Assembly: GCF_017921895.1 (NCBI RefSeq)
Contig: NZ_JAFIDN010000004.1
Coordinates: 186,001 to 250,000 of the forward strand
Length of the DNA: 64,000 nucleotides
From: Natronogracilivirga saccharolytica
GTDB lineage: Bacteria; Bacteroidota; Rhodothermia; Balneolales; Natronogracilivirgulaceae
Direction of reading: 5' to 3'
The notes beneath the pieces were generated by a model that saw nothing but the letters and a program-made list of their open reading frames with translations, was not told the DNA's origin and searched no databases. Made by a program: the position numbers and the translations under genes. This document shows positions 1 to 64,000 of the stretch, in pieces (position 1 is the first letter of the stretch; each line of letters starts with the position of its first letter).

Positions 1-15
1 CCGATTAGATAAAAA

Positions 16-612
16 TTATGATACCAGACCTCTGACAGGTCTTTTGGGCAGGATTACTGCCAGGGCAATATAAATAACTAAACTGAAACCGTAACTAAAA
101 AATGCCAGCACAAACAGAGCCCGGACAATGGTCGGATCCCAGCCGAAACGTTCAGCAATACCGCCGCACACACCAAAGATCATTTTTTCCTGACGTGACC
201 GATACCATTTTTGGTTGTACTGATAGGCAAAGGAGTCGCCGGAATCTGATTCCGAAGTGTTCGGAGCCGCGCTTTTTTTCTCTTTTTGCGACACTTTCCG
301 CCGTCTGCGGAAACTACTCAACAGGCCAAGACCAATCAGAATTACCAGTATGGTTCCCGCTGCCGGCATGACTCTCAAAATATGAGTTATGTCCGGGCCG
401 TACGGAAAATAAAACTGCTGCATAACGAAAACGGCGGCAGCAATCAGAAAGACGATACCTGCCGCTCTGGCAAACCCCGATCCCTTATTCTTAATCTTTT
501 CTCCTTTTTCAAATTCGTACTCGGACTTCAGCCGCTCGTATTCCTCATCAGTGATCCGGAGGTCCGGATCGAGATCGTTTTTCAAATGTGTGCCGGTCTT
601 GTTTCTTTCCAT
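16..612 (-). CDS. PspC domain membrane protein
   Basis: Putative membrane protein of about 198 residues. The C-terminal third is a PspC domain: a KMIFGVCGGIAERFGWDP motif, then a hydrophobic stretch and ILPKRP. Two further hydrophobic segments lie in the middle, each followed by charged linkers. The N-terminal ~50 residues are acidic and soluble. The frame stays open upstream to 687, but Met at 612 (MERNKTG) starts a more typical N-terminus. PspC proteins act in envelope stress sensing in some bacteria; here the partner proteins (PspA and others) are not in view, so the role is inferred from the domain only. It lies 150 bp downstream of the cyclo-ligase gene, so it may have its own promoter. 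Confidence 0.8.
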   Translation of the reverse strand: MERNKTGTHLKNDLDPDLRITDEEYERLKSEYEFEKGEKIKNKGSGFARAAGIVFLIAAAVFVMQQFYFPYGPDITHILRVMPAAGTILVILIGLGLLSSFRRRRKVSQKEKKSAAPNTSESDSGDSFAYQYNQKWYRSRQEKMIFGVCGGIAERFGWDPTIVRALFVLAFFSYGFSLVIYIALAVILPKRPVRGLVS

Positions 613-762
613 AACAATTTCAATTTCATTTTGAACATGATTTATGGTGCTCCGGATGCCCGGGTTGACACACCATTCACGAGTCACTGCTGCAAACCAT
701 AACAGCTGTTCATTTCATACGCAGGCGCCGGAAAAAAGTTACCGCATCTGGATCGACTGCCC

Positions 763-1335
763 TTATCTCTTAATGCAGTCTGCCACAATATTCTCGGTAG
801 CCAGGGCTTTAACAGCCACGTCTCCCTGTTCCGTTGGGATATGTTCCAGCACAAATATCTCCGGTACCGGCATGATGGTTCGTGTTTCCGGAATTTCCGA
901 TAAAAACCGGTCATAATACCCTCTTCCATAGCCAATTCTGTTGCCTGTCCGGTCAGCAGCCAGCCCCGGAACCAAAACCAGATCAATCTCACTGACGCCC
1001 ACCGGATTGTCATTAGCGGGTTCCAGAATCCCCCAGTTGCCACTTGTCAGATCCTCCGGGTCCCGGACGACATGGTGCTCCATGACCCCTGGGATCTTCG
1101 TCACTTTAGGCATGACAAGTGTTTTTCCGGCTCCGACTATCTCCTTCAGAATCTTGAAGGTGGGCACTTCGCCCTTGGATATGGTCCCTGAAAAACAGTG
1201 AATAACACGCGCTTCAAGGTACCAAGACGATCTGAGTATCTGTTCAGATATCAGCCGTCCCAGCGTTTCCAGCTGCAGGGCACCCATTGAAGTTCGCTGC
1301 TGCAACAATTTTTTTCTGAGTGCATCCTTGTCCAT
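763..1335 (-). CDS. fau: 5-formyltetrahydrofolate cyclo-ligase
   Basis: 190 residues, normal length for the family. It converts 5-formyl-THF to 5,10-methenyl-THF using ATP, recycling the stored folate form in the cytoplasm. The N-terminus has the basic KDALRKKLLQQR helix, and the signature IGYGRGYYDRFL near residue 135 is the substrate/nucleotide site of the family. The acidic segment LVPGLAADRTGNR precedes it as usual. It starts 13 bp downstream of bshC, so the two are probably co-transcribed. Confidence 0.93.
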   Translation of the reverse strand: MDKDALRKKLLQQRTSMGALQLETLGRLISEQILRSSWYLEARVIHCFSGTISKGEVPTFKILKEIVGAGKTLVMPKVTKIPGVMEHHVVRDPEDLTSGNWGILEPANDNPVGVSEIDLVLVPGLAADRTGNRIGYGRGYYDRFLSEIPETRTIMPVPEIFVLEHIPTEQGDVAVKALATENIVADCIKR

Positions 1336-1348
1336 TGCCTGGCCTGTC

Positions 1349-2965
1349 TTATAAATCCACCCGAAAATGCTGGCTGAAAAGCCCCTGATGATTTTCCAGT
1401 GACGTCAGCAAGTCATCCCAGACATTCACACCGAATTTGTTCATAAAATATATGAATGATATCTCCCGCTCCTGCAAATGACCATCCGGGAAAAGTGCAT
1501 TTCTCGATTTTTTAATCCGGTTAATTTGCACCTCTTCCTTCTGCCGGACCTGATTGACCATTTTTTTTCTGAGTTTATCAATAGCCTTGTGGTACTCTTT
1601 TGTAATGGCCTGTGCGTGTTTGTTCAATCCGGGATCAGATATTCCGGTTTCCTTTATTTTTGACTCGCTTAATAGAGAGATTTTCTTTTTCCATTCTTCA
1701 AATCGCTGGTCCAGTTCGGGATCACTGTGCCGGCGCAGGTATTCCTGCTCCAGGTCTTCGGGCCGCTTCGCAAAATCAGAAAATTCAAAGGGTAGTTCCT
1801 TGAGAAATCTTTGAACCGGAGGCTCTGCTATTGTAGCCGTCATCCTGGACGCAATGAAGGGCATTGACTTTCCGAAGAGATCATAAAGCGGCCTCATCTG
1901 AGCGTAATATGCTATCTCTGCGGGGCCGGCTACGTAAGCGGCATTGGGAAGCAATTTATCCTGTAATATCGGCCGTAAAAAAACATTGGGTGAGAATCTG
2001 CCGGGATCGCTATCCAGCTTGTCCAGAAGCTCTCCGGTGCTGAAACTTTCACCGGTCTGCATCGTCCATGAACCGTTTTGATGAGCGAGGCGCATACGTC
2101 CGTGCTGGTCATCATGCCAGAACAGCAGGCTGTCCGAAATCTGTGCCTGTTGATGATACAATCCGGACAAACGATCCGACTGCTTCCTGAGTGCAGACTC
2201 AATATCCGCAGTTTTATTAATCGCCGTGCGAAAGCAATCTGCCGCAGCTTTTTTGGCATCAGGAAAATTACTGCCTGCAAAAATCAGACCGTGTTTTGAC
2301 AGCAGGCGTGCCAGGAGTTCCCCAAATGCATGGCGGAGTGTTCTGCCCCGGAAATAACTCTCATCCAGAAGTTCTGTTACTTCCCCGTGGAAATCAGTTT
2401 CCGGCAGTTTTGAATACACATCACGGCGAAATGACTCAAAATCCTCTCCAATGGGTATCATTCCGGCAGCATGCCGTTCACAAGTCTTGCATGGTAGATG
2501 AAACCGCTCCGTCCCATTGTTTCCGGCCAGTGAAACGGTGGCAATCTCGTCATAATCATGATCTTCATCAGCCAGCCAGAATACGGGAACGACCCTTTTG
2601 TTTGTGTCTCGTGTTAATTTCCCGGCGAGGTTGATAATTGTCAGCGCCTTGTATATAACGTAAAGAGGCCCCCCGAAAAGGCTGACCTGCTGCCCCGTTG
2701 TAATCGTAACTGTTTCCGGATCGGAAAGTGATGTGAGATGTTCTTTTGCTTCGTCAGCAAGAGTAAAACCGGAATTGAATTCGGTAATAATCCGGGCCAT
2801 TTCGTCTCTGTCACCCTCAAACCGATAGGATGAGACGGCCTTTTGCAGGTCATCATAATGATGCGGGAATTCATAAAATGGGGTCAGATCGTCACCCCCA
2901 TTCACAAAATCACGGAAAAGACGGGAATACGGGAGTTTGCCGTAATCCACTTTTTCAATATTCAA
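1349..2965 (-). CDS. bshC: bacillithiol biosynthesis cysteine-adding enzyme BshC
   Basis: 538 residues, the usual BshC length. BshC adds cysteine to glucosaminyl-malate in the last step of bacillithiol synthesis. Recognisable family features are the TITTGQQVSLFGGPLYVIYKALTII segment near residue 90, the FWLADEDHDYDEI nucleotide-fold motif near residue 150, and a long charged coiled-coil in the last 150 residues. The presence of BshC indicates bacillithiol as the low-molecular-weight thiol of this organism; bshA and bshB are not in the window. It sits 22 bp after the bifunctional-nuclease gene in the same direction. Confidence 0.95.
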   Translation of the reverse strand: MNIEKVDYGKLPYSRLFRDFVNGGDDLTPFYEFPHHYDDLQKAVSSYRFEGDRDEMARIITEFNSGFTLADEAKEHLTSLSDPETVTITTGQQVSLFGGPLYVIYKALTIINLAGKLTRDTNKRVVPVFWLADEDHDYDEIATVSLAGNNGTERFHLPCKTCERHAAGMIPIGEDFESFRRDVYSKLPETDFHGEVTELLDESYFRGRTLRHAFGELLARLLSKHGLIFAGSNFPDAKKAAADCFRTAINKTADIESALRKQSDRLSGLYHQQAQISDSLLFWHDDQHGRMRLAHQNGSWTMQTGESFSTGELLDKLDSDPGRFSPNVFLRPILQDKLLPNAAYVAGPAEIAYYAQMRPLYDLFGKSMPFIASRMTATIAEPPVQRFLKELPFEFSDFAKRPEDLEQEYLRRHSDPELDQRFEEWKKKISLLSESKIKETGISDPGLNKHAQAITKEYHKAIDKLRKKMVNQVRQKEEVQINRIKKSRNALFPDGHLQEREISFIYFMNKFGVNVWDDLLTSLENHQGLFSQHFRVDL

Positions 2966-2987
2966 AATCGCACTCGTTTAAAGTTAG

Positions 2988-3596
2988 TTAACTCTTGAGT
3001 CGGTTCAACTCATCCCTGATCTTGGCGGCTTTTTCGTAGTCCTCCTCGGCTATTGCCGTTGTAAGGTTTTTTTCCAGCATCTTGATGCGGCTCTCTTTGC
3101 TGGATGCCGGCGGGGACTCTTCCTCAGCAGGAGATTCCGTGCCCCTCTCCTCGGAAAATCCGGATTCTTCGTGCTCTTCTGCCTGGGGGTCGGATTCAAT
3201 TCCCGCTTCATCAATAATGTGGTCTGATACAAATATGGGAGCATTGAAACGTATCGCAAGGGCTATGGCGTCGCTTGGGCGTGAATCCTGCGTCAGTGTT
3301 TCACCATTATTGTCGTAGACCACCTGGGCATAGAATGTTCCCTCCTTGAGGTCATTGATATAGATTTCTTTGACAAATGTGTTGAAGCTCTGAATGATAT
3401 TGCGCATGAGATCATGCGTCATGGGTCTTGGCGGCTTGATGTTTTCAAGCTCAAGTGCTATGGCCTGGGCTTCAAATGTGCCTATAATGATCGGCAGACG
3501 ACGTTTGCCGTCAGTTTCATTGAGAATCAACGCATATGCGCCACCGCTGCTTGGACTTGTCGAAAGTCCCAGTATGTCCATTTGAATCTTGCTCAA
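2988..3596 (-). CDS. bifunctional nuclease (DUF151) family protein with UvrB/UvrC motif
   Basis: 202 residues in two parts. Residues 1-130 are the BFN/DUF151 domain, with LSTSPSSGGAYALIL, LPIIIGTFEAQAIALELE and the SRPSDAIALAIRFNAPIFV signature. An acidic Glu/Ser-rich linker follows, then a C-terminal UVR motif (LTTAIAEEDYEKAAKIRDELNRL) like that of UvrB/UvrC. The family has been linked to nuclease activity in plants; in bacteria its role is not firm. It is the first gene of a minus-strand group with bshC and the folate cyclo-ligase, and is divergent from nuoA. Confidence 0.88.
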   Translation of the reverse strand: MSKIQMDILGLSTSPSSGGAYALILNETDGKRRLPIIIGTFEAQAIALELENIKPPRPMTHDLMRNIIQSFNTFVKEIYINDLKEGTFYAQVVYDNNGETLTQDSRPSDAIALAIRFNAPIFVSDHIIDEAGIESDPQAEEHEESGFSEERGTESPAEEESPPASSKESRIKMLEKNLTTAIAEEDYEKAAKIRDELNRLKS

Positions 3597-3862
3597 AACT
3601 TGTCACTTTTTTGGGTGAATACCTTTCAGCCTGGTTTGTCTGCATAAACCGGCAATGCCGGGTCAACGCGCAAACAATCTGCTAATATCTAACTGCAAGG
3701 TAACCATTTTTTATACTTCTATAAACACATCACCAGCTTCTCTCATTCATCCCCGTTCAACAGAAATGGCATGGCACCGCTGCCCGGCCATAATTAAAAC
3801 GGAAAATCACAACTGAATACACCTGACTGAATAAATTGCCGGCACAATATGTTATCGGCTGG

Positions 3863-3887
3863 TTTATTGCCTTTTACATGCAATAAA
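3863..3887. repeat. 8-bp inverted repeat upstream of the nuo promoter
   Basis: TTTATTGC (3863-3870) and GCAATAAA (3880-3887) are perfect inverted copies around a 9-nt spacer. The element lies just upstream of the candidate -35 box of the nuo operon, a position typical for an activator or repressor site. An 8-bp match with a short spacer can also arise by chance in AT-rich DNA. Confidence 0.35.
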
Positions 3888-3915
3888 GGAAATAAGAATG
3901 GATTACCTGTTTTGA

Positions 3916-3946
3916 TTGACATTAGCGCATAACGGAAGTAATTTTA
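3916..3946 (+). promoter_or_regulatory. candidate nuo operon promoter
   Basis: TTGACA at 3916-3921 is followed after 17 bp by TAATTT (3939-3944). Extended to TAATTTTA, this also fits seven of eight positions of the Bacteroidota TAnnTTTG -7 element. The nuoA start is about 40 bp downstream. This is the best promoter-like sequence upstream of the operon. Confidence 0.45.
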
Positions 3947-3986
3947 GTGCCGAATTGATGCCCTGTCACCTTTTCAATACCAAGTG

Positions 3987-4373
3987 ATGCTTGAACAATA
4001 CATTCCTGTTTTACTGCTTATTGCCCTGGCTGTGGTCCTGGCTCTTGCATTTATAATCCTCTCCCGGCTCCTGGGTCCGACCCGGCCGTCCGATAACAAA
4101 CTCGGAGCCTATGAAAGCGGAATGGACCCGATAGGACAGGCACGGGACCGGTATTCCGTAAGTTTTTACATCATTGCAATGGAATTTATTGTTTTTGACC
4201 TTGAAGTGATCTTCATCTATCCCTGGGCTGTCCGGTATCAGGAATTCGGGCCAGGAACGTTTTGGGCAATGATGTTATTTATTTTCATACTGTTTCTCGG
4301 ACTGATATACACTCTGAAAAAAGGTTCTTTTGATTGGGATACCGATCCTTCCATAGCCAGAAAACCCGGGTAA
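3987..4373 (+). CDS. nuoA: NADH-quinone oxidoreductase subunit A
   Basis: 128 residues with three transmembrane helices and the conserved loop [24 protein letters not shown] between the first two, followed by [17 protein letters not shown]. It is a membrane-arm subunit of respiratory complex I at the junction with the peripheral arm. A GTG at 3984 directly precedes the ATG at 3987; the ATG is preferred. It is the first gene of nuoABCDEFGH, all close together or nearly touching. Confidence 0.96.
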
Positions 4374-4386
4374 AACCGCTATAATT

Positions 4387-4869
4387 ATGAGTTTTGATCG
4401 TGTAATGGGTGAAGGTTTCTTCACCACAACAGTAGATGCATTAACCAAATGGGGACGCTCAAATGCTGTCTGGCCCATGCCGATGGGACTGGCATGCTGT
4501 GCTATCGAAATGATGGCCTTTGCCGGCCCGAAATATGACGCCGCCCGTTTCGGCTCTGAAGTTCTTCGCTTTTCACCGCGTCAGAGTGACGTGATGATCG
4601 TAGCCGGATGGTGCACCTACAAAATGTCCCATGCCATCAGACGTATCTGGGACCAGATGCCCGACCCGAAATGGTGCATCGCCATGGGCGCCTGCGCCTC
4701 AACCGGAGGTATGCACCGCTGCTATGGCGTGGTTCAGGGAGTCGATAACTTCCTGCCCGTCGATGTATACATATCGGGTTGCCCGCCGCGTCCGGAGTCT
4801 CTTCTCAATGCCCTGATGAGAATTCAGGACAAGATTAAAGAGGAGCAAACCATCAAGCTTGACAGTTAA
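4387..4869 (+). CDS. nuoB: NADH-quinone oxidoreductase subunit B
   Basis: 160 residues. It carries the terminal [4Fe-4S] cluster N2 of complex I, which passes electrons to quinone. The ligand cysteines are visible: the adjacent pair in [12 protein letters not shown], one in MGACASTGG and one in SGCPPRPE. Start and length are typical. It lies 13 bp after nuoA and 2 bp before nuoC. Confidence 0.97.
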
Positions 4870-4871
4870 CC

Positions 4872-5375
4872 ATGAATTCAGAAACAACCGAAAAACTCCT
4901 TCAGAAACTAAGGGAATTTCTGGGTGATGACCTGGTCCGATTGTATTACGACTACAAATATCCGGTCATAACCCTGAAGCGCGACCGGCTGACCGAAACC
5001 TGCCGGTTCATGAAGGATGAACTTCATTTCATCTATCTCAACGATGTTTTCGGAACCGACAGGTTTACCTCAGAAGACCGGTTTGAAGTATTCTACCATC
5101 TTATTTCACTGAGGGATCATCAGCGATTTTTCCTGAAAGTGCTGGTTGATGAAAACAACCCCGTACTACCTTCGGTATGCGACTTATGGAAAAGCGCAAA
5201 CTGGAACGAGCGTGAAGTTTACGATATGTACGGAATCCACTTTGAGGGACATCCCGACCTGCGGCGCATATTCCTTCCGGAAGACTTCAAATACTATCCG
5301 CTGCGCAAGGAGTTTCCTCTGCTTGGCGTACCCGGTTCTCTGGAATTGCCCAATACTACACCCGACCACGACTGA
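4872..5375 (+). CDS. nuoC: NADH-quinone oxidoreductase subunit C
   Basis: 167 residues, the 30-kDa subunit of the complex I connecting module. It has the family signature WNEREVYDMYGIHFEGHPDLRR near residue 115 followed by IFLPEDFKYYPLRKEFPL. It is a separate gene, not fused to nuoD as in enterobacteria. It starts 2 bp after nuoB. Confidence 0.96.
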   Translation: MNSETTEKLLQKLREFLGDDLVRLYYDYKYPVITLKRDRLTETCRFMKDELHFIYLNDVFGTDRFTSEDRFEVFYHLISLRDHQRFFLKVLVDENNPVLPSVCDLWKSANWNEREVYDMYGIHFEGHPDLRRIFLPEDFKYYPLRKEFPLLGVPGSLELPNTTPDHD

Positions 5376-5390
5376 AGCAACTACTTCCCA

Positions 5391-6683
5391 ATGGAATCAG
5401 ACGCGCACATTTCCCGAAAAAAACCAACTTTTTTTCCTGAGCATCAGGAAGCCATCTACAAAAGTCTTGAGGACAAGCACGCAACTGTCGAGTTGGACAA
5501 AAGCGATCCTCTGGCAACCCGTATGACGCTCAATATGGGACCGCAGCATCCCGCCACCCATGGCGTACTTCGTGTTCTGATGGAGCTTGACGGAGAGAAA
5601 ATCACCAAATGCAGGCTTGATACCGGCTACCTCCATCGCGGGATCGAGAAGATGGCCGAAAACAAAACCTACCAGGAGTTCATGCCCTACACCGATCGCA
5701 TGGACTACCTCTCCCCCTACAGCAACAATGTCGCTCTCTGCCTTGCCGTCGAAAGGATTGCCAATATTGAGTCGCCTGAGCGTGCTAATTATATCCGGAT
5801 GATATGCAATGAGTTAGCCCGTATATCCTCGCATCTTTTATGGCTTGGCACCATGGTCATGGATGCCGGTGCCGTATCCTTTTTTATCTGGACTTTCCGC
5901 GAAAGGGAGAAAATCTACGACATTTTCGATGAGGTCGCCGGGCACCGATTCACCGTTTCACACTCCCGTATCGGCGGCGTTAACAACGACTTCACTCCCG
6001 CTTCCGTAGAAAAAATCAAAAAGTTTATCTCGGAATTTCCACGCGAACTGCGTGACTGGCATAAACTGCTTGACCGCAACCGCATTTTTGTTGACAGAAA
6101 TGCCGGTGTCGGTTCCATCGGCCACGAAGAAGCCATTAACATCGGACTGACCGGCCCGGCGCTTCGAGCTACGGGTATCGCTTATGATGTCCGCAAATTT
6201 GAGCCGTACCTTCATTACGATCAGATTGACTTTGAAGTGCCAACCCGGACCGAGGGTGATAATCTGGCACGCTATTACTGCCGGATGGAGGAAATGGCCG
6301 AGTCGGTAAGAATTATCGAACAGTGTTTTAAAAAAATGCCGGATAAAGGTCCGATCCGTGTAGATGATGCCAAAAAGAGTTACCCCTCAAAAGATGAGGT
6401 CTACTATTCCATGGAAGGACTTATTCACGACTTTATGATGACCGATACCGGTGTGTGTCCGCCCGAAGGTGCTGAAGCCTATCACGCTATTGAAGCACCC
6501 AAAGGCGAACTCGGTTTTTATATACAAAGTGACGGAACCGGTCATCCCTGGCGGCTGAAAATCAAGTCGCCGTCCTTCAGCAATCTGCAGGGACTGGAAA
6601 CTGTACTTGACGGAGAAATGGTCGCTGATACGGTTGTTATTATCGGTGGCATGGATCCGGTAATGGGAGATTCTGATAAGTAA
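5391..6683 (+). CDS. nuoD: NADH-quinone oxidoreductase subunit D
   Basis: 430 residues, the 49-kDa subunit that helps to form the quinone site of complex I. Family motifs include NMGPQHPATHGVLR near residue 48, DTGYLHRGIEKM, and the C-terminal IIGGMDPVMGDSD. The start gives a ~45-residue N-terminal extension before the conserved core (MESDAHISRKK), as in several relatives. It lies 15 bp after nuoC and 3 bp before nuoE. Confidence 0.97.
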   Translation: MESDAHISRKKPTFFPEHQEAIYKSLEDKHATVELDKSDPLATRMTLNMGPQHPATHGVLRVLMELDGEKITKCRLDTGYLHRGIEKMAENKTYQEFMPYTDRMDYLSPYSNNVALCLAVERIANIESPERANYIRMICNELARISSHLLWLGTMVMDAGAVSFFIWTFREREKIYDIFDEVAGHRFTVSHSRIGGVNNDFTPASVEKIKKFISEFPRELRDWHKLLDRNRIFVDRNAGVGSIGHEEAINIGLTGPALRATGIAYDVRKFEPYLHYDQIDFEVPTRTEGDNLARYYCRMEEMAESVRIIEQCFKKMPDKGPIRVDDAKKSYPSKDEVYYSMEGLIHDFMMTDTGVCPPEGAEAYHAIEAPKGELGFYIQSDGTGHPWRLKIKSPSFSNLQGLETVLDGEMVADTVVIIGGMDPVMGDSDK

Positions 6684-6686
6684 ACT

Positions 6687-7229
6687 ATGTCTGATACCTA
6701 TACATTTGATGCCAAAGATCTCAAGGAGATCGAAAAAATTATCGACAAATATCCGGAAAAGCAGGCGGCGGTCCTGCCTGTGCTATGGTATGCCCAGGAT
6801 AAATTCGGTCACACCGATCCGTCGATCCAGAAGCTGGTTGCCCGCACCATGGACATTCCCGAGGCTCATATTCATGGTGTAGTCACATTTTACACCCAGT
6901 TTTACGAAAAACCCAAGGGCAAGCATGTTCTGGATGTGTGTACCTGTCTGAGCTGTCAGGTTTGCGGCGGATATGACATACTGCACTACCTGGAAGAAAA
7001 GCTTGGAATCAAGGCCGGCGAAACCACATCCGACGGTCAGTTCTCACTGCAGTCTGTGGAGTGCCTGGGCGCTTGCGGGTATGCCCCCATGCTTCAGGTT
7101 ACCAACGACAAATACGTCAATTTTCTGACAAGAGAAAAGGTGGATCAACTTGTTGAAGATCTGAAAGCCGGTAAAAAACCTGCTTTTGAATCCATCACCA
7201 TGCCTCAACATAAAAACGATTCTGAATAA
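6687..7229 (+). CDS. nuoE: NADH-quinone oxidoreductase subunit E
   Basis: 180 residues, the 24-kDa thioredoxin-fold subunit of the NADH dehydrogenase module. The [2Fe-2S] ligands are visible as DVCTCLSC in the middle and VECLGACGYAPM towards the C-terminus. The HGVVTFYTQFYEKPKGKH segment is typical. The C-terminal 25 residues (KPAFESITMPQHKNDSE) form a polar tail. It lies between nuoD and nuoF with spacings of 3 and 8 bp. Confidence 0.96.
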   Translation: MSDTYTFDAKDLKEIEKIIDKYPEKQAAVLPVLWYAQDKFGHTDPSIQKLVARTMDIPEAHIHGVVTFYTQFYEKPKGKHVLDVCTCLSCQVCGGYDILHYLEEKLGIKAGETTSDGQFSLQSVECLGACGYAPMLQVTNDKYVNFLTREKVDQLVEDLKAGKKPAFESITMPQHKNDSE

Positions 7230-7237
7230 TTTTTGCG

Positions 7238-8527
7238 ATGTCCAAAGACTGGAAATCATATCAACCTCACCTGCTTCCTGCCATCAAGGACCTGCATGAA
7301 ATGCCTGTTTATGAAAAACACGGCGGGTACAAAGCACTTTCAACAATTCTGAAAGACAAGAATAACTGGCCACCCGAAGAAGTTGTGGCTGAGGTGAAAG
7401 AAGCCAATATTCGCGGGCGCGGCGGTGCCGGCTTTAATGCCGGGCTCAAATGGTCATTCATGCCGGAGCCTGACGGCGGCCCCAGATATCTCGCCTGTAA
7501 TGGAGATGAGTCGGAGCCGGGAACTTTTAAAGACCGTAAACTTTTCGAATTCAATCCGCATCTGTTTATTGAAGGCGCAATAATCGCTGCCTATGCAATG
7601 CATGTGGATGTTATTTACGTTTACATCCGCGGAGAGTACCGGCCGTATGTAAAATTGCTGGACGAAGCCATCCGGCAGGCTTATGACAAAGGCTACCTTG
7701 GCAAGAATATTCTGGGATCTGATTTCTCGGTTGAAATGTACACCCACATGGGCGCCGGGGCCTATATTTGCGGCGAAGAATCATCCCTTATGGAATCCCT
7801 TGAAGGGAAGCGCGGATACCCCAGGGTCAAACCGCCATTTCCCGCACAAAAAGGTCTCTGGGGACGTCCGACAACCATCAACAATATCGAAACCCTGGCC
7901 AACGTCCCGCTGGTGATAAATAACGGGGCATCATGGTTTAAACAGATCGGCCCTGATTCACACCCGGGTCCGGTGCTGTATGGCATTTCCGGACATGTCA
8001 ACCAGCCCGGAGTTTACGAATACCCCTCCGGCATGGAAATAATGACCCTGATAAATGAGGTGGCCGGAGGTGTCCGTAACGGTAAAAAACTAAAAGCCCT
8101 CATACCCGGCGGCTCCTCCACCCCGCCTGTGAGAGCCGACGTTCTCGACGGCATAACCATGGATGCCGACTCACTGCGCGAAATCGGAACCATGATGGGA
8201 ACTGCCGGAATGGTAATTCTGGACGAAGATACCGATATGGTCGATGTAATCTGGAGAATTTCCCATTTTTATCACCATGAATCCTGCGGACAGTGCACCC
8301 CCTGCCGGGAAGGTACAGGTTGGCTGGAAAAGACTCTTTTGAAAATCAAAAACGGCAATGGCGAGATGAGGGATCTCGATCTGCTGCTTGCCATCTGCAA
8401 CCGGATGGAAGGCCGTACGATATGCGCTCTTGCCGATGCTGCTGCCTGGCCGGTTCGCTACTCCATTGACCGGTTTCGCGATGAATTTGAAAGCAGGTGT
8501 AAAAAAACGGTTTATGCCGTAGCCTGA
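7238..8527 (+). CDS. nuoF: NADH-quinone oxidoreductase subunit F
   Basis: 429 residues, the NADH- and FMN-binding 51-kDa subunit. Motifs are RGRGGAGFNAGLKW (NADH site), GAGAYICGEESSLMESLEG (FMN site), and SCGQCTPCREGTGW with a later Cys in TICALADAAAWP (the [4Fe-4S] N3 cluster). It receives electrons from NADH and passes them to NuoE and NuoG. It follows nuoE by 8 bp. Confidence 0.97.
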   Translation: MSKDWKSYQPHLLPAIKDLHEMPVYEKHGGYKALSTILKDKNNWPPEEVVAEVKEANIRGRGGAGFNAGLKWSFMPEPDGGPRYLACNGDESEPGTFKDRKLFEFNPHLFIEGAIIAAYAMHVDVIYVYIRGEYRPYVKLLDEAIRQAYDKGYLGKNILGSDFSVEMYTHMGAGAYICGEESSLMESLEGKRGYPRVKPPFPAQKGLWGRPTTINNIETLANVPLVINNGASWFKQIGPDSHPGPVLYGISGHVNQPGVYEYPSGMEIMTLINEVAGGVRNGKKLKALIPGGSSTPPVRADVLDGITMDADSLREIGTMMGTAGMVILDEDTDMVDVIWRISHFYHHESCGQCTPCREGTGWLEKTLLKIKNGNGEMRDLDLLLAICNRMEGRTICALADAAAWPVRYSIDRFRDEFESRCKKTVYAVA

Positions 8528-8548
8528 TCAACAACTTACAAGTCTGTT

Positions 8549-10291
8549 ATGCCAGAAATTTTTATTGACAACAAGCGATATGAATACGAGGAGCCCGGCA
8601 AGGTGCTCCAGTTTATGCTGGATCACGGGCTTGATCTGCCCTTTTTCTGCTATCATCCATCCCTTTCAATTCCGGCTAACTGCAGACAATGTGTAGTGAA
8701 GGCGGGAATGCCCGTTTTTGACCGGGATAAAGGCGCTTATGAAATTGATGAAGATGGAAACCGCAAAATCCGGTACTTCCCGAAGCTGATGACGGCCTGC
8801 AGTCTGGACCTTGCCGACGGAATGGTCATCCACACGCATCATACGGATGATCTGGTGAAACAGGCCCAGGCTGACAACCTTGAGTTCATTCTCATTAATC
8901 ATCCGCTTGACTGCCCTATTTGTGATCAGGCCGGCGAGTGCCCCCTGCAGATTCTTACTTACAAGTACGGGCCCGAAGGCAGCCGGTTCGAGCATAAAAA
9001 GGTCCACAAACCCAAGGCTATTCAGCTCGGACCCCGTGTCATCCTGGATGCTGAACGCTGCATCAACTGTACCCGCTGCACACGTTTTACTGAAGAAATC
9101 AGCAAAACAAACCAGCTTTCCATCATCTCAAGAGGTGATAAGAACTATCCGATGACCGCGGAAGGAGAAGAGTTTGACGATCCGTATTCCCTGAACACTG
9201 TGGATATTTGTCCTGTCGGAGCTCTTACATCAGCAGACTTTCGTTTCAAGGCACGGGTGTGGGAGATGAATCAGACGCCAAGTATTGATGTCAGTAATGG
9301 CAAGGGGTGCAACACTTATATCTGGACCCGTGACAACCTTGTAATGCGGATAACCCCCCGGTTCAATGAAGCCGTCAACGACCACTGGATGCCAGACGCA
9401 GGCCGTCTCTCCTACCGGGAGTATAATGAAAACCGAATCTCCAAACCGCATATCAGGCTGAATGCCGGAAATCAGGTCAAATCCTCATGGAACAATGCCG
9501 AACTGACATTCCGTGAAGAACTTGAAAAAAGATCTGCCGACAAAATACAAGTCATCGGAAGCCCCCATGCATCCGTTGAGGATAATTACGTCCTTAAATC
9601 CAGCTTTGAAAAACTCGGTGTACAGAACTTCTCTTTTGTTCCGCATGTAATTCCCGGTGCCGGGGACGACCTTTTGCTTACAGATGATCAGGCGCCCAAC
9701 ACCAACGGAGTTCGCGCACTCGGATATGCCGCGACCGAAAGCGGGAAGCTTAAAAAGCTGATTGATAGCAAAAAACCATCCATGATTGTCATACTGAATG
9801 ATGACCTGATGGGAAGGACTGATGCCCCTCCTGAGCTTTTTGAAGACACCTTTGTCGTCTATCTCGGCACAAATCACAACGAAACCAGCAAACACGCTGA
9901 TCTGGTGATACCGGTGACATCGGCAGCCGAACACGCCGCCTCTTACGTTAATGTTGATGGCCGGATCCAGAGAACATTTCCCGCAAAAGAAACGCTGTAC
10001 ACCAACCGGCGGCTCAATCTGGAGATGTCCATGGGCAGACTGGATCACTACGGAACAAAATTTGATAACTGGGTATCAGATGCAAACCGGATTGATTGCA
10101 TCCCTGCCTGGGAATTTTTCGTCCGGATCTCCCCGGACAGCGACCGTCCCGACTGGCAGTCCTCCCGGGATATACTGGACCAGATTTCCGGCGAAGTTCC
10201 GCTTTTCCGGGATGTCAGTTATGAGAGGATGGATGATGAGAACGGTATTCAATTGAAACTGGAACAAGATTCCGAAGTAAATACAGTATAA
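8549..10291 (+). CDS. nuoG: NADH-quinone oxidoreductase subunit G (short form)
   Basis: 580 residues, shorter than the ~700-900 residues of many NuoG proteins. The N-terminal third keeps all electron-carrying motifs: CYHPSL..NCRQC plus TACS ([2Fe-2S]), HPLDCPICDQAGECPLQ ([4Fe-4S] with His ligand), and CINCTRC with DICPVGALTS ([4Fe-4S]). The middle has the molybdopterin-oxidoreductase 4Fe-4S-like fold without ligands, and the C-terminal part (KHADLVIPVTSAAEHAASYVNVDGR) is the reduced molybdopterin-type domain. The stop is immediately followed by the nuoH ATG. Confidence 0.92.
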   Translation: MPEIFIDNKRYEYEEPGKVLQFMLDHGLDLPFFCYHPSLSIPANCRQCVVKAGMPVFDRDKGAYEIDEDGNRKIRYFPKLMTACSLDLADGMVIHTHHTDDLVKQAQADNLEFILINHPLDCPICDQAGECPLQILTYKYGPEGSRFEHKKVHKPKAIQLGPRVILDAERCINCTRCTRFTEEISKTNQLSIISRGDKNYPMTAEGEEFDDPYSLNTVDICPVGALTSADFRFKARVWEMNQTPSIDVSNGKGCNTYIWTRDNLVMRITPRFNEAVNDHWMPDAGRLSYREYNENRISKPHIRLNAGNQVKSSWNNAELTFREELEKRSADKIQVIGSPHASVEDNYVLKSSFEKLGVQNFSFVPHVIPGAGDDLLLTDDQAPNTNGVRALGYAATESGKLKKLIDSKKPSMIVILNDDLMGRTDAPPELFEDTFVVYLGTNHNETSKHADLVIPVTSAAEHAASYVNVDGRIQRTFPAKETLYTNRRLNLEMSMGRLDHYGTKFDNWVSDANRIDCIPAWEFFVRISPDSDRPDWQSSRDILDQISGEVPLFRDVSYERMDDENGIQLKLEQDSEVNTV

Positions 10292-11290
10292 ATGGACCCG
10301 ATACTATTTTCGACAATTGTCATGCTTGCGGTAGTCCTGCTTTTTTTGCTGCCGTCTGCTGCTGTAACCGTGTATGCTGAACGGCGAATATCAGCCTTCA
10401 TTCAAAACCGTCATGGCCCCAACCGGGTGGGTCCGTTTGGGATTTTTCAGCCATTTGCCGATGTAATCAAGCTCTTTCTGAAGGAAGACATTGTACCTTC
10501 CAAAGCCAACTGGTTTCTGTACACCCTGGCTCCGATGATTCCCGTTGCCACCGCGCTTATCACGGTTGCCGTAATTCCTTTTGGTGAATACATTTTTGTT
10601 GCCGATCTCAACATTGGCGTTCTCTTTCTTCTTGCCGTAGCATCCCTTGCCGTTTATGGCGTCACTCTGGCCGGATGGGCATCCAACAGCAAATATTCCC
10701 TGCTCGGCGGATTGCGGGCAGCTGCCCAGATGATAAGCTATGAACTCCCCATGGGCGTGGCACTGGCTTCGGTTATTCTTTTTGCCGGCTCGCTGAGCAT
10801 TGTTGAAATTGTCAACTCACAGGAAGTCTGGTGGAACATCTTCCGCAATCCGCTTGGATTTGTCATCTTTACGGTTGCCGTTTTTGCTGAAGCCAACCGC
10901 ACCCCTTTCGACCTGGTCGAAGCGGAACAGGAACTGGTCGGAGGCTTTCACACCGAGTACAGCTCCATGAAGTTCGGAACGTTCTTTCTGGCTGAGTACA
11001 TGCATGTCGTCATCGGCAGCATGCTGATTACCACGTTCTTCTTCGGCGGATATCACCTGCCGTTTGCCGGACTCTGGATGCCTGAAATGGGCCCCGTCCT
11101 GAAATCTGTGATTGACGTTCATGTCTTTCTGCTCAAAACTGCATTTTGGGTCTTTGTGTTCATCTGGGTTCGATGGACCATACCCCGGTTCAAGTTCAAT
11201 CAACTGATGCAGCTGGGGTGGACCAAAATGCTGCCTCTGGCAATTATTAACTTCGTAGTACTTGCCATAATACTGTATTATCTGCCCTGA
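10292..11290 (+). CDS. nuoH: NADH-quinone oxidoreductase subunit H
   Basis: 332 residues and about eight transmembrane helices. It is the membrane-arm subunit that shapes the quinone channel. Family motifs are AERRISAFIQNRHGPNRVGPFG near residue 30, AGWASNSKYSLLGGLRAAAQMISYE, and the acidic loop EANRTPFDLVEAEQELVGGFHTEY. Its ATG follows the nuoG stop with no gap, so translation is probably coupled. It is the last nuo gene here; nuoI and nuoJ-N do not follow. Confidence 0.97.
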   Translation: MDPILFSTIVMLAVVLLFLLPSAAVTVYAERRISAFIQNRHGPNRVGPFGIFQPFADVIKLFLKEDIVPSKANWFLYTLAPMIPVATALITVAVIPFGEYIFVADLNIGVLFLLAVASLAVYGVTLAGWASNSKYSLLGGLRAAAQMISYELPMGVALASVILFAGSLSIVEIVNSQEVWWNIFRNPLGFVIFTVAVFAEANRTPFDLVEAEQELVGGFHTEYSSMKFGTFFLAEYMHVVIGSMLITTFFFGGYHLPFAGLWMPEMGPVLKSVIDVHVFLLKTAFWVFVFIWVRWTIPRFKFNQLMQLGWTKMLPLAIINFVVLAIILYYLP

Positions 11291-11419
11291 TAAACACTCT
11301 GTTCGGCAGTTTTTTGACTATTATCACGTTTTATTACGGCGTAATTCTGATTATGCGGTTCTGTGATTTCGGGCAGCAGGATCCGTACTTGATCTGACTC
11401 CTCTATCGTTATTCAACAC

Positions 11420-12751
11420 ATGTCAGAAACAACATCCCATATCACATCCAACAGGCGAACCGTTGCCTTTCAGACACTCGGCTGCAAACTCAATTTTGCA
11501 GAAACTTCCGCACTGAAGCAGCAGTTCAGGGGAGGCCGTTTTGAAATCCGGTCATTCGACGACTATGCCGATGTTTATGTGATCAATACTTGCTCGGTAA
11601 CTCAAAATGCCAACAGAGACTGCCGCAAAACGGTCAGAAAAGCTCAAAAAATAAATCCGGATGCTTTCATTGCCGTTACCGGATGTTATGCGCAGCTGGA
11701 GCCGGAAGTAATTGCGGCCATTGACGGTGTTGATCTCGTCTTAGGTGCCAATGAGAAGTTTGACATTCTCGAACTGGCCGGAGATTTTCAAAAACCGGAT
11801 CAGACTGTGATCCATCACACCGATGTGAATGAGGCTGTCGATTTCCACCATGCCTTCTCCTCAAGTGACCGGACGCGGGCGTTTCTGAAGGTTCAGGACG
11901 GATGTGATTACAAGTGCAGTTTTTGTACCATCCCTCTCGCAAGAGGCAAAAGCAGAAGTCCGGAAATCGGTGATATCGTTGAAAATGCCAGACAGCTCAT
12001 TTCCAATGGGTACAGGGAAATCGTACTTACCGGTGTGAATGTCGGTGATTTCGGCAAACAGTCAGGCGAGTCGCTTCTGGATCTGCTCGAAATACTCGAC
12101 AGCCTGAAGGGATTGAGCCGCATGAGAATATCATCGATCGAACCCAATCTGCTTACCGAAGAGATTGTTGACTTCGCAGCCGCTTCAAATACATTGCAGC
12201 CTCACTTCCATATCCCTCTTCAGAGTGGATCAGACCGCCTGCTTCGCCTTATGAAGCGCAGATACGATACAGATTTGTACCGGAACAGGCTGGAGTATAT
12301 TCATTCCAGATTACCGGATGCCTGCATCGGAGTGGATGTCATTACGGGACACCCCGGTGAAACCGATGAGATATTTGAAGAATCACTGTCATTTATTCAG
12401 TCGCTTAATGCCGGATACCTCCACGTTTTCACTTATTCCGAACGCCCCAATACAACTGCCCTCAGCCTCGGCGACACCGTACCCGTTCCGGTTCGCAAGA
12501 CCAGGACACACATGCTCCGAAGAATATCGGAGCAGAAAAAATTCGATTTTGACTCCAAATTTCTTGGCCGGGAACGTACCGTCCTGTTTGAGGACCATCA
12601 GCAAGATGGTCTCATTCAGGGCTGGACCGATAATTATATCCGTGCTTGTGTCCCGTACGATGACAGTCTGATCAATCAGCTTGTCAGGGTCCGGCTTGGT
12701 GAACGGCACCCTGCCGGTACCGTCACTGCATCCATTCCCGAAATGGTATAA
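11420..12751 (+). CDS. mtaB: tRNA t6A37 methylthiotransferase MtaB
   Basis: 443 residues. It is a radical-SAM enzyme that adds a methylthio group to N6-threonylcarbamoyladenosine at tRNA position 37. The N-terminal MTTase domain holds the second-cluster cysteines in TLGCKLN, NTCSVT and TGCYAQ. The radical-SAM domain has CDYKCSFCTIP. The C-terminal ~60 residues have the TRAM-like pattern (RTVLFEDHQQDGLIQGWTDNYIR). The GCKLN form and length match MtaB rather than MiaB or RimO. The gene starts 129 bp after nuoH and looks like a separate transcription unit. Confidence 0.92.
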   Translation: MSETTSHITSNRRTVAFQTLGCKLNFAETSALKQQFRGGRFEIRSFDDYADVYVINTCSVTQNANRDCRKTVRKAQKINPDAFIAVTGCYAQLEPEVIAAIDGVDLVLGANEKFDILELAGDFQKPDQTVIHHTDVNEAVDFHHAFSSSDRTRAFLKVQDGCDYKCSFCTIPLARGKSRSPEIGDIVENARQLISNGYREIVLTGVNVGDFGKQSGESLLDLLEILDSLKGLSRMRISSIEPNLLTEEIVDFAAASNTLQPHFHIPLQSGSDRLLRLMKRRYDTDLYRNRLEYIHSRLPDACIGVDVITGHPGETDEIFEESLSFIQSLNAGYLHVFTYSERPNTTALSLGDTVPVPVRKTRTHMLRRISEQKKFDFDSKFLGRERTVLFEDHQQDGLIQGWTDNYIRACVPYDDSLINQLVRVRLGERHPAGTVTASIPEMV

Positions 12752-12764
12752 ACCGATGCCAATT

Positions 12765-12884
12765 CATCTGTTTAAAATTTTTGATTCATATGGTCAGATG
12801 AACCGAAGGTCACGAAGTGAAATGCCATGACCGTATTTAATCATACGCCTGTTTGTCCGGGCGCCAGCCCGGTCATGGACATTT
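12765..12884. repeat. tandem palindromic repeat, copy A
   Basis: First of two ~120-bp diverged direct copies. The best conserved core, ATGAACCGAAGGTCACGAAG and the next six bases, lies at 12798-12823. Within the copy, GAAATGCCATGACCG (12819-12833) pairs with CGGTCATGGACATTTC (12870-12885), leaving one bulged A. The interior contains a second hairpin, CCGGGC-GCCA-GCCCGG (12857-12872), whose right arm overlaps that of the outer stem. It is non-coding and resembles REP-type or structured RNA elements. Confidence 0.8.
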
Positions 12885-13000
12885 CATGTGTTTATAATTT
12901 AAGATTCTAACGTCACATGAACCGAAGGTCACGAAGTGAAATACCAATGCCGGTTATAATCATGCTTCTGTGTGACGGTAAGCCGCGATGGGTATTTCAT
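12885..13000. repeat. tandem palindromic repeat, copy B
   Basis: Second copy, offset 119-120 bp from copy A, with the same 26-base core at 12917-12942. The foot of its hairpin is GAAATACC (12938-12945) paired with GGTATTTC (12991-12998). Compared with copy A, a G-C pair is replaced by an A-T pair, so the pairing is kept while the sequence changes. The right end lies just before the start of the uracil-DNA glycosylase gene. Confidence 0.8.
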
Positions 13001-13016
13001 CCGAATAAATAAAAAA

Positions 13017-13871
13017 ATGGGTATGAGCAGTCACGATCTAAAAGAAGCCATCAGACAGACCAAAGCTTTTCTTGAGGCCGAAGAAAAAACCTATGGCGCA
13101 TACCGGGTCCCGGATATTTCTTCACAGGAGCAGCAGACTTCATCCGGTCAGTCTTCAAAACATAGTGTTGATGCACCATCTCCATCACCGGAAAGTGAGA
13201 AGGATAAGTCTTCTGCAAAAAAATCCGCTGTTCAGGCCGGTAATTCCGAAGAATCTTCTGAATCGGGATCGGGATCGGCCTCGACCACCACCCTGCAAGA
13301 AGCAGCAACACTTGATGAACTGAGAGAGCTTTGCCTGCATTCAGATGCTCTGCGAACCGACCTTGGTGAAACCAGTCTCGTGTTCGGAACCGGTAATCCT
13401 GATGCCGATATTATGCTTATCGGAGAAGCTCCCGGCTATCAGGAGGACAAACAGGGGGAACCGTTTGTCGGAAAAGCCGGCCAGCTGCTCAACAAAATTC
13501 TTGCCGCAATTTCATTTGAGCGCGATGAAGTTTATATCGCCAATATTCTGAAGCACCGGCCTCCGAATAACCGTGATCCTCATCCGGAAGAACGGGAACG
13601 CAGCCTGCCTTTTCTGTACCGCCAAATTGAACTGGTCAACCCCCTGATTATCTTGTGTCTCGGAAGAATAGCCGCACAGACCCTCCTCAACACAACTGCT
13701 CCCATGAAATCACTGCGAGGGCGGTTTCATCCGTTTCACAATGATATCGAACTTCTGGTGACCTTTCATCCGGCGGCTCTGCTGCGAAATCCTGCCTGGA
13801 AACGCGATACCTGGGAGGATGTAAAAATGCTTCGGAAACGGTATGACAATTTGACTGTTGACCGTTCCTGA
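13017..13871 (+). CDS. family 4-like uracil-DNA glycosylase lacking Fe-S ligands
   Basis: 284 residues. The first ~95 are a low-complexity Ser/Glu-rich region. The rest is the family-4 UDG fold: IGEAPGYQEDKQGEPFVGKAGQ (uracil-binding and catalytic loop), YIANILKHRPPNNRDP, and HPAALLRNP near the C-terminus. It should remove uracil from DNA. Of the four Fe-S cysteines expected in the family only Cys106 remains; the others align with Ser109, His180 and about Arg195. The frame is open upstream to a GTG at 12972, but that part is encoded by the repeat's right arm; ATG 13017 (or 13023) after an A-rich leader is chosen. Confidence 0.85.
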   Translation: MGMSSHDLKEAIRQTKAFLEAEEKTYGAYRVPDISSQEQQTSSGQSSKHSVDAPSPSPESEKDKSSAKKSAVQAGNSEESSESGSGSASTTTLQEAATLDELRELCLHSDALRTDLGETSLVFGTGNPDADIMLIGEAPGYQEDKQGEPFVGKAGQLLNKILAAISFERDEVYIANILKHRPPNNRDPHPEERERSLPFLYRQIELVNPLIILCLGRIAAQTLLNTTAPMKSLRGRFHPFHNDIELLVTFHPAALLRNPAWKRDTWEDVKMLRKRYDNLTVDRS

Positions 13872-14030
13872 ATGTGACTTTCCTGTCATCACACGGGCAA
13901 GCTTCCGGATTTTTTTATACCTTAGCATCTGGCAATGGGAAAAGGCGAAGTTATCACTGATCCGCACAAAAATTGCCACTGTTAACATCATCATTCATTC
14001 AGGCATTTCTGCAGGATTTACAATCAGTTC

Positions 14031-15587
14031 ATGAAGCAATCATCCAAAGGAAAAGAAAATAAAAACGATGCATTTGCTGTTCTTGAGAATCAGGGACGGA
14101 TTCCTCCGCAGGCTGTAGAGATTGAAGAGGCTATTCTGGGCAGTATGCTCATCGAAGAACAGGCTGCCGCTACGGCGCTTGAAATGCTTGAGGTTAATGA
14201 CTTTTACAAGCCTGCGCACAGGCATATTTTCGAGGTTCTTTCCAAGCTTTTTGAACGTGACAACCCGCTTGATCTGCTGACGGTTGAAAATGAGCTGCGT
14301 GATCTAGACCTGCTGGAGACCGTCGGAGGCAGCGGATTTCTTTCTGACCTGACCCGGTCGGTAAGTTCGGCTGCCAACATTGAATACCACTGTCAGATCG
14401 TAGCCGAAAAAGCCCTGAAAAGAAATCTGATTCTGAGCTGCTCGGATATCATCCAGGAAGCCTATGATTCTACCAGTGATTCTTTTGAGGTTCTTGATGC
14501 CGCAGAACAGCGCATTTATGATATAACCAACGCAAAGGCCCAGGGTGGCAGCAAAAACCTGGTCGATATCCTCAAGCATACCATATCTTATCTGGAGGAG
14601 ATCCGCGGTAAAAAGATGGGTATAACCGGGGTGCCGACCGGACTGGATGTTGACAATTTGACTGCCGGCTGGCAAAGGGGGGATCTGATTATTGTTGCTG
14701 CCAGGCCGTCAATGGGTAAAACGGCGTTTACACTGACCGTTGCCAGGAATTCTGCATTGAACCCGGACCAGGAAAAGCGGGCTCCGGTAGCCGTGTTCAG
14801 TCTTGAAATGTCTGATCAGGCGCTGGTTCAGCGTCTTTTGACTATGGAGGCCAGGGTTGATGCACAGAAGGCGCGGACTGGAAAACTGGACGACAACGAA
14901 TTTAAAAAACTGCTCGAAGGCGCCGGCCGCCTTCACACGGCACCGATATTTATTGACGATACACCATCGATCAGCATCATGGAGATGCGCTCGAAATGCC
15001 GGCGGCTGAAAAATGAGCACGGTATTGGCCTGATCATTGTCGACTATCTGCAGTTGATGACGGGAATGCAGAATGACCGGCAGAACAGGGAGCAGGAAAT
15101 TGCCGGCATCTCCCGCGGACTCAAGGCACTAGCCAAGGAACTGGATGTTCCGGTCATTGCCCTGTCCCAGCTGAGCCGCGCCGTTGAACAGAGGGGCGGT
15201 GACAAACGTCCGCAGCTTAGTGACTTGCGTGAATCAGGGTCAATTGAACAGGATGCCGATGTGGTTTGCTTCCTTTACCGGCCCGAATACTACAAGATCA
15301 CAACTGATGAGCAGGGCAATTCAACTGAAGGAGTCGCCGAACTGATTGTCGGGAAGCAGCGAAATGGTCCTGTCGGCACGGTCAGCCTCCATTTCGTAAA
15401 AAATTATGCGCGGTTTGAAAACCTTGCAAAATCTTTCAACGACTCTCCCTACCTGGAATCAGGCTCTGATGAATCCGGCCATTCAGGATCGCTCACTGAA
15501 GGCAACGACAGTGCAGACAGCAGTGCCCAGCGGGCCAGGAAGACCGGCTTCACCCCTCCCCCTGATGATGAGGATAGTCCTTTTTGA
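14031..15587 (+). CDS. dnaB: replicative DNA helicase DnaB
   Basis: 518 residues. The N-terminal DnaB domain begins with PPQAVEIEEAILGSMLIEE. The C-terminal RecA-like ATPase has the Walker A ARPSMGKT (Lys230), VAVFSLEMS, the Walker B IIVDYLQLM, and LSQLSRAVEQRGGDKRPQLSDLRESG. It is the hexameric helicase of the replication fork. The acidic Ser-rich tail ends in PPPDDEDSPF, as in related bacteria. The last 38 bp overlap the 3' end of the opposing glycosyltransferase gene. No intein is present. Confidence 0.97.
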   Translation: MKQSSKGKENKNDAFAVLENQGRIPPQAVEIEEAILGSMLIEEQAAATALEMLEVNDFYKPAHRHIFEVLSKLFERDNPLDLLTVENELRDLDLLETVGGSGFLSDLTRSVSSAANIEYHCQIVAEKALKRNLILSCSDIIQEAYDSTSDSFEVLDAAEQRIYDITNAKAQGGSKNLVDILKHTISYLEEIRGKKMGITGVPTGLDVDNLTAGWQRGDLIIVAARPSMGKTAFTLTVARNSALNPDQEKRAPVAVFSLEMSDQALVQRLLTMEARVDAQKARTGKLDDNEFKKLLEGAGRLHTAPIFIDDTPSISIMEMRSKCRRLKNEHGIGLIIVDYLQLMTGMQNDRQNREQEIAGISRGLKALAKELDVPVIALSQLSRAVEQRGGDKRPQLSDLRESGSIEQDADVVCFLYRPEYYKITTDEQGNSTEGVAELIVGKQRNGPVGTVSLHFVKNYARFENLAKSFNDSPYLESGSDESGHSGSLTEGNDSADSSAQRARKTGFTPPPDDEDSPF

Positions 15588-16695
15588 TTTTTTCAAACAA
15601 CTCGTCGTATTCTGACACAAACCTGCTCCAGTCAAGGTGCCGGTTGACAGCCTGAAGGGTACTGAGAGGGAGCTTTTTGTTAGTACCATCAAGCATTTTT
15701 TTCATTTTCCGGAACAGGTCCGTCTCGTCATCATAAAAAACAGGGCCATGGAGCAAAGGTTCCTGCAGAGCAGCAGGGATTATTTCCGGATAGGTAAGGT
15801 TTCTCGGAAGAACAGGATGACATCCGCAATAGACCGCTTCCATGATTGCCGTGCAAAAAAATTCATGCTGCGCGGTTGATACCACAAAATCTCCTTTCTG
15901 CAGCAAATTACCATACTGGCGGCTGTCCTCTACATAGCCGTAGTGAAGAATACGGCTGCCATATCGTTTCCAGGCTTCTTCAAAGCGACTGGTCTGATCG
16001 TGTTCATGATCACCGGCCAGGATCAGATCAAATTCACATTCGGCATCGTCGAGTTTATCTATCACCCTGAAAAACTTTTCCGGGTCTTTATCGAAAGACC
16101 ACCGCTGATTCCAGACAATGACCGGTTTCTCATTCGGCTTTCTTTTTTTCCTCTCCTCCACTGCCGGATCAAGATTTTTCAACTCAAGACCGGGATACAG
16201 CAAATATGATTTCCGGGCGATACGGGCAATGGATTCAGATTGCTGATAATCCGGAAACCGGGCCAGGAAACCGGGCAATGCATCCAGGAAGTCTTTTTTA
16301 TGGAATTCAGAATTAAAAAAAACATAATCGGCGGCAAGTACGCTCAGATAATTGATGTAGCAGTAGGTCATGTCGCGCCCTTCGTCGGGCGGCACCGGTT
16401 GAGTCAGCTGATTCTCGTGCATGTATATGATAGTGGGCACTCCGGCAAAACGGGGATTCGTCAGTGCAATGAATGCAGGCAGGTTGGTCATGCTGCTGGC
16501 CACAACCAGGTCGATTTTTTCCGGTATGTCACGTGTCTTGTCAGCAAGAGTTACGGCACCTCCGCTCATCCGCCACTTCCAGTGGCTTCCTCTCATGGTT
16601 ACGCTGAATATGTTATGACGGGAATGCTGTTCCAGCCCGTTAATAAAAGCCCGGTGCGAACCTCCAAGAAATGGTTCAACTAAGAGTATATTCAT
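15550..16695 (-). CDS. tRNA-queuosine mannosyltransferase-like glycosyltransferase (DUF3524)
   Basis: 381 residues. The N-terminal domain begins ILLVEPFLGGSHRAFINGL and has MRGSHWKWRMSGGAVTLA, IIYMHENQLTQP and FNSEFHKKDFLDALP, all characteristic of the DUF3524/GTDC1 (QTMAN) family. The C-terminal half is a GT4-type domain with WNQRWSFDKDPEKFF and HEFFCTAIMEAVYCGCHPVLP. The animal member mannosylates queuosine in tRNA-Asp; the bacterial homologues are taken to act on tRNA as well, which is inference. It is 63 bp after the nucleotidase gene and overlaps dnaB antiparallel. Confidence 0.85.
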   Translation of the reverse strand: MNILLVEPFLGGSHRAFINGLEQHSRHNIFSVTMRGSHWKWRMSGGAVTLADKTRDIPEKIDLVVASSMTNLPAFIALTNPRFAGVPTIIYMHENQLTQPVPPDEGRDMTYCYINYLSVLAADYVFFNSEFHKKDFLDALPGFLARFPDYQQSESIARIARKSYLLYPGLELKNLDPAVEERKKRKPNEKPVIVWNQRWSFDKDPEKFFRVIDKLDDAECEFDLILAGDHEHDQTSRFEEAWKRYGSRILHYGYVEDSRQYGNLLQKGDFVVSTAQHEFFCTAIMEAVYCGCHPVLPRNLTYPEIIPAALQEPLLHGPVFYDDETDLFRKMKKMLDGTNKKLPLSTLQAVNRHLDWSRFVSEYDELFEKIKKDYPHHQGEG

Positions 16696-16758
16696 AATGC
16701 GGCTGTAAACTGATGCATGATTCCCGCAACCGCGATAATATCCATGTCCTGTTGTAGA

Positions 16759-18483
16759 TTAATAGACGAGCCGCCAGTTTTCCTCAAATACATCATCATG
16801 ACCGATTTGTTCCTTGTCAATAAGGTACTCCAGTATCATATCTCCCACCGATCTGTCAATTTCCTCCAGCACAGGTGCGTCCGCAAGCATGTCAAACCCA
16901 CCACCGCCTTCGGCACGGTAGGAGTTGACAGCAACGGTGAACGTCTGATCATCATCAACCGGCTCATTTTCATATTCCATAACGGTCACACGCTCACCTG
17001 CGGGCCTTCTCAGATCCAGGACATAGTCCAGTCCTGAAATCATGTCGAAATTGAATCCCGGCCAGTCGCGGTTTACTTTCGGCAGTCCTTTTTCATCCGT
17101 TCCTGTAAGATAGTATTGCGAAGTATGCTCCAGAAATTCGCGCAGCTGTTTTCCCGTCATTTCAAGTTTGTAAAGTGTATTGAAAAAGGGATACAGCAGT
17201 GCAATGTCTCCCCTGGTAATCTCTCCGGGTCCGAATGACACGGATGTATTGAATGCAGCGGCGGCCGACAGCTGAGCTCCGGTTACTTCTTTCTGAACGG
17301 CCTGAATAAGATCAATAATGGGTGTATCCTGCATTCTGGCCATTTCTGCGGACCACTCATCTCCGGTTTCCGCAACCGGTTCAGTGACATAGTCAACCAC
17401 ACGCTGATGTGCTTCTTCGGTAAGTGAAACTATTTCAGGATGCTCTTTAACATTTTCTACCGCATGATTTTGAGATGTATGACCTGCCACATGTACGGTA
17501 CCATCCTCATCCCGCGTCAGCTTCATCGTTGCAACACCCAGATGCGAAGCCCATCGCCCGGGCTGAATAACACCCACGGATCGCCCGTCCGCACCCTCCA
17601 GCGTCATATCCTCAACCGTACGATGTGTATGACCGAGTACCAGCAGGTCCACTCCTTCTATTTCCTCTCCCACTTTCCTGCCAAAGTTTTCTTCGCCCAG
17701 ATTTTCACGCTCATAGCTGGTATCACCGTCAAGTCCCGAATGGGCCAGAATGATAACCACGTCGGCATCTTCATCATCTCTGACTTTTCTGACAAACCGT
17801 TCTGCAGTCTCTTTTCCGTCCCCGAACTGCAAATTTCCTTCAACACGGGGCCTGTCCCAGACTGCAGAACCGGGTGTGGTCAGGCCGACAACAGCAACGC
17901 GGACACCTGCAACCTCCCTGATGACATAAGGAGGATATGCCGGTTCATCGGTGCTGTGACGGTAGATATTGGCTCCGATGACAGGTGTTTCCGACATCTC
18001 AATTTGCCGGTTCAGGTAGTCAAGACCGAAATTGAATTCATGATTGCCCAGAACCACAGCATCAAAACCCATGTGGTCAACCACCGTCAGAAAGGGAAAA
18101 TGATCCTCTTCAGAGGCCTGCAACGCAAAATATTCGGCAAAAGGATTTCCCTGCAGCCAGTCTCCCGAATCAAGCAGCAGGTTATTCGGATAAACCTGCC
18201 GGACTGAATCAACAAGTGTAGCCACTTTTGAAAGCCCGTATGACGGCTCTTTCCGATTGCGGTAATAGTCCCAGGATCTGACCCAGCCATGTACATCGGC
18301 AGTTGCCATTACTGCGAGCGGAATTGTGTCGCCTGGGGCCAGCTCAAAGCCCGGTTCCGCCGCCGTCGGCTCACTGCTGTCACATGAGGCAATGGCAAAG
18401 CTCAGAAAAAAAGCCAACAGGGAAAAAAGGACAGCTGTGCTGAATTTGGTTATATATCTATTTTTCTTAAATAACAGTTCCAT
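16759..18483 (-). CDS. lipoprotein metallophosphatase/5'-nucleotidase (UshA/CpdB family)
   Basis: 574 residues. A signal sequence ends in the lipobox FAIASC, so the protein is probably a membrane-anchored lipoprotein outside the cytoplasm. The metallophosphatase domain has MATADVHGWV, LDSGDWLQG, GNHEFNFG, ILAHSGLDGD and GHTHRTVED. The C-terminal 5'-nucleotidase domain has NRDWPGFNFDMISGLDYVLDL. The family splits nucleotides or cyclic nucleotides to nucleosides and phosphate; which one cannot be told. Its start lies 17 bp inside the end of glgC, suggesting translational coupling. No other Met precedes the signal peptide. Confidence 0.88.
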   Translation of the reverse strand: MELLFKKNRYITKFSTAVLFSLLAFFLSFAIASCDSSEPTAAEPGFELAPGDTIPLAVMATADVHGWVRSWDYYRNRKEPSYGLSKVATLVDSVRQVYPNNLLLDSGDWLQGNPFAEYFALQASEEDHFPFLTVVDHMGFDAVVLGNHEFNFGLDYLNRQIEMSETPVIGANIYRHSTDEPAYPPYVIREVAGVRVAVVGLTTPGSAVWDRPRVEGNLQFGDGKETAERFVRKVRDDEDADVVIILAHSGLDGDTSYERENLGEENFGRKVGEEIEGVDLLVLGHTHRTVEDMTLEGADGRSVGVIQPGRWASHLGVATMKLTRDEDGTVHVAGHTSQNHAVENVKEHPEIVSLTEEAHQRVVDYVTEPVAETGDEWSAEMARMQDTPIIDLIQAVQKEVTGAQLSAAAAFNTSVSFGPGEITRGDIALLYPFFNTLYKLEMTGKQLREFLEHTSQYYLTGTDEKGLPKVNRDWPGFNFDMISGLDYVLDLRRPAGERVTVMEYENEPVDDDQTFTVAVNSYRAEGGGGFDMLADAPVLEEIDRSVGDMILEYLIDKEQIGHDDVFEENWRLVY

Positions 18484-19738
18484 CCTTAATCACTCCGTTT
18501 TTCTCAACCACAACTATTCCATCGATAATAGAATAATTTTCATTTTTGACCTCTTCGAGATGATCGCCGCCGATAATCCTGACGTTATTTCCGATTCTCG
18601 CATTCTTGTCGATAATTGCACGCTCAATATGGCAATTAGAACCTACTCCCATAGCAGGATAATCCGGAGTGCTTTCTTCCAGCTCTTCCAGAGTAGGATA
18701 AAAATCACTACCCATAACAATAGCATCCCGGATAATTGTGCCCTCTCCTACTCGTGACCGGATTCCCACGATGGAATGCTCTATTGTATCAGCATCAATG
18801 ATGCATCCCTCCGCGATAACAGACCGGTCAACTTTCGTTCCGTACATTTTGCTGGGAGGCAGCAGCCGTGCACGTGTAAATATCCGTTTACCCGGTGCAT
18901 AGAGGTCGAATTGCGGCAGTGGATCGGCCAGTTCCAGATTGGCGTCGTAAAATGAGCGGATCGTACCGATGTCGGTCCAGTACCCGGTGTATTTATAACT
19001 GGCTACCGGCATTTCCGATTCAATCGCCTTGGGAATGATCTCTTTCCCGAAATCGACAGCTTCAGGATTCTCAAGAATGAGGTTTTTCAGGGTGTCGATA
19101 TTGAATACGTAAATACCCATGGATGCCAGATACTCTTTCCCCTGGCTTCTGAGATCATCGGAAACCGATGATTTCCAGTCCTGCAGCTGATCATGCGCCG
19201 GTTTTTCTATGAAACTTGTTATCAGCCCGTTTTCGGCCGTTTTCATGATACCGAAGCCCGTGGCATCCGAAGCTGTTACAGGTATGGTACCGATGGTAAC
19301 CTCAGCCCCGGCTTCATCATGGGCCTGCATCATTTTACGGTAATCCATCTGATAGAGCTGGTCTCCGGAAAGTATGAGTATCTTGTCGGCGCGGTGGTTC
19401 TGGAGATACCGAAAAGTTTGCCTGACGGCGTCGGCTGTTCCCTGAAACCACTGATGCGAACTTGGAGTTTGTTCTGCAGCAAGTATATCAACAAAGCCAC
19501 TTGAGAAGTTGTCGAAGTGAAATGTATTCTTGACATGCTGATTCAGTGATGCGGAGTTGAACTGAGTGAGTACGTAGATTTTACGAATATCCGAATGAAG
19601 GCAGTTGGATATGGGGATATCCACGAGCCTGTATTTACCTCCAACCGGGACAGCAGGTTTGGATCGGCTTTTGGTAAGGGGGAAAAGGCGGCTTCCGGCT
19701 CCTCCGCCTAAAATGACGGCAATAGTTGAACCCATCAT
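18467..19738 (-). CDS. glgC: glucose-1-phosphate adenylyltransferase
   Basis: 423 residues. It makes ADP-glucose from glucose-1-phosphate and ATP, the committed step of bacterial glycogen synthesis. It shows AVILGGGAGSRLFPLTKSRSKPAVPVGGKYRLVDIPISNC at the N-terminus (nucleotidyltransferase and activator region), ILSGDQLYQMDY, and a left-handed beta-helix C-terminus rich in hexapeptide-like repeats (IIDADTIEHSIVG). It begins 2 bp after glgA. Confidence 0.95.
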   Translation of the reverse strand: MMGSTIAVILGGGAGSRLFPLTKSRSKPAVPVGGKYRLVDIPISNCLHSDIRKIYVLTQFNSASLNQHVKNTFHFDNFSSGFVDILAAEQTPSSHQWFQGTADAVRQTFRYLQNHRADKILILSGDQLYQMDYRKMMQAHDEAGAEVTIGTIPVTASDATGFGIMKTAENGLITSFIEKPAHDQLQDWKSSVSDDLRSQGKEYLASMGIYVFNIDTLKNLILENPEAVDFGKEIIPKAIESEMPVASYKYTGYWTDIGTIRSFYDANLELADPLPQFDLYAPGKRIFTRARLLPPSKMYGTKVDRSVIAEGCIIDADTIEHSIVGIRSRVGEGTIIRDAIVMGSDFYPTLEELEESTPDYPAMGVGSNCHIERAIIDKNARIGNNVRIIGGDHLEEVKNENYSIIDGIVVVEKNGVIKDGTVI

Positions 19739-19740
19739 AG

Positions 19741-21183
19741 TTACTTCTCCTTGATTAGTGACTGATACATGTTATGATACTTCTCAGCTGAGCTATACCA
19801 CGAAAAATCCCGGGACATGGCCTTTTTTTGCAACTCCTGCATTAAATGTTTGTCGGCAAACACAGAAACGGCCCGTTGAAGAGCAATATATGCATCGTCC
19901 AGATTGAACTGATCAAACCTGATGCCATACCCCCCGGGCTCGGAGTAATCAGTTACCGAATCTTTCAGGCCGCCTACACTCCGCACTATCGGAATGGTTC
20001 CGTATCGCAGAGAGTACATCTGATTGAGACCGCAAGGCTCCACACGCGATGGCATAAGCAAAAAGTCACTTCCCGCATACATCCGGTGCGCCAGCTGCTC
20101 GTTATATGAGAGTGAGGCATTGAAAAAAGCTACATACTGATCCTTCATCTGCTCAATGCGCTGATGGAGCCACGGCTCACCGGTACCCAGTATCAGGAAA
20201 TTGCCCTTCAGGCCTGTTTCCAGAAAACGAACAATCAGGTCAGGAAGCAGGTCCGCCCCCTTTTCATCCACCAGACGGCCGATGAACACAAAAAGCGGAA
20301 GCTCCGGATCGAAATCAAACTGGCCACAGAGCCACTTTTTGTTCTTTTGTTTTCCCTCCGGGAATGTCTCTGAATCGTAGTTGCTGATAATCAGCGGATC
20401 GGTTTGCGGGTCCCAGACCTGTGTGTCTATTCCGTTGATTATACCCAGAGACTTATCCTTTTCAAATGACAGCAGCGACTCCAGCCCCTTGCATGACTGC
20501 TGAAGCTCCTGCAGATACGACTGGGAGACGGTTGTGATTCTCCATGCAGTACGGATTCCGGCCGATAGCGCATTCAACCGACCGTTCCAGTACATCATGC
20601 CTTCCCTTTCGGGTTCAATTTTCGGCAGGAGAGCTTTTTTCCCTGGATCGTACCAACCCTGATAGTTTCCGTTGTGAATGGTCAGAACGGAAGGAATACT
20701 GCGGAATTCGTGGTACACCGGTGATGCGGTCATCATAAACGGAATCAAAGCCGTATGGTGGTCATGACAATGTATGATATCCGGCTTTTTGCTGAAAGAC
20801 TTCATCCAGTCGAGAGCAGCAATCTGAAATGAGGCAAACCGCTCATATTCATCCCAGTAAGGATAGTCGCTGTTCGGGTCAATATATATACCCGGGCGGT
20901 CAAGCTTTCCGGGAACATCTACAAGGTATAGTGGAAAACCAAGGATATCACTGTATTCACGCTTTATTTTGTATCCGAACCGCTCTTCGCCCAGCCGTGC
21001 ATAGCCTTCGTGAACGGTCTCAAGCTGATGATTTCTGACCCACTCGATATCAAAGTGGGGCATGATCACCCATGACTCAGCACCGACTTGCTGAAGATAT
21101 TTTGGCAGCGACCCCACAACATCGGCCAGTCCTCCGGCCTTCGCGACGGGATAACACTCAAAACTGATATGTACTACATGCAT
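19741..21183 (-). CDS. glgA: glycogen synthase (ADP-glucose)
   Basis: 480 residues, GT5 family. It transfers glucose from ADP-glucose to growing alpha-1,4-glucan. The N-terminus has ISFECYPVAKAGGLADVVGSLPKYL with the KxGGLADV substrate motif. The second domain has FIGRLVDEKGADLL and the acceptor/catalytic MPSRVEPCGLNQMYSLRYGTIPIVRSVGGLKDSV. It is the first gene of glgA-glgC-nucleotidase and is divergent from the ABC exporter, across a 296-bp intergenic region. Confidence 0.95.
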   Translation of the reverse strand: MHVVHISFECYPVAKAGGLADVVGSLPKYLQQVGAESWVIMPHFDIEWVRNHQLETVHEGYARLGEERFGYKIKREYSDILGFPLYLVDVPGKLDRPGIYIDPNSDYPYWDEYERFASFQIAALDWMKSFSKKPDIIHCHDHHTALIPFMMTASPVYHEFRSIPSVLTIHNGNYQGWYDPGKKALLPKIEPEREGMMYWNGRLNALSAGIRTAWRITTVSQSYLQELQQSCKGLESLLSFEKDKSLGIINGIDTQVWDPQTDPLIISNYDSETFPEGKQKNKKWLCGQFDFDPELPLFVFIGRLVDEKGADLLPDLIVRFLETGLKGNFLILGTGEPWLHQRIEQMKDQYVAFFNASLSYNEQLAHRMYAGSDFLLMPSRVEPCGLNQMYSLRYGTIPIVRSVGGLKDSVTDYSEPGGYGIRFDQFNLDDAYIALQRAVSVFADKHLMQELQKKAMSRDFSWYSSAEKYHNMYQSLIKEK

Positions 21184-21379
21184 GAATAACCTGCTGTTTA
21201 TTTTGAAACCTTGTTATTGAAAAACCGTAATGGATAGTGCTCAAAGTGTCTGGAAAATATTAGCCTGCCGGTTGTCAATGTCTGATATTTTGTCTGCAAT
21301 GATTTACGATAAATGATTCCTATTTTCAAGATTTCAATTTACTGCTTATCAATTACCATGAAGAAATATGCATCGTCCG

Positions 21380-21396
21380 TTATATACTGTATATAA
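21380..21396. promoter_or_regulatory. 17-bp palindrome upstream of the ABC exporter
   Basis: TTATATAC-T-GTATATAA is a perfect 8+8 inverted repeat with a one-base centre. It lies about 85 bp upstream of the ABC ATPase start and about 200 bp upstream of glgA. Such sites upstream of exporter operons are often bound by dimeric repressors. The AT-rich sequence means a chance origin is possible. Confidence 0.35.
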
Positions 21397-21479
21397 GAAA
21401 TTCAAAACGTATCTTACAAATTAATTTTTCCGGATTGTTTACGGGCGGACGGAATTGACCTATTAACAATAAACGTATC

Positions 21480-22379
21480 ATGTCAGCACCAATCGTTGAA
21501 TTTCAAAATGTGACTAAACAGTTCGGCAATTTCAAGGCCGTAGACAATGTGTCATTTCAGGTAGAAAAGGGCCGGATTTTCGGATTGCTCGGCCCCAATG
21601 GTGCAGGGAAGACCACAAGCATCAGGATGCTGACCTACATCCTGATACCTGACAGCGGTGTCGTCAAAATGAACGGAAATAAGGCCGGCCCGGAAACCCA
21701 GAAGCAGATAGGTTACCTCCCCGAGGAGCGCGGTCTTTACAAAAAAATGAAAGTTGGCGAACAGCTGATGTACCTCTGCAGGCTCCGGGAAGTGGCACGT
21801 GAAGACGCCCGGAAAAACATAAAATACTGGCTGGACCGGTTTGAGGCTTCTGATTTGATTGGTATGGAAGTCGGAGAGCTTTCCAAAGGAATGCAGCAAA
21901 AAATTCAGTTCATTGCTACTGTAGCACATGACCCGGAATGTCTCATTTTTGATGAGCCGTTCAGCGGCCTGGATCCTATCAACAGCGAAATACTCAAGGA
22001 AGTTATTCTGGAACTCCGCAAGGCTGGCAAAAGCATTTTCTTCGCCACTCATCGCATGGAGCAGGTAGAGCAACTGTGCGATGACATCGCGCTGTTCAAC
22101 AAAGGGAAACTTGTGCTTAACGGGAACCTGAGTGGTATTAAATCATCCTACGGAAAAAATAGTATCCGGATTCGGTTCAGAGGTGACGACGGTTTTCTTG
22201 AAAACATACCCAATGTGCGCATCAATAACCGCTCTACCAATTTTGCAGAAATACGGCTGCTGGACGGTGCCGACGATCAGCAAATACTCAAGGAAGCTCA
22301 TAATCATGTTCGTATTGAGGCCTTTGAACTGATAGAACCCACTATTCAGGAAATTTTCATCGACACGGTTTCAAAATAA
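21480..22379 (+). CDS. ABC transporter ATP-binding protein (NatA-like)
   Basis: 299 residues. It has Walker A GPNGAGKTTSIRML, Q-loop region IGYLPEERGLYKKMKV, signature ELSKGMQQKIQFIATVAHDP, Walker B CLIFDEPFSGLDP and the H-loop ATHRMEQVE. The LPEERGLY motif and the partner gene resemble NatA of the Na+ exporter group. The C-terminal ~80 residues are a DUF4162-like accessory domain. It drives the permease encoded 9 bp downstream. The exported substrate is not evident from sequence. Confidence 0.93.
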   Translation: MSAPIVEFQNVTKQFGNFKAVDNVSFQVEKGRIFGLLGPNGAGKTTSIRMLTYILIPDSGVVKMNGNKAGPETQKQIGYLPEERGLYKKMKVGEQLMYLCRLREVAREDARKNIKYWLDRFEASDLIGMEVGELSKGMQQKIQFIATVAHDPECLIFDEPFSGLDPINSEILKEVILELRKAGKSIFFATHRMEQVEQLCDDIALFNKGKLVLNGNLSGIKSSYGKNSIRIRFRGDDGFLENIPNVRINNRSTNFAEIRLLDGADDQQILKEAHNHVRIEAFELIEPTIQEIFIDTVSK

Positions 22380-22388
22380 TCTGATAAT

Positions 22389-23672
22389 ATGATCAACAAG
22401 GAAAAACTGCTGCTGATAATCAAACGGGAGTACTTGTCCCGGCTGAAAAGCAAGGTTTTCATCGTAACAACAGTACTGGCACCTATCGGAATGATACTGC
22501 TTCTGGTTCTGCCCGGGCTCATCCAGACGTTAAGCAGTGACAGAGAGCGGCAATACCTTGTTTATGATGAGACAGAAGAAGTTGGCAAACGACTTGTAGA
22601 AGATGATACTACTATTTACCGCATGAGTGATGCCGGTCCGGAAGAACTGAGGCAGCAGCTCATGCGCGGTGAGATCGAAGGATATATCATCATACCTCAC
22701 GAAATACTGGATGGCGAAGGCAGAACTTCATTTTATCACGATGGCACTGCCGGTATGACAACCACCTCGCGTGTCCGTTCCGATCTGCAGCGAATTGTGC
22801 AGGACGTCAGACTGGACCGGCTTGAAGCTCCCGATGAAGTTCGCATTGTTCTCCGCGAATCTGTAGAAATAGAAAACCTCACCATTACCGATACCGGCGA
22901 AGAAGAGGAAGACACCGGATTTTTTGTATTTGTCGGAATTATCATGGGTTTCATTATTTACGGGGCCATGTTCGCCTACGGAGCGGTAATTATGCGCAGC
23001 GTGATGGAAGAAAAAACGAGCCGTATTGTTGAAGTCATTGCCTCATCGGTGAAACCGTTTGAACTGCTGATGGGCAAGGTAATCGGAGTCGGAGCTCTGG
23101 GTCTCACACAGTTTGCCATTTGGTCGGCAGCCGGTGCGATATTGCTGACTGTGGCGGGACCTTTGATCGGGTTGTTCGCCGGCAGCGGTACCGAAGCGGC
23201 AGATGCTTCTGCGGCCGGTACTGAAGCAGCAGCCTTTACAATTCCCTCTGTCGGACCCATGCTGTGGATCGGATTCATTCTCTTCTTCCTGCTCGGGTTT
23301 TTGATCTACAGCTCCCTGTTTGCCGCAGTCGGCTCAGCAGTTGACCAGGAGTCGGACAGTCAGCAGCTGCAAATGCCTGTCATCCTGCTCATTATCATCC
23401 CCCTGCTTTTTCTGGTTACCGTTTCCGACGACCCGGGATCCAATATGGCTGTAGCTTTGTCAATGTTTCCTTTCTTCGCCCCGATCCTCATGCCGGTCCG
23501 AATGGCTGTGATTTCTGTGCCGCTTTGGCAATTATTCGGCACCATACTCCTGATGATTCTCACTTTCCTGGTACTTATCTGGATAAGCGCCAGAATTTAT
23601 CGCGTGGGTATTCTTATGTATGGAAAAAAGGCGAGCTTCAGGGAATTATTGATCTGGATCAGACAGAACTGA
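22389..23672 (+). CDS. ABC-2 type transporter permease (NatB-like)
   Basis: 427 residues. One transmembrane helix near residues 20-45 is followed by a ~130-residue extracytoplasmic domain. Then come about six membrane segments from residue 178 on, including MRSVMEEKTSRIVEVIASSVKPFELLMGKVIGVG, the conserved cytoplasmic coupling segment of ABC2 permeases. A Gly/Ala/Thr-rich loop sits at residues ~260-285. It forms a transporter with the preceding ATPase. Its stop codon lies within the loop of the hairpin at 23657-23710. Confidence 0.92.
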   Translation: MINKEKLLLIIKREYLSRLKSKVFIVTTVLAPIGMILLLVLPGLIQTLSSDRERQYLVYDETEEVGKRLVEDDTTIYRMSDAGPEELRQQLMRGEIEGYIIIPHEILDGEGRTSFYHDGTAGMTTTSRVRSDLQRIVQDVRLDRLEAPDEVRIVLRESVEIENLTITDTGEEEEDTGFFVFVGIIMGFIIYGAMFAYGAVIMRSVMEEKTSRIVEVIASSVKPFELLMGKVIGVGALGLTQFAIWSAAGAILLTVAGPLIGLFAGSGTEAADASAAGTEAAAFTIPSVGPMLWIGFILFFLLGFLIYSSLFAAVGSAVDQESDSQQLQMPVILLIIIPLLFLVTVSDDPGSNMAVALSMFPFFAPILMPVRMAVISVPLWQLFGTILLMILTFLVLIWISARIYRVGILMYGKKASFRELLIWIRQN

Positions 23673-23710
23673 TATTAATTGATCGGTGGCTGACGAGATT
23701 CTGTCTGATC
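23657..23710. terminator. 12-bp hairpin spanning the ABC permease stop
   Basis: GATCAGACAGAA (23657-23668) and TTCTGTCTGATC (23699-23710) are perfect inverted copies around a 30-nt loop that contains the TGA stop of the permease. It lies between two convergent genes. There is no T-run on either side, so it is not a standard intrinsic terminator. It may block 3' exonucleases or reduce read-through. Confidence 0.4.
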
Positions 23711-23739
23711 AGAATTATCAGATGATGATGGTCAGCTAA

Positions 23740-23757
23740 AATCAGTTCAGACTGATT
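23740..23757 (-). terminator. weak intrinsic terminator of the small-protein gene
   Basis: AATCAGT and ACTGATT pair around a 4-nt loop (7-bp stem). Read on the minus strand they are followed directly by a short T-run (GATTTTAG). The stem overlaps the last codons of the 87-residue protein gene. It is AT-rich and weak, but correctly placed. Confidence 0.35.
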
Positions 23758-24005
23758 GGTGTTGAAAAGGCTATGTCTGCAAGTTCGTAGTGGGATTGCT
23801 CGAGGATCTTTTTCCTGGCAATTTCATGGGTGGATTTATGCAGGAACATGAACATAACACCATCCCTGTTAAACCCGCTTGCAATAAGCTCGTCTAGTGT
23901 TGCGCGAAGCTTTTTGTATTCATGATCATTAAGTATATCATTGACCCATGCGTCAATGATCTCTTCACGCTTGGATTTCGGAGGAAGCTTTATAATGTAA
24001 TTCAT
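23742..24005 (-). CDS. small hypothetical protein
   Basis: 87 residues; no family recognised. The sequence is protein-like, with mixed helices (KSKREEIIDAWVNDILNDHEYKKLRATLDELIAS) and then a hydrophobic GVMFMFLHKSTHEIARKKILEQ segment. No signal peptide or membrane helix is seen. It starts 24 bp after the M1-like/HEAT gene in the same direction, so it is probably the last gene of the hisN-M1-like operon. A function cannot be assigned. Confidence 0.6.
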   Translation of the reverse strand: MNYIIKLPPKSKREEIIDAWVNDILNDHEYKKLRATLDELIASGFNRDGVMFMFLHKSTHEIARKKILEQSHYELADIAFSTPISLN

Positions 24006-24029
24006 GATTTCACAAGATGAGGGTGTGTG

Positions 24030-26411
24030 CTATTCTGATTTGTAATAATCCCTGAGTGTTTTCAATATACGAATATCGTACTCACTCAACATTCTTGATT
24101 CATAAAAAGGTCCCCTTTCCTCCGGATTTAGTTCAGAACTGGAAAAAATCGAAAGAAAACGGATACGCGGATCCGGGTCATCCTGAAAGTTTTCCAGAAA
24201 GTCACGCTGCCATTCCGCATCCGGAGCTTTATTCCGCAGCAACCGGTAAGTTGTCCATCTGATTTCAAAAGGATAGTTATTGTCCAGATAATCCCGTACA
24301 AACTCAACTGACTCTTCCCTGACAGGCAGTTCATACAGCTCTTCCAGCAAGGTTTTTGTGAAGAGCAGATCGTCCCGGTCCTCCCTGAGGAATTGATGGG
24401 CAAACTCCCGGAACTGATCTTCATCAAGAAGATGTCTGTAGGTGGTAATCGCTTCATTCACCAGCGGGATATCATCAGACCCCTGAATAATGGAAAATAC
24501 TCTGTCTTTGACATTGCTGCGGCCCGGGTAGGCGGCCAGTGCCCGCATGGAAATCATCCTCGTTTCTGCATGATCACTTTCAATACCATCAAGAAAGGTG
24601 TTTTCCGTTCCGCTTGCGCCGCTTGTCAGTTCTGCCAGCAATGCATGCAAAGCCGCTCCCACATCGGGGTGGTCTTCACTGCGTTTAATATCCCGGATGG
24701 CGAGCTGCAGATCCGGATCATCAGAGTAATCGATCAAAGCATATGCGGCTTTACTCCGGTCTTCGGATTGTTCAGCCCGACGCAGTTGATATAGCCAGAA
24801 CTCAAACGGCTTTTCAACATCAAATCGAAAATTATCCATATCCCTGATCATTACGTTCTGCACAGCCTGATCCATCGATACGTTTACGGTATCTCCCCCG
24901 GGGTTTACACTGAACTCCTTGTCATGGATCTGTCCGTCAGCTATCAGCCTGACATCCAGCAGCAACTCACTGTCAGCCGGTTCAGAGTGCGGCTCAATTT
25001 TTAATGTCACATCAGGGGAGGCACCCTGCTGACTGATATGCACATGGTACCGGATTTTCCTGTGTGAAAGGCGGGCAGCCATTTCCAGTACATCCGGGGC
25101 CGTAACCCATCGGCCCGAGATATCATAGACATAACTTGAAAAGCCATATGCAGACAAGGCTTTGTCAGACAGGTCTGTCTGGCGGATCATCTTTGCGAGT
25201 ACTTCATTCAAAACCGGATCCGACTGTTCTTTTATATAATCACGCGATGCCTGCCATGTGTTCATACTATGTTTGTCATAGACTGTTTCCGGGATGCTGA
25301 ATGCAGAACCAAGTGCATCTTTTTCCCTGATCCAGCGATTTTTTTCCGTTTCTTCCGCAACCAGTGCCTGTAATAGCGGAATGAAGTCTGAAGTATCCCA
25401 TTTTTCCGCTCTGAGTGATATTCCAAACCACTGTGCCGCAATAGATCTCGATATCTGCAGTGAGAATTGTTCCATCGTTTCTTCAGAGGACAGACCACCT
25501 GAATTTCCGGGTGATACAAAGCCCATCCCGGCTGCGTAGGGGCGATATTCCCATCTGCTGTCCTTCGTGATTACGGTATGGAATGCCGGAATCGGAAGGC
25601 CTCTTCTGACAAATCGCTCAAGCTGCCTGGTTTCCTGAGCCATATAATCCAGGATGTCCCGGCTCTTATCACTGTCAAGCAAATCTTCTTCAACATACAA
25701 TCTCAGATTATTTGTACCCGAAAAGGTTTCATGCAGTTCAAACACACCAACAGCAAAGCCCAGCTCTGAAACGGGCATAGGATCGTCGGATTCAAATATG
25801 AAATAGTTGGTCCCATCTTCACTGCCTTCCTGTCCGGGATCACCTGTTGCTGCTCCGGTCATTTCTTCCGGCGTATTTAATCTGAGCGTGAACGGCAGAC
25901 TCACTCCGGGAAATACGGGCCCGGGTAACCAGTGTGACACACTACCGGGCAACCTGGAAGAAAAAATAGTTCCGCTTTCAAGTAAATGAACACCAAAAGC
26001 CGGATCCGTTCTGTAGGTAAGTGTTATGTCCTTGGTCTCTCCGGTGGTCAGATACTCGTCAAAAACGATTCTGATTGTGTCATCATCTTGAGAATACTCA
26101 GCCGATATGTCTCCGGCTGAGAAATCACTGATTTCAATACCGGGCGCAGCCCAGGTGATCTGATCAACAAAACCGTGTCTGGGTTCAACCGAGTATGTCA
26201 CTTTTCCTTCTATGATCCTGCCCTCAAACCCGATGTCCAGACGGGCATCCAGATGTCTGTAATTGACTTCCAGTGATGGCTTGTCCGGATAATCCAGGGG
26301 ACCGAAACCGGAAATATCGGTTTCATTGTTGCCAAATGCACTGTTCCATGCGAGACTGCTTCCCAGCATCACCGGCAGAATAAGGAAAATCTTCAGGAAG
26401 TGACTGCTCAT
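24030..26411 (-). CDS. M1-peptidase-like protein with degenerate active site and HEAT-like repeats
   Basis: 793 residues. A signal peptide (residues 1-28) suggests export. Residues 45-540 follow the M1 aminopeptidase layout, but the zinc site is gone: the position of HELAHQWFG reads RSIAAQWFG (residues 322-330), so both His and the catalytic Glu are replaced. The GxMEN region reads AAGMGF (293-298), without the Glu. From about residue 550 the protein is helical with HEAT-like repeats, as in the C-terminus of M1 enzymes. Its ATG overlaps the stop of the upstream hisN-like gene (ATGA). It is probably a non-catalytic M1 homologue, perhaps a binding protein; partners are unknown. Confidence 0.8.
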   Translation of the reverse strand: MSSHFLKIFLILPVMLGSSLAWNSAFGNNETDISGFGPLDYPDKPSLEVNYRHLDARLDIGFEGRIIEGKVTYSVEPRHGFVDQITWAAPGIEISDFSAGDISAEYSQDDDTIRIVFDEYLTTGETKDITLTYRTDPAFGVHLLESGTIFSSRLPGSVSHWLPGPVFPGVSLPFTLRLNTPEEMTGAATGDPGQEGSEDGTNYFIFESDDPMPVSELGFAVGVFELHETFSGTNNLRLYVEEDLLDSDKSRDILDYMAQETRQLERFVRRGLPIPAFHTVITKDSRWEYRPYAAGMGFVSPGNSGGLSSEETMEQFSLQISRSIAAQWFGISLRAEKWDTSDFIPLLQALVAEETEKNRWIREKDALGSAFSIPETVYDKHSMNTWQASRDYIKEQSDPVLNEVLAKMIRQTDLSDKALSAYGFSSYVYDISGRWVTAPDVLEMAARLSHRKIRYHVHISQQGASPDVTLKIEPHSEPADSELLLDVRLIADGQIHDKEFSVNPGGDTVNVSMDQAVQNVMIRDMDNFRFDVEKPFEFWLYQLRRAEQSEDRSKAAYALIDYSDDPDLQLAIRDIKRSEDHPDVGAALHALLAELTSGASGTENTFLDGIESDHAETRMISMRALAAYPGRSNVKDRVFSIIQGSDDIPLVNEAITTYRHLLDEDQFREFAHQFLREDRDDLLFTKTLLEELYELPVREESVEFVRDYLDNNYPFEIRWTTYRLLRNKAPDAEWQRDFLENFQDDPDPRIRFLSIFSSSELNPEERGPFYESRMLSEYDIRILKTLRDYYKSE

Positions 26412-27184
26412 TGGTTGCCCATTATTTTGAGTACATCGCCGGCCAGCAACTCATTGGAAGAAAAGCCGTGACCACTGTCTATTGACGCATTTCCCTCCAC
26501 ATCGAGAAAGACCCCGCCGGCTTCCTGCATAATTGTGATCAGGGGTGCCGCATCCCAAATATGAAGTACCGGATCAAACATGATATCGGCCCGGCCGGTT
26601 GCCACCATCATATGTCCGTAGGCATCCCCCCAGGTTCGGTGAAGCCGGCACTGGTCGAGCAACAGGTTGAATTGCTCATGCATATTTTCTGACCGTATGG
26701 TGGTAATATCCGTACTTAACAAAGTGGCCTCAGAGAGATTCTTAGTATCGGCAACCCTGCAATCTTTGCCATTGTATCGCGCGCCGAAACCTGCAGCCGC
26801 TTCACACAGCTCATCAGTAGCAGGTGCATAAATTACGCCTATTTCGGGTTCTCCGTCTATGGTAACGCCGATTAATGTCGTATATAAAGGAATTCCGTGT
26901 ATGAAAGAAAGCGTGCCGTCAATCGGATCCAGAATCCACTGAACCGATTTGTTCTCTCCCTCATTGCCAAATTCCTCTCCCACAATTCCGTGATCGGGAT
27001 ACTTCTCCAGGATGCGTTCACGCATCCACTTTTCAGCATCCCTGTCAGCCTGGGTCACAGGGGAATCATCCTGCTTGCGGTCAACCTCCACACCCTTTTG
27101 AAAATGTGCCAGAGTGCGTTTTCCTGCCGAACGTGCCATATGAATGGCAAACTGCAAATATTCTTCTTTTCTGGAATAATTCAT
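26408..27184 (-). CDS. hisN: inositol-monophosphatase family phosphatase, probable histidinol-phosphatase
   Basis: 258 residues with the metal-dependent IMPase motifs GEEFG (near residue 70), WILDPIDGTLSF and HIWDAAPLITIMQEAGG. The combination WGDAYGHMMVATGRADIMFDP and the HGIPLYTTLIGV stretch resemble HisN histidinol-phosphatases more than SuhB-type enzymes. A general inositol-phosphatase or 3'-phosphoadenosine phosphatase remains possible. It is the first gene of a three-gene minus-strand operon and is divergent from tex. Confidence 0.8.
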   Translation of the reverse strand: MNYSRKEEYLQFAIHMARSAGKRTLAHFQKGVEVDRKQDDSPVTQADRDAEKWMRERILEKYPDHGIVGEEFGNEGENKSVQWILDPIDGTLSFIHGIPLYTTLIGVTIDGEPEIGVIYAPATDELCEAAAGFGARYNGKDCRVADTKNLSEATLLSTDITTIRSENMHEQFNLLLDQCRLHRTWGDAYGHMMVATGRADIMFDPVLHIWDAAPLITIMQEAGGVFLDVEGNASIDSGHGFSSNELLAGDVLKIMGNQ

Positions 27185-27421
27185 TGTAAATAGTCAGATC
27201 TGCTTATATTTTTGCGGTTCCGGAAATGACGGTTTCAATATCAGAAACTGGTGCAATTTGCATGCCATTTCTGTCGAAAAAGTCATCCGGCTTTTAAAAC
27301 TGGATTGTATACGAATACAGCTGAACATGTAACGCAGGACACTTCGTAATGTTCTTTGGCCGATGGTGTCGGTAAAACTGCGATCGTCTGCATGCAGCTG
27401 GATTATAAAAATACTAAAAAG

Positions 27422-29641
27422 ATGTCTACTGCAGGAATAATTTCTTCTATAGCAAAGAGCTTCAGTCTGTCTGAGAAACAGGTATCGGCGGTCGCCGGCC
27501 TCCTGGAAGAAGGAGCTACCATTCCGTTTATTGCCCGCTACCGCCAGGAGCGAACCGGCGGACTTGATGAGGAACAGCTCCGTTCCATACGGGATGAGCT
27601 TGAGTATGCGAAACTTCTGGATGAGCGGAAAAAAACGGTTCTGGAGTCCATCAGGCAGCAAGGGAAACTGGATGAAGAGCTTGAAAAGGAAATCCAGGCC
27701 TGCACATCTTTAAAGCAGCTGGAAGATCTGTACCTTCCATACAAGCCCAAACGACGAACCCGTGCTTCGGCAGCCCGGGAAAAAGGGCTGGAACCACTGG
27801 CCATACTGATCTGGGAGGAAGAAACAGAAACCGGCAATCCGGATGAAATCGCCAAAGATTTTGTTGGCGGATCTGATGACACCGAAGCAGATCAGAACAG
27901 TGCCGGGTCTGTTGAGGAAGCATTGCAGGGAGCCCGGGACATCTGTGCCGAATGGATTAATGAGGAAGTAGAAGTTCGAAACAGCATCCGATCACGAATC
28001 CAGAAGCACGGTATCATGAGTGCCAAGGCAACCGGTGAAAAAGACGACCGGGAAGTGTTTCGCGAGTATTATGATTTCAGTCTGAAAATCAAATTTCTCA
28101 AACCTCACCAGATCCTGGCTGTCAACCGCGGTGAACGGGAAGGAATTCTGTCCGCAGATATAGAAATTCCTGAAGATAAGGTGATCGATGATATTGAGAA
28201 TTTCATAATTACTAACAGGAACTCCGTATTCACAGAACAGCTTGGCAGTGCTGTTCGTGACAGTTACCGCAGACTGCTTTTTCCGGCACTTGAACGCGAA
28301 GCGCGTAAAGAGTTAACCGAAAAAGCCGAAGAACATGCAATTCAGACTTTTGCCGAAAATCTGAAAAATCTGCTTCTTCAGGCTCCTCTGTCCTCACAGA
28401 TGGTTATGGGCATAGATCCTGCCTACCGGACCGGTTGCAAAGTTGCCGTCATTGATCCAACCGGAAGGTACCTGGAAGGCACAACCATTTTTCCCACTCC
28501 TCCACTGAAAAAAATCCGCGAATCCAAGGAGACACTGAACCGCTTGATTGACCGTCATGGTATCACACTTATCGCCATCGGCAACGGTACCGGGTCCCGC
28601 GAAACAGAACTTGTAATTGCAGAACTCATTGGAGAACGGAAGGAAAAGAAACCGGATGAAGAGCTGCATTATCTTATCGTCAATGAAGCCGGGGCATCGG
28701 TTTATTCGGCCTCACCCCTTGCCAAGCAGGAGTTTCCTGATCTTGACGCCGCCATGAGGGGAAATATTTCCATTGCCCGCAGGGTTCAGGATCCCCTTGC
28801 AGAACTTGTGAAAATTGACCCGAAATCCATCGGGGTCGGTTTGTATCAGCACGATGTCAATCAGCCTAATCTTTCAAGAAAACTGGACGATGTTGTTGAA
28901 AGTTGTGTTAACCTGGTTGGCGTCAATGTCAATACGGCAAGTTCATCACTGCTGACATACGTCTCCGGACTGAGCAGCAGTATGGCTGAAAAAATTGTCA
29001 CATACAGGAATGAGAACGGACCTTTTAAAGAACGAAATGAATTAAAGAAAGTGCCCGGAGTAGGCGCACTCCGTTTTCAGCAGGCTGCCGGTTTTCTACG
29101 CATACCGGACTCCCCTCAGCCTTTTGACAATACCGCTATCCATCCCGAGAGTTATGATGCCGCTGAGTCTGTGTGCAAAATGGTTGGCATTTCACCGGGG
29201 CAGATACGGGAAACAGCGCATCTGCTTCCCCTGAAGTTCCGCGATCTGGATCTGGATAAAACTGCAGAGAGTGCGGAAATAGGCAGGCCAACCCTGGAAC
29301 TGATTATTGAAAATTTGCAGAAACCGGGCCGGGATCCGCGTGAGTCATTGCCCAAACCGCTGCTTAAGCAGGAGGTTCTGTCAATGAGCGACCTCAGAGA
29401 AGATCAGCAACTTGAGGGAACAGTCAGGAATGTGGTGGATTTCGGAGCATTTGTCGATATCGGCGTAAAAGAAGACGGGCTGCTGCATATTTCGAAAATG
29501 AGTGAAAGCAAACGGATTAAAAATCCGCATGATGTTGTCTCCGTAGGCGATATTATAACTGTGCGAATAATTTCTATAGATCCGGAACGTGGCCGCATCA
29601 GTCTCGGACTTGTGGATGTCAGCGATCAAGCATCTCTTTGA
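27422..29641 (+). CDS. tex: Tex transcription accessory protein
   Basis: 739 residues from ATG 27422 (MSTAGIISSIAKSF), the typical Tex N-terminus; two upstream Met codons (27356, 27392) would add unrelated residues. The architecture is an N-terminal helical domain with ATIPFIARYRQERTGGLDEEQLR, a YqgF-like domain (GIDPAYRTGCKVAVIDPTGR, AIGNGTGSRETE), helix-hairpin-helix repeats (NENGPFKERNELKKVPGVG), and a C-terminal S1 RNA-binding domain (EGTVRNVVDFGAFVDIGVKEDGL). Tex binds nucleic acids and RNA polymerase. Its 3' end overlaps trmH by 23 bp. Confidence 0.95.
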   Translation: MSTAGIISSIAKSFSLSEKQVSAVAGLLEEGATIPFIARYRQERTGGLDEEQLRSIRDELEYAKLLDERKKTVLESIRQQGKLDEELEKEIQACTSLKQLEDLYLPYKPKRRTRASAAREKGLEPLAILIWEEETETGNPDEIAKDFVGGSDDTEADQNSAGSVEEALQGARDICAEWINEEVEVRNSIRSRIQKHGIMSAKATGEKDDREVFREYYDFSLKIKFLKPHQILAVNRGEREGILSADIEIPEDKVIDDIENFIITNRNSVFTEQLGSAVRDSYRRLLFPALEREARKELTEKAEEHAIQTFAENLKNLLLQAPLSSQMVMGIDPAYRTGCKVAVIDPTGRYLEGTTIFPTPPLKKIRESKETLNRLIDRHGITLIAIGNGTGSRETELVIAELIGERKEKKPDEELHYLIVNEAGASVYSASPLAKQEFPDLDAAMRGNISIARRVQDPLAELVKIDPKSIGVGLYQHDVNQPNLSRKLDDVVESCVNLVGVNVNTASSSLLTYVSGLSSSMAEKIVTYRNENGPFKERNELKKVPGVGALRFQQAAGFLRIPDSPQPFDNTAIHPESYDAAESVCKMVGISPGQIRETAHLLPLKFRDLDLDKTAESAEIGRPTLELIIENLQKPGRDPRESLPKPLLKQEVLSMSDLREDQQLEGTVRNVVDFGAFVDIGVKEDGLLHISKMSESKRIKNPHDVVSVGDIITVRIISIDPERGRISLGLVDVSDQASL

Positions 29642-30320
29642 GTTTCCGTTCGAGTGCCGGCAGTTTGCGTATGGACTTACGAAGCCACTGAAGATATAAA
29701 TCACTCTTTTCACTTTCGGTCAGTTGCCATGGGATATCCGTTTTTTCCAAATGCTGCCGAAGATGGTACAGGCATAAAGCAACACAAACCGAAATGTTGA
29801 AGCTCTCGCTGAAACCGTACATGGGCAGATGGAGCCACGCATCCGCATGGTCAACAGCGTCGGGGGTCAGACCCAGTTTTTCAGCACCGAAAACCAGTGC
29901 GGTTGGTTCAGCGGGGAAAAAATCTGGCAGTGACACCTGTTTTTTGTGCGGGGTGGTAGCCACAATACGGTATCCTTTTTCCCTCAGTTGCCGGTATGCT
30001 TCAAGTGTATTGTTAGTATCTGGTTTATTGTACCGGTGAACATCAAGCCACTTGTCAGACCCGATTGTTACTCCCTTGTCAATATCAAAAAAGTTCCTGT
30101 TTTCAATAACATGGACATCCTGGATGCCGAAACCATCACAGCTTCGTAAAACGGCGGAAGCATTTTGCGGCTGGTATATATCTTCAAGAACAACCGTAAA
30201 GAAGCGGGTTCGGTGCGCGAGCAGTTCCCGGAACAGTGTTTTCTTATGCTCACTTACATAATTTGAAAAAAAACTGGTTTCCAGTTCACGCCTGGATGCA
30301 TCCGGCATTTCTGACATCAC
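29619..30320 (-). CDS. trmH: TrmH-type tRNA 2'-O-methyltransferase
   Basis: 233 residues, SPOUT fold. Motif 1 VVLEDIYQPQNASAVLRSCDGFG, motif 2 ALVFGAEKLGLTPDAVDHAD and motif 3 LHLPMYGFSESFNISVCVALCLYHL form the knotted AdoMet site. The positively charged C-terminal helix (LQWLRKSIRKLPALERK) matches TrmH, which methylates the ribose of G18 in tRNA. The start is one of three close Met codons (30320, 30317, 30308). It lies 17 bp after the response-regulator gene. Confidence 0.87.
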   Translation of the reverse strand: MMSEMPDASRRELETSFFSNYVSEHKKTLFRELLAHRTRFFTVVLEDIYQPQNASAVLRSCDGFGIQDVHVIENRNFFDIDKGVTIGSDKWLDVHRYNKPDTNNTLEAYRQLREKGYRIVATTPHKKQVSLPDFFPAEPTALVFGAEKLGLTPDAVDHADAWLHLPMYGFSESFNISVCVALCLYHLRQHLEKTDIPWQLTESEKSDLYLQWLRKSIRKLPALERKLKEMLDR

Positions 30321-30337
30321 AATAATAGTTGCCGGGT

Positions 30338-31024
30338 TCAGGAATCAGAACCGCATTTCAACATAAAGCCTTTTTTCCGTACGGTCTGTATATAATTGAC
30401 CGGCGTGATTTCTTCAATTTTCTTCCTGAGATAGCTGATGTACACATTCAGAAAATTGGTATTGGTATCAAAATTGATATCCCAGACATTGTTCGTGAGC
30501 TCATCCTTTTCAAGAATCCTGTTAGGGTTTTTCATGAAATAAGCCATGAGATTGAACTCATTATTCGTCAACAGCACCTTGACATCGCGCACGTAAAATT
30601 CGCGGTTTACCAGATCAATGCGCAGCTCACCGCATTCATAGACGTTGGTTGGCGCATCTCCTTTCTTAACCCTGCGGGTGATGGCGTCTATCCGCGCAAG
30701 AAGTTCTTTGTTGTCAAAAGGCTTTGTCAGATAATCATCTGCCCCGGTATTAAGACCGGTAATTTTGGTGTCTGTGTTCTGATACGCAGAAAGGATTAGG
30801 ATTGGCGTCTTTATATCATTATCCCGCAATACTTTGCATACTTCAAGACCGTTTTTGTCCGGCAGCCCCAGATCCAGAACGATTATGTCAAAAGACTCTT
30901 CAAGTGCCGTCTTTTCACCGGTTTCTCCTCTTTCAGCTATTGCAACTTCGTGCCCCTCTTTTTCCAATACGTGCTTGACCAGAGTTCGAACAATTCGGTC
31001 ATCTTCAATAACAAGTATTTTCAT
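30338..31024 (-). CDS. OmpR-family response regulator
   Basis: 228 residues. The receiver domain (1-120) has the acidic pair EDD at 7-9, phospho-acceptor Asp51 in IIVLDLGLPDKNG, a conserved Ser/Thr in ILILSAY, and Lys in YLTKPF. The C-terminal winged-helix DNA-binding domain covers residues 130-225 (LLTNNEFNLMAYFMKNPNRILEKDEL ... YIQTVRKKGFMLK). No histidine kinase gene is adjacent, so the sensor is encoded elsewhere. It is followed by trmH after 17 bp. Confidence 0.93.
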   Translation of the reverse strand: MKILVIEDDRIVRTLVKHVLEKEGHEVAIAERGETGEKTALEESFDIIVLDLGLPDKNGLEVCKVLRDNDIKTPILILSAYQNTDTKITGLNTGADDYLTKPFDNKELLARIDAITRRVKKGDAPTNVYECGELRIDLVNREFYVRDVKVLLTNNEFNLMAYFMKNPNRILEKDELTNNVWDINFDTNTNFLNVYISYLRKKIEEITPVNYIQTVRKKGFMLKCGSDS

Positions 31025-31162
31025 AGACTGTGATGATATGTTGAATATTGTATTGGCTTGACAGTGTAATTTACCTCATCCGAAGTATTTACTTACAACA
31101 AGTTAAGACCATTGAATATCTGACTAAAAAACAAAATATGCTTGATTTATCTGAATTTTTCA

Positions 31163-31771
31163 TCAAGAGTCACCCTCGTTTTCACCAGCGAGCCACATAC
31201 TTATGATCTTTTTGGTGTCATAGGAAATATCGGCATCCTTACCCGATAATCCTAACATTCTGATATGGCGATAACGTTCACTCTCATCACTTAACCATGA
31301 ACGGTTTACCGATCCGCCAAACAGTATCAGCTCATTTACGTAGTGCGGGCGGGTGGAGCAGAAGTAGGATAATTGATTCCTGGAATCCTCCCATCCCGTC
31401 AGTACAAGACGCCGGGCATCAATGTGTGGAAGGACACCGTCAATCACTTCCTGAAGAAACTCTGAAACATATTCCCTTGCAGCTGTAATGGTTTGTTCAT
31501 CCGAGTACCCGGGAATCCAGTGATATCCCCTGGTCTGGGCTGTGGATTGGATTTCCGGATATGGAGCCTGTATCAGCAGATGGTAGCCTTCCAGAGCAAG
31601 GAGAGGAGCAATTAATTTTTCAGTTTCCGGAAGATTGCTGCCATTGGCATGCAGATAAACAAATAACGGGCCGGTTTCTTCTTCTTGAACCCGAAAGAGC
31701 CTGTAGGGTACTTCAAGTGAAAAAGAAGCCTTTCCCGAGAGCAATAACTCAGTTGCCTTTTCTTTTGTCAT
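31163..31771 (-). CDS. alpha/beta-hydrolase-like protein without the Ser nucleophile
   Basis: 202 residues with the outline of a phospholipase/carboxylesterase fold: a GPLFVYLHANGSNLPETEKLI oxyanion-loop segment, the RGYHWIPG motif, and the strand-turn-helix RRLVLTGWEDSRNQLSYF. The nucleophile elbow GxSxG reads G126-W-E-D-S130, with Glu at the Ser position. The C-terminal region has LGLSGKDADISYD but no clear catalytic His. It is therefore probably inactive as an esterase. It starts 5 bp after the MFS transporter gene and is the last gene of lysA-ltaE-MFS. Confidence 0.7.
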   Translation of the reverse strand: MTKEKATELLLSGKASFSLEVPYRLFRVQEEETGPLFVYLHANGSNLPETEKLIAPLLALEGYHLLIQAPYPEIQSTAQTRGYHWIPGYSDEQTITAAREYVSEFLQEVIDGVLPHIDARRLVLTGWEDSRNQLSYFCSTRPHYVNELILFGGSVNRSWLSDESERYRHIRMLGLSGKDADISYDTKKIISMWLAGENEGDS

Positions 31772-31776
31772 AGATT

Positions 31777-33003
31777 TCAGGATAATGTTCTGTGGGCTTC
31801 CCGATAAATAAACATGGCACTCAAAACGGAAATTATCACCAGGATAACAGCTCCATGAATAATGGTACCAAATGAGATTCCAAGATCGAGAAGGTATCCG
31901 AATAAAATAGGACTTACAGCCGTACTTGTCACCATAAACATGGACATCATGCTGCGAATAGCACCGAGATTTGCTGTTCCGTATAATTCGGCATACAGGG
32001 AGGTCTTTACGTTGGCTCCGAATCCTTCCGTGGTTCCTGCAAGAAAGAGATAGGCAAATACAATCAATTCGTGACCAGAAAGTGACAAAATAACCAACCC
32101 GGTCAGAAAGGGTAACAAGAAAAAAGGAAATAACCGGGCAGCCTTGAACCGGTCCACGAGTATTCCGGAAATAAGAGAGAATGATGACCTTGCAATGGCA
32201 AATGCGACAAAACCAGCTGCAAGTGTTTCTATTTCCCAGCCCTTGTAAGCCGCCAGCTGGGTCTGGTACAAAAACAGCCCGGTAAGCAGAAATGGAGAAA
32301 TGAGTACGCCGGGCAGAAAAATGAAGAACCGGTAATCACGGATGACTTTTGTCCGGCTCCATTTCTGACCCGGTTCCGCATTTAGGTTATCATCATTGTT
32401 ATTTCCAGATTCACCGTACCCTGAGGGATCCTTGCTGATGGTTGCAAGAATTATCGCCGGAAGAACCAGTAAAATAAAAAATGCGGCACTCCCCCAGCCG
32501 GCTCTCCAGCCCAATACCGTAATAATAGTGGTTATGGTAATCGGCAGGAATGCCTCTCCCAGCGTAAAACCCAGATTGGCAAGGCTCAATGCTTTGCCTC
32601 TCATGGTCACAAAATATCGGGCCATAGCTGTTTGTGCCGTGTGCGTGCTCAGTCCCTGTCCGAACAAACGCATGCCAAATATTCCAAGCAGCAACATCCA
32701 CACCCATTGCGACAAACTTATAATAAGAGCGGACAGCACAAGGCCTGCAGCGACAAAAAGTGCATATTTTTTCAGCGGAATCTGGTCAATTTTTCCGCCA
32801 ATCCAGGCGAGTGTAAAAGCACTGCCCAATGTTGCAGCCGAATAAACAGTTCCAAAATAGGCATTGGTAATTCCGAATGTTTCCAGGAATCCCGGTACAA
32901 ACAACGAAACCAGAAATGTTTGCCCGAAGCTTGAAAAAAAAGTAAAACTGAGTCCGAAAATTACCAGGCGTCTGTAGTGCCAGGCAAACTGAAATATATT
33001 CAC
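31777..33003 (-). CDS. MFS transporter
   Basis: 408 residues with about twelve transmembrane helices and a polar central loop (residues ~200-225, PSGYGESGNNNDDNLNAEPG). Typical features are a GGKIDQIPLKKYAL loop 2-3, a short RYFVTMRGKALSLANLGFTLGEAFLPI segment, and SGILVDRFKAARLFP in the second half. The substrate is not identifiable. It is 31 bp after the threonine aldolase gene and 5 bp before the hydrolase-like gene, so its cargo may be linked to amino-acid metabolism, which is inference only. Confidence 0.9.
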   Translation of the reverse strand: MNIFQFAWHYRRLVIFGLSFTFFSSFGQTFLVSLFVPGFLETFGITNAYFGTVYSAATLGSAFTLAWIGGKIDQIPLKKYALFVAAGLVLSALIISLSQWVWMLLLGIFGMRLFGQGLSTHTAQTAMARYFVTMRGKALSLANLGFTLGEAFLPITITTIITVLGWRAGWGSAAFFILLVLPAIILATISKDPSGYGESGNNNDDNLNAEPGQKWSRTKVIRDYRFFIFLPGVLISPFLLTGLFLYQTQLAAYKGWEIETLAAGFVAFAIARSSFSLISGILVDRFKAARLFPFFLLPFLTGLVILSLSGHELIVFAYLFLAGTTEGFGANVKTSLYAELYGTANLGAIRSMMSMFMVTSTAVSPILFGYLLDLGISFGTIIHGAVILVIISVLSAMFIYREAHRTLS

Positions 33004-33034
33004 TGCAAATAAACAGGTTAGTTACTTTTAGTAT

Positions 33035-34066
33035 TCAGGAACCGGTGTAGTTTCTTGCCGTATTAATTGTCTTGTCCAGCTCCTTGTCACTTATGTGAAG
33101 ATGGAATGTTGCACGAATAATTCCCGGACCAAATGGTATCATGGCGATGCCGTGTTGTGAAAACCAATTCAATGCATGGTCCGTGTCACCATTTCGAACC
33201 CTGAAGAGGAGAATATTGGTTTCCACATGGTCCGGATTCACGCTGAAAAAGGGTGATTCAGCGAGTGCTTCCGCCAGCAGGCGTGCCCGTCTGTGATCAT
33301 CTGCCAGCCGGTCAATATGTTCGTCAAGAGCATGATCTGCGGCGGCTGCCAGCATACCGGCCTGGCGCATTCCGCCGCCGAGCAACTTGCGGTACCTTCT
33401 GGCATGTTTCATCAACTTGCTGCTCCCCAGAATCATGGATCCGACCGGAGCTCCCAGGCCTTTGCTGAAACAAACGGAAAGAGTATCACAGTACCTGCCA
33501 TACTCTTTCAGGTCCAGCCCACAGGCAACAGCCGCATTCCATATTCGTGCACCATCCATATGAAGCGCCAGATCATTGCTGCGTGCCAGTTTATAAATCT
33601 CACGGATGGTTTCAACAGGATAGCAGGTTCCGCCTCCCATGTTGGCCGTATTTTCCAGGGCGATGACAGTTGTCCGGGGGTCCCAGTCATTTTTGCTTCT
33701 GATGGCTGATGCGACCTGCTCCGCATTGAGAATACCACGAGTACCGGGAAGAGGCCGAAGCTGAATTCCGGAAATCAATCCACCGGCAGCGCCTTCGGAA
33801 TTGAAAATATGTGCGTTTTCATCGATGACAACTTCATCGGCAGGTTGGGTAAGCACTTTCAGTCCAATTTGATTGCCCATGGTGCCGCTTGGCACGAATA
33901 CTCCCGCTTCCATTCCAAACAGAGCTGCGACCCGCTCTTCAAGTTTGTTTAAACCGGGATCTTCACCAAACACATCATCCCCTACCGGAGCCTTGTGCAT
34001 GGCCTGCCACATGGCCCCGGTTGGTTTTGTTACGGTATCGCTGCGTAAATCAATAACTTGCTGCAT
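33035..34066 (-). CDS. ltaE: low-specificity L-threonine aldolase
   Basis: 343 residues, PLP-dependent fold type I. It cleaves threonine to glycine and acetaldehyde. The N-terminus IDLRSDTVTKPT and VFGEDPGLNKLE are typical, followed by FVPSGTMGNQIGLKVL, ENTANMGGGTCYP, LHMDGARIWNAAVA and the PLP-lysine motif SVCFSKGLGAPVGSM. It is 77 bp downstream of lysA in the same direction and 31 bp before the MFS gene. Confidence 0.93.
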   Translation of the reverse strand: MQQVIDLRSDTVTKPTGAMWQAMHKAPVGDDVFGEDPGLNKLEERVAALFGMEAGVFVPSGTMGNQIGLKVLTQPADEVVIDENAHIFNSEGAAGGLISGIQLRPLPGTRGILNAEQVASAIRSKNDWDPRTTVIALENTANMGGGTCYPVETIREIYKLARSNDLALHMDGARIWNAAVACGLDLKEYGRYCDTLSVCFSKGLGAPVGSMILGSSKLMKHARRYRKLLGGGMRQAGMLAAAADHALDEHIDRLADDHRRARLLAEALAESPFFSVNPDHVETNILLFRVRNGDTDHALNWFSQHGIAMIPFGPGIIRATFHLHISDKELDKTINTARNYTGS

Positions 34067-34143
34067 TAAATCAGGTCAATACTTTATTAAGGATTATTAA
34101 TATTGGAAATCTATTCAGGTTCTCAGGCGTCCGGCATATTTCG

Positions 34144-35394
34144 TTATGCATCAACAGGGTAACCGGTTTCCTTCAAAAAACGGTCTACCGTCTCATCCGC
34201 TGAGGAGCGTCTTCGGATCACCTTGTGAAAACCCTTTGTCGTTATCAGTATTTCTGCAGGCAATGCCCTCCGGTTATAATGGGATGCCATAGTCATGCCA
34301 TATGCACCTGCATCGAGTATCGCCAGACAATCACCGGTGCGGGTTTCAGGCATAATTCGGTCCGTTCCAAGAATATCACCGCTTTCACAAATATTCCCGG
34401 CTACATTGTACTTTTCCTCTTTTGCTGTTTTGGCGGCACTTATGTTAACGATTTCATGCCAGGAATCGTAGAGTGCAGGACGCAGTAGATGATTAAAACC
34501 CGTATCCGTTCCGAGGAATTTTTTTCTGCCCTGGTCTTTTACCGTGTTGACCCTTGTTAAAAGTACTCCGGCAGGTCCGACAATCCACCGTCCCGGTTCA
34601 AATAAAAAGGATATTCCACCGCCGGATTCTTCCAGAAAAGTTTCAAGCCTCTCCTTTGCCAAAGAGGCGAATTGGTCCAAAGCAAACTCCTCTTCTCCTG
34701 AGCGGTAAGGAATGGGAAGACCTCCTCCAAAGTTTATGAACTTAAGGCTGTCAACACCTTTTGCAGCATGAAGAAGAATATCAATTTCATTCAGAAGGTT
34801 TTCCGGTTCGGTAATACCGCTGCCGATATGAGCATGAATACCGGTTATGGAAACATCATGCTGCCGGGCGAGGGCAACAGCTTCCGGAAGCAGGTCCATA
34901 CGAATCCCGAATTTGCTGTCTTCGTTGCCGGTATCGACTTTTGCATGATGTCCGTCACTGATATCCGGTTTGATGCGTACACTGCAGCTTGAACCGGGAT
35001 ATTGCTCGCAATACGAACGCAGGCGTCCCAGAGAACCAAAATTGAGAACAACACCCTCACGGGCTGCACCGTGCATTTCTTCGTCGGTCATGTTGTTTTC
35101 AGTATAAAAAATGTTCTCAGCCGGCACTCCCAGTTTGCGGCATAAAAGAACCTCCTCATAACTGACCGTATCAAAGCCCAGCTGCTCCTCTGAAATGATC
35201 TCTAACAAAAAAGGGTTGTCGTTTGCTTTTACGGCATAGAGCCAGGAAACGGGCAATCCGGAAAAAAGATTGACCAGTTTGCGGCATCTGTCTCTGATCA
35301 TATCTTCAACATAAACATATGTTGGAGTCCCCCATTTTTCAGCTATGGCCAGAAGCCTGTCAACATCAACCGAATCTATAACTTTCTTGCTCAT
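34144..35394 (-). CDS. lysA: diaminopimelate decarboxylase
   Basis: 416 residues, fold-type III PLP enzyme. It makes L-lysine from meso-diaminopimelate. The PLP lysine is in WLYAVKANDNP near residue 53. Other motifs are GIHAHIGSG, INFGGGLPIPY, FEPGRWIVG and the substrate Cys in GNICESGDILG; DAGAYGMTMASHYN lies near the C-terminus. The length is typical. It is divergent from the penicillin-acylase family gene and is first in a four-gene minus-strand run. Confidence 0.95.
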   Translation of the reverse strand: MSKKVIDSVDVDRLLAIAEKWGTPTYVYVEDMIRDRCRKLVNLFSGLPVSWLYAVKANDNPFLLEIISEEQLGFDTVSYEEVLLCRKLGVPAENIFYTENNMTDEEMHGAAREGVVLNFGSLGRLRSYCEQYPGSSCSVRIKPDISDGHHAKVDTGNEDSKFGIRMDLLPEAVALARQHDVSITGIHAHIGSGITEPENLLNEIDILLHAAKGVDSLKFINFGGGLPIPYRSGEEEFALDQFASLAKERLETFLEESGGGISFLFEPGRWIVGPAGVLLTRVNTVKDQGRKKFLGTDTGFNHLLRPALYDSWHEIVNISAAKTAKEEKYNVAGNICESGDILGTDRIMPETRTGDCLAILDAGAYGMTMASHYNRRALPAEILITTKGFHKVIRRRSSADETVDRFLKETGYPVDA

Positions 35395-35474
35395 TTATCA
35401 GACGGTTCTGATTCAGAATTTGTAATTTGTCCTACTTTTAAACAGAACCAAACTTACACATATTTTCCTGTTTC

Positions 35475-37883
35475 ATGAAATCTGCGGTAAAGATTGCAAT
35501 ACTGATTCTGACAGCTGTGATTGTTGTATCCGCTTTGTCCCTTTACCTTACCTATTCTGCAACTGTACCATCTTTATCCCGCAGCATTTCGGTCAGCCAT
35601 CTGAACTCGGAAGTCCGTGTCGACTGGAGTGATTTCAAGGTTCCTGTTATCCACGCTGCAGATACCCGTGATGCATATGTTGCAGCAGGATATATCCATG
35701 CCAGTGACCGGCTCTGGCAAATGACCCGTCAGCAATACAAACTTGAAGGACTCCACGCAAAAAAAGTAGACCCGGACTTGCTGTATCTTGACCGGTTTTA
35801 TCTGACAATGGGTTTCGGCAAAATTGCCAGAGAGCGTTATGAGAACATGCCATCCGGGCAGAAGGCACTTCTGGAAGCTTATGCTGAAGGTGTAAACTCT
35901 TTTGTCAGTCAGAATCAGAATGATCTCCCACTGGCCTTTTCTCTCAGTGATGCCAGTCCGGTTACATGGAAACCATGGCATTCCATCGGAGTGCATTTAC
36001 TCTGGGCCTGGAAGTATCATCAGTCATTCTGGACAAAGCCCGCTTTTCACATGCTGCACTATAGCGACAACCTTGATCTGACGGCACTTCTGACGGGTAC
36101 CGATGCATCTTTCACGAACCTGTTCGGTGAAGAACCACCCGTTATTGACAGCATGGCGCAACATGCACTTGTTCAGGATTTGCTGAATCTGACGGAAGGT
36201 ATTTCACCGGAAAGAACCTTGCAATCCGGTTCCGGCATGGCTTTTCATCACGCAGGCTCCCGACCGATTACAGGCCTGTTTACAACCGCTGAATCGCGGC
36301 TTGAATTGCCTGATCAGTACTATAAAATGGTCTATTACATTGCTGATCAAAAAATCGCGGGAATGACCCTGCCGGGTTTCCCCGTGATTTTGCATGGACA
36401 AAATGAGTATGCTTCCTGGAGTGTGCGTCCTGATGCTGTTGATGACGGCGACTTTTTTTCCGGTCAGCTGTTTACTGATCCGGTAGAAACAGATATTGAC
36501 TGGCAAAGAGACCCGTCGTTGCCCGGCAAGCTTTCAGAACACCTTGAAATGGACCGGACTATTATTGAGTTAAAAGACCAGAACGAATACCATCTGGTCA
36601 CATTTTCCTCTGGTGGCCGGCCGGTTATTGCGCTATCAGAGGAGAATAACCGGTATATGGCCTTTGAGTGGAGTGGCTTTACTGAAGTACCTGATTTTGG
36701 TTTCTATTACGGGCTGAACAGCGCATCTTCTGTTGACGAGCTGCACGATGCGGCAAGTGGCATACGTGTGCCGGCCGTCCAGATTCTGTATGCCACAACT
36801 GCCGGCGAAACCGGCAGAATGCACGCCGGGAACGTGATTACGGATTCAGAACCGCTCAGGGTCCGCAGTTCGCATGAGATGACAACACGGGAACATGCCA
36901 GCGCAATGACCACAGGAACGGCCCTACATCAAAACTCATCCGGGATGGTCTATTTCAAAGAAAATAAACCCTCATACCGGCTGACTGGTGATACCAAATC
37001 CCTGTATTCCCCCCCCGGGGACCGGGCGGATCGGCTTGTCTCGTTGACCGAACAGTCATCCCGGGATGATTTTGAGCGAAACCTGAGAGATCGCTGGCAC
37101 ACCGACACATATTCGGCATTTGCCGAAGACCTTATGCCCGCAATTTTATCCAGCCTCGGCTCCGAAGATCCGGACGCAGAGACCGAGCTCATTGTCCCCT
37201 ATCTTGAAAACTGGAATTTTGAGTTTAATCACAATGAGACTGCGGCAACCATATTTGAATTGTTTTTATATCACTCCGCAGAGTTGCTATACCGGGAATA
37301 TCTGAACGAAACCGGGCAAAAAATGCTGTTCCGGTCCCCCAATATCCCCGTTTCAGCTGTAACAAAAATAATAAAAACTCCTGAATTGTGGCCGGATGAC
37401 CATCCTCACTCCTACAACAGCTGGATTCGGCAGGCCATGAACATGGCCATATCTTACCTTTCCGAAAACCATGGTGCCGAACCACATGACTGGCAATGGG
37501 GAAACGTCATCCGGCGAACATTCGAGCCTGCTCTTTACACTGCCACAACGAACCGCGTTCGTTCTGCGCGACTTGCTGAGAACAATCTTTTCAATCCCGG
37601 AATGACTCAGACCACCGGAGCATCGCATAGCCTGTTATCCTCCAGCATTAATTTCGCACCCCCTTTCACAGCAAATTCTGCTACAACAGCACTGCAGATA
37701 ATATTACAAGAACCTGAAAATCATTATTATTCGATATTGAGCACGGGGCAGTCAGGTAATATATTTTCAGATTTCTATAAGGATCAGTTTCTGCTCTGGA
37801 AGGACAACAGAATCAAGCCTGAATCATTTGGAATCAATTACCAGGATGATCAGATCCGGCACCGGCAGCTATTGAAGCCGTAA
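35475..37883 (+). CDS. penicillin acylase family (Ntn hydrolase) protein
   Basis: 802 residues. An N-terminal hydrophobic helix (residues 5-28) suggests export or anchoring. The penicillin-acylase layout is present: an alpha-chain region DAYVAAGYIHASDRLWQM, a cleavage/nucleophile region SGSGMAFHH where Ser253 after Gly252 is the best nucleophile candidate, GFPVILHGQNEYASWSV with the oxyanion Asn, and the late ILSTGQSGNIFSDFYKDQ motif. The usual SNNW after the nucleophile is altered here (SGMA). The substrate could be an N-acyl homoserine lactone, an acyl-amino acid or a peptide-like amide; sequence does not decide. It is the first of four co-directional genes. Confidence 0.85.
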   Translation: MKSAVKIAILILTAVIVVSALSLYLTYSATVPSLSRSISVSHLNSEVRVDWSDFKVPVIHAADTRDAYVAAGYIHASDRLWQMTRQQYKLEGLHAKKVDPDLLYLDRFYLTMGFGKIARERYENMPSGQKALLEAYAEGVNSFVSQNQNDLPLAFSLSDASPVTWKPWHSIGVHLLWAWKYHQSFWTKPAFHMLHYSDNLDLTALLTGTDASFTNLFGEEPPVIDSMAQHALVQDLLNLTEGISPERTLQSGSGMAFHHAGSRPITGLFTTAESRLELPDQYYKMVYYIADQKIAGMTLPGFPVILHGQNEYASWSVRPDAVDDGDFFSGQLFTDPVETDIDWQRDPSLPGKLSEHLEMDRTIIELKDQNEYHLVTFSSGGRPVIALSEENNRYMAFEWSGFTEVPDFGFYYGLNSASSVDELHDAASGIRVPAVQILYATTAGETGRMHAGNVITDSEPLRVRSSHEMTTREHASAMTTGTALHQNSSGMVYFKENKPSYRLTGDTKSLYSPPGDRADRLVSLTEQSSRDDFERNLRDRWHTDTYSAFAEDLMPAILSSLGSEDPDAETELIVPYLENWNFEFNHNETAATIFELFLYHSAELLYREYLNETGQKMLFRSPNIPVSAVTKIIKTPELWPDDHPHSYNSWIRQAMNMAISYLSENHGAEPHDWQWGNVIRRTFEPALYTATTNRVRSARLAENNLFNPGMTQTTGASHSLLSSSINFAPPFTANSATTALQIILQEPENHYYSILSTGQSGNIFSDFYKDQFLLWKDNRIKPESFGINYQDDQIRHRQLLKP

Positions 37884-37941
37884 ACAAATACGCCGGAAAA
37901 CGGATTTTTTTTACAGGGACAAATAAACGTTTTTTAAAATA

Positions 37942-39768
37942 ATGATCAACTTATCACTGAAACACGCGGCAAGCATTGCCGGTTATCGTCTGAATCAATT
38001 TTGGGTAGTCGTTTTTACCTCAAGCATAGTTCTTTTTGGCTGCAGTACCGAAAAAGCAACTGTAAATAATGATCATGGTCCGGAACCGGAAGCATGGGCA
38101 CATTCAGACAATCTGACACCATCCGAAGATTTTATTGAAGATCTGATGGCACAAATGAGCCTTCGGGAAAAGATCGCTCAGCTTTTCATGGTTGCAGGCA
38201 GAGGCGGCTTTTATCCGGAAGGAGATCGCGGATGGGAAAGGATGCATGAAGCGGTCACCAGACACCAGGTAGGCGGCGTGATGTTTTTTAGCGGAAGAGC
38301 CTATGAACAGGCAATTATCACAAATAAGCTTCAGAAAAAGAGCACCATTCCGCTTTGGATAAGTCAGGATATGGAATTTGGTGCTGCAATGAGGATAGAC
38401 GAGGCGACATACCTTGCACCGGCAATGGGAATTGCCGCAACTCAAAACAGAAATTTCGCTTATCAAAAAGGGCGCATCACCGCAAAGGAAGCTGGTGCAC
38501 TTGGGGTTCATCAGATCTATGCGCCTGTGCTTGATATTAATAATAACCCGCTGAACCCTGTAATCAATGTACGCTCCTACTCTGAGGTTGCCGATACCGT
38601 TGCAAAATATGGCATAGCGTTTATGGAGGGTGTACATGATGCCGGTCTGATGGCCACAGCTAAACACTTCCCCGGACATGGTGATACGGACGTTGATTCA
38701 CATGTGGATCTGCCCGTGCTGCCCATAGATTATGAACGACTCACACAAGTTGAGCTTGTTCCATTTAAAAAAGCCTTTCAAGCCGGCATGAAAAGCATTA
38801 TGACTGCCCACATTGCACTGCCGGAAATTGCCCTGTTTCCTGATTTTCCCGCCACACTCGATCCGGGAATCACCAGTCATATTCTTCGTGACTCACTCCG
38901 GTTTGAAGGAGTTGTAGTGACCGATGGAATGGGGATGCGGGGTGTCAGCAATTACTTCGATGCGGGCGATGCTGCAGTTCTGGCCATTAAAGCGGGAGTT
39001 GACCAGATATTGCTTTCCGCGGATCTTGAAGAAGCCATCAATGCCATCGAACTGGCTGTCATTTCGGGCGATATCGAAGAGAGCCGGATTGATGCTTCCG
39101 TTAAAAGAGTACTTGAAATGAAAATGGATACCGGGCTGTTTTCACAGCCTCAGCTAGTGGACATTTACGAGCTGACTTCCAAAATAAATACCCGGGAATT
39201 CAGAAGGATTGCTGATGCCGTTGCTGAGAGCTCAATAACCTTGCTGAAGAACGATGGCAACCTGCTGCCCCTGGACGGTAACGATTTTGAAAAAGTTGTT
39301 GTAGTAAATATCAGTGACGGACGCCGCACTGTGAATGATCATATTACAGGAATGCTTGATGAAAAATTCAAACGCCTGAAAAGCGTCCATATTCATCCCG
39401 GCATGTGTTCCGCAGACAGTCTTGAAGCCACAGAAACCGTCGCATCATCTGACCTTGTTGTCGCATTGTCCCATCTTGCGATACGCACTGCTGAAGAGAT
39501 CAGTCTTGATGAGATGGTGAGTCCGATGATAAGCAAACTGTTTGATACAGAGGCTCCTGTAATTGCAGTTTCACTTGGATCGCCCTACATACTTGGCGCT
39601 TTTGATGATGCCGATGTACATATGCTGGCATGGTCACCGCGCGAACGGCAGCAAGTCGCTGCGGGTTATGTATTAACAGGTGCAGCAGGTGCCGGCGGGA
39701 AACTGCCCGTAACCATCCCATCACTGTATGACATCGGTGACGGGATCATACTTGAAGCCGTTCAATAA
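37942..39768 (+). CDS. GH3 beta-N-acetylhexosaminidase, NagZ-like lipoprotein
   Basis: 608 residues. The N-terminus carries a signal sequence ending in the lipobox VLFGCS, so it is a lipoprotein. The GH3 domain has MSLREKIAQLFMV, IPLWISQDME and the NagZ signature KHFPGHGDTDVDSHVDLP (residues 241-258) with the His/Asp acid-base dyad. The probable nucleophile is Asp328 in VVTDGMGMRGV. The C-terminal ~200 residues (residue ~425 on) are the GH3 C-terminal domain. Many Bacteroidota NagZ proteins carry a beta-lactamase-type domain; it is absent here. It probably trims N-acetylglucosamine from peptidoglycan fragments. Confidence 0.9.
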   Translation: MINLSLKHAASIAGYRLNQFWVVVFTSSIVLFGCSTEKATVNNDHGPEPEAWAHSDNLTPSEDFIEDLMAQMSLREKIAQLFMVAGRGGFYPEGDRGWERMHEAVTRHQVGGVMFFSGRAYEQAIITNKLQKKSTIPLWISQDMEFGAAMRIDEATYLAPAMGIAATQNRNFAYQKGRITAKEAGALGVHQIYAPVLDINNNPLNPVINVRSYSEVADTVAKYGIAFMEGVHDAGLMATAKHFPGHGDTDVDSHVDLPVLPIDYERLTQVELVPFKKAFQAGMKSIMTAHIALPEIALFPDFPATLDPGITSHILRDSLRFEGVVVTDGMGMRGVSNYFDAGDAAVLAIKAGVDQILLSADLEEAINAIELAVISGDIEESRIDASVKRVLEMKMDTGLFSQPQLVDIYELTSKINTREFRRIADAVAESSITLLKNDGNLLPLDGNDFEKVVVVNISDGRRTVNDHITGMLDEKFKRLKSVHIHPGMCSADSLEATETVASSDLVVALSHLAIRTAEEISLDEMVSPMISKLFDTEAPVIAVSLGSPYILGAFDDADVHMLAWSPRERQQVAAGYVLTGAAGAGGKLPVTIPSLYDIGDGIILEAVQ

Positions 39769-39787
39769 AAAAATTAAAAGAGGCGTC

Positions 39788-40537
39788 ATGCAATCATACA
39801 ACTGGAGTTTATTTAAAAAACGCTCGTACTCCCCCTACTCCGGGCGTACCAATGTGTGTATGATCGCTGGTGAATCGGGTAAATATTATCCGGGTGTGCG
39901 GCTTGAAAACATCTCTTTTCCATTGTCAATTGATCCTATTCAAACTGCGATTTTTTCGTGCTTGAGCGAAGCCGATAAACCAAAAACGCTTCTTGCTCCT
40001 CCCGACTCGTCAGGACAAGCTGAAAAAGAAACTGAAGAAGATTTGAAAAACTGGCGCCATCTTTTTGATCTGGAAATTCAACTGGTTGATGATCATGAAC
40101 TTCCGGACCCGTCCCTGCTGTTTGCAACAGCAGAAGATGCCCAAACAAGTCAGAGCAGGCTATCAGAGCTCACTAAACAATGTATTATACCTTTTTCAGG
40201 ATTTCCCGTAACGGCTTTGCTCAAAACGGACAAGGGCGTTTACTCTGGAGTAAACATCGAACTTTCGGAATGGCAAAAAGGATTGTGCGCCGAACGGGTA
40301 GCTATTTCAAAAGCAGTTGCTTCAGGGGCCGGTATCCTGGAATACATACATGTTTATGCACCTCAAAGTGATTATGTAAGCCCATGCGGTGCATGCCGCC
40401 AGGTCATAAGCGAGCAGATGGAACAGGGTGTTGTTATGTTGCAGCATAATGAAACCGAATCATCCAGATTCCATATATCCGATCTGCTCCCCTATCAGTT
40501 CCGGGCCGGAAATCTCAACATGAATAAAGATCAGTGA
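39788..40537 (+). CDS. cdd: two-domain cytidine deaminase, degenerate half first
   Basis: 249 residues from ATG 39788 (MQSYNWSLF); the frame is open further upstream inside the GH3 gene, but that part is unrelated. The protein has two deaminase-like halves. The C-terminal half is active-looking: the FSGFPVTALLKT strand, Cys167-Ala-Glu169 and Pro-Cys200-Gly-Ala-Cys203 make the zinc site. The N-terminal half (residues 10-75, KRSYSPYSGRTNVCMIAGESGKYYPGVRLENISF) has the same fold signature but lacks the CAE and PCxxC residues. E. coli Cdd has the reverse order. It converts cytidine or deoxycytidine to uridine or deoxyuridine. Confidence 0.85.
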   Translation: MQSYNWSLFKKRSYSPYSGRTNVCMIAGESGKYYPGVRLENISFPLSIDPIQTAIFSCLSEADKPKTLLAPPDSSGQAEKETEEDLKNWRHLFDLEIQLVDDHELPDPSLLFATAEDAQTSQSRLSELTKQCIIPFSGFPVTALLKTDKGVYSGVNIELSEWQKGLCAERVAISKAVASGAGILEYIHVYAPQSDYVSPCGACRQVISEQMEQGVVMLQHNETESSRFHISDLLPYQFRAGNLNMNKDQ

Positions 40538-40546
40538 TTAAAAATT

Positions 40547-41200
40547 ATGAAGTACATTGCCATTCTGGACTATAACCATCTGGATAACGGCATGTTCATG
40601 CAAAGCTTTGCAGAAGCACTTGCAGGACAACAGAATTGCCGGGCTTACATTCTGCATGGTGACAGTCTCTACACGAATCGATTGCTGCAGACCGGTATGA
40701 TGCGTGAAGAGGCCGTAGTGCGCAGCACCAGAGATTTAAACAACCGGATCATCGCCCTTCTTGCTGACAGTGGCGTTGCCGGCATTGGCATCAACGGCTA
40801 TCAGAAAGACATCATCACCAGCACTGACGGTGAACTCAAAATCAACCATAACTGGCTTGATAACCTTCCCGGGCGGACTCACCTTGTCATATCCAATCTG
40901 GTCAAGGATCAATCAAATGGTACTATCGGTCCTGTGCCTCTGAATCATCTGGCACACCGTTTATCAGAAGCTGTGCATGCTGATGCAATTGTGCTTTTTC
41001 CTACAGTAAAAAACACAGAAACAAATTTCAGTCCGGAACCCGTTGATAAAAAAAACTCCGGGGAAACGGTCCGCAATCCGGAAAGCCTGATAGACCACAA
41101 CCTGTTACCTCTTCCGGCCAACAGCTTCTTGTGTACTATTCCGCAGTTTAAAAACCTTCCGGAAACCAGGATTCTGCAGAAAATTGATCCGAAAAAATAG
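40547..41200 (+). CDS. amino-acid-kinase-fold-like protein, no Gly-rich phosphate loop
   Basis: 217 residues; no close family recognised. The patterns resemble the acetylglutamate-kinase fold: strand and loop YILHGDSLYTNRLLQTG, helix STRDLNNRIIALLADSGVAGIGINGYQKDIIT, strand GRTHLVISNLVKDQSNGTIGPVPLNHLAHRLSEAVHADAIVLFPTV. The kinase Gly-Gly-Gly loop after the first strand reads HGDSLYTN (37-44), so ATP and substrate binding are probably altered. The last ~50 residues are a polar extension ending in Pro/Lys-rich sequence. It follows cdd by 9 bp and ends the acylase-GH3-cdd group. Function is unknown. Confidence 0.6.
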   Translation: MKYIAILDYNHLDNGMFMQSFAEALAGQQNCRAYILHGDSLYTNRLLQTGMMREEAVVRSTRDLNNRIIALLADSGVAGIGINGYQKDIITSTDGELKINHNWLDNLPGRTHLVISNLVKDQSNGTIGPVPLNHLAHRLSEAVHADAIVLFPTVKNTETNFSPEPVDKKNSGETVRNPESLIDHNLLPLPANSFLCTIPQFKNLPETRILQKIDPKK

Positions 41201-41270
41201 AAAAACGGCAAAAAGTGCAAAAAAACTTCTTTTTTGGGGTCTTTTTATGCAGTTTTCGGCCAATTCCCGC

Positions 41271-41294
41271 TTGACATCATGTACAGCTTATAAT
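41271..41294 (+). promoter_or_regulatory. possible promoter of the Hc1 gene
   Basis: A perfect TTGACA (41271-41276) and a perfect TATAAT (41289-41294) are present but only 12 bp apart, too close for a standard sigma-70 pair. They may be parts of two overlapping promoters, or TTG at 41271 may serve a Bacteroidota-type -33/-7 pair with TAGCTTCT (41295-41302). They lie about 70 bp before the gene start. Confidence 0.3.
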
Positions 41295-41308
41295 TAGCTT
41301 CTCACAGA

Positions 41309-41327
41309 TGAAGACAATATGTCTTCA
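41309..41327. promoter_or_regulatory. 8-bp palindrome in the leader of the Hc1 gene
   Basis: TGAAGACA (41309-41316) and TGTCTTCA (41320-41327) are perfect inverted copies around ATA. The element lies 37 bp before the gene start, after the promoter-like boxes. It could be an operator or a short leader hairpin. Confidence 0.4.
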
Positions 41328-41363
41328 ACAAAGTAATTTAATTTTAATTAAACGGAGTAATTC

Positions 41364-41537
41364 ATGAACAGATTCAGCGAAATAAAATCTTTGGTTGATG
41401 AGTTAGAGGTGGATATGGAAAAGTTCTACAGCAAGAATAATAAAACTGCTGGAACACGTGCACGAAAACTTCTGCAGGATCTGAAAAAACTGGCTCAAGA
41501 GGTCCGCATTGATATTCAGGAAAAAAAGAAAGACTGA
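41364..41537 (+). CDS. histone H1-like protein Hc1
   Basis: 57 residues, too short for most gene finders' length limits. The sequence reads MNRFSEIKSLVDELE then a charged helical region (FYSKNNKTAGTRARKLLQDL, KKLAQEVRIDIQEKKKD). The NKTAGTRARKxxQDLKKLAQEVR pattern matches the Hc1-like histone family found in Bacteroidota and related bacteria. It is Lys/Arg-rich, with about 15 basic residues. It probably binds DNA or RNA and helps to compact the nucleoid. It has its own leader and a strong terminator, so it is a single-gene unit and likely highly expressed. Confidence 0.88.
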   Translation: MNRFSEIKSLVDELEVDMEKFYSKNNKTAGTRARKLLQDLKKLAQEVRIDIQEKKKD

Positions 41538-41555
41538 TTTTTTCAGGATGTTTCT

Positions 41556-41594
41556 AAAAAAGCCAAATCGAGCAATCGTTTTGGCTTTTTTTTT
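41556..41594 (+). terminator. intrinsic terminator of the Hc1 gene
   Basis: AAAAAAGCCAAA (41556-41567) pairs with TTTGGCTTTTTT (41580-41591). Inside it, CGA and TCG pair around a GCAA tetraloop (41572-41575), with one T-T mismatch between the two stems. The stem is followed by a run of T residues to 41594. It is a classic Rho-independent terminator 19 bp after the stop codon. Confidence 0.85.
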
Positions 41595-41617
41595 GATTTT
41601 ATAATGACCGACGGGTT

Positions 41618-42706
41618 TTAATCAAAAACCGAAAACTTCTGTCCGGCATCCATATTCATCACAGACTGTGTCAAAAGCATCGTGGTTTGCAAAACGTCCT
41701 CAATTGATATCATTTCCACAGGGGTATGCATATACCGCAGCGGCAACGAAATCAGTCCGCTGGGAACGCCTTTTTTCTGGTAAAATATACTGTCCGTATC
41801 GGTGCCGGTTCGTGCGCCAGTTGCTTCTCTTTGCAGGATAATCCCCCTGTCTTCCGCCGCTTTCTCCAGATGATACATAACTTTGGGATGGTTGGCGCCA
41901 CCATGATTTATAACCGGACCCTTGCCCAGCTTGACCATACCATGTTTCTTTTGATTTATCCCCGGACTGTCGGTTGCATGCGTAACATCAGTAACTATGG
42001 CAACATCCGGCTCATACCGGTACGTCATCATCCGGGCTCCAAAGCCTCCAATTTCCTCCTGTACGGCATTAAGTGCAATGACATTGACCTTGAGCTTATC
42101 TTTGGACTGCTGAAGCATTTCAACAACATTTGCGAGGACAAACCCTCCGATTCGGTTATCCAGTGCACGACCGGTTATGATATCGTCTGATAAAAACTCA
42201 AATTGCTCAGCAAGCGTCACCGGGTCTCCTATCTGAATCATTCCCAGAACTTCTTCCCTGTTTGATGCTCCAATGTCTATAAACAGATCACTCCATTTCG
42301 GAGATTTGTTCTGCTCCTTTTCCTGCAAATGAATAGCCGTATGACCAATGATTCCGCTTACAATACCATCGCGGCTGTGAATAAACACCTTTCTCGCTCT
42401 TGCAATGGACGGGTCACTGCCGCCGACTCTGTTTATATATATATATCCGGATTCGTCAACATACTGGACAATCATGCCTATTTCATCACAATGAGCTTCC
42501 AGCATTACGGTTGCAGCATCCGGGTTTACATGGATATGTGCCGCAGCGGAACCGTAGGCATCTGTTTCAATATGGTCAGCGACCGGACGGAGGTAATCTA
42601 CCCAAACCTGCTGTCCGGCTTTTTCGAAACCAGCGGGGCTCGGTGTAACAAGAAGATCTTCCAGAAAAGCAGCACATTTTTTATCAAAGGTCATTGTTTC
42701 GTACAT
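41618..42706 (-). CDS. M42 family metallopeptidase
   Basis: 362 residues, glutamyl/endoglucanase-like M42 aminopeptidase. The two-metal site is visible as AHCDEIG, ALDNRIGG, VQEEIGGFGAR, IVTDVTHATD and the late RYMHTPVEMI. The family forms large cytosolic particles that trim peptides from the N-terminus. The start is the Met of MYETMTFDKK, but MTFDKK (four codons on) is also possible. It converges on the Hc1 unit and is divergent from the HD gene. Confidence 0.93.
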   Translation of the reverse strand: MYETMTFDKKCAAFLEDLLVTPSPAGFEKAGQQVWVDYLRPVADHIETDAYGSAAAHIHVNPDAATVMLEAHCDEIGMIVQYVDESGYIYINRVGGSDPSIARARKVFIHSRDGIVSGIIGHTAIHLQEKEQNKSPKWSDLFIDIGASNREEVLGMIQIGDPVTLAEQFEFLSDDIITGRALDNRIGGFVLANVVEMLQQSKDKLKVNVIALNAVQEEIGGFGARMMTYRYEPDVAIVTDVTHATDSPGINQKKHGMVKLGKGPVINHGGANHPKVMYHLEKAAEDRGIILQREATGARTGTDTDSIFYQKKGVPSGLISLPLRYMHTPVEMISIEDVLQTTMLLTQSVMNMDAGQKFSVFD

Positions 42707-42890
42707 TTCGGGTTAAACAGAGTTCCCTGCTTATATCAGCAGGCCGTAAAAAGTAAGTGATCATCAGGTAACATAAAAGTCCCGGTCCGGCGCATCTGAA
42801 TGCATTCATCCCTGAAACCATCACTCAGACCTGCCACACCGATTTAATTTTATTGCATATACGCGTGACAAACTACTGTGAGTTATATTA

Positions 42891-44144
42891 ATGGACAAAT
42901 CCACACAATACAAAATATTTACTGATCCGGTACACGGTTTCGTAAGTGTCCCGAAAGGACTTGTCCTTAAGCTTCTGGATCATCCCTATGTCCAGAGGCT
43001 GAGACGCATTCGTCAGCTTGGTCTGGCAAACACCGTGTTTCCCGGAGCAGAACACTCCCGTTTTTCCCATGCACTCGGAGCCCTGGGTCTGATGCAGCGC
43101 GTTTTAAATCACCTTCGGGAAAGAGATACTACCATAACCTATAATGAGTTTGAAAGTACTCTGGCCGCAATACTACTTCACGACATCGGACACGGTCCCT
43201 TTTCTCATACGCTGGAAAAAAGCATCATCGGCAATGCTCATCATGAGAAACTGACCCTCCTGTTGATGGAGGAACTCAACCGGCAGTTTGAGGGTCAGCT
43301 TGATACTGCAATCCGGATTTTTACCAACCGGTACCCCAAGGTGTTCCTGCATCAGCTAATCTCGTCTCAACTTGATATTGACAGGCTCGACTATCTTCGC
43401 CGGGACAGCATGTTTACAGGTGTACTTGAGGGATCGATAGGCATAGACCGGATAATCCGCACAATGCGGGTTCACCAGGGCAATATTGTCATTGACAAAA
43501 AAGGAATTTATGCCATTGAAAACTATATTGTTGCCAGGCGCCTGATGTATATGCAGGTTTATTTGCATAAAACCGTTCTGGGCGGTGACAAATTGCTTAT
43601 TGCCATACTAAATCATGCGCGCCGGCTGTTACAAAGGAATGAACCCTTACCGTTCTATTCTCCTGCCCTGGAGTTTTTCATTTCGCAAAGGCGGAACAAT
43701 ACCGAAATGGTGAGCCGAAAGATGCTGGACATGTTCACCAGGCTTGACGATAATGATATCATTTTAACCCTTAAATACTGGCAGCATCACGACGACCCGG
43801 TCCTTAGCGATCTTTGCAGGCGTTTTTTAGACCGTGATTTTTTCCGTACGACATTTCTTGACAAAAAACCCACAGACAAACAGCTGAAAAAATGGAAACA
43901 GGATACATCCGGAGTACTTGAGAAAATGGGCATGCCTTCGGACAGTGATACCGTATCGTCATACTTTTTTTATGATTTCAGCCAAAGCGAAGCATATAAA
44001 TATAAAAATGATGGTATCTGGATACTCAATGATGATGTAGCCGTTGAGTTTTCAAGAGCATCTGACAATCAGCATATTCTGGCTCTGACCAAACCCGTCA
44101 TAAAACATTATGTGGTTCATCTCAAAAATGTACCTCTGAATTAA
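42891..44144 (+). CDS. HD-domain phosphohydrolase (dNTPase/SAMHD1-like)
   Basis: 417 residues. The HD motif is complete: EHSRFSHALGA (H), LLHDIGHGPFSHTLE (HD), and SSQLDIDRLDYLRRD (D). The start MDKSTQYKIFTDPVHGFVSVP is the family N-terminus (DPVHG). Relatives include dNTP triphosphohydrolases and SAMHD1-like proteins, which remove the triphosphate from deoxynucleotides; the exact substrate is not shown by sequence. It is followed after 18 bp by a FecR-domain lipoprotein gene. Confidence 0.92.
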   Translation: MDKSTQYKIFTDPVHGFVSVPKGLVLKLLDHPYVQRLRRIRQLGLANTVFPGAEHSRFSHALGALGLMQRVLNHLRERDTTITYNEFESTLAAILLHDIGHGPFSHTLEKSIIGNAHHEKLTLLLMEELNRQFEGQLDTAIRIFTNRYPKVFLHQLISSQLDIDRLDYLRRDSMFTGVLEGSIGIDRIIRTMRVHQGNIVIDKKGIYAIENYIVARRLMYMQVYLHKTVLGGDKLLIAILNHARRLLQRNEPLPFYSPALEFFISQRRNNTEMVSRKMLDMFTRLDDNDIILTLKYWQHHDDPVLSDLCRRFLDRDFFRTTFLDKKPTDKQLKKWKQDTSGVLEKMGMPSDSDTVSSYFFYDFSQSEAYKYKNDGIWILNDDVAVEFSRASDNQHILALTKPVIKHYVVHLKNVPLN

Positions 44145-44162
44145 TTTGCAACTTTTACTCTT

Positions 44163-45176
44163 GTGCCGTTTTCATTCTCATATCACCTTTTTACAACTTT
44201 TCCGGCCGCCTTATCTCTGATTTTCCTCCTCTCCTCATGCACCGCTCATGATAGCGAGGCCAGTTCTGCTGATAATGGGACACCGGGTATTAATCCGGTG
44301 ACCTCCGAAAAGCCTTACGGACTTGAATATCCTCCTGAGAAGGCTCCGGCAGTGCCGTTGCCCGGCTATGACTACGATCCGCTTAATCCTCCTGTTATCT
44401 CTTACAGTGACGGTGGTTTGAATGTTATCAGGGATGGTGATTCGCTGAGATTCACAGCAGGTGATACACTGCTTCCGGGAGATAACCTGGAGACCGGATC
44501 ACGGCAATTTGCGGTCATTCAGTTTGACAAAAGCAACTCCATCATCATTCACCCCTCGTCTTTTGTCAAGTTCAGCTCAACCGGATCAACATTGCACACC
44601 CTGAGTGCAAGTATTCAAGTTGACCGGTATAGTGAAGAAAGACTACCGTTAATCGTTTGTTTCGACGACACCCTGACACATGTGGACAGCGAATCAATTC
44701 AAAATCACTCCTTTGGCATGCAATGCCGGGGCGAATCCGGGATTACCATATCCAGTCGCAAAGGTGTGCTTCGCTGGAATTGCGCTGTTCAACCCTGCGA
44801 CATACCCGCAGGGAAAGGGCTGGCAGGTTCAATAAGTGCAACGGTATTTGAGTTTGTGGACATCCCCGAACAGCCGGATATCTCTTTTACATTTACTGCC
44901 GACACCGTCCCGGCCATGCAATCTGAAAGCAGAGCAAATGCTTTTGAATGGCCCCCTGTAACTCTTGCTGACCGCTACCTCGCCCATATATTCAATTATT
45001 CAAATGACCGGTACGATGACAGAAAGATCAAAAAGCATCACTCACTGAAAATGCTCCACAATAACGAAATCGAAGTATCCGGCCTGGATTCCGGAAGTTA
45101 TTATATAAGGGTTTTGGCAATTGACTTTTATGGTGTCAGCGGGCAGTGGTCAGATCCGGTACCTTTTGAGTTGTAA
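44163..45176 (+). CDS. FecR-domain lipoprotein with C-terminal fibronectin-like region
   Basis: 337 residues starting at GTG 44163; the only start that keeps the signal sequence, which ends in the lipobox FLLSSC. Residues ~80-230 contain a FecR-like domain (LNVIRDGDSLRFTAGDTLLPGDNLETGSRQFAVIQFDKSN). The C-terminal part (residues ~240-337) has a fibronectin type III-like end, SLKMLHNNEIEVSGLDSGSYYIRVLAIDFYGVSGQWSDP. The role is unknown; no sigma factor or outer-membrane receptor gene is next to it. It is 18 bp after the HD gene and ends 5 bp before the convergent M1 gene. Confidence 0.75.
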   Translation: MPFSFSYHLFTTFPAALSLIFLLSSCTAHDSEASSADNGTPGINPVTSEKPYGLEYPPEKAPAVPLPGYDYDPLNPPVISYSDGGLNVIRDGDSLRFTAGDTLLPGDNLETGSRQFAVIQFDKSNSIIIHPSSFVKFSSTGSTLHTLSASIQVDRYSEERLPLIVCFDDTLTHVDSESIQNHSFGMQCRGESGITISSRKGVLRWNCAVQPCDIPAGKGLAGSISATVFEFVDIPEQPDISFTFTADTVPAMQSESRANAFEWPPVTLADRYLAHIFNYSNDRYDDRKIKKHHSLKMLHNNEIEVSGLDSGSYYIRVLAIDFYGVSGQWSDPVPFEL

Positions 45177-45181
45177 CGTAT

Positions 45182-46945
45182 CTAATCATCGGCATACATC
45201 TCACTTCTGAGAACTTGCCTGCCCGGATCAATGCGGTATTTACTGTGATCTTTTATAAAAACCGCCTTTTCGCCATGCTCCTTCATCGGGGGAATAATTG
45301 TCTGTTCAGTGTTTCCGTCAAAAACTTCAACCGGCATTTTAAATTCCTGTTCGCCGGGAGCGGACCAGCTGAGATAAAGTGAATCACCTTCCACCTTTGA
45401 GTTGAGCCCGGGCAACTCCGGATGCCTCAGATAGGATTCAAAAAACCAGTCCAGAGACTTACCCGTAACTGAAGCGACAATTTCTATAAATTCCGATGTA
45501 TCTGTAAATCTGGACGGAGCAGGACGGCTTTGTCCGGCAAGTTCCGGATCAGGATACAGCATGGTTCTCAGTATTTTTTTGAAATTTTCATCTCCGGTGA
45601 GATATCGCAGGGAATGCAAAATCCAGGCACCTTTCATGTAGATATCCCTTCCATCGTACATCTCTCTGGTGCTTCTGCTTTTCAGTGGTGCCACTGCAAT
45701 ATTGTTTTCAATGCGCTGATACAGTCGTTCCATAAAATAGTCGTACTGCTCTCTTCCGTGCAAATGTTCGGCATATAATGGCTGCATGTAGGTTGCAAAA
45801 CCCTCATGAATCCAGAAATCTTTCCAGTCATAAGCAGTAATCAGGTTTCCCCACCACTCATGTGCGAGTTCATGATGATGCAAATCATCAAAGTCCGAGC
45901 CGGTATCGAAAACGGTATCGTTTGTAAAGCCCGCACCATATGCTATCAGGGTCTGATGCTCCATGCCAAAAAATGGAGCCTCGGCAATACCGTATTTTTC
46001 ACTGCGAAAGGGATACGGACCCAGCAGCTTTTCAAAAAAAGCGAGATGCTCCTCAGCCTGATCCAGCAATGCCTTTGCTTTACTCTTGTTTTCCGGCAAA
46101 ACCCATAAATTTACAGGAAATTGTTCTTCAGTAACACTGGTAAACTCACTTGAAAGTTTTTCGTATGGGCCGATATTTATGGTTAATGCATAATTGCTTA
46201 CAGGATGGTTAGTAACCCAGTGAAATACCGTCCGGTTGTTATCTGTACTCTCTTCTGAGCGTAAAACACCATTCGAAAGAACCGTAAGACCGTCCGGAAC
46301 CGTGATCCTGAGCGATACCGAGTCAGGGCGATCCGACGGATGATCTTTCACAGGGAGCCATATATCCGCCCCGTTCACCTGGCAGGAAACCCCTATCCAT
46401 GGCAAGCCGGATTTTGACTCCGACCATGTAAACCCACCCTCCCAGGGTGGATTCGGTGCCGGACGTGGCTTTCCGGAATAGAAAATGGCGACCTCAAGAT
46501 GACCGCCAATCTCTTTTTTTTCCGGAAGAGTGACAATGACCAGCCCGTCTGTGTGTTCGAAACCGGAAGCGTGTCTTTTCCCCTGACTGTCAGTTATTTC
46601 TACTTTACTGACTTCAAAAACAGAATCGAGATGCGCTACATAGGTATCCAGATTGTCAATAATACCGGCATGTGCCGTAACATACCCGGAGATACTGCTG
46701 TCCGAGGGGTCTACAGAAAGATTGATATCATAGTACTCAATATTGACAGCGGCTTGTTCTGCCAGCAGCGGCCCGCCCGAGTCCAGTATATTGTTTTCGT
46801 ATACCTCTAATGACTGGGTTACCGGCACGTCTGAAAATGTCAGGCAGGGCTGCAGCAACAACACCAACTGTATCAAAAACAGACTCAGGTTCAGGTTAAA
46901 TACCGGCTTTTGCTGAACTATGGTTTTTCGAATTGACCTTTTCAT
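45182..46945 (-). CDS. M1 family aminopeptidase, exported
   Basis: 587 residues from ATG 46945, which begins MKRSIRKTIV and leads into a hydrophobic signal segment (LSLFLIQLVLLLQPCLTF). The frame is open further upstream to 47119 within folA, but that would place non-signal residues first. The active site is complete: FFGMEHQTLIAYG (327-330, GxMEx), HELAHEWWG (358-366) and Glu381 in FWIHEGFATY. It should be a zinc aminopeptidase acting outside the cytoplasm. It overlaps the 3' end of folA by 50 bp. Confidence 0.9.
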   Translation of the reverse strand: MKRSIRKTIVQQKPVFNLNLSLFLIQLVLLLQPCLTFSDVPVTQSLEVYENNILDSGGPLLAEQAAVNIEYYDINLSVDPSDSSISGYVTAHAGIIDNLDTYVAHLDSVFEVSKVEITDSQGKRHASGFEHTDGLVIVTLPEKKEIGGHLEVAIFYSGKPRPAPNPPWEGGFTWSESKSGLPWIGVSCQVNGADIWLPVKDHPSDRPDSVSLRITVPDGLTVLSNGVLRSEESTDNNRTVFHWVTNHPVSNYALTINIGPYEKLSSEFTSVTEEQFPVNLWVLPENKSKAKALLDQAEEHLAFFEKLLGPYPFRSEKYGIAEAPFFGMEHQTLIAYGAGFTNDTVFDTGSDFDDLHHHELAHEWWGNLITAYDWKDFWIHEGFATYMQPLYAEHLHGREQYDYFMERLYQRIENNIAVAPLKSRSTREMYDGRDIYMKGAWILHSLRYLTGDENFKKILRTMLYPDPELAGQSRPAPSRFTDTSEFIEIVASVTGKSLDWFFESYLRHPELPGLNSKVEGDSLYLSWSAPGEQEFKMPVEVFDGNTEQTIIPPMKEHGEKAVFIKDHSKYRIDPGRQVLRSEMYADD

Positions 46946-47402
46946 AATCAACAAAGGATATATTTTCATGATCAACACGCCGGACTTCTTTCCAGATAAT
47001 GCCAATCTCATCGCGGTATTCAGGAAAAAAGGTATCGCCGTCATATTTTTCGTGGATTTCAGTGATTTCCAGCCTGTCACAGACCGGATAAAAATCACGA
47101 TAAACCTGTTCGCCGCCAATTATATATACCAGCGGGACTTCCTTCAGAGCTTCGAGAACCTCCTTCCTGTTTCTGTACGTTTCAACGTTCTCGTAGCTCC
47201 GGGTACGCGACATGACAATATTGCGCCGGCCTGGAAGCGGACGCTCTTTCAGTTCTTCAAATACACCACGTCCCATTACAACCGGATGACCCTTGGTCCG
47301 CCTTTTAAAATGTGCCAGATCTTCCGGGATATACCACGGCAAGCTTCCGTCTTTGCCAATAACCAGGCCGGGGTCATGAGCTGCTATAAGCGATATTTTC
47401 AT
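46896..47402 (-). CDS. folA: dihydrofolate reductase
   Basis: 168 residues. It reduces dihydrofolate to tetrahydrofolate with NADPH. The N-terminus has ISLIAAHDPGLVIGKDGSLPWYIPEDLAHFKRRTKGHPVVMGRGVFE with the W-[P/Y]-x-x-E/D-LAHF substrate site; VYIIGGEQVYRDFYP is the cofactor motif. It follows thyA, as in many bacteria, so dTMP synthesis and folate reduction are linked. The gap to thyA is 72 bp. Confidence 0.95.
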   Translation of the reverse strand: MKISLIAAHDPGLVIGKDGSLPWYIPEDLAHFKRRTKGHPVVMGRGVFEELKERPLPGRRNIVMSRTRSYENVETYRNRKEVLEALKEVPLVYIIGGEQVYRDFYPVCDRLEITEIHEKYDGDTFFPEYRDEIGIIWKEVRRVDHENISFVDYEKVNSKNHSSAKAGI

Positions 47403-47474
47403 AGCTCAGGCAAAAATTGTAGAAGGTGGGTGCTGAAAAAGGTATTGGCATTAAAATGACAATGTCAGCAAGTT

Positions 47475-48323
47475 TCAGACCGCTACTTCAAAAGGAATTC
47501 TTGGATGAGGGTCGTAGTTAAGCAGCCTGAAATGTTCAAGATCCAGTTCATCAATATCCTCTCCTGAAATCTGCAGTTCCGGCATCGCCCGGGGTTCTCT
47601 TTTCAGCTGCTCTTTTAATCCATCTATGTGATTGACATAGATGTGTGCATCAACTATGGTATGGGCAAAGAATCCGGGTTCCAGACCGGTGAGCTTGGCG
47701 ATGGTCATAGTCAGTGCTGCATAGCAAGCCATATTGAACGGAATACCCAGCGCAATGTCCCCTGACCGCTGGGTCAGATGGCAGTTCAGACGCCCGTTGG
47801 AAACGTTGAATATGAACATGACATGGCAGGGAGGCAAAGCCATCTGGTCTATCAGGCCGGGATGCCATGCATTAATGACAATCCGCCTGCTTTCAGGATT
47901 GTTTTTAATGGTATCAACGGCATGCCTGATCTGATCAAACTCTTTTTTTTCGTAAACCCTTTTTTTAACCTTTCCGGCATTTCCCTCGAGATCTATCTCC
48001 GTCTCTTCAAAATAAGGAAATTTCCTCCACATCACCGGATATATGGGCCCTACATGACCGTCTTCATCAGCCCAGGCATCCCAAATATGACAATCTTTTT
48101 CATCACGGAGCCAACGTATGTGATCTTCGCCCCGCAGATACCACAGCAACTCGAGGATGACAGACCGGAATGGAACCTTTTTTGTGGTCAGCAAGGGAAA
48201 TCCGTCATTCAGGTCAATTTTGTAGAATTCGGAAAAGGAAGATATCGTATCTGTTCCCGTACGGTTTTGCTTTCTGACACCGTTGTCAAGTACCCTTTCG
48301 ACAAGATCCTGATAAACCTTCAT
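47475..48323 (-). CDS. thyA: thymidylate synthase
   Basis: 282 residues. It methylates dUMP to dTMP, producing dihydrofolate for FolA. It has RTGTDTISSFSEFYKIDL (N-terminal), ELLWYLRGEDHIRWL, the catalytic Cys in MALPPCHVMFIFNV, LTQRSGDIALGIPFNMACYA, and the C-terminal HPRIPFEVAV. An insert of about 15 residues (FEETEIDLEGNAGKVKKRVYEKKEF) follows the WRKF region. It is 34 bp downstream of ilvE in the same direction. Confidence 0.97.
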   Translation of the reverse strand: MKVYQDLVERVLDNGVRKQNRTGTDTISSFSEFYKIDLNDGFPLLTTKKVPFRSVILELLWYLRGEDHIRWLRDEKDCHIWDAWADEDGHVGPIYPVMWRKFPYFEETEIDLEGNAGKVKKRVYEKKEFDQIRHAVDTIKNNPESRRIVINAWHPGLIDQMALPPCHVMFIFNVSNGRLNCHLTQRSGDIALGIPFNMACYAALTMTIAKLTGLEPGFFAHTIVDAHIYVNHIDGLKEQLKREPRAMPELQISGEDIDELDLEHFRLLNYDPHPRIPFEVAV

Positions 48324-48357
48324 AAGCTCCTATGTTTCATTTGAAACTGCCGTATCA

Positions 48358-49428
48358 TCACACTATGGTACACCAGGCCTTCTCATCAGCAATATCACCG
48401 TGCTGAATACCCGTAATTCTGTCATAAAACCAGCGGGCAACAGGACCCATCTCATTTGAAGATACTGTAATCTGATGTTCATTATGCTGTATCATGCCAA
48501 CGGGAGATATGACAGCGGCAGTACCCGCGCCGAATATTTCCCTGAGCTCACCCTGTTGATGCAGTGAAATCAGCTCATCTATGGAAACAGGACGCTCTTC
48601 AACCTTCATTCCATGTGATTTTGCAAGCTCAAGCACCGACATCCGGGTAATGCCCGGCAGAATGCTGCCATTGATCGGTGGTGTAACCAGGGTGTTACCA
48701 ATCTGGAAAAATATGTTCATACTTCCCACTTCTTCAACATATCTGTGCTCTTTTGCATCAAGCCACAGTACCTGCGTGAAGCCTTTCTGCTGAGCTTCTG
48801 TCGTTGGCTTCAGACTCGCCGCATAATTACCGGGAACTTTTACATCGCCAACCCCGCCCTGAACCGCCCGGACATACTGGGGCATAGTTGTAAGCCGGAT
48901 GGGGTTGATTCCTTCCGAATAATAGTTGCCTACCGGACTGCAGATGATATAAAAACGGTATGTTTTGGAAGCCCGCAACCCAAGTGTCTGATCTGCTGCA
49001 AAAACAATAGGCCGGATATAAAGGGATTTGAACTTTGCTTTTGGAACCCATTCCTTGTCCGTCCGCACAAGTTCCTTCATACCCCCGACAAAGTACTCTT
49101 TGGGCACTTCCGGGATGCAGACTCTTTCACAAGAGCGCCTAAACCGGTCATAATGGTCATCTATCCGGAAAATATTTACCTCGTCATCACGATAGCAAAA
49201 AGCCTTCATGCCCTCAAATACAGCCTGACCGTAATGAAGCGTGGCGACAGCCGGATACAGCGGTATCTGTCCGTAAGGAATAATTTCCGGGTTCTGCCAC
49301 TTTCCGTCACTGTAGCGTAGTTCAAATTGATGATCAGAGAACTGCTCCCCGAAAGTCAGGTTGTCAAAGTCAATTTCTGATAAGCGAGAGTTTGATATCC
49401 GTTTAACCTGGATTTCATTGGTTGACAT
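48358..49428 (-). CDS. ilvE: branched-chain amino acid aminotransferase
   Basis: 356 residues, fold-type IV PLP enzyme. Conserved segments include LHYGQAVFEGMKAF, the PLP Lys in VPGNYAASLKPTTEA, VEEVGSMNIFFQI and ITRMSVLELAKSHG, with FGAGTAAVISPVG at the active site. It makes leucine, isoleucine and valine from the keto acids, with glutamate as amino donor. The start MSTNEIQVKRISNSRL is typical. It lies downstream of rnc with a 94-bp gap and ahead of thyA. Confidence 0.95.
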   Translation of the reverse strand: MSTNEIQVKRISNSRLSEIDFDNLTFGEQFSDHQFELRYSDGKWQNPEIIPYGQIPLYPAVATLHYGQAVFEGMKAFCYRDDEVNIFRIDDHYDRFRRSCERVCIPEVPKEYFVGGMKELVRTDKEWVPKAKFKSLYIRPIVFAADQTLGLRASKTYRFYIICSPVGNYYSEGINPIRLTTMPQYVRAVQGGVGDVKVPGNYAASLKPTTEAQQKGFTQVLWLDAKEHRYVEEVGSMNIFFQIGNTLVTPPINGSILPGITRMSVLELAKSHGMKVEERPVSIDELISLHQQGELREIFGAGTAAVISPVGMIQHNEHQITVSSNEMGPVARWFYDRITGIQHGDIADEKAWCTIV

Positions 49429-49522
49429 GTAAGCTATTACCTATAATTATGGATGCTGTTGGTTATGCATAACAGTAAAAGGAATGAATATTTACAATAA
49501 GAATCTACTTTGCAATAAGAAT

Positions 49523-50269
49523 CTATATTTTATTTATGTCACGCAAAGCTTTCTCAGCGGCAGCCTGTTCGGCCTTTTTTTTGTTTTTTCCGGTGCCGGT
49601 ACCGAGAACCTTGTCGCTTACAACAACTTCAACATCAAAGACTTTATCGTGTCCGGGGCCCGACTCTTTTACTATATTGTAAACTGGTGCAGGCAGTTTT
49701 CGGGCCTGAACTGTCTCCAGGAGCAAACTTTTAAAATTGTCACTTGAAGAAACCAGTTCTTCATAAGTGACATATTTGCCATAAAGATCCGTCGCAAATT
49801 TTCTGCAATGAAGATAACCGTGATCCAGATAGATGGCACCGACCAGAGCTTCAAAGCAATCGGCAAGAACACTTTCAGAGTTTTCAACACCCTGATTTTT
49901 CACCCTGTCCCCCAGTTCGACATAGTTGCCGAGCCCAATTTTTCTGGCGATCCGGGCAAGCATTTCCCCTTTGACAAGCCGGGACCTGAGTTGTGTCATC
50001 ATCCCCTCACTGGCTGCAGGGTATCTGTTTAATATGATCTCGGATACAATCAGATCCAGTACTGCGTCACCAAGAAACTCAAGCTGCTCATAAGATTCGG
50101 TAGCAGAGAGATTCTTTTCTGCCACATAAGAACGGTGCCGCAATGCTTTTTGATAAAGACTTGCCCGCCTGACCGGTAAACCGGTCAGTTTTTCCAGGCT
50201 TCTTATCTTTTGCCGTTCTTCATAACCGAGTCTGCTGCGTTCATACAGAGCCCGGATTCTAGCAATCAC
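49523..50269 (-). CDS. rnc: ribonuclease III
   Basis: 248 residues. The endonuclease domain has ESYEQLEFLGDAVLDLIVSEIIL (the RNase III signature) and VLADCFEALVGAIYLDHG. The C-terminal dsRNA-binding domain runs from about residue 175 (NFKSLLLETVQARKLPAPVYNIV ... KKKAEQAAAEKALRDI). It processes rRNA and other double-stranded RNA. The start is GTG 50269, which shares its first base with the TAG stop of fabF (TAGTG), so translation is probably coupled. Confidence 0.96.
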   Translation of the reverse strand: MIARIRALYERSRLGYEERQKIRSLEKLTGLPVRRASLYQKALRHRSYVAEKNLSATESYEQLEFLGDAVLDLIVSEIILNRYPAASEGMMTQLRSRLVKGEMLARIARKIGLGNYVELGDRVKNQGVENSESVLADCFEALVGAIYLDHGYLHCRKFATDLYGKYVTYEELVSSSDNFKSLLLETVQARKLPAPVYNIVKESGPGHDKVFDVEVVVSDKVLGTGTGKNKKKAEQAAAEKALRDINKI

Positions 50270-51513
50270 TATTCTTTGAACTTTTTAAACACAAGGGTGG
50301 TATTATGCCCTCCGAATCCAAAGGCATTGTTCATTCCATAGGTGATATCTCTGGCTACGGCCTCATTGGTGGTATAGTCAAGATCACATTCCGGATCAGG
50401 ATGTTCATAATTGATCGTAGGAGGAATCAATCCATGATAAATGGCCAGTACTGTAGCAATTGATTCCGCTGCACCTGCAGCACCAAGCATATGTCCTGTC
50501 ATTGATTTCGTGGAATTGAGGTTGATCTTGTATGCGTGGTCTCCGAAAACCTTTTTGATGGAGTTCGTTTCAGCGATATCACCAAGAGGTGTGGAGGTTC
50601 CGTGCATGTTTATATGATCAATGTCGGTCGGCGTAATGCCGGCGGCATCAAGTGCACTGTTCAAAGCCAGAACTACCCCTTTTCCTTCGGGATCAGGTGC
50701 CGTTATATGATGTGCATCAGCAGAGAAGCCATAACCGACAATTTCGCCATAAATCCTGGCACCGCGTTTGACCGCAGATTCATATGTCTCAAGCATCATC
50801 ATGCCGGCGCCTTCCCCCAGAACGAAACCGTCACGGGTCTTGTCAAAAGGTCTGGAAGCTGTTTCCGGGCTGTCATTTCTTGTGGAAAGTGCCCTTACCG
50901 AGTTGAAACCGGCCAGACCCATTCCGAAAACAGGTGCTTCAGCCCCACCGCATACCGCATAATCTGCCTGCCCGTGCGCTATAGCATCAAAAGCCAGGCC
51001 AATATTGTGAGAACCCGTTGCGCAAGCCGATACAGCGCATAAATTTGCACCTCTGAACCCGTACTTGATTGATACCTGTCCTGCCGCAATGTCGGGGATC
51101 AGCATGGGTATGAAGAAGGGTGACACTGCCCGCTGTCCTTTTTCGTAAAACTGGACAGCCTGGTCATAGAAGACCTGCATGCCGCCAATGCCGCTTCCGA
51201 TGAGTACCGCAACCCGGTTTTTGTCTATTTCATCCAGATTCAGACCGGAATCGGTGACCGCTTCATCAGCCGTAATCATCGCGTACTGACAAAACCGGTC
51301 CATCCGTCGTGCCTCTTTGACATTCATGTATTCTGAGACGTCAAAGTCCTCAATCTGAGCTGCGAATTTTGTCGGAAATTTTGAGATATCGAAACTGTCA
51401 ATGGGCCTGGTGCCGCTTTTGCCGCTGACCAGCCCATTCCAGAAATCGGGGGCACCTTTTCCGACTGGTGTAAGGGCCCCTATACCTGTAACTACTACTC
51501 TACGTTTTGACAT
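50269..51513 (-). CDS. fabF: 3-oxoacyl-ACP synthase II
   Basis: 414 residues. It extends fatty acids by condensing malonyl-ACP with acyl-ACP. It has RRVVVTGIGALTPVG, catalytic Cys in CAVSACATGSHNIG, the first His in NMHGTSTPLGD, and the second in STKSMTGHMLGAAG. It is downstream of acpP by 21 bp and overlaps rnc by one base. Confidence 0.97.
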   Translation of the reverse strand: MSKRRVVVTGIGALTPVGKGAPDFWNGLVSGKSGTRPIDSFDISKFPTKFAAQIEDFDVSEYMNVKEARRMDRFCQYAMITADEAVTDSGLNLDEIDKNRVAVLIGSGIGGMQVFYDQAVQFYEKGQRAVSPFFIPMLIPDIAAGQVSIKYGFRGANLCAVSACATGSHNIGLAFDAIAHGQADYAVCGGAEAPVFGMGLAGFNSVRALSTRNDSPETASRPFDKTRDGFVLGEGAGMMMLETYESAVKRGARIYGEIVGYGFSADAHHITAPDPEGKGVVLALNSALDAAGITPTDIDHINMHGTSTPLGDIAETNSIKKVFGDHAYKINLNSTKSMTGHMLGAAGAAESIATVLAIYHGLIPPTINYEHPDPECDLDYTTNEAVARDITYGMNNAFGFGGHNTTLVFKKFKE

Positions 51514-51534
51514 TTACTAATGCGTATGGATGTA

Positions 51535-51774
51535 TCAGGAGATTTTGCCTTTCAGGTAGGTAATGGCATCTCCGACGGTTGCGATGTTTTCGGCATCTTC
51601 ATCGGGTATGCTGATATCAAACTCTTTTTCGAACTCCATGATAAGTTCCACCGTGTCCAGTGAATCGGCACCAAGATCGTTGGTGAAGTTGGCTTCGTTT
51701 CCAACTTCTGACTCATCTACACCGAGTTTGTCAACAATAATGGATTTTACTTTTGCATCTATATCTTTCGACAT
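51535..51774 (-). CDS. acpP: acyl carrier protein
   Basis: 79 residues, strongly acidic. The phosphopantetheine Ser is in [20 protein letters not shown]. It carries acyl chains for the Fab enzymes encoded next to it. It lies between fabG (124 bp upstream) and fabF (21 bp downstream), and has a promoter candidate in the upstream gap. Confidence 0.98.
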
Positions 51775-51854
51775 AATGTTACCTGTGTGTTGTGGTTATC
51801 TGTTTGATTTCGCGATTTATGGAAAGTACCAATGGGCTCGCTTAAATGCCTTTT

Positions 51855-51883
51855 ATAATAAAAATAGATTACAGCTAAATCAA
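51855..51883 (-). promoter_or_regulatory. candidate acpP promoter
   Basis: Read on the minus strand, TTGATT (51883-51878) is followed after exactly 17 bp by TATTAT (51860-51855), a good sigma-70-type pair. It lies in the 124-bp gap between fabG and acpP, with the acpP start about 80 bp further on. It would allow extra transcription of acpP, whose product is needed in large amounts. Confidence 0.5.
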
Positions 51884-51898
51884 CTTAATAGGTTGATA

Positions 51899-52660
51899 TT
51901 ACATGGCCATTCCGCCATCTACCTGAATAACGGCTCCTGTAATGTAGGAAGAAGCATCTGAAGCCAGAAAAGTAACCGCATCTGCAACCTCTTCGGGTTT
52001 GCCGGACCTTCCCAGAGGTATGCTGTCTTCAATGCTTTTCAAAACCTTTTCGTCCAGATTGCCCGTCATTTCCGTGGCTATGTACCCGGGAGCAATAACA
52101 TTCACACGAATGCCCCTGGAAGCAATTTCTTTTGCCAGAGATTTGGAAAAACCAGTAATTCCGGCCTTGGATGCAGCATAATTTGTTTGTCCGGCATTCC
52201 CTGCAATTCCCACGACGGATCCGATATTGACAATCGATCCCGACCTGGCTTTCATCATCGGACGAATCGCCGCTTTGGAATAATTGAAGACACTTTTCAG
52301 ATTAGTATGGATGACATCGTCCCACTGCTCCTCTTTCATCCTCATAATGAGGGTGTCTTTGGTGATTCCGGCGTTGTTAACCAGGATATCAAAACTTCCC
52401 ATTTCTGCCTGAACAGTTTCGATCACCTCTTCAGCCTTTGAAAAACTGACGGCATCGGCCTGTACAGCAACTGATTTGCGCCCCATTTTCCTTATGCTGC
52501 TCACAACTTCTTCGGCAGCTTCAGCAGATCTGGCATAGGTAATGAGCACATCAGCTCCGGCTTCTGCAAGTCTCAGGGCTATGGCTTTGCCAATCCCTCT
52601 GCTGCCTCCTGTTACTATGGCCGCTTTGCCATGCAATGTAAAGTTATTATCCGAACTCAT
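51899..52660 (-). CDS. fabG: 3-oxoacyl-ACP reductase
   Basis: 253 residues, SDR family. It has the NADPH-binding GGSRGIGKAIALRLAEAGADV, the NNAGITKDTLIMRM segment, catalytic Ser in NIGSVVGIAGNAGQ, and YAASKAGITGFSKSLA (Tyr and Lys). It reduces 3-oxoacyl-ACP in each elongation cycle. It follows fabD by 28 bp. Confidence 0.96.
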   Translation of the reverse strand: MSSDNNFTLHGKAAIVTGGSRGIGKAIALRLAEAGADVLITYARSAEAAEEVVSSIRKMGRKSVAVQADAVSFSKAEEVIETVQAEMGSFDILVNNAGITKDTLIMRMKEEQWDDVIHTNLKSVFNYSKAAIRPMMKARSGSIVNIGSVVGIAGNAGQTNYAASKAGITGFSKSLAKEIASRGIRVNVIAPGYIATEMTGNLDEKVLKSIEDSIPLGRSGKPEEVADAVTFLASDASSYITGAVIQVDGGMAM

Positions 52661-52688
52661 GTTATCTTCTATTAGTTAACAATTAATT

Positions 52689-53576
52689 TCAGTTGAAACC
52701 GGAAATCTCAACACCGGTCAGTGTCCGTTTGACCAGCCCCTGCAAAACATTGCCTGATCCGATTTCAATAAAATGGCGGGTGCCATCCCTGTGCATTTGC
52801 TCTAGTGTCTGTGTCCAGCGCACCGGGTTAAGGAGCTGCTTCTTTAAGTTTTCTTTCAGTACGGCCGGATCCGTTGAGCCAGTTCCGGTCACATTGGAAT
52901 AAACTGCGGCTTGCGGCTCAGCAAAATCAAGAGTATCAATTGTTTTATCCAGTTCCTGTTTGGCCGGATCCATCAAAACAGAATGAAATCCCCCGCTTAC
53001 GGGCAGTTTTTTCACAATTTTCGCCCCTGCACTTTTCATCTGTTCCATTGCCTGTTCCACCAGGCCCGAATGTCCGGATATGACAAGCTGTCCTTTGGTA
53101 TTGTAATTGGCGGGTACAACTACCTCGTCCGATTCTTCAGAGCATTTGGAACATATTTCTTCTACTGTGCTGTCATCCAGGCCGATAATCGCAGCCATGG
53201 CCCCGGGCTGCTTTTCTGCAGCGTACTGCATCAGCTCTCCTCTTCGTCCCACAGCTTTCAAAGCATCTTCAAATGCAATAACACCTGCGGCCGTCAGCGC
53301 GGTATATTCACCCAGACTATGTCCGGCAAGCATGTCCGGCTTGTGGCCGAGTGTCTCAAACAGCGCATAGGAATGGAGAAAAAGGGCTGGCTGTGTGTAT
53401 CTGGTCTGTGTAAGGGTATCATCAGGGCCATTGAACATTACATCGGTAAGTGAGTAACCGAGAATCTCATCGGCCTGATCGCACCGTTTTTTAAAATCCG
53501 GCTGAAACCGGTAATGATCCGCTCCCATTCCTGTTTTCTGGGAACCCTGCCCCGGGAAAAGATATGCTTTTTTCAT
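52689..53576 (-). CDS. fabD: malonyl-CoA:ACP transacylase
   Basis: 295 residues from Met 53576 (MKKAYLFPGQGSQKTGMG). A start at 53600 would overlap fabH and add eight residues not typical of the family. The catalytic Ser is in LAGHSLGEYTALTAAG; the His is in SGGFHSVLMDPA. It loads malonate onto ACP. It lies between fabH and fabG. Confidence 0.95.
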   Translation of the reverse strand: MKKAYLFPGQGSQKTGMGADHYRFQPDFKKRCDQADEILGYSLTDVMFNGPDDTLTQTRYTQPALFLHSYALFETLGHKPDMLAGHSLGEYTALTAAGVIAFEDALKAVGRRGELMQYAAEKQPGAMAAIIGLDDSTVEEICSKCSEESDEVVVPANYNTKGQLVISGHSGLVEQAMEQMKSAGAKIVKKLPVSGGFHSVLMDPAKQELDKTIDTLDFAEPQAAVYSNVTGTGSTDPAVLKENLKKQLLNPVRWTQTLEQMHRDGTRHFIEIGSGNVLQGLVKRTLTGVEISGFN

Positions 53577-53587
53577 ATCGAGCTTAT

Positions 53588-54580
53588 TTACATTGACCAT
53601 TTGACATAGCTTGCACCCCAGGTATAACCACCCCCGAAGGCAACGAGTACGAGATTGTCCCCTTTGTTGAGCTTGTCCTTCCAGTCATAAAGGCAAAGCG
53701 GAATCGTGGCAGCAGTTGTATTTCCGTATTTCTCAATATTGATCATCACTTTGCTTTTGTCAAGATCCATCCTGCGGGCGGTGGCATCAATAATCCGGAG
53801 ATTTGCCTGATGTGGAACAAGCCAGTCAATATCATCGGCCGAAAGATTGTTTTTTTTCATTATTGCTTCGGAAACATCAGCCATTCCTTCGGTTGCGCGC
53901 TTGAATACCGGCCGGCCATCCTGCCTGATATAATGCATTTTTTTCTCAACGGTCTCATGTGTGGCAGGATTTATACTTCCTCCTCCGGCCTGGATGAGTG
54001 CTTTGGCTCCTTCAGCAGATGACTGCATGATATGATCGATGACTCCGTTTTCGTCATCTGACGGCTCCAGCAATACGCCCGCGGCCGCATCCCCGAACAA
54101 TATGCAGGTGGTCCGGTCAGTAAAGTCCACAATAGAGCTCATTTTATCAGAACCGATAACCAGAACTTTTTTATAGCGGCCGGATTCGATCATGGTAGTA
54201 CCCGTGGTCAAAGCATACAAAAATCCGGAACAGGCGGCGGACAGATCATAAGCAAATGCACTATGAGCTCCAATCATGGTTTGAGCCAGGCAGGCGGTAG
54301 CCGGAAACATATAGTCCGGTGTAACTGTGGCCACAATAATGGCATCAATTTCATCAGCCGAAATGTTCCGCTGTTCAAGAATCTCTTTAGCGGCTTCAGC
54401 TGCCATGAATGCTGATGCCTTTTCCGGATCTTTCAAAAGTCGTCGTTCTGAAATGCCGGTTCTGGTCCTTATCCATTCATCATTGGTCTCGACCATTGTT
54501 TCCAGCTCTTTATTGGTCAGGACATAATCCGGCACATAATGCCCCACAGCGGAAATTTTCGCTCTAGTATTTGATTTCAT
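53588..54580 (-). CDS. fabH: 3-oxoacyl-ACP synthase III
   Basis: 330 residues from Met 54580 (MKSNTRAKISAVGHYVPDYVLTNKELE), the typical KASIII start; a further Met at 54622 gives a non-conserved extension. It shows the catalytic Cys in LSAACSGFLYAL, His in VPHQANLRII, and Asn in NIEKYGNTTAATIPL. It starts fatty-acid synthesis by condensing acyl-CoA with malonyl-ACP. It follows plsX by 50 bp. Confidence 0.96.
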   Translation of the reverse strand: MKSNTRAKISAVGHYVPDYVLTNKELETMVETNDEWIRTRTGISERRLLKDPEKASAFMAAEAAKEILEQRNISADEIDAIIVATVTPDYMFPATACLAQTMIGAHSAFAYDLSAACSGFLYALTTGTTMIESGRYKKVLVIGSDKMSSIVDFTDRTTCILFGDAAAGVLLEPSDDENGVIDHIMQSSAEGAKALIQAGGGSINPATHETVEKKMHYIRQDGRPVFKRATEGMADVSEAIMKKNNLSADDIDWLVPHQANLRIIDATARRMDLDKSKVMINIEKYGNTTAATIPLCLYDWKDKLNKGDNLVLVAFGGGYTWGASYVKWSM

Positions 54581-54630
54581 ATATGTGTATATCGCGATTA
54601 ACGTATCCGGGATACGTTTCAATTACAGTC

Positions 54631-55614
54631 CTATGCAATTGATGTAATAATCTTTTTATTGATATCAATTTCTGCCATCCGGGCAGCGTTTACGATCATA
54701 TTTTTTATGGCCTCCGGAGAGCTGCCGCCGTGTCCCACCATACTGATGCCATTCACACCAAGAAAAGGCACCCCCCCGACAGCCTGGTAATCAAATGGTG
54801 CAAAGGCTTCTTTCAAAAGACCTCCAACGAGCTTTTTTTGCTCGCCGTCAATCTGATTTTTTTTCATAGCTGCAAAAAGCAGTGTTTGCAGTGCCTCGGG
54901 AATCGATTCGCCAAATTTCAGAAGGATGTTACCGGTGATGCCGTCACAAACAAAAACATCGGCATTGCCTGCCAGAATATCACGTCCTTCGATATTACCG
55001 ACGAAGCTTGGCAGAGCCTCGAGCAACTGGTGCGCTTTTTTGAGCGTTTCCGAACCCTTTTCTTTTTCCTCTCCAACATTCAGCAAGCCAACACGCGGGG
55101 TTTCAATTCCCATGATGTCACTGGCAAATATTTTGCCCATAATACCAAATTGAAACAGCATTTCCGGCTTGACCTCCAGATTGGCTCCGGCGTCTATCAT
55201 CAGACCCTGGCCTTTGATCGTTGGAAAGAAAGTGGCTATGGTCGGACGAATAATTCCGTCGAGTCTGCCAAGAATAAAGGCGGACGCTGCCATCAGTGCT
55301 CCGGTATTTCCGGCACTTACAAAACCGTTAACCATCCCTTTCTGATGCATGCCAAGACCAACCACAATTGATGAGCGTGTCTTGGTTTTTACGGCCTGCG
55401 CAGGCGACTCATCCATCCCGATAATTTCCGGAGCATCATGAACCGTCAGTCGGTCTTCAGGATAATCAAGACCCTCAAGCTCCTTTCTGACCGGAGCTTC
55501 GGGTCCGACCAGGCAAACGGAAATATGAGCGTTTTCATTAACAGCCTGAATGGCACCCTTGACAGGGTTTTCCGGTTGAAAATCTCCACCTGCAGCGTCG
55601 ACAGCAATTTTCAT
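54631..55614 (-). CDS. plsX: phosphate acyltransferase PlsX
   Basis: 327 residues from Met 55614 (MKIAVDAAGGDFQPENPVKGA); a Met two codons upstream is also possible. It has NTGALMAASAFILGRLDGIIRP, VGLLNVGEEKEKGSE and FVCDGITGNILLKFGE. It turns acyl-ACP into acyl-phosphate for phospholipid synthesis. Usual neighbours rpmF upstream and fabH downstream support the call. Confidence 0.96.
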   Translation of the reverse strand: MKIAVDAAGGDFQPENPVKGAIQAVNENAHISVCLVGPEAPVRKELEGLDYPEDRLTVHDAPEIIGMDESPAQAVKTKTRSSIVVGLGMHQKGMVNGFVSAGNTGALMAASAFILGRLDGIIRPTIATFFPTIKGQGLMIDAGANLEVKPEMLFQFGIMGKIFASDIMGIETPRVGLLNVGEEKEKGSETLKKAHQLLEALPSFVGNIEGRDILAGNADVFVCDGITGNILLKFGESIPEALQTLLFAAMKKNQIDGEQKKLVGGLLKEAFAPFDYQAVGGVPFLGVNGISMVGHGGSSPEAIKNMIVNAARMAEIDINKKIITSIA

Positions 55615-55685
55615 AATCAAAAGTTAGATGTAATATTAACCTGGTTTAACTGAACCTGGCGGAAGTTGTGACTTCTCGAATAAAA

Positions 55686-55871
55686 TCAGACCTCGGATGC
55701 TGCTTTTATCACCTGCCGCCCGCGATAGTATCCGCATTCAGCGCATGCCCGGTGACGCTGATGAACAGCTCCGCAGTTCGGACATTCTGTGAGTGTAGCT
55801 TCGCCAAGATTCTTGTGCGTTCTGCGCTTGTCACGGCGGGCTTTGGATGTTTTTCGTTTTGGATGTGCCAT
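55686..55871 (-). CDS. rpmF: 50S ribosomal protein L32
   Basis: 61 residues. It starts MAHPKRKTSKARRDKRR and has the zinc-ribbon cysteines CPNC and CAEC. It is small and basic. It sits 8 bp after the DUF177 gene, ahead of plsX, a widely conserved arrangement in bacteria. Confidence 0.98.
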   Translation of the reverse strand: MAHPKRKTSKARRDKRRTHKNLGEATLTECPNCGAVHQRHRACAECGYYRGRQVIKAASEV

Positions 55872-55879
55872 TGGTCAAC

Positions 55880-56386
55880 TTAATTTTTTTGTATTTGCTG
55901 TTTCAATTTAGCCAGTGCATCCCATCTCGGATCATGGTCTTCGGAATCCGGATCACTGCCATAGCTGGCTTCAAATCCGGTTATTTCACCTTTTTTTATA
56001 TATCTGGGATGCAATTTTTTTATTGGAATACTCAGTAACACGGTATCACGGATTTCCCTGGAAATGTCGATCTGGTTCTGGGCAGGGTCCAGCCTGCGCA
56101 GGGTACCGCTCAGTTCCTCCTTTTCATCCTCAACATTCACTTGAAATACCACCTCGTATGTGCCTTCCAGTTCGGTCTGAAATACTTCCAGTGACCGGTC
56201 GCAGGTAAATGCAGCTTCCGTAACCACATGACACTCAATTCTGAGGTTGTCATCCTGCTTGTTGAACCGCATGGAAAGCCTGATCCTGCTGATAGCGGAA
56301 TCCTCGATATCGAGATCCTCCGCTTCCAGCATCAGCTGATCATTTGACACGCCTTTGGGTATTTCGTTAAATCGAAATGAAACCAT
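55880..56386 (-). CDS. DUF177 (YceD) family protein
   Basis: 168 residues. It begins with the MVSFRFNEIPKGVSNDQL pattern and has AAFTCDRSLEVFQTELEGTYEVVF, with one Cys of the usual pair. It ends in the family motif DPRWDALAKLKQQIQ. YceD is tied by genetic position to rpmF and has been linked to 23S rRNA maturation in plants and bacteria. It is the gene directly before rpmF, as expected. Confidence 0.9.
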   Translation of the reverse strand: MVSFRFNEIPKGVSNDQLMLEAEDLDIEDSAISRIRLSMRFNKQDDNLRIECHVVTEAAFTCDRSLEVFQTELEGTYEVVFQVNVEDEKEELSGTLRRLDPAQNQIDISREIRDTVLLSIPIKKLHPRYIKKGEITGFEASYGSDPDSEDHDPRWDALAKLKQQIQKN

Positions 56387-56449
56387 GAATACAATGAAAG
56401 GTTTTACGAAAGCTTCTAAAATTAGGAAATTATGCAGTCACAAACAATC

Positions 56450-57091
56450 CTATGAAAATAAACCAAACCTTCTCTGTTCGATCATCTCGATTACTTTTCC
56501 CAGATCTTCTTTGTTGTTGACAAAATCCAGATGATCTGTGTCTATAATGAGTTTTTCATAGGGATAGCGGCTGATCCAGTCTTCATACAACGTGTTCAGC
56601 CTTTCAAGGTATTCGATGCGTATGGTGCTCTCGTAATCTCTGCCCCTTTGCTGAATCTGCCGGACCAGCGTCGGAACCTCAGCCCTGAGATAGATCAAAA
56701 GATTTGGGGGGGTCAGGAACTCCAGCATTTCATGAAACAGGTTGCTGTAGTTTTCAAAATCACGCTTGCTCATCAGCCCCATCTGATACAGATTCTTGGC
56801 AAATATCTCCACATCCTCGTATATCGTACGATCCTGGATAAAGCTGTTCTGAGTACGCACGATTTCTTTCTGACTGCGGAATCTGCTGGATAAAAAATAC
56901 ACCTGAAGATTGAAGCTCCAGCGCCTCATATCATCGTAGAAATCCGACAAATAGGGATTGTCATCTACCGACTCGTAATAGGCCTTCCATTTAAAATGCT
57001 GCGCAAGAAGGGTTGTCAGTGATGATTTACCGGCTCCGATATTGCCTGCAATGGCGTAGTATGAAAAGTCCTGTTTTTTACTGTCCGTCAT
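56450..57091 (-). CDS. deoxynucleoside kinase
   Basis: 213 residues. The P-loop is YYAIAGNIGAGKSSLTTLLAQ at the N-terminus. ERS-like residues appear in QDRTIYEDVEIFAKNL, and the LID/substrate region in QIQQRGRDYESTIRIEYLERLN. It is close to the dGK/dAK family that phosphorylates deoxyadenosine or deoxyguanosine. It lies 3 bp downstream of pgi and 63 bp before the DUF177 gene. Confidence 0.88.
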   Translation of the reverse strand: MTDSKKQDFSYYAIAGNIGAGKSSLTTLLAQHFKWKAYYESVDDNPYLSDFYDDMRRWSFNLQVYFLSSRFRSQKEIVRTQNSFIQDRTIYEDVEIFAKNLYQMGLMSKRDFENYSNLFHEMLEFLTPPNLLIYLRAEVPTLVRQIQQRGRDYESTIRIEYLERLNTLYEDWISRYPYEKLIIDTDHLDFVNNKEDLGKVIEMIEQRRFGLFS

Positions 57092-57094
57092 GTG

Positions 57095-58390
57095 CTACCC
57101 GTTATTCCTGCCAAGCAGGTGATACATTTCTTTTTTGTAGGCTTCCACTCCCGGCTGATCGAATGGATTTTCATCCAATGCATAGACAAAGATGGCCGTA
57201 GCAAGTTCGAAATAGTAGATTGCATATCCCAGAGAGTGCGCGTCGAGTTGGCTCATATATCCGGTGAATATCGGAACTCCGCCTTCCAGATGCGCCTGCT
57301 GCGTTCCCTGCAATGCTTTTTCATTGACGTGTTCCATGCTCTTTCCGGACAGATAGTTCAGACCATCATAATTCCGGTTGTCCTTATCAATAATTACTGT
57401 CTGTCCCGTATCGTCCACGACAAGGAACGTCTCAACCATATTACGGGGTCCATCCTGTACCATCTGGCCGATACTGTGAAGATCTGTTGAGTATTGAGCC
57501 ACTGCAGGAAACATTCCTTTACCGTTTTTCCCTTCACTTTCACCGTAAAGCTGCTGGAGCCACCCCCCCATTGATGTCAGCGCTGGTTCAAAAGAGGCTA
57601 TCAGATCAATCGCGTAGCCATTTTTGTATAGTGCATACCGGGCTGAAACGTAGTCCAGAAGATTGCTGCGATCTTTATTCAAATCCTGATAGGCAGAAAC
57701 AGCCCCGTAAACGAGTTGCTTGACATCAATACCGGCCACGGCAATTGGAAGAAGACCGACAGGAGTCAGAACTGAAAAGCGGCCTCCCACATCATCAGGA
57801 AGTATGAACTTTCGGTATCCGTAAGCCTTAATAATTTTGTTGAGGGCACCGCCATCCTTGCTGGTAGTGCAAAAAATTCTGGAAACAGCTTCATCTCCGT
57901 ACTGATCATGCATCCACTTGCGAAGAACACGGAAGGCAATCGCCGTCTCCATGGTTGTTCCCGATTTGGATATTACATTCAGGTATACCTGTTTGGGGCT
58001 GCCATCACTTTTCGGCTTTTCGAGGTGCCTGATCAGCTGCCGGAGGTAACGCCCTGAAATATGGTGTCCGGCATAGACAATTTCAGGACCACTGTCATCG
58101 AATTCAGGCTTCAGTGCATCGATGACAGCCTTGGCCCCCAGATATGAGCCGCCGATACCGCACACGATGAATACATCGGCCTTCTGATGAATTTCTGCAC
58201 CGATAGCATCCATGTTTTCAAGAAGCGCATCATTTGGTTTTTGAAGAATATCCTGCCAGCCAAGCCACCCGGAACCTTTGCCTGTTCTGTTGTCCAGATC
58301 TTCTGAAGACTGCTGTACGGTTTTCCTGGCTTCCCGGAGCGCTTTTTCATCTGTAAAACGCTCCGTTTTCTGAATGTCGATATGAAACAT
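57095..58390 (-). CDS. pgi: glucose-6-phosphate isomerase
   Basis: 431 residues, the short bacterial form. It interconverts glucose-6-phosphate and fructose-6-phosphate. It has VCGIGGSYLGAKAVIDAL, VISKSGTTMETAIAFRVLR (phosphosugar site), DDVGGRFSVLTPVGLLPIAVAG and GYMSQLDAHSLGYAIYYFE. It lies directly after pfkA (16 bp), so the first steps of glycolysis are co-encoded. Confidence 0.94.
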   Translation of the reverse strand: MFHIDIQKTERFTDEKALREARKTVQQSSEDLDNRTGKGSGWLGWQDILQKPNDALLENMDAIGAEIHQKADVFIVCGIGGSYLGAKAVIDALKPEFDDSGPEIVYAGHHISGRYLRQLIRHLEKPKSDGSPKQVYLNVISKSGTTMETAIAFRVLRKWMHDQYGDEAVSRIFCTTSKDGGALNKIIKAYGYRKFILPDDVGGRFSVLTPVGLLPIAVAGIDVKQLVYGAVSAYQDLNKDRSNLLDYVSARYALYKNGYAIDLIASFEPALTSMGGWLQQLYGESEGKNGKGMFPAVAQYSTDLHSIGQMVQDGPRNMVETFLVVDDTGQTVIIDKDNRNYDGLNYLSGKSMEHVNEKALQGTQQAHLEGGVPIFTGYMSQLDAHSLGYAIYYFELATAIFVYALDENPFDQPGVEAYKKEMYHLLGRNNG

Positions 58391-58406
58391 AATATGTGTT
58401 GCTTAC

Positions 58407-59384
58407 TTAGCTCAGAACTTTTGCAAGTTCAAGCAGTTCATAATTAAGGCTTTTCTTTTTAGACCAGGTGTTTTTCATCGGGGTCAGCTTGAGCTTGTTG
58501 TTCACAACTCCAACCATTATGCTGGAATGACCATCCACAAGAGCCTGTACTGCCGCACTTCCCAGCCTGCTTGCCAATACCCGGTCCCTGGATGTGGGTG
58601 CTCCGCCTCTCTGAATGTGCCCGAGCACACTTACCCGCATCTCATATTTCTCGAAATCATCCTTAAGGTTTTCCGCCAGTTTGATAGCGCCTCCGGTTTC
58701 ATCCCCTTCAGCTACGATTACCAGACTGCTTCTTCTCTGTACCTTGAAGACCTCATTCAGTGATTCCCTGACGTCATCGACTCTGGAAACTGCTTCTGGA
58801 AGCAGAATCAACTCGGCACCGGTGGCAATACCCGTTTCCAAAGCAATAAAACCTGCTTCTCTTCCCATGACTTCGACCAGAAACAGTCGTTCATGCGCAT
58901 CGGCGGTGTCCCTGATTTTGTCGATGGCATCAATGGCCGTATTCATCGCCGTGTCGTAACCGATTGTTTCGTCGGTTCCCGAGAGATCGTTGTCGATGGT
59001 CCCGGGCACCCCGACTACGGGAAGACCGAATTCCTGATAAAGCTCTGTTGCACCTCGGAATGTTCCGTCACCGCCAATGGCTACAATGGCATCAATATTA
59101 TCTGCTTTTAAATTTTCTATGGCTTTTTTGCGACCTTCATACTCCCGGAAATCTTTGGACCGGGCTGATTTTAGTATGGTTCCGCCGCGCTGAATGATGT
59201 TGGATACCGAGTGGTCTTCCATCTCAACAAAATCATTGTCAATCATTCCCTGGTAACCGTAACGAATGCCAGCGACAGTGATATCGTTACTTAAAGCAGT
59301 TCTTACTGCGGCTCTGACGGCAGCGTTCATTCCCGGGGAGTCTCCCCCGCTCGTAAAAACGGCAATTCGTTTTATTGTTTTCAA
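58407..59384 (-). CDS. pfkA: ATP-dependent 6-phosphofructokinase
   Basis: 325 residues if started at TTG 59384, which gives MKTIKRIAVFTSGGDSPGMNAAVR, the classic PfkA N-terminus and length. An in-frame ATG at 59450 would add 22 unusual residues (MCYILYTGKFSRISDIKSREKT). It has IVAIGGDGTFRGA, GVPGTIDNDLSGTDETIGYDTA (catalytic Asp), EVMGREAGFIAL and GHIQRGGAPTSRDRV. It phosphorylates fructose-6-phosphate. It is the first gene of the long minus-strand run and is divergent from the polyprenyl synthase gene. Confidence 0.9.
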   Translation of the reverse strand: MKTIKRIAVFTSGGDSPGMNAAVRAAVRTALSNDITVAGIRYGYQGMIDNDFVEMEDHSVSNIIQRGGTILKSARSKDFREYEGRKKAIENLKADNIDAIVAIGGDGTFRGATELYQEFGLPVVGVPGTIDNDLSGTDETIGYDTAMNTAIDAIDKIRDTADAHERLFLVEVMGREAGFIALETGIATGAELILLPEAVSRVDDVRESLNEVFKVQRRSSLVIVAEGDETGGAIKLAENLKDDFEKYEMRVSVLGHIQRGGAPTSRDRVLASRLGSAAVQALVDGHSSIMVGVVNNKLKLTPMKNTWSKKKSLNYELLELAKVLS

Positions 59385-59551
59385 TGTCTTTTCTCGAGAT
59401 TTTATGTCTGAAATTCTGCTAAATTTGCCCGTGTACAGAATGTAGCACAAAGCAGTTACATATTAAGGCCACCAGATCACATTTAAAGTGGCATATAGGT
59501 CAAACCGGCCGAAAGATACCAAAAAATGTTCAAAATGATCAGTAGTTTTGC

Positions 59552-60571
59552 ATGACTCAACAGGCAACGGAGAATATCATCAACAATAACAGCACTTCAA
59601 TAACATCGCTTGAGCAAATACAAAAGCCGATCGCAGCTGAGCTCAGTGATTTCAAAAAACATTTTCGTGAAAATCTGAAAACCGATGTGTTTCTTCTGAA
59701 CCGAATCATCAATTACCTTCTGCGAATGAAGGGAAAAGAGCTGCGGCCCACCCTCGTGCTTCTTTCGGCAAAACTGTGCGGTGACATTACCGGGCGCACG
59801 TATACGGCAGCAACAATGATCGAGCTGCTTCACACCGCCACACTGATCCACGACGATGTGGTTGATGAAGCCGACAGGCGAAGAGGTCTGCTCAGTATAA
59901 ACAAAGTCTGGAAAAATAAAGCCAGTGTGCTTTTAGGTGATTTTCTGCTTGCAAAAGGCCTTCTGGTAGCTGTCGACTCAGAGGAAACAGAGCTGCTGAA
60001 AGCACTGTCAACAGCAGTCAAGCGTATGAGCGAAGGTGAATTGCGGCAACTGAAAGCATCCAAGCTTCAGAATATGACGGAAGAGAAATATTACCGCATT
60101 ATCACCGAAAAAACCGGAAGTTTACTGGTAGCCTGCTGCGAATGCGGTGCGATCAGTACATCGGTTGATGAGCCAACGCGTCAGAGAATGCGGGACATCG
60201 GCCATCACATCGGCCTTGCATTTCAGATCAGGGACGACCTGCTTGACTACAGCCACCGTGAGACCGGCAAGTCATCCGGTAATGACATCATCGAACGGAA
60301 AATAACACTTCCGTTCATTGCGGCACTTGATAAATCGGGCATGCTTGAGGCCCGCAAAATGCGATGGCTTTACAGAAAAAAAAAGAAAGGTGATGAAGAT
60401 GTCAGCAGAATCAGGGAATTTGTAAATAAAAACGGAGGATTGACATATGCACATCAAAAAATGGAAGAGCATGCCGGGAAAGCCCTGATCCTGCTTTCTG
60501 AATTCCCTGAATCCGAAACACGTGACCTCTTCTCCGAGCTTATCCGGTTTGTTATCTACAGAAAAAAATAA
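59552..60571 (+). CDS. polyprenyl diphosphate synthase
   Basis: 339 residues, long-chain prenyltransferase. The first Asp-rich motif is LIHDDVVDEADRRRG; the second is FQIRDDLLDYSHRETGK. A KGKELRPTLVLLSAKL region binds isopentenyl diphosphate. It probably makes octa- or heptaprenyl diphosphate for quinones. The next gene begins inside its 3' end. Confidence 0.92.
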   Translation: MTQQATENIINNNSTSITSLEQIQKPIAAELSDFKKHFRENLKTDVFLLNRIINYLLRMKGKELRPTLVLLSAKLCGDITGRTYTAATMIELLHTATLIHDDVVDEADRRRGLLSINKVWKNKASVLLGDFLLAKGLLVAVDSEETELLKALSTAVKRMSEGELRQLKASKLQNMTEEKYYRIITEKTGSLLVACCECGAISTSVDEPTRQRMRDIGHHIGLAFQIRDDLLDYSHRETGKSSGNDIIERKITLPFIAALDKSGMLEARKMRWLYRKKKKGDEDVSRIREFVNKNGGLTYAHQKMEEHAGKALILLSEFPESETRDLFSELIRFVIYRKK

Positions 60572-61379
60572 AAACCGGCAGTCTGCGGACGGCCACATTT
60601 TTATCTCTGATGTCCATCTGGGTGCCTTTGACGATCAGCATAATGAGCGTCTTGAAGAAGAGCTTATGCGGCTGGTATCTTATTGTGAGGAAAACGGGCT
60701 GAGGATTACGCTGCTTGGTGATTTTTTTGACTACTGGATGGAGTACGGCGATGAGCCGCCTCCGGTTGGAAAAAAGATTTTACAGCATTTCCGGGAATTT
60801 CATGAGCGTACGGGTAGTCACACCCTGTTTGTGACTGGTAATCATGATAACTGGACCAATGGTTATCTTCCGTCACTCGGGTTTGACATGGAACACGAAT
60901 ACCGAATTATTCAGGTTGGTGCAAGATCCTGTATGGTCTTGCACGGAGACGGTCTGACTGCCCCTGAAATGAAATTGCCCAGACCGTTGGTGCATCGTTT
61001 CCTCAGAAATTCGTATTTTACGTTAATATACCGTGCCATATTACCCCGTCGTTTGGGATGGCATTTGATGAAGACCTTCTCAGGGATGAGCAGATGGAAG
61101 CAGAATCCGGAACGAATGACTGAAAACCGAAACAAACTGGATCGCTGGGCAGCAAACCGGGTTACATCAGACCCCGATATACATGCCATTATTTACGGGC
61201 ACCACCATTCTGCAAGACTGGAAAAACATAACGGCAACATTAGCATGAACTGCGGATTTTTCGGCCGCGACAGAATTGCAGGTCTGCATACCAACGGAAA
61301 ATTCAAACTCGTTAAATGGGAGGCAGACACTTACGATTTGCAGACCGTTAACACCGAGGAGTTATCAGGAAATGAGTAA
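60522..61379 (+). CDS. LpxH-like UDP-2,3-diacylglucosamine diphosphatase
   Basis: 285 residues by the GTG at 60522, 276 by a TTG at 60549; no ATG suits. It has the calcineurin-type metal motifs FISDVHLGAFDD, LLGDFFDYWMEYG, TGNHDNWTNGY, LHGDGLTAPEM and YGHHHSARLEKHNG. These match LpxH-type hydrolases that release lipid X in lipid A synthesis. It overlaps the prenyl synthase gene by up to 50 bp and the PBP gene by 8 bp. Confidence 0.82.
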   Translation: MTSSPSLSGLLSTEKNKNRQSADGHIFISDVHLGAFDDQHNERLEEELMRLVSYCEENGLRITLLGDFFDYWMEYGDEPPPVGKKILQHFREFHERTGSHTLFVTGNHDNWTNGYLPSLGFDMEHEYRIIQVGARSCMVLHGDGLTAPEMKLPRPLVHRFLRNSYFTLIYRAILPRRLGWHLMKTFSGMSRWKQNPERMTENRNKLDRWAANRVTSDPDIHAIIYGHHHSARLEKHNGNISMNCGFFGRDRIAGLHTNGKFKLVKWEADTYDLQTVNTEELSGNE

Positions 61380-63813
61380 TAAGGACTTTGGACCAATAGA
61401 CATGGACCGTTATTTAAATGATCCGGTCTACCGCCGCGAAATGGCGGAAAAGCGTAAACAGCAAGGGGAGAACACCTCCGGTTCCGGTGCTGAAAAGGAT
61501 GATAAACCATCCGGAAGGCGGGTTTCCTCCAGGCGGTTTGGAAAGTCCGGAGCTTCTGAAGCAAGTGCAACATCTTCAGGAAAAAAGCCGGGAAACGGCA
61601 AACGCAGCGGTTCAGGTTCCGGCATTGGCTGGAGACATATCATGGGTGTATTCGGGGGCATAGTTATCGGAGGACTGGTGCTGGGATTTTTCGGATTTTT
61701 GTACCTGGCTCAGGGTCTGCCGTCCATTGAGGAGCTTGAAAATCCGCAAACAGACATGGCGAGTTTTGTAGTCAGCAGTGACGGACAGGTACTGGACAAG
61801 TATTTTACCGAAAACCGGACCTACATCAGCTATGATAATATTTCTCAGAATGCCATAGACGCGCTGGTTGCAACAGAAGATCATCGTTTTTATGATCACT
61901 GGGGTGTGGACCTCTACCGTACACTGGCCATCCCCTATCATATGATTCGCGGGAATCCGCAGGGTGGCTCAACCATTTCGCAGCAGCTGGCGAGAAACCT
62001 TTACAGGTCCATCGGACGCGAGGTAAGCGTAACGCGAAAATTGCGTGAGATCATTACAGCGATACAAATTGAACAGAATTATACCAAACAGGAGATTATC
62101 GAAATGTACCTGAACACTGTTGAATTCAGCAACAGTGCCTTTGGTATAGAATCAGCTTCACACACGCATTTCAACAAACCTGCCAGTGACCTCACCGTAC
62201 CGGAAGCTGCTACATTGATTGGCAGCCTTCAGGCCGTGTCCGCGCTGAACCCGCGAAGCCAGCCGGAACGATCGATGCAGCGACGCAATGTGGTAATGTC
62301 ACAAATGGCGCGTCACGGGTTTATTACTCAGGAGGAATTTGCACAATACCGTTACGCCCCGATGGAGCTCGATTACAATCCCCCCTTCCGTAGCGGACGG
62401 GAAAGCCGCTATTTCGGAGAGTACGTCCGCCAGCAGATTCAGGACTGGGCTAATGAAAACGGTTATGATCTGTACAGGGATGGTCTTGTCATTCATACCA
62501 CAATCGACTCCCGCATGCAGCGCTTCGCAGAAGAAGGTCTCAGGAGACAGCTCGCCATGCATCAGAGAAGCTTTGAGCGCGAGTGGACGTCAAGCGGCAG
62601 TAATGAGTATATGGACAAACTGTGGGATGAATACCCCAGAATTCTTGACAGTTTTCTGGCAGAAACAGAGAAGTTTTATCAGTACCAGCAGGAAGATATC
62701 GGCGATCGTGATGAAATTATTAACAAGCTCAAGACAGATGAGGCATTTGTAGACTCTGTCAAACGTGCCAGAACGCGCCTTGAAGCCGGTTTTGTGGCTA
62801 TAGATCCGACCAATGGCAATATCAGGGCATGGGTTGGCGGATCCGACTACGGGTCCATACAGCGTGATAACGTGAATCAGCTTCGCAGACAAACCGGGTC
62901 TACTTTCAAGCCGTTCGTATACGCCGTGGCCATAGACCATGGTTACCAGCCATATCATCGTTTCTCGAAATATCCGGTTAACTTTTTTGACGCAAGCGGT
63001 GACCGCTGGTCTCCGAGGGATCCGGTTATTCCCAGCGGGCCGGAGATGATGACGCTCAGGGAAGGTATTGGCCGCAGTCTCAACAATGTGACTGTAAGAC
63101 TGCTTCCAGAACTGGCCGGGTCACCAGGAACCAACCGGCTTGAAGACCTCCGCCCTGCCGGTGAAAAAATAGCGGATTTTGCAAAAAGGATGGGAATGAA
63201 TAAAACGCCTATTCATACCAATCCCGCTATTGCTCTTGGAACAGCCCACTCAAGCCTGCTTGAGCTGACAAGTGCCTACACAACATTTGCCAACATGGGC
63301 GTTCATATAGAACCTTATGCCGTTACCCGTATCGAAGACTCTGAAGGCAATGTGCTTCAGGAATTTCAGTCTGAACACCAGCAAGAGGTAATTAGTCCGG
63401 AAACGGCCTATATCATGGTCGACATGATGAGAGGTGTCATTCGCGGGGGCGATGGCTGGTATGGAACCGGCAACCGGCTGAACTGGATGTTCAACATATC
63501 CCAGGATATTGCCGGTAAGACGGGTACAACTCAGAACAGTGCCGACAACTGGTTTGTTGCCATGATGCCGCACCTCGTTGCCGGTGCATGGGTAGGCGGA
63601 GAGGACCGCCGTATCCGGTTTCCACAGGGAACACAGGTAGGCCAGGGCGCCCGGACAGCATTGCCCATAGTAGGCGAGTTTATTCAAAGCGCGTCTGAAG
63701 ATCCGACTATTCCCTGGAGCCGTGAGGCTTTTGAGCAGCCTCAGGGATTTATAATGGAACAGCCACCCGAGGACGAGGAAGAGCCGACAAGACCCAGCAG
63801 AATAAGCTGGTAA
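61372..63813 (+). CDS. PBP1a-family bifunctional penicillin-binding protein
   Basis: 813 residues from ATG 61372 (MSNKDFGPIDMDRYL); the ATGAGTAA overlaps the upstream stop. A cytoplasmic Ser/Gly-rich region (~40-85) precedes one membrane helix (~88-115). The GT51 glycosyltransferase has catalytic Glu169 in ATEDHRFYDHWG and STISQQLARNLYR. The transpeptidase has Ser510 in TGSTFKPF, a SLNN motif and AGKTGTTQNSADNW. It polymerises and cross-links peptidoglycan outside the membrane. The tail is Pro/Glu-rich. Confidence 0.95.
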   Translation: MSNKDFGPIDMDRYLNDPVYRREMAEKRKQQGENTSGSGAEKDDKPSGRRVSSRRFGKSGASEASATSSGKKPGNGKRSGSGSGIGWRHIMGVFGGIVIGGLVLGFFGFLYLAQGLPSIEELENPQTDMASFVVSSDGQVLDKYFTENRTYISYDNISQNAIDALVATEDHRFYDHWGVDLYRTLAIPYHMIRGNPQGGSTISQQLARNLYRSIGREVSVTRKLREIITAIQIEQNYTKQEIIEMYLNTVEFSNSAFGIESASHTHFNKPASDLTVPEAATLIGSLQAVSALNPRSQPERSMQRRNVVMSQMARHGFITQEEFAQYRYAPMELDYNPPFRSGRESRYFGEYVRQQIQDWANENGYDLYRDGLVIHTTIDSRMQRFAEEGLRRQLAMHQRSFEREWTSSGSNEYMDKLWDEYPRILDSFLAETEKFYQYQQEDIGDRDEIINKLKTDEAFVDSVKRARTRLEAGFVAIDPTNGNIRAWVGGSDYGSIQRDNVNQLRRQTGSTFKPFVYAVAIDHGYQPYHRFSKYPVNFFDASGDRWSPRDPVIPSGPEMMTLREGIGRSLNNVTVRLLPELAGSPGTNRLEDLRPAGEKIADFAKRMGMNKTPIHTNPAIALGTAHSSLLELTSAYTTFANMGVHIEPYAVTRIEDSEGNVLQEFQSEHQQEVISPETAYIMVDMMRGVIRGGDGWYGTGNRLNWMFNISQDIAGKTGTTQNSADNWFVAMMPHLVAGAWVGGEDRRIRFPQGTQVGQGARTALPIVGEFIQSASEDPTIPWSREAFEQPQGFIMEQPPEDEEEPTRPSRISW

Positions 63814-63821
63814 ATCAATAC

Positions 63822-63859
63822 TTCCCTGGAAATCCAGCAATCAGAATTCTTCCAGGGAA
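63822..63859. terminator. 10-bp hairpin between PBP and the next gene
   Basis: TTCCCTGGAA (63822-63831) and TTCCAGGGAA (63850-63859) are perfect inverted copies around an 18-nt loop. The stem lies just after the PBP stop and before the end of a convergent gene. There is no T-run, so Rho-independent action is not clear. Confidence 0.35.
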
Positions 63860-63896
63860 CAACCTGCATAGTTTTGCAGATCAACAAGTTACCCGG

Positions 63897-64000
63897 TCAG
63901 CTCTTTGCCAGTTTAATTCGGTTTTTTATTATCCGGAGCTCCCGGTAATATCTTTTGTACTCCTCGGTGTATACTTTGTGCTCCTTCAGTCCTGACTCAG
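63897..64000 (-). CDS. partial hypothetical protein, C-terminal end
   Basis: Only the last 33 residues plus stop are in the window. The reading ends in ESGLKEHKVYTEEYKRYYRE and then LRIIKNRIKLAKS. The sequence is highly charged and helical, perhaps part of a coiled coil. It is on the minus strand, convergent with the PBP gene. The family cannot be told from this fragment. Confidence 0.45.
   Translation of the reverse strand, partial: ESGLKEHKVYTEEYKRYYRELRIIKNRIKLAKS

Follow-up and report, generated by a model that had tools for sequence, protein, structure and literature searches.

A two-unit array between mtaB and a uracil-DNA glycosylase gene probably belongs to a non-autonomous mobile element that inserts beside ATGAA in one Balneolales family

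The array between mtaB and a family-4 uracil-DNA glycosylase gene consists, with a probability that we put at roughly three in four, of two units of a ~99-127 bp non-autonomous mobile element that has spread within one Balneolales family and inserts beside ATGAA. It lies in a stretch of 64,000 nucleotides from Natronogracilivirga saccharolytica (contig NZ_JAFIDN010000004.1, positions 186,001 to 250,000; hereafter, the window; genome handle, G000). A sequence-only reading of the window had described a two-copy element; both copies are real, but they are not an isolated pair and belong instead to a family of about 100 in this genome. Bacterial interspersed repeats usually gather where they are least harmful, e.g., between convergent genes. 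Here, unrelated genes of one bacterial family, including the housekeeping genes for SucC, PurQ, MnmG, and bL36, carry exchangeable hairpin leaders at the start codon.

Within the window, the perfect 26-nt core reported earlier (ATGAACCGAAGGTCACGAAGTGAAAT) is present as two direct copies at 12798-12823 and 12917-12942, i.e., at a spacing of 119 nt, and its 24-mer occurred twice as compared with 0 expected from 100 dinucleotide shuffles. The hairpin foot pairs TGAAATG with CATTTCA in copy A and TGAAATA with TATTTCA in copy B (Table 1), so that the G-C to A-T exchange holds as originally described. Fold z-scores were about -3 for copy A and about -2 for copy B, and both beat most shuffles. The array does occupy the space after the mtaB stop codon and before the glycosylase ATG, with its left end at about 12761-12763. 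In 12 relatives, mtaB and the glycosylase gene form a compact operon without the element, the latter gene following closely after mtaB; the two-unit array is therefore an insertion in the lineage of the window. Its orientation is reversed and no gene begins at its ATGAA, making it one of an off-start minority. As a result, the exact placement at ATGAA described below is not visible from the window alone. Module C' terminates at gene start codons in relatives, where it is read on the opposite strand.

Table 1. Positions in the window of the array, its modules, and the neighboring genes.
Feature	Position	Strand	Basis
Unit 1 (copy A), with core: left module C', core A, right hairpin B	12761..12887	+	covariance-model match G000:C4:198761-198887, 153.5 bits, E 1.3e-28
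Unit 2 (copy B); TTTCAT junction in common with unit 1	12881..13000	+	covariance-model match G000:C4:198881-199000, 123 bits, E 3.1e-22
TTCAT, left (gene-proximal) array boundary; putative insertion target; ATGAA on minus strand, no gene start here	12763..12767	+	sequence and boundary rule of the family
Module C' of unit 1, AT-rich, between TTCATCTG and CAGATGAA	12763..12802	+	unit alignment
Core module A, unit 1; ACC-GAA-GGT and CAC-GAA-GTG mini-hairpins	12800..12823	+	exact matches
Hairpin B, unit 1; foot 12818-12824 / 12880-12886	12818..12887	+	folding, 40-copy pair counts
Core module A, unit 2	12919..12942	+	exact matches
Hairpin B, unit 2; foot 12937-12943 / 12993-12999	12937..13000	+	folding, 40-copy pair counts
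TTCAT, putative own right end of the element	12996..13000	+	sequence; ATGAAAT distal ends elsewhere in the family
mtaB, upstream neighbor	11420..12751	+	TIGR01579, 409.7 bits
Family-4 uracil-DNA glycosylase gene, downstream neighbor	13017..13871	+	TIGR00758, 192.6 bits

A search of the 3.75-Mb genome with the 24-nt core (up to 3 mismatches) returned 34 copies, 17 of them exact, and a reversed-pattern control returned 0. With a covariance model trained on 40 copies, we recognized 97 units, some containing the core and some not; nhmmer on 60 fetched stretches gave 107 units, distributed over 72 arrays or solo sites. By a motif-based count, the core was recognized in 25 of 84 full-length units and missing from the other 59; since it is an optional module, a core-based search misses most members of the family. 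Read towards the gene, a unit begins with its own end, ATGAAAT, followed by a long imperfect hairpin (B), an A/T-rich spacer of ~32 nt (C), and the target ATGAA, and the optional module A, a pair of mini-hairpins with GAA loops, stands at one foot of hairpin B. Tandem arrays contain up to four units with mixed right-hairpin subtypes (CCGGGC, CAGAGC, and GACGGTAAGCCGCC types), and neighboring units have a single ATGAA/TTCAT junction in common. For a dozen full units, a 100% identical copy exists at a separate locus of the genome, which points to recent dispersal. The earlier suggestion of a MITE-like relic thus survives as regards dispersal and mobility (about 100 copies, with insertion polymorphism) but not as regards the word "relic," given several dispersed units that are identical.

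In a set of 40 family members, the foot pair was G-C in 25, A-U in 9, G-U in 5, and unpaired in 1. The compensatory change is thus no chance reading of two sequences. Further pairs of the B stem were altered on both sides among the same copies, and over both helices 35 cells were changed on both sides vs. 15.7 in shuffles and 3-12 with the partner slid, although these cells are not independent events, as the copies descend from subtypes. Covariation at several stem pairs therefore supports the proposed selection on hairpin structure. The counts were made on the named structure instead of the RNAalifold consensus; RNAalifold on a MAFFT alignment returned only a four-pair mini-hairpin, a poor result owing to misalignment of the subtypes in the upper stem. 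A left hairpin, TTCATSTG/CASATGAA, also exists. Covariation was rejected for it, as its variable S/S pair was standard in 23 of the 40 copies and broken in 17, i.e., near random.

Towards module C, the array end reads ..TTTTAAACAS, followed by ATG. Of the 62 arrays whose gene-proximal end is intact, 47 opened an ORF of at least 60 aa; when the exact offset and at least 38 codons were required (which admits bL36), 45 ended exactly at a gene's start codon, genes being called mechanically. Of these 45 unit-abutted starts, 43 read ATGAA; among long ORFs in the window, 11 of 52 did (Fisher p 9e-15). Outside gene interiors, the window contains 41 ATGAA sites, 11 at gene starts and 30 elsewhere. If units inserted at any ATGAA and were purged inside genes, about a quarter of arrays would thus be expected on starts, yet about three quarters were seen there, so that start-codon placement is nearly threefold above plain intergenic tolerance. 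The remaining quarter or so, including the array of the window, had no recognizable start codon.

Genes carrying units were unrelated. From their N-terminal sequences, we took them to include those for PurQ, PurE, SucC, MnmG, FlgB, FlgK, RfbA, bL36, ZapA, a cobalamin adenosyltransferase, a phytoene-desaturase-like protein, and lipoproteins. Several, such as SucC (MNIHEYQAKEIL) and PurQ (MKFGVLVFPGSNCD), begin at precisely the usual position of their relatives, so the ATG is the gene's own and not the element's. The same start-codon rule applied in other genera, where the core was at the opposite hairpin foot. The mean unpaired probability of the start codon was 0.637 behind units vs. 0.488 for ordinary genes (p 3e-11), the background consisting of first-ATG gene calls. 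The open-access literature gave no account of this family, of start-codon-targeting repeats, or of repeats in Balneolales/Balneolota.

Presence and absence of whole units were observed at orthologous starts. In genus g9, the start of a HlyD-like gene was empty in G014 (..GAGCACAAAAAGGGTTATACATT / ATGAAACGC) and filled in G011 (..CAGCACAAAAAAGATATTATAA / ATGAAATGTCC..(99-nt unit)..AATCAC / ATGAAACGC), with a recognizably homologous upstream leader in the two; like the other empty-versus-filled comparisons, this one is of species at about 80% identity, and the upstream boundary is read through diverged sequence. The same gene had two units in G012 and none in G013, G017, G003, and G007. Likewise, the rfbB start in this genus was empty in G015, G018, and G019 and carried one unit in G014 and two in G012. 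The copies are thus dispersed, their insertions are polymorphic and have exact ends, and no transposase gene lies inside them, which are general features of such elements; to judge from the sequences, the family is a non-autonomous miniature mobile element rather than a regulon or a local duplication. A conserved GGTAACCTTTTG-(N)-GCGTATAG block, which we take to resemble an ECF-sigma promoter, was also seen in front of the HlyD-like gene (L197, L199, and L086). The units lie downstream of it and so would be transcribed as part of the leader.

Within the same Balneolales family, 17 of 20 genomes matched the covariance model, as did 2 of 40 genomes from the rest of the order, with one match each in the latter; per-genome unit counts are lower bounds, at most 58 candidates having been scored, and the genomes compared are mostly incomplete MAGs. 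Core searches, which the sequence-only reading had suggested along with a covariance model, gave the same distribution across the order. Both further copies and further covarying positions came to light, whose absence that reading would have taken to suggest a local duplication without function. Named matches were in metagenome-assembled Balneolales/Balneolaceae genomes (isolates CSSed... and DLM2.Bin66), and no viral contig contained the 20-nt core. Single units outside the family were one at G051:C182:3045-3068 (L060) and one model match in G026; the former is on a 3.9-kb contig and possibly reflects transfer or a binning error.

The gene-distal end of the unit remained ATGAAAT even where the start read ATGCAA (L150 and L179) or ATGAAG (L146). 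It therefore appears to be the element's own sequence instead of a duplicated target, with the two ATGCAA cases being few for excluding target duplication. On the other strand, TTCAT is found at the left flank and again at the right end. Together with the ATGCAA cases and the empty sites at two genes, this may reflect the mode of IS200/IS605-derived MITEs, which insert 3' of a short target, end in a matching cleavage motif, and duplicate no target. Overall, the anatomy (a pentanucleotide at the left flank and right end, a hairpin beside the end, and no clear target duplication) resembles that of ISDra2-type single-strand transposition.

Whereas the number of copies, the covariation, the abutment on ATGAA starts, and the presence or absence of units are computed results, the following targeting and roles of hairpin and spacer are inferred. 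The element would recognize ATGAA (TTCAT on the opposite strand) and insert beside it. Insertion would regenerate the target and let the next copy enter at the same place, which would explain the arrays. Units inserted before an ATG would leave the ORF intact, while those inserted within genes would be purged. The inserted unit would be transcribed as a 5' leader, its unpaired C spacer would keep the start codon accessible, and a placement that spares the ORF and leaves the start codon open would explain why insertion is tolerated. Hairpin B would most simply be the recognition structure for the mobilizing enzyme. More tentatively, a putative enzyme may target the translation start, recognizing ATGAA perhaps in single-stranded or transcribed DNA, with the unit bringing its own open initiation region; we consider this conceivable, if not probable. 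If true, each insertion would swap the 5' leader of a gene and leave the site ready for the next unit.

One sub-case of the mobile-element reading, which we consider rather unlikely, is a REP/IS200-type system in which units are moved single-stranded by a Y1 tyrosine (HUH) transposase, either resident or lost. A hairpin beside the end, arrays as in BIMEs, and the absence of a clear target duplication agree with it, and TTCAT at the left flank and right end recalls ISDra2, which inserts 3' of TTGAT (PMC2806898). However, Y1_Tnp (PF01797) had no match in six unit-carrying genomes (G003, G007, G008, G010, G011, and G012), while three genomes with Y1 genes (G005, G006, and G009) had no units, although as MAGs these are incomplete. 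This distribution is opposite to that expected of a mobilizer, and a Y1 transposase was rejected as such. Where a RAYT-type transposase had been proposed as worth seeking, the only Y1 gene of G000 (G000:C14:6911-7273, L031) is an ordinary IS200-type tnpA beside a sigma-54-activator-like ORF, with no core match within 6 mismatches at its locus, and units near Y1 loci amounted to nothing beyond weak matches (E 0.03-0.6). TnpB was found in none of 13 family genomes searched. Y1 and TnpB searches of unit-bearing genomes thus yielded no candidate mobilizer, and an autonomous IS200/IS605 partner with the same ends was not found, most of these genomes having neither gene.

REPs are palindromes of 20-50 nt with a preceding conserved tetranucleotide, mostly GTAG, and are thought to be moved by TnpA-REP (PMC8266576). 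Like REP, BIME, and REPIN, the units are short, extragenic, imperfect palindromes with many copies, mosaic arrays, a conserved hairpin, and no autonomy; unlike those with RAYT, they lack a GTAG/CGTC tag (the 40-unit alignment had no conserved GTAG at the hairpin foot), are longer, and have a start-codon address, and Y1 is absent from most unit-rich genomes, among them G003, G007, G011, and G012. Membership in the REP/RAYT class, suggested earlier, is thus not supported. With ISDra2/IS608 and palindrome-associated MITEs, the units have in common a short left-flank target, a matching right-end pentanucleotide, hairpins near the ends, and no clear target duplication, but they differ from ISDra2/IS608 in their TTCAT target, their strong start-codon bias, and the lack of a detected TnpA or TnpB partner. 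BOX, RUP, and ERIC are likewise modular interspersed repeats of ~100 bp that are transcribed with their neighbors and vary between strains; pneumococcal BOX and RUP, however, are enriched between convergent genes (PMC3049150), whereas the units lie exactly at gene starts. CGTC-tagged REPs are also palindromic repeats with no dedicated transposase known, yet they are much shorter and have a terminal CGTC tag, and the term "start codon" is absent from the paper describing them (PMC3733652). Integron attC sites were also considered and rejected, as cassettes are lacking and the dispersed arrays stop at gene starts.

Three other explanations fit less well. A MITE of the conventional kind, with a DDE transposase as its mover and a target-site duplication of ATGAA(A), would account for ATGAA at both ends, and most junctions do not conflict with it. 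However, the ends (TTCATSTG and ATTTCAT) are direct and not inverted repeats of each other, the distal end is no target copy in the few informative cases such as ATGCAA or ATGAAG starts, and no autonomous partner was seen, making this improbable. We give slightly less credence to spread without transposition, in which units duplicate locally and leaders undergo homologous gene conversion with one another; tandem arrays, identical units, and S bases that vary independently from one end to the other would agree with it. Whole-unit gain at an ATGAA start between unrelated flanks offers no homology to drive such conversion, the ends are exact, and arrays mix subtypes. Least probable of all would be a conserved cis-regulatory RNA leader (a riboswitch, thermometer, or regulon element) in front of genes under its control, much as the sequence-only reading had envisaged with an RNA-based regulator. 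Its fixed distance from the start codon, sense orientation, accessible start codon, and conserved hairpin with compensatory changes would suit such a role, but the carrier genes are functionally unrelated, identical copies precede unrelated genes, whole units are present or absent at the same gene in sister species, tandem arrays mix two to four units of different subtypes, and Rfam 15 had no match in the window at gathering scores.

If confirmed, a mobile element that inserts beside ATGAA would be an example of a transposable element choosing a site that is abundant yet harmless, and would point to a further mobilizing enzyme. It would also offer a natural experiment on 5' leaders, in which the same gene carries 0, 1, or 2 units in sister species.

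Several minor observations concern individual loci. The rfbA start carries arrays of differing unit make-up in different genera (L167 in G000, L212 in G012, L220 in G011, and L223 in G008), possibly as an insertion hotspot or as an inherited array; at rfbA, and likewise at the HlyD-like gene, several of the arrays that different genera carry may have been inherited instead of arising by separate insertions. In alignment A1, columns 11 and 41 (the S positions of module C), the base beside the ATG/CAT boundary was nearly always G/C, and the S bases at the two unit ends varied independently, suggesting mosaic ends. Longer variants of module A (CCCAGTGAAACGCGTAAGCGAACCGAAGGTCACGAAGTG), in which mini-hairpin-like motifs with GAA/GTAA loops follow one another, were present at L047 and L069 (G014:C266, 1-60), at L083 (around 1470), and at L060 (around 1480), where the variant directly follows an ATG.
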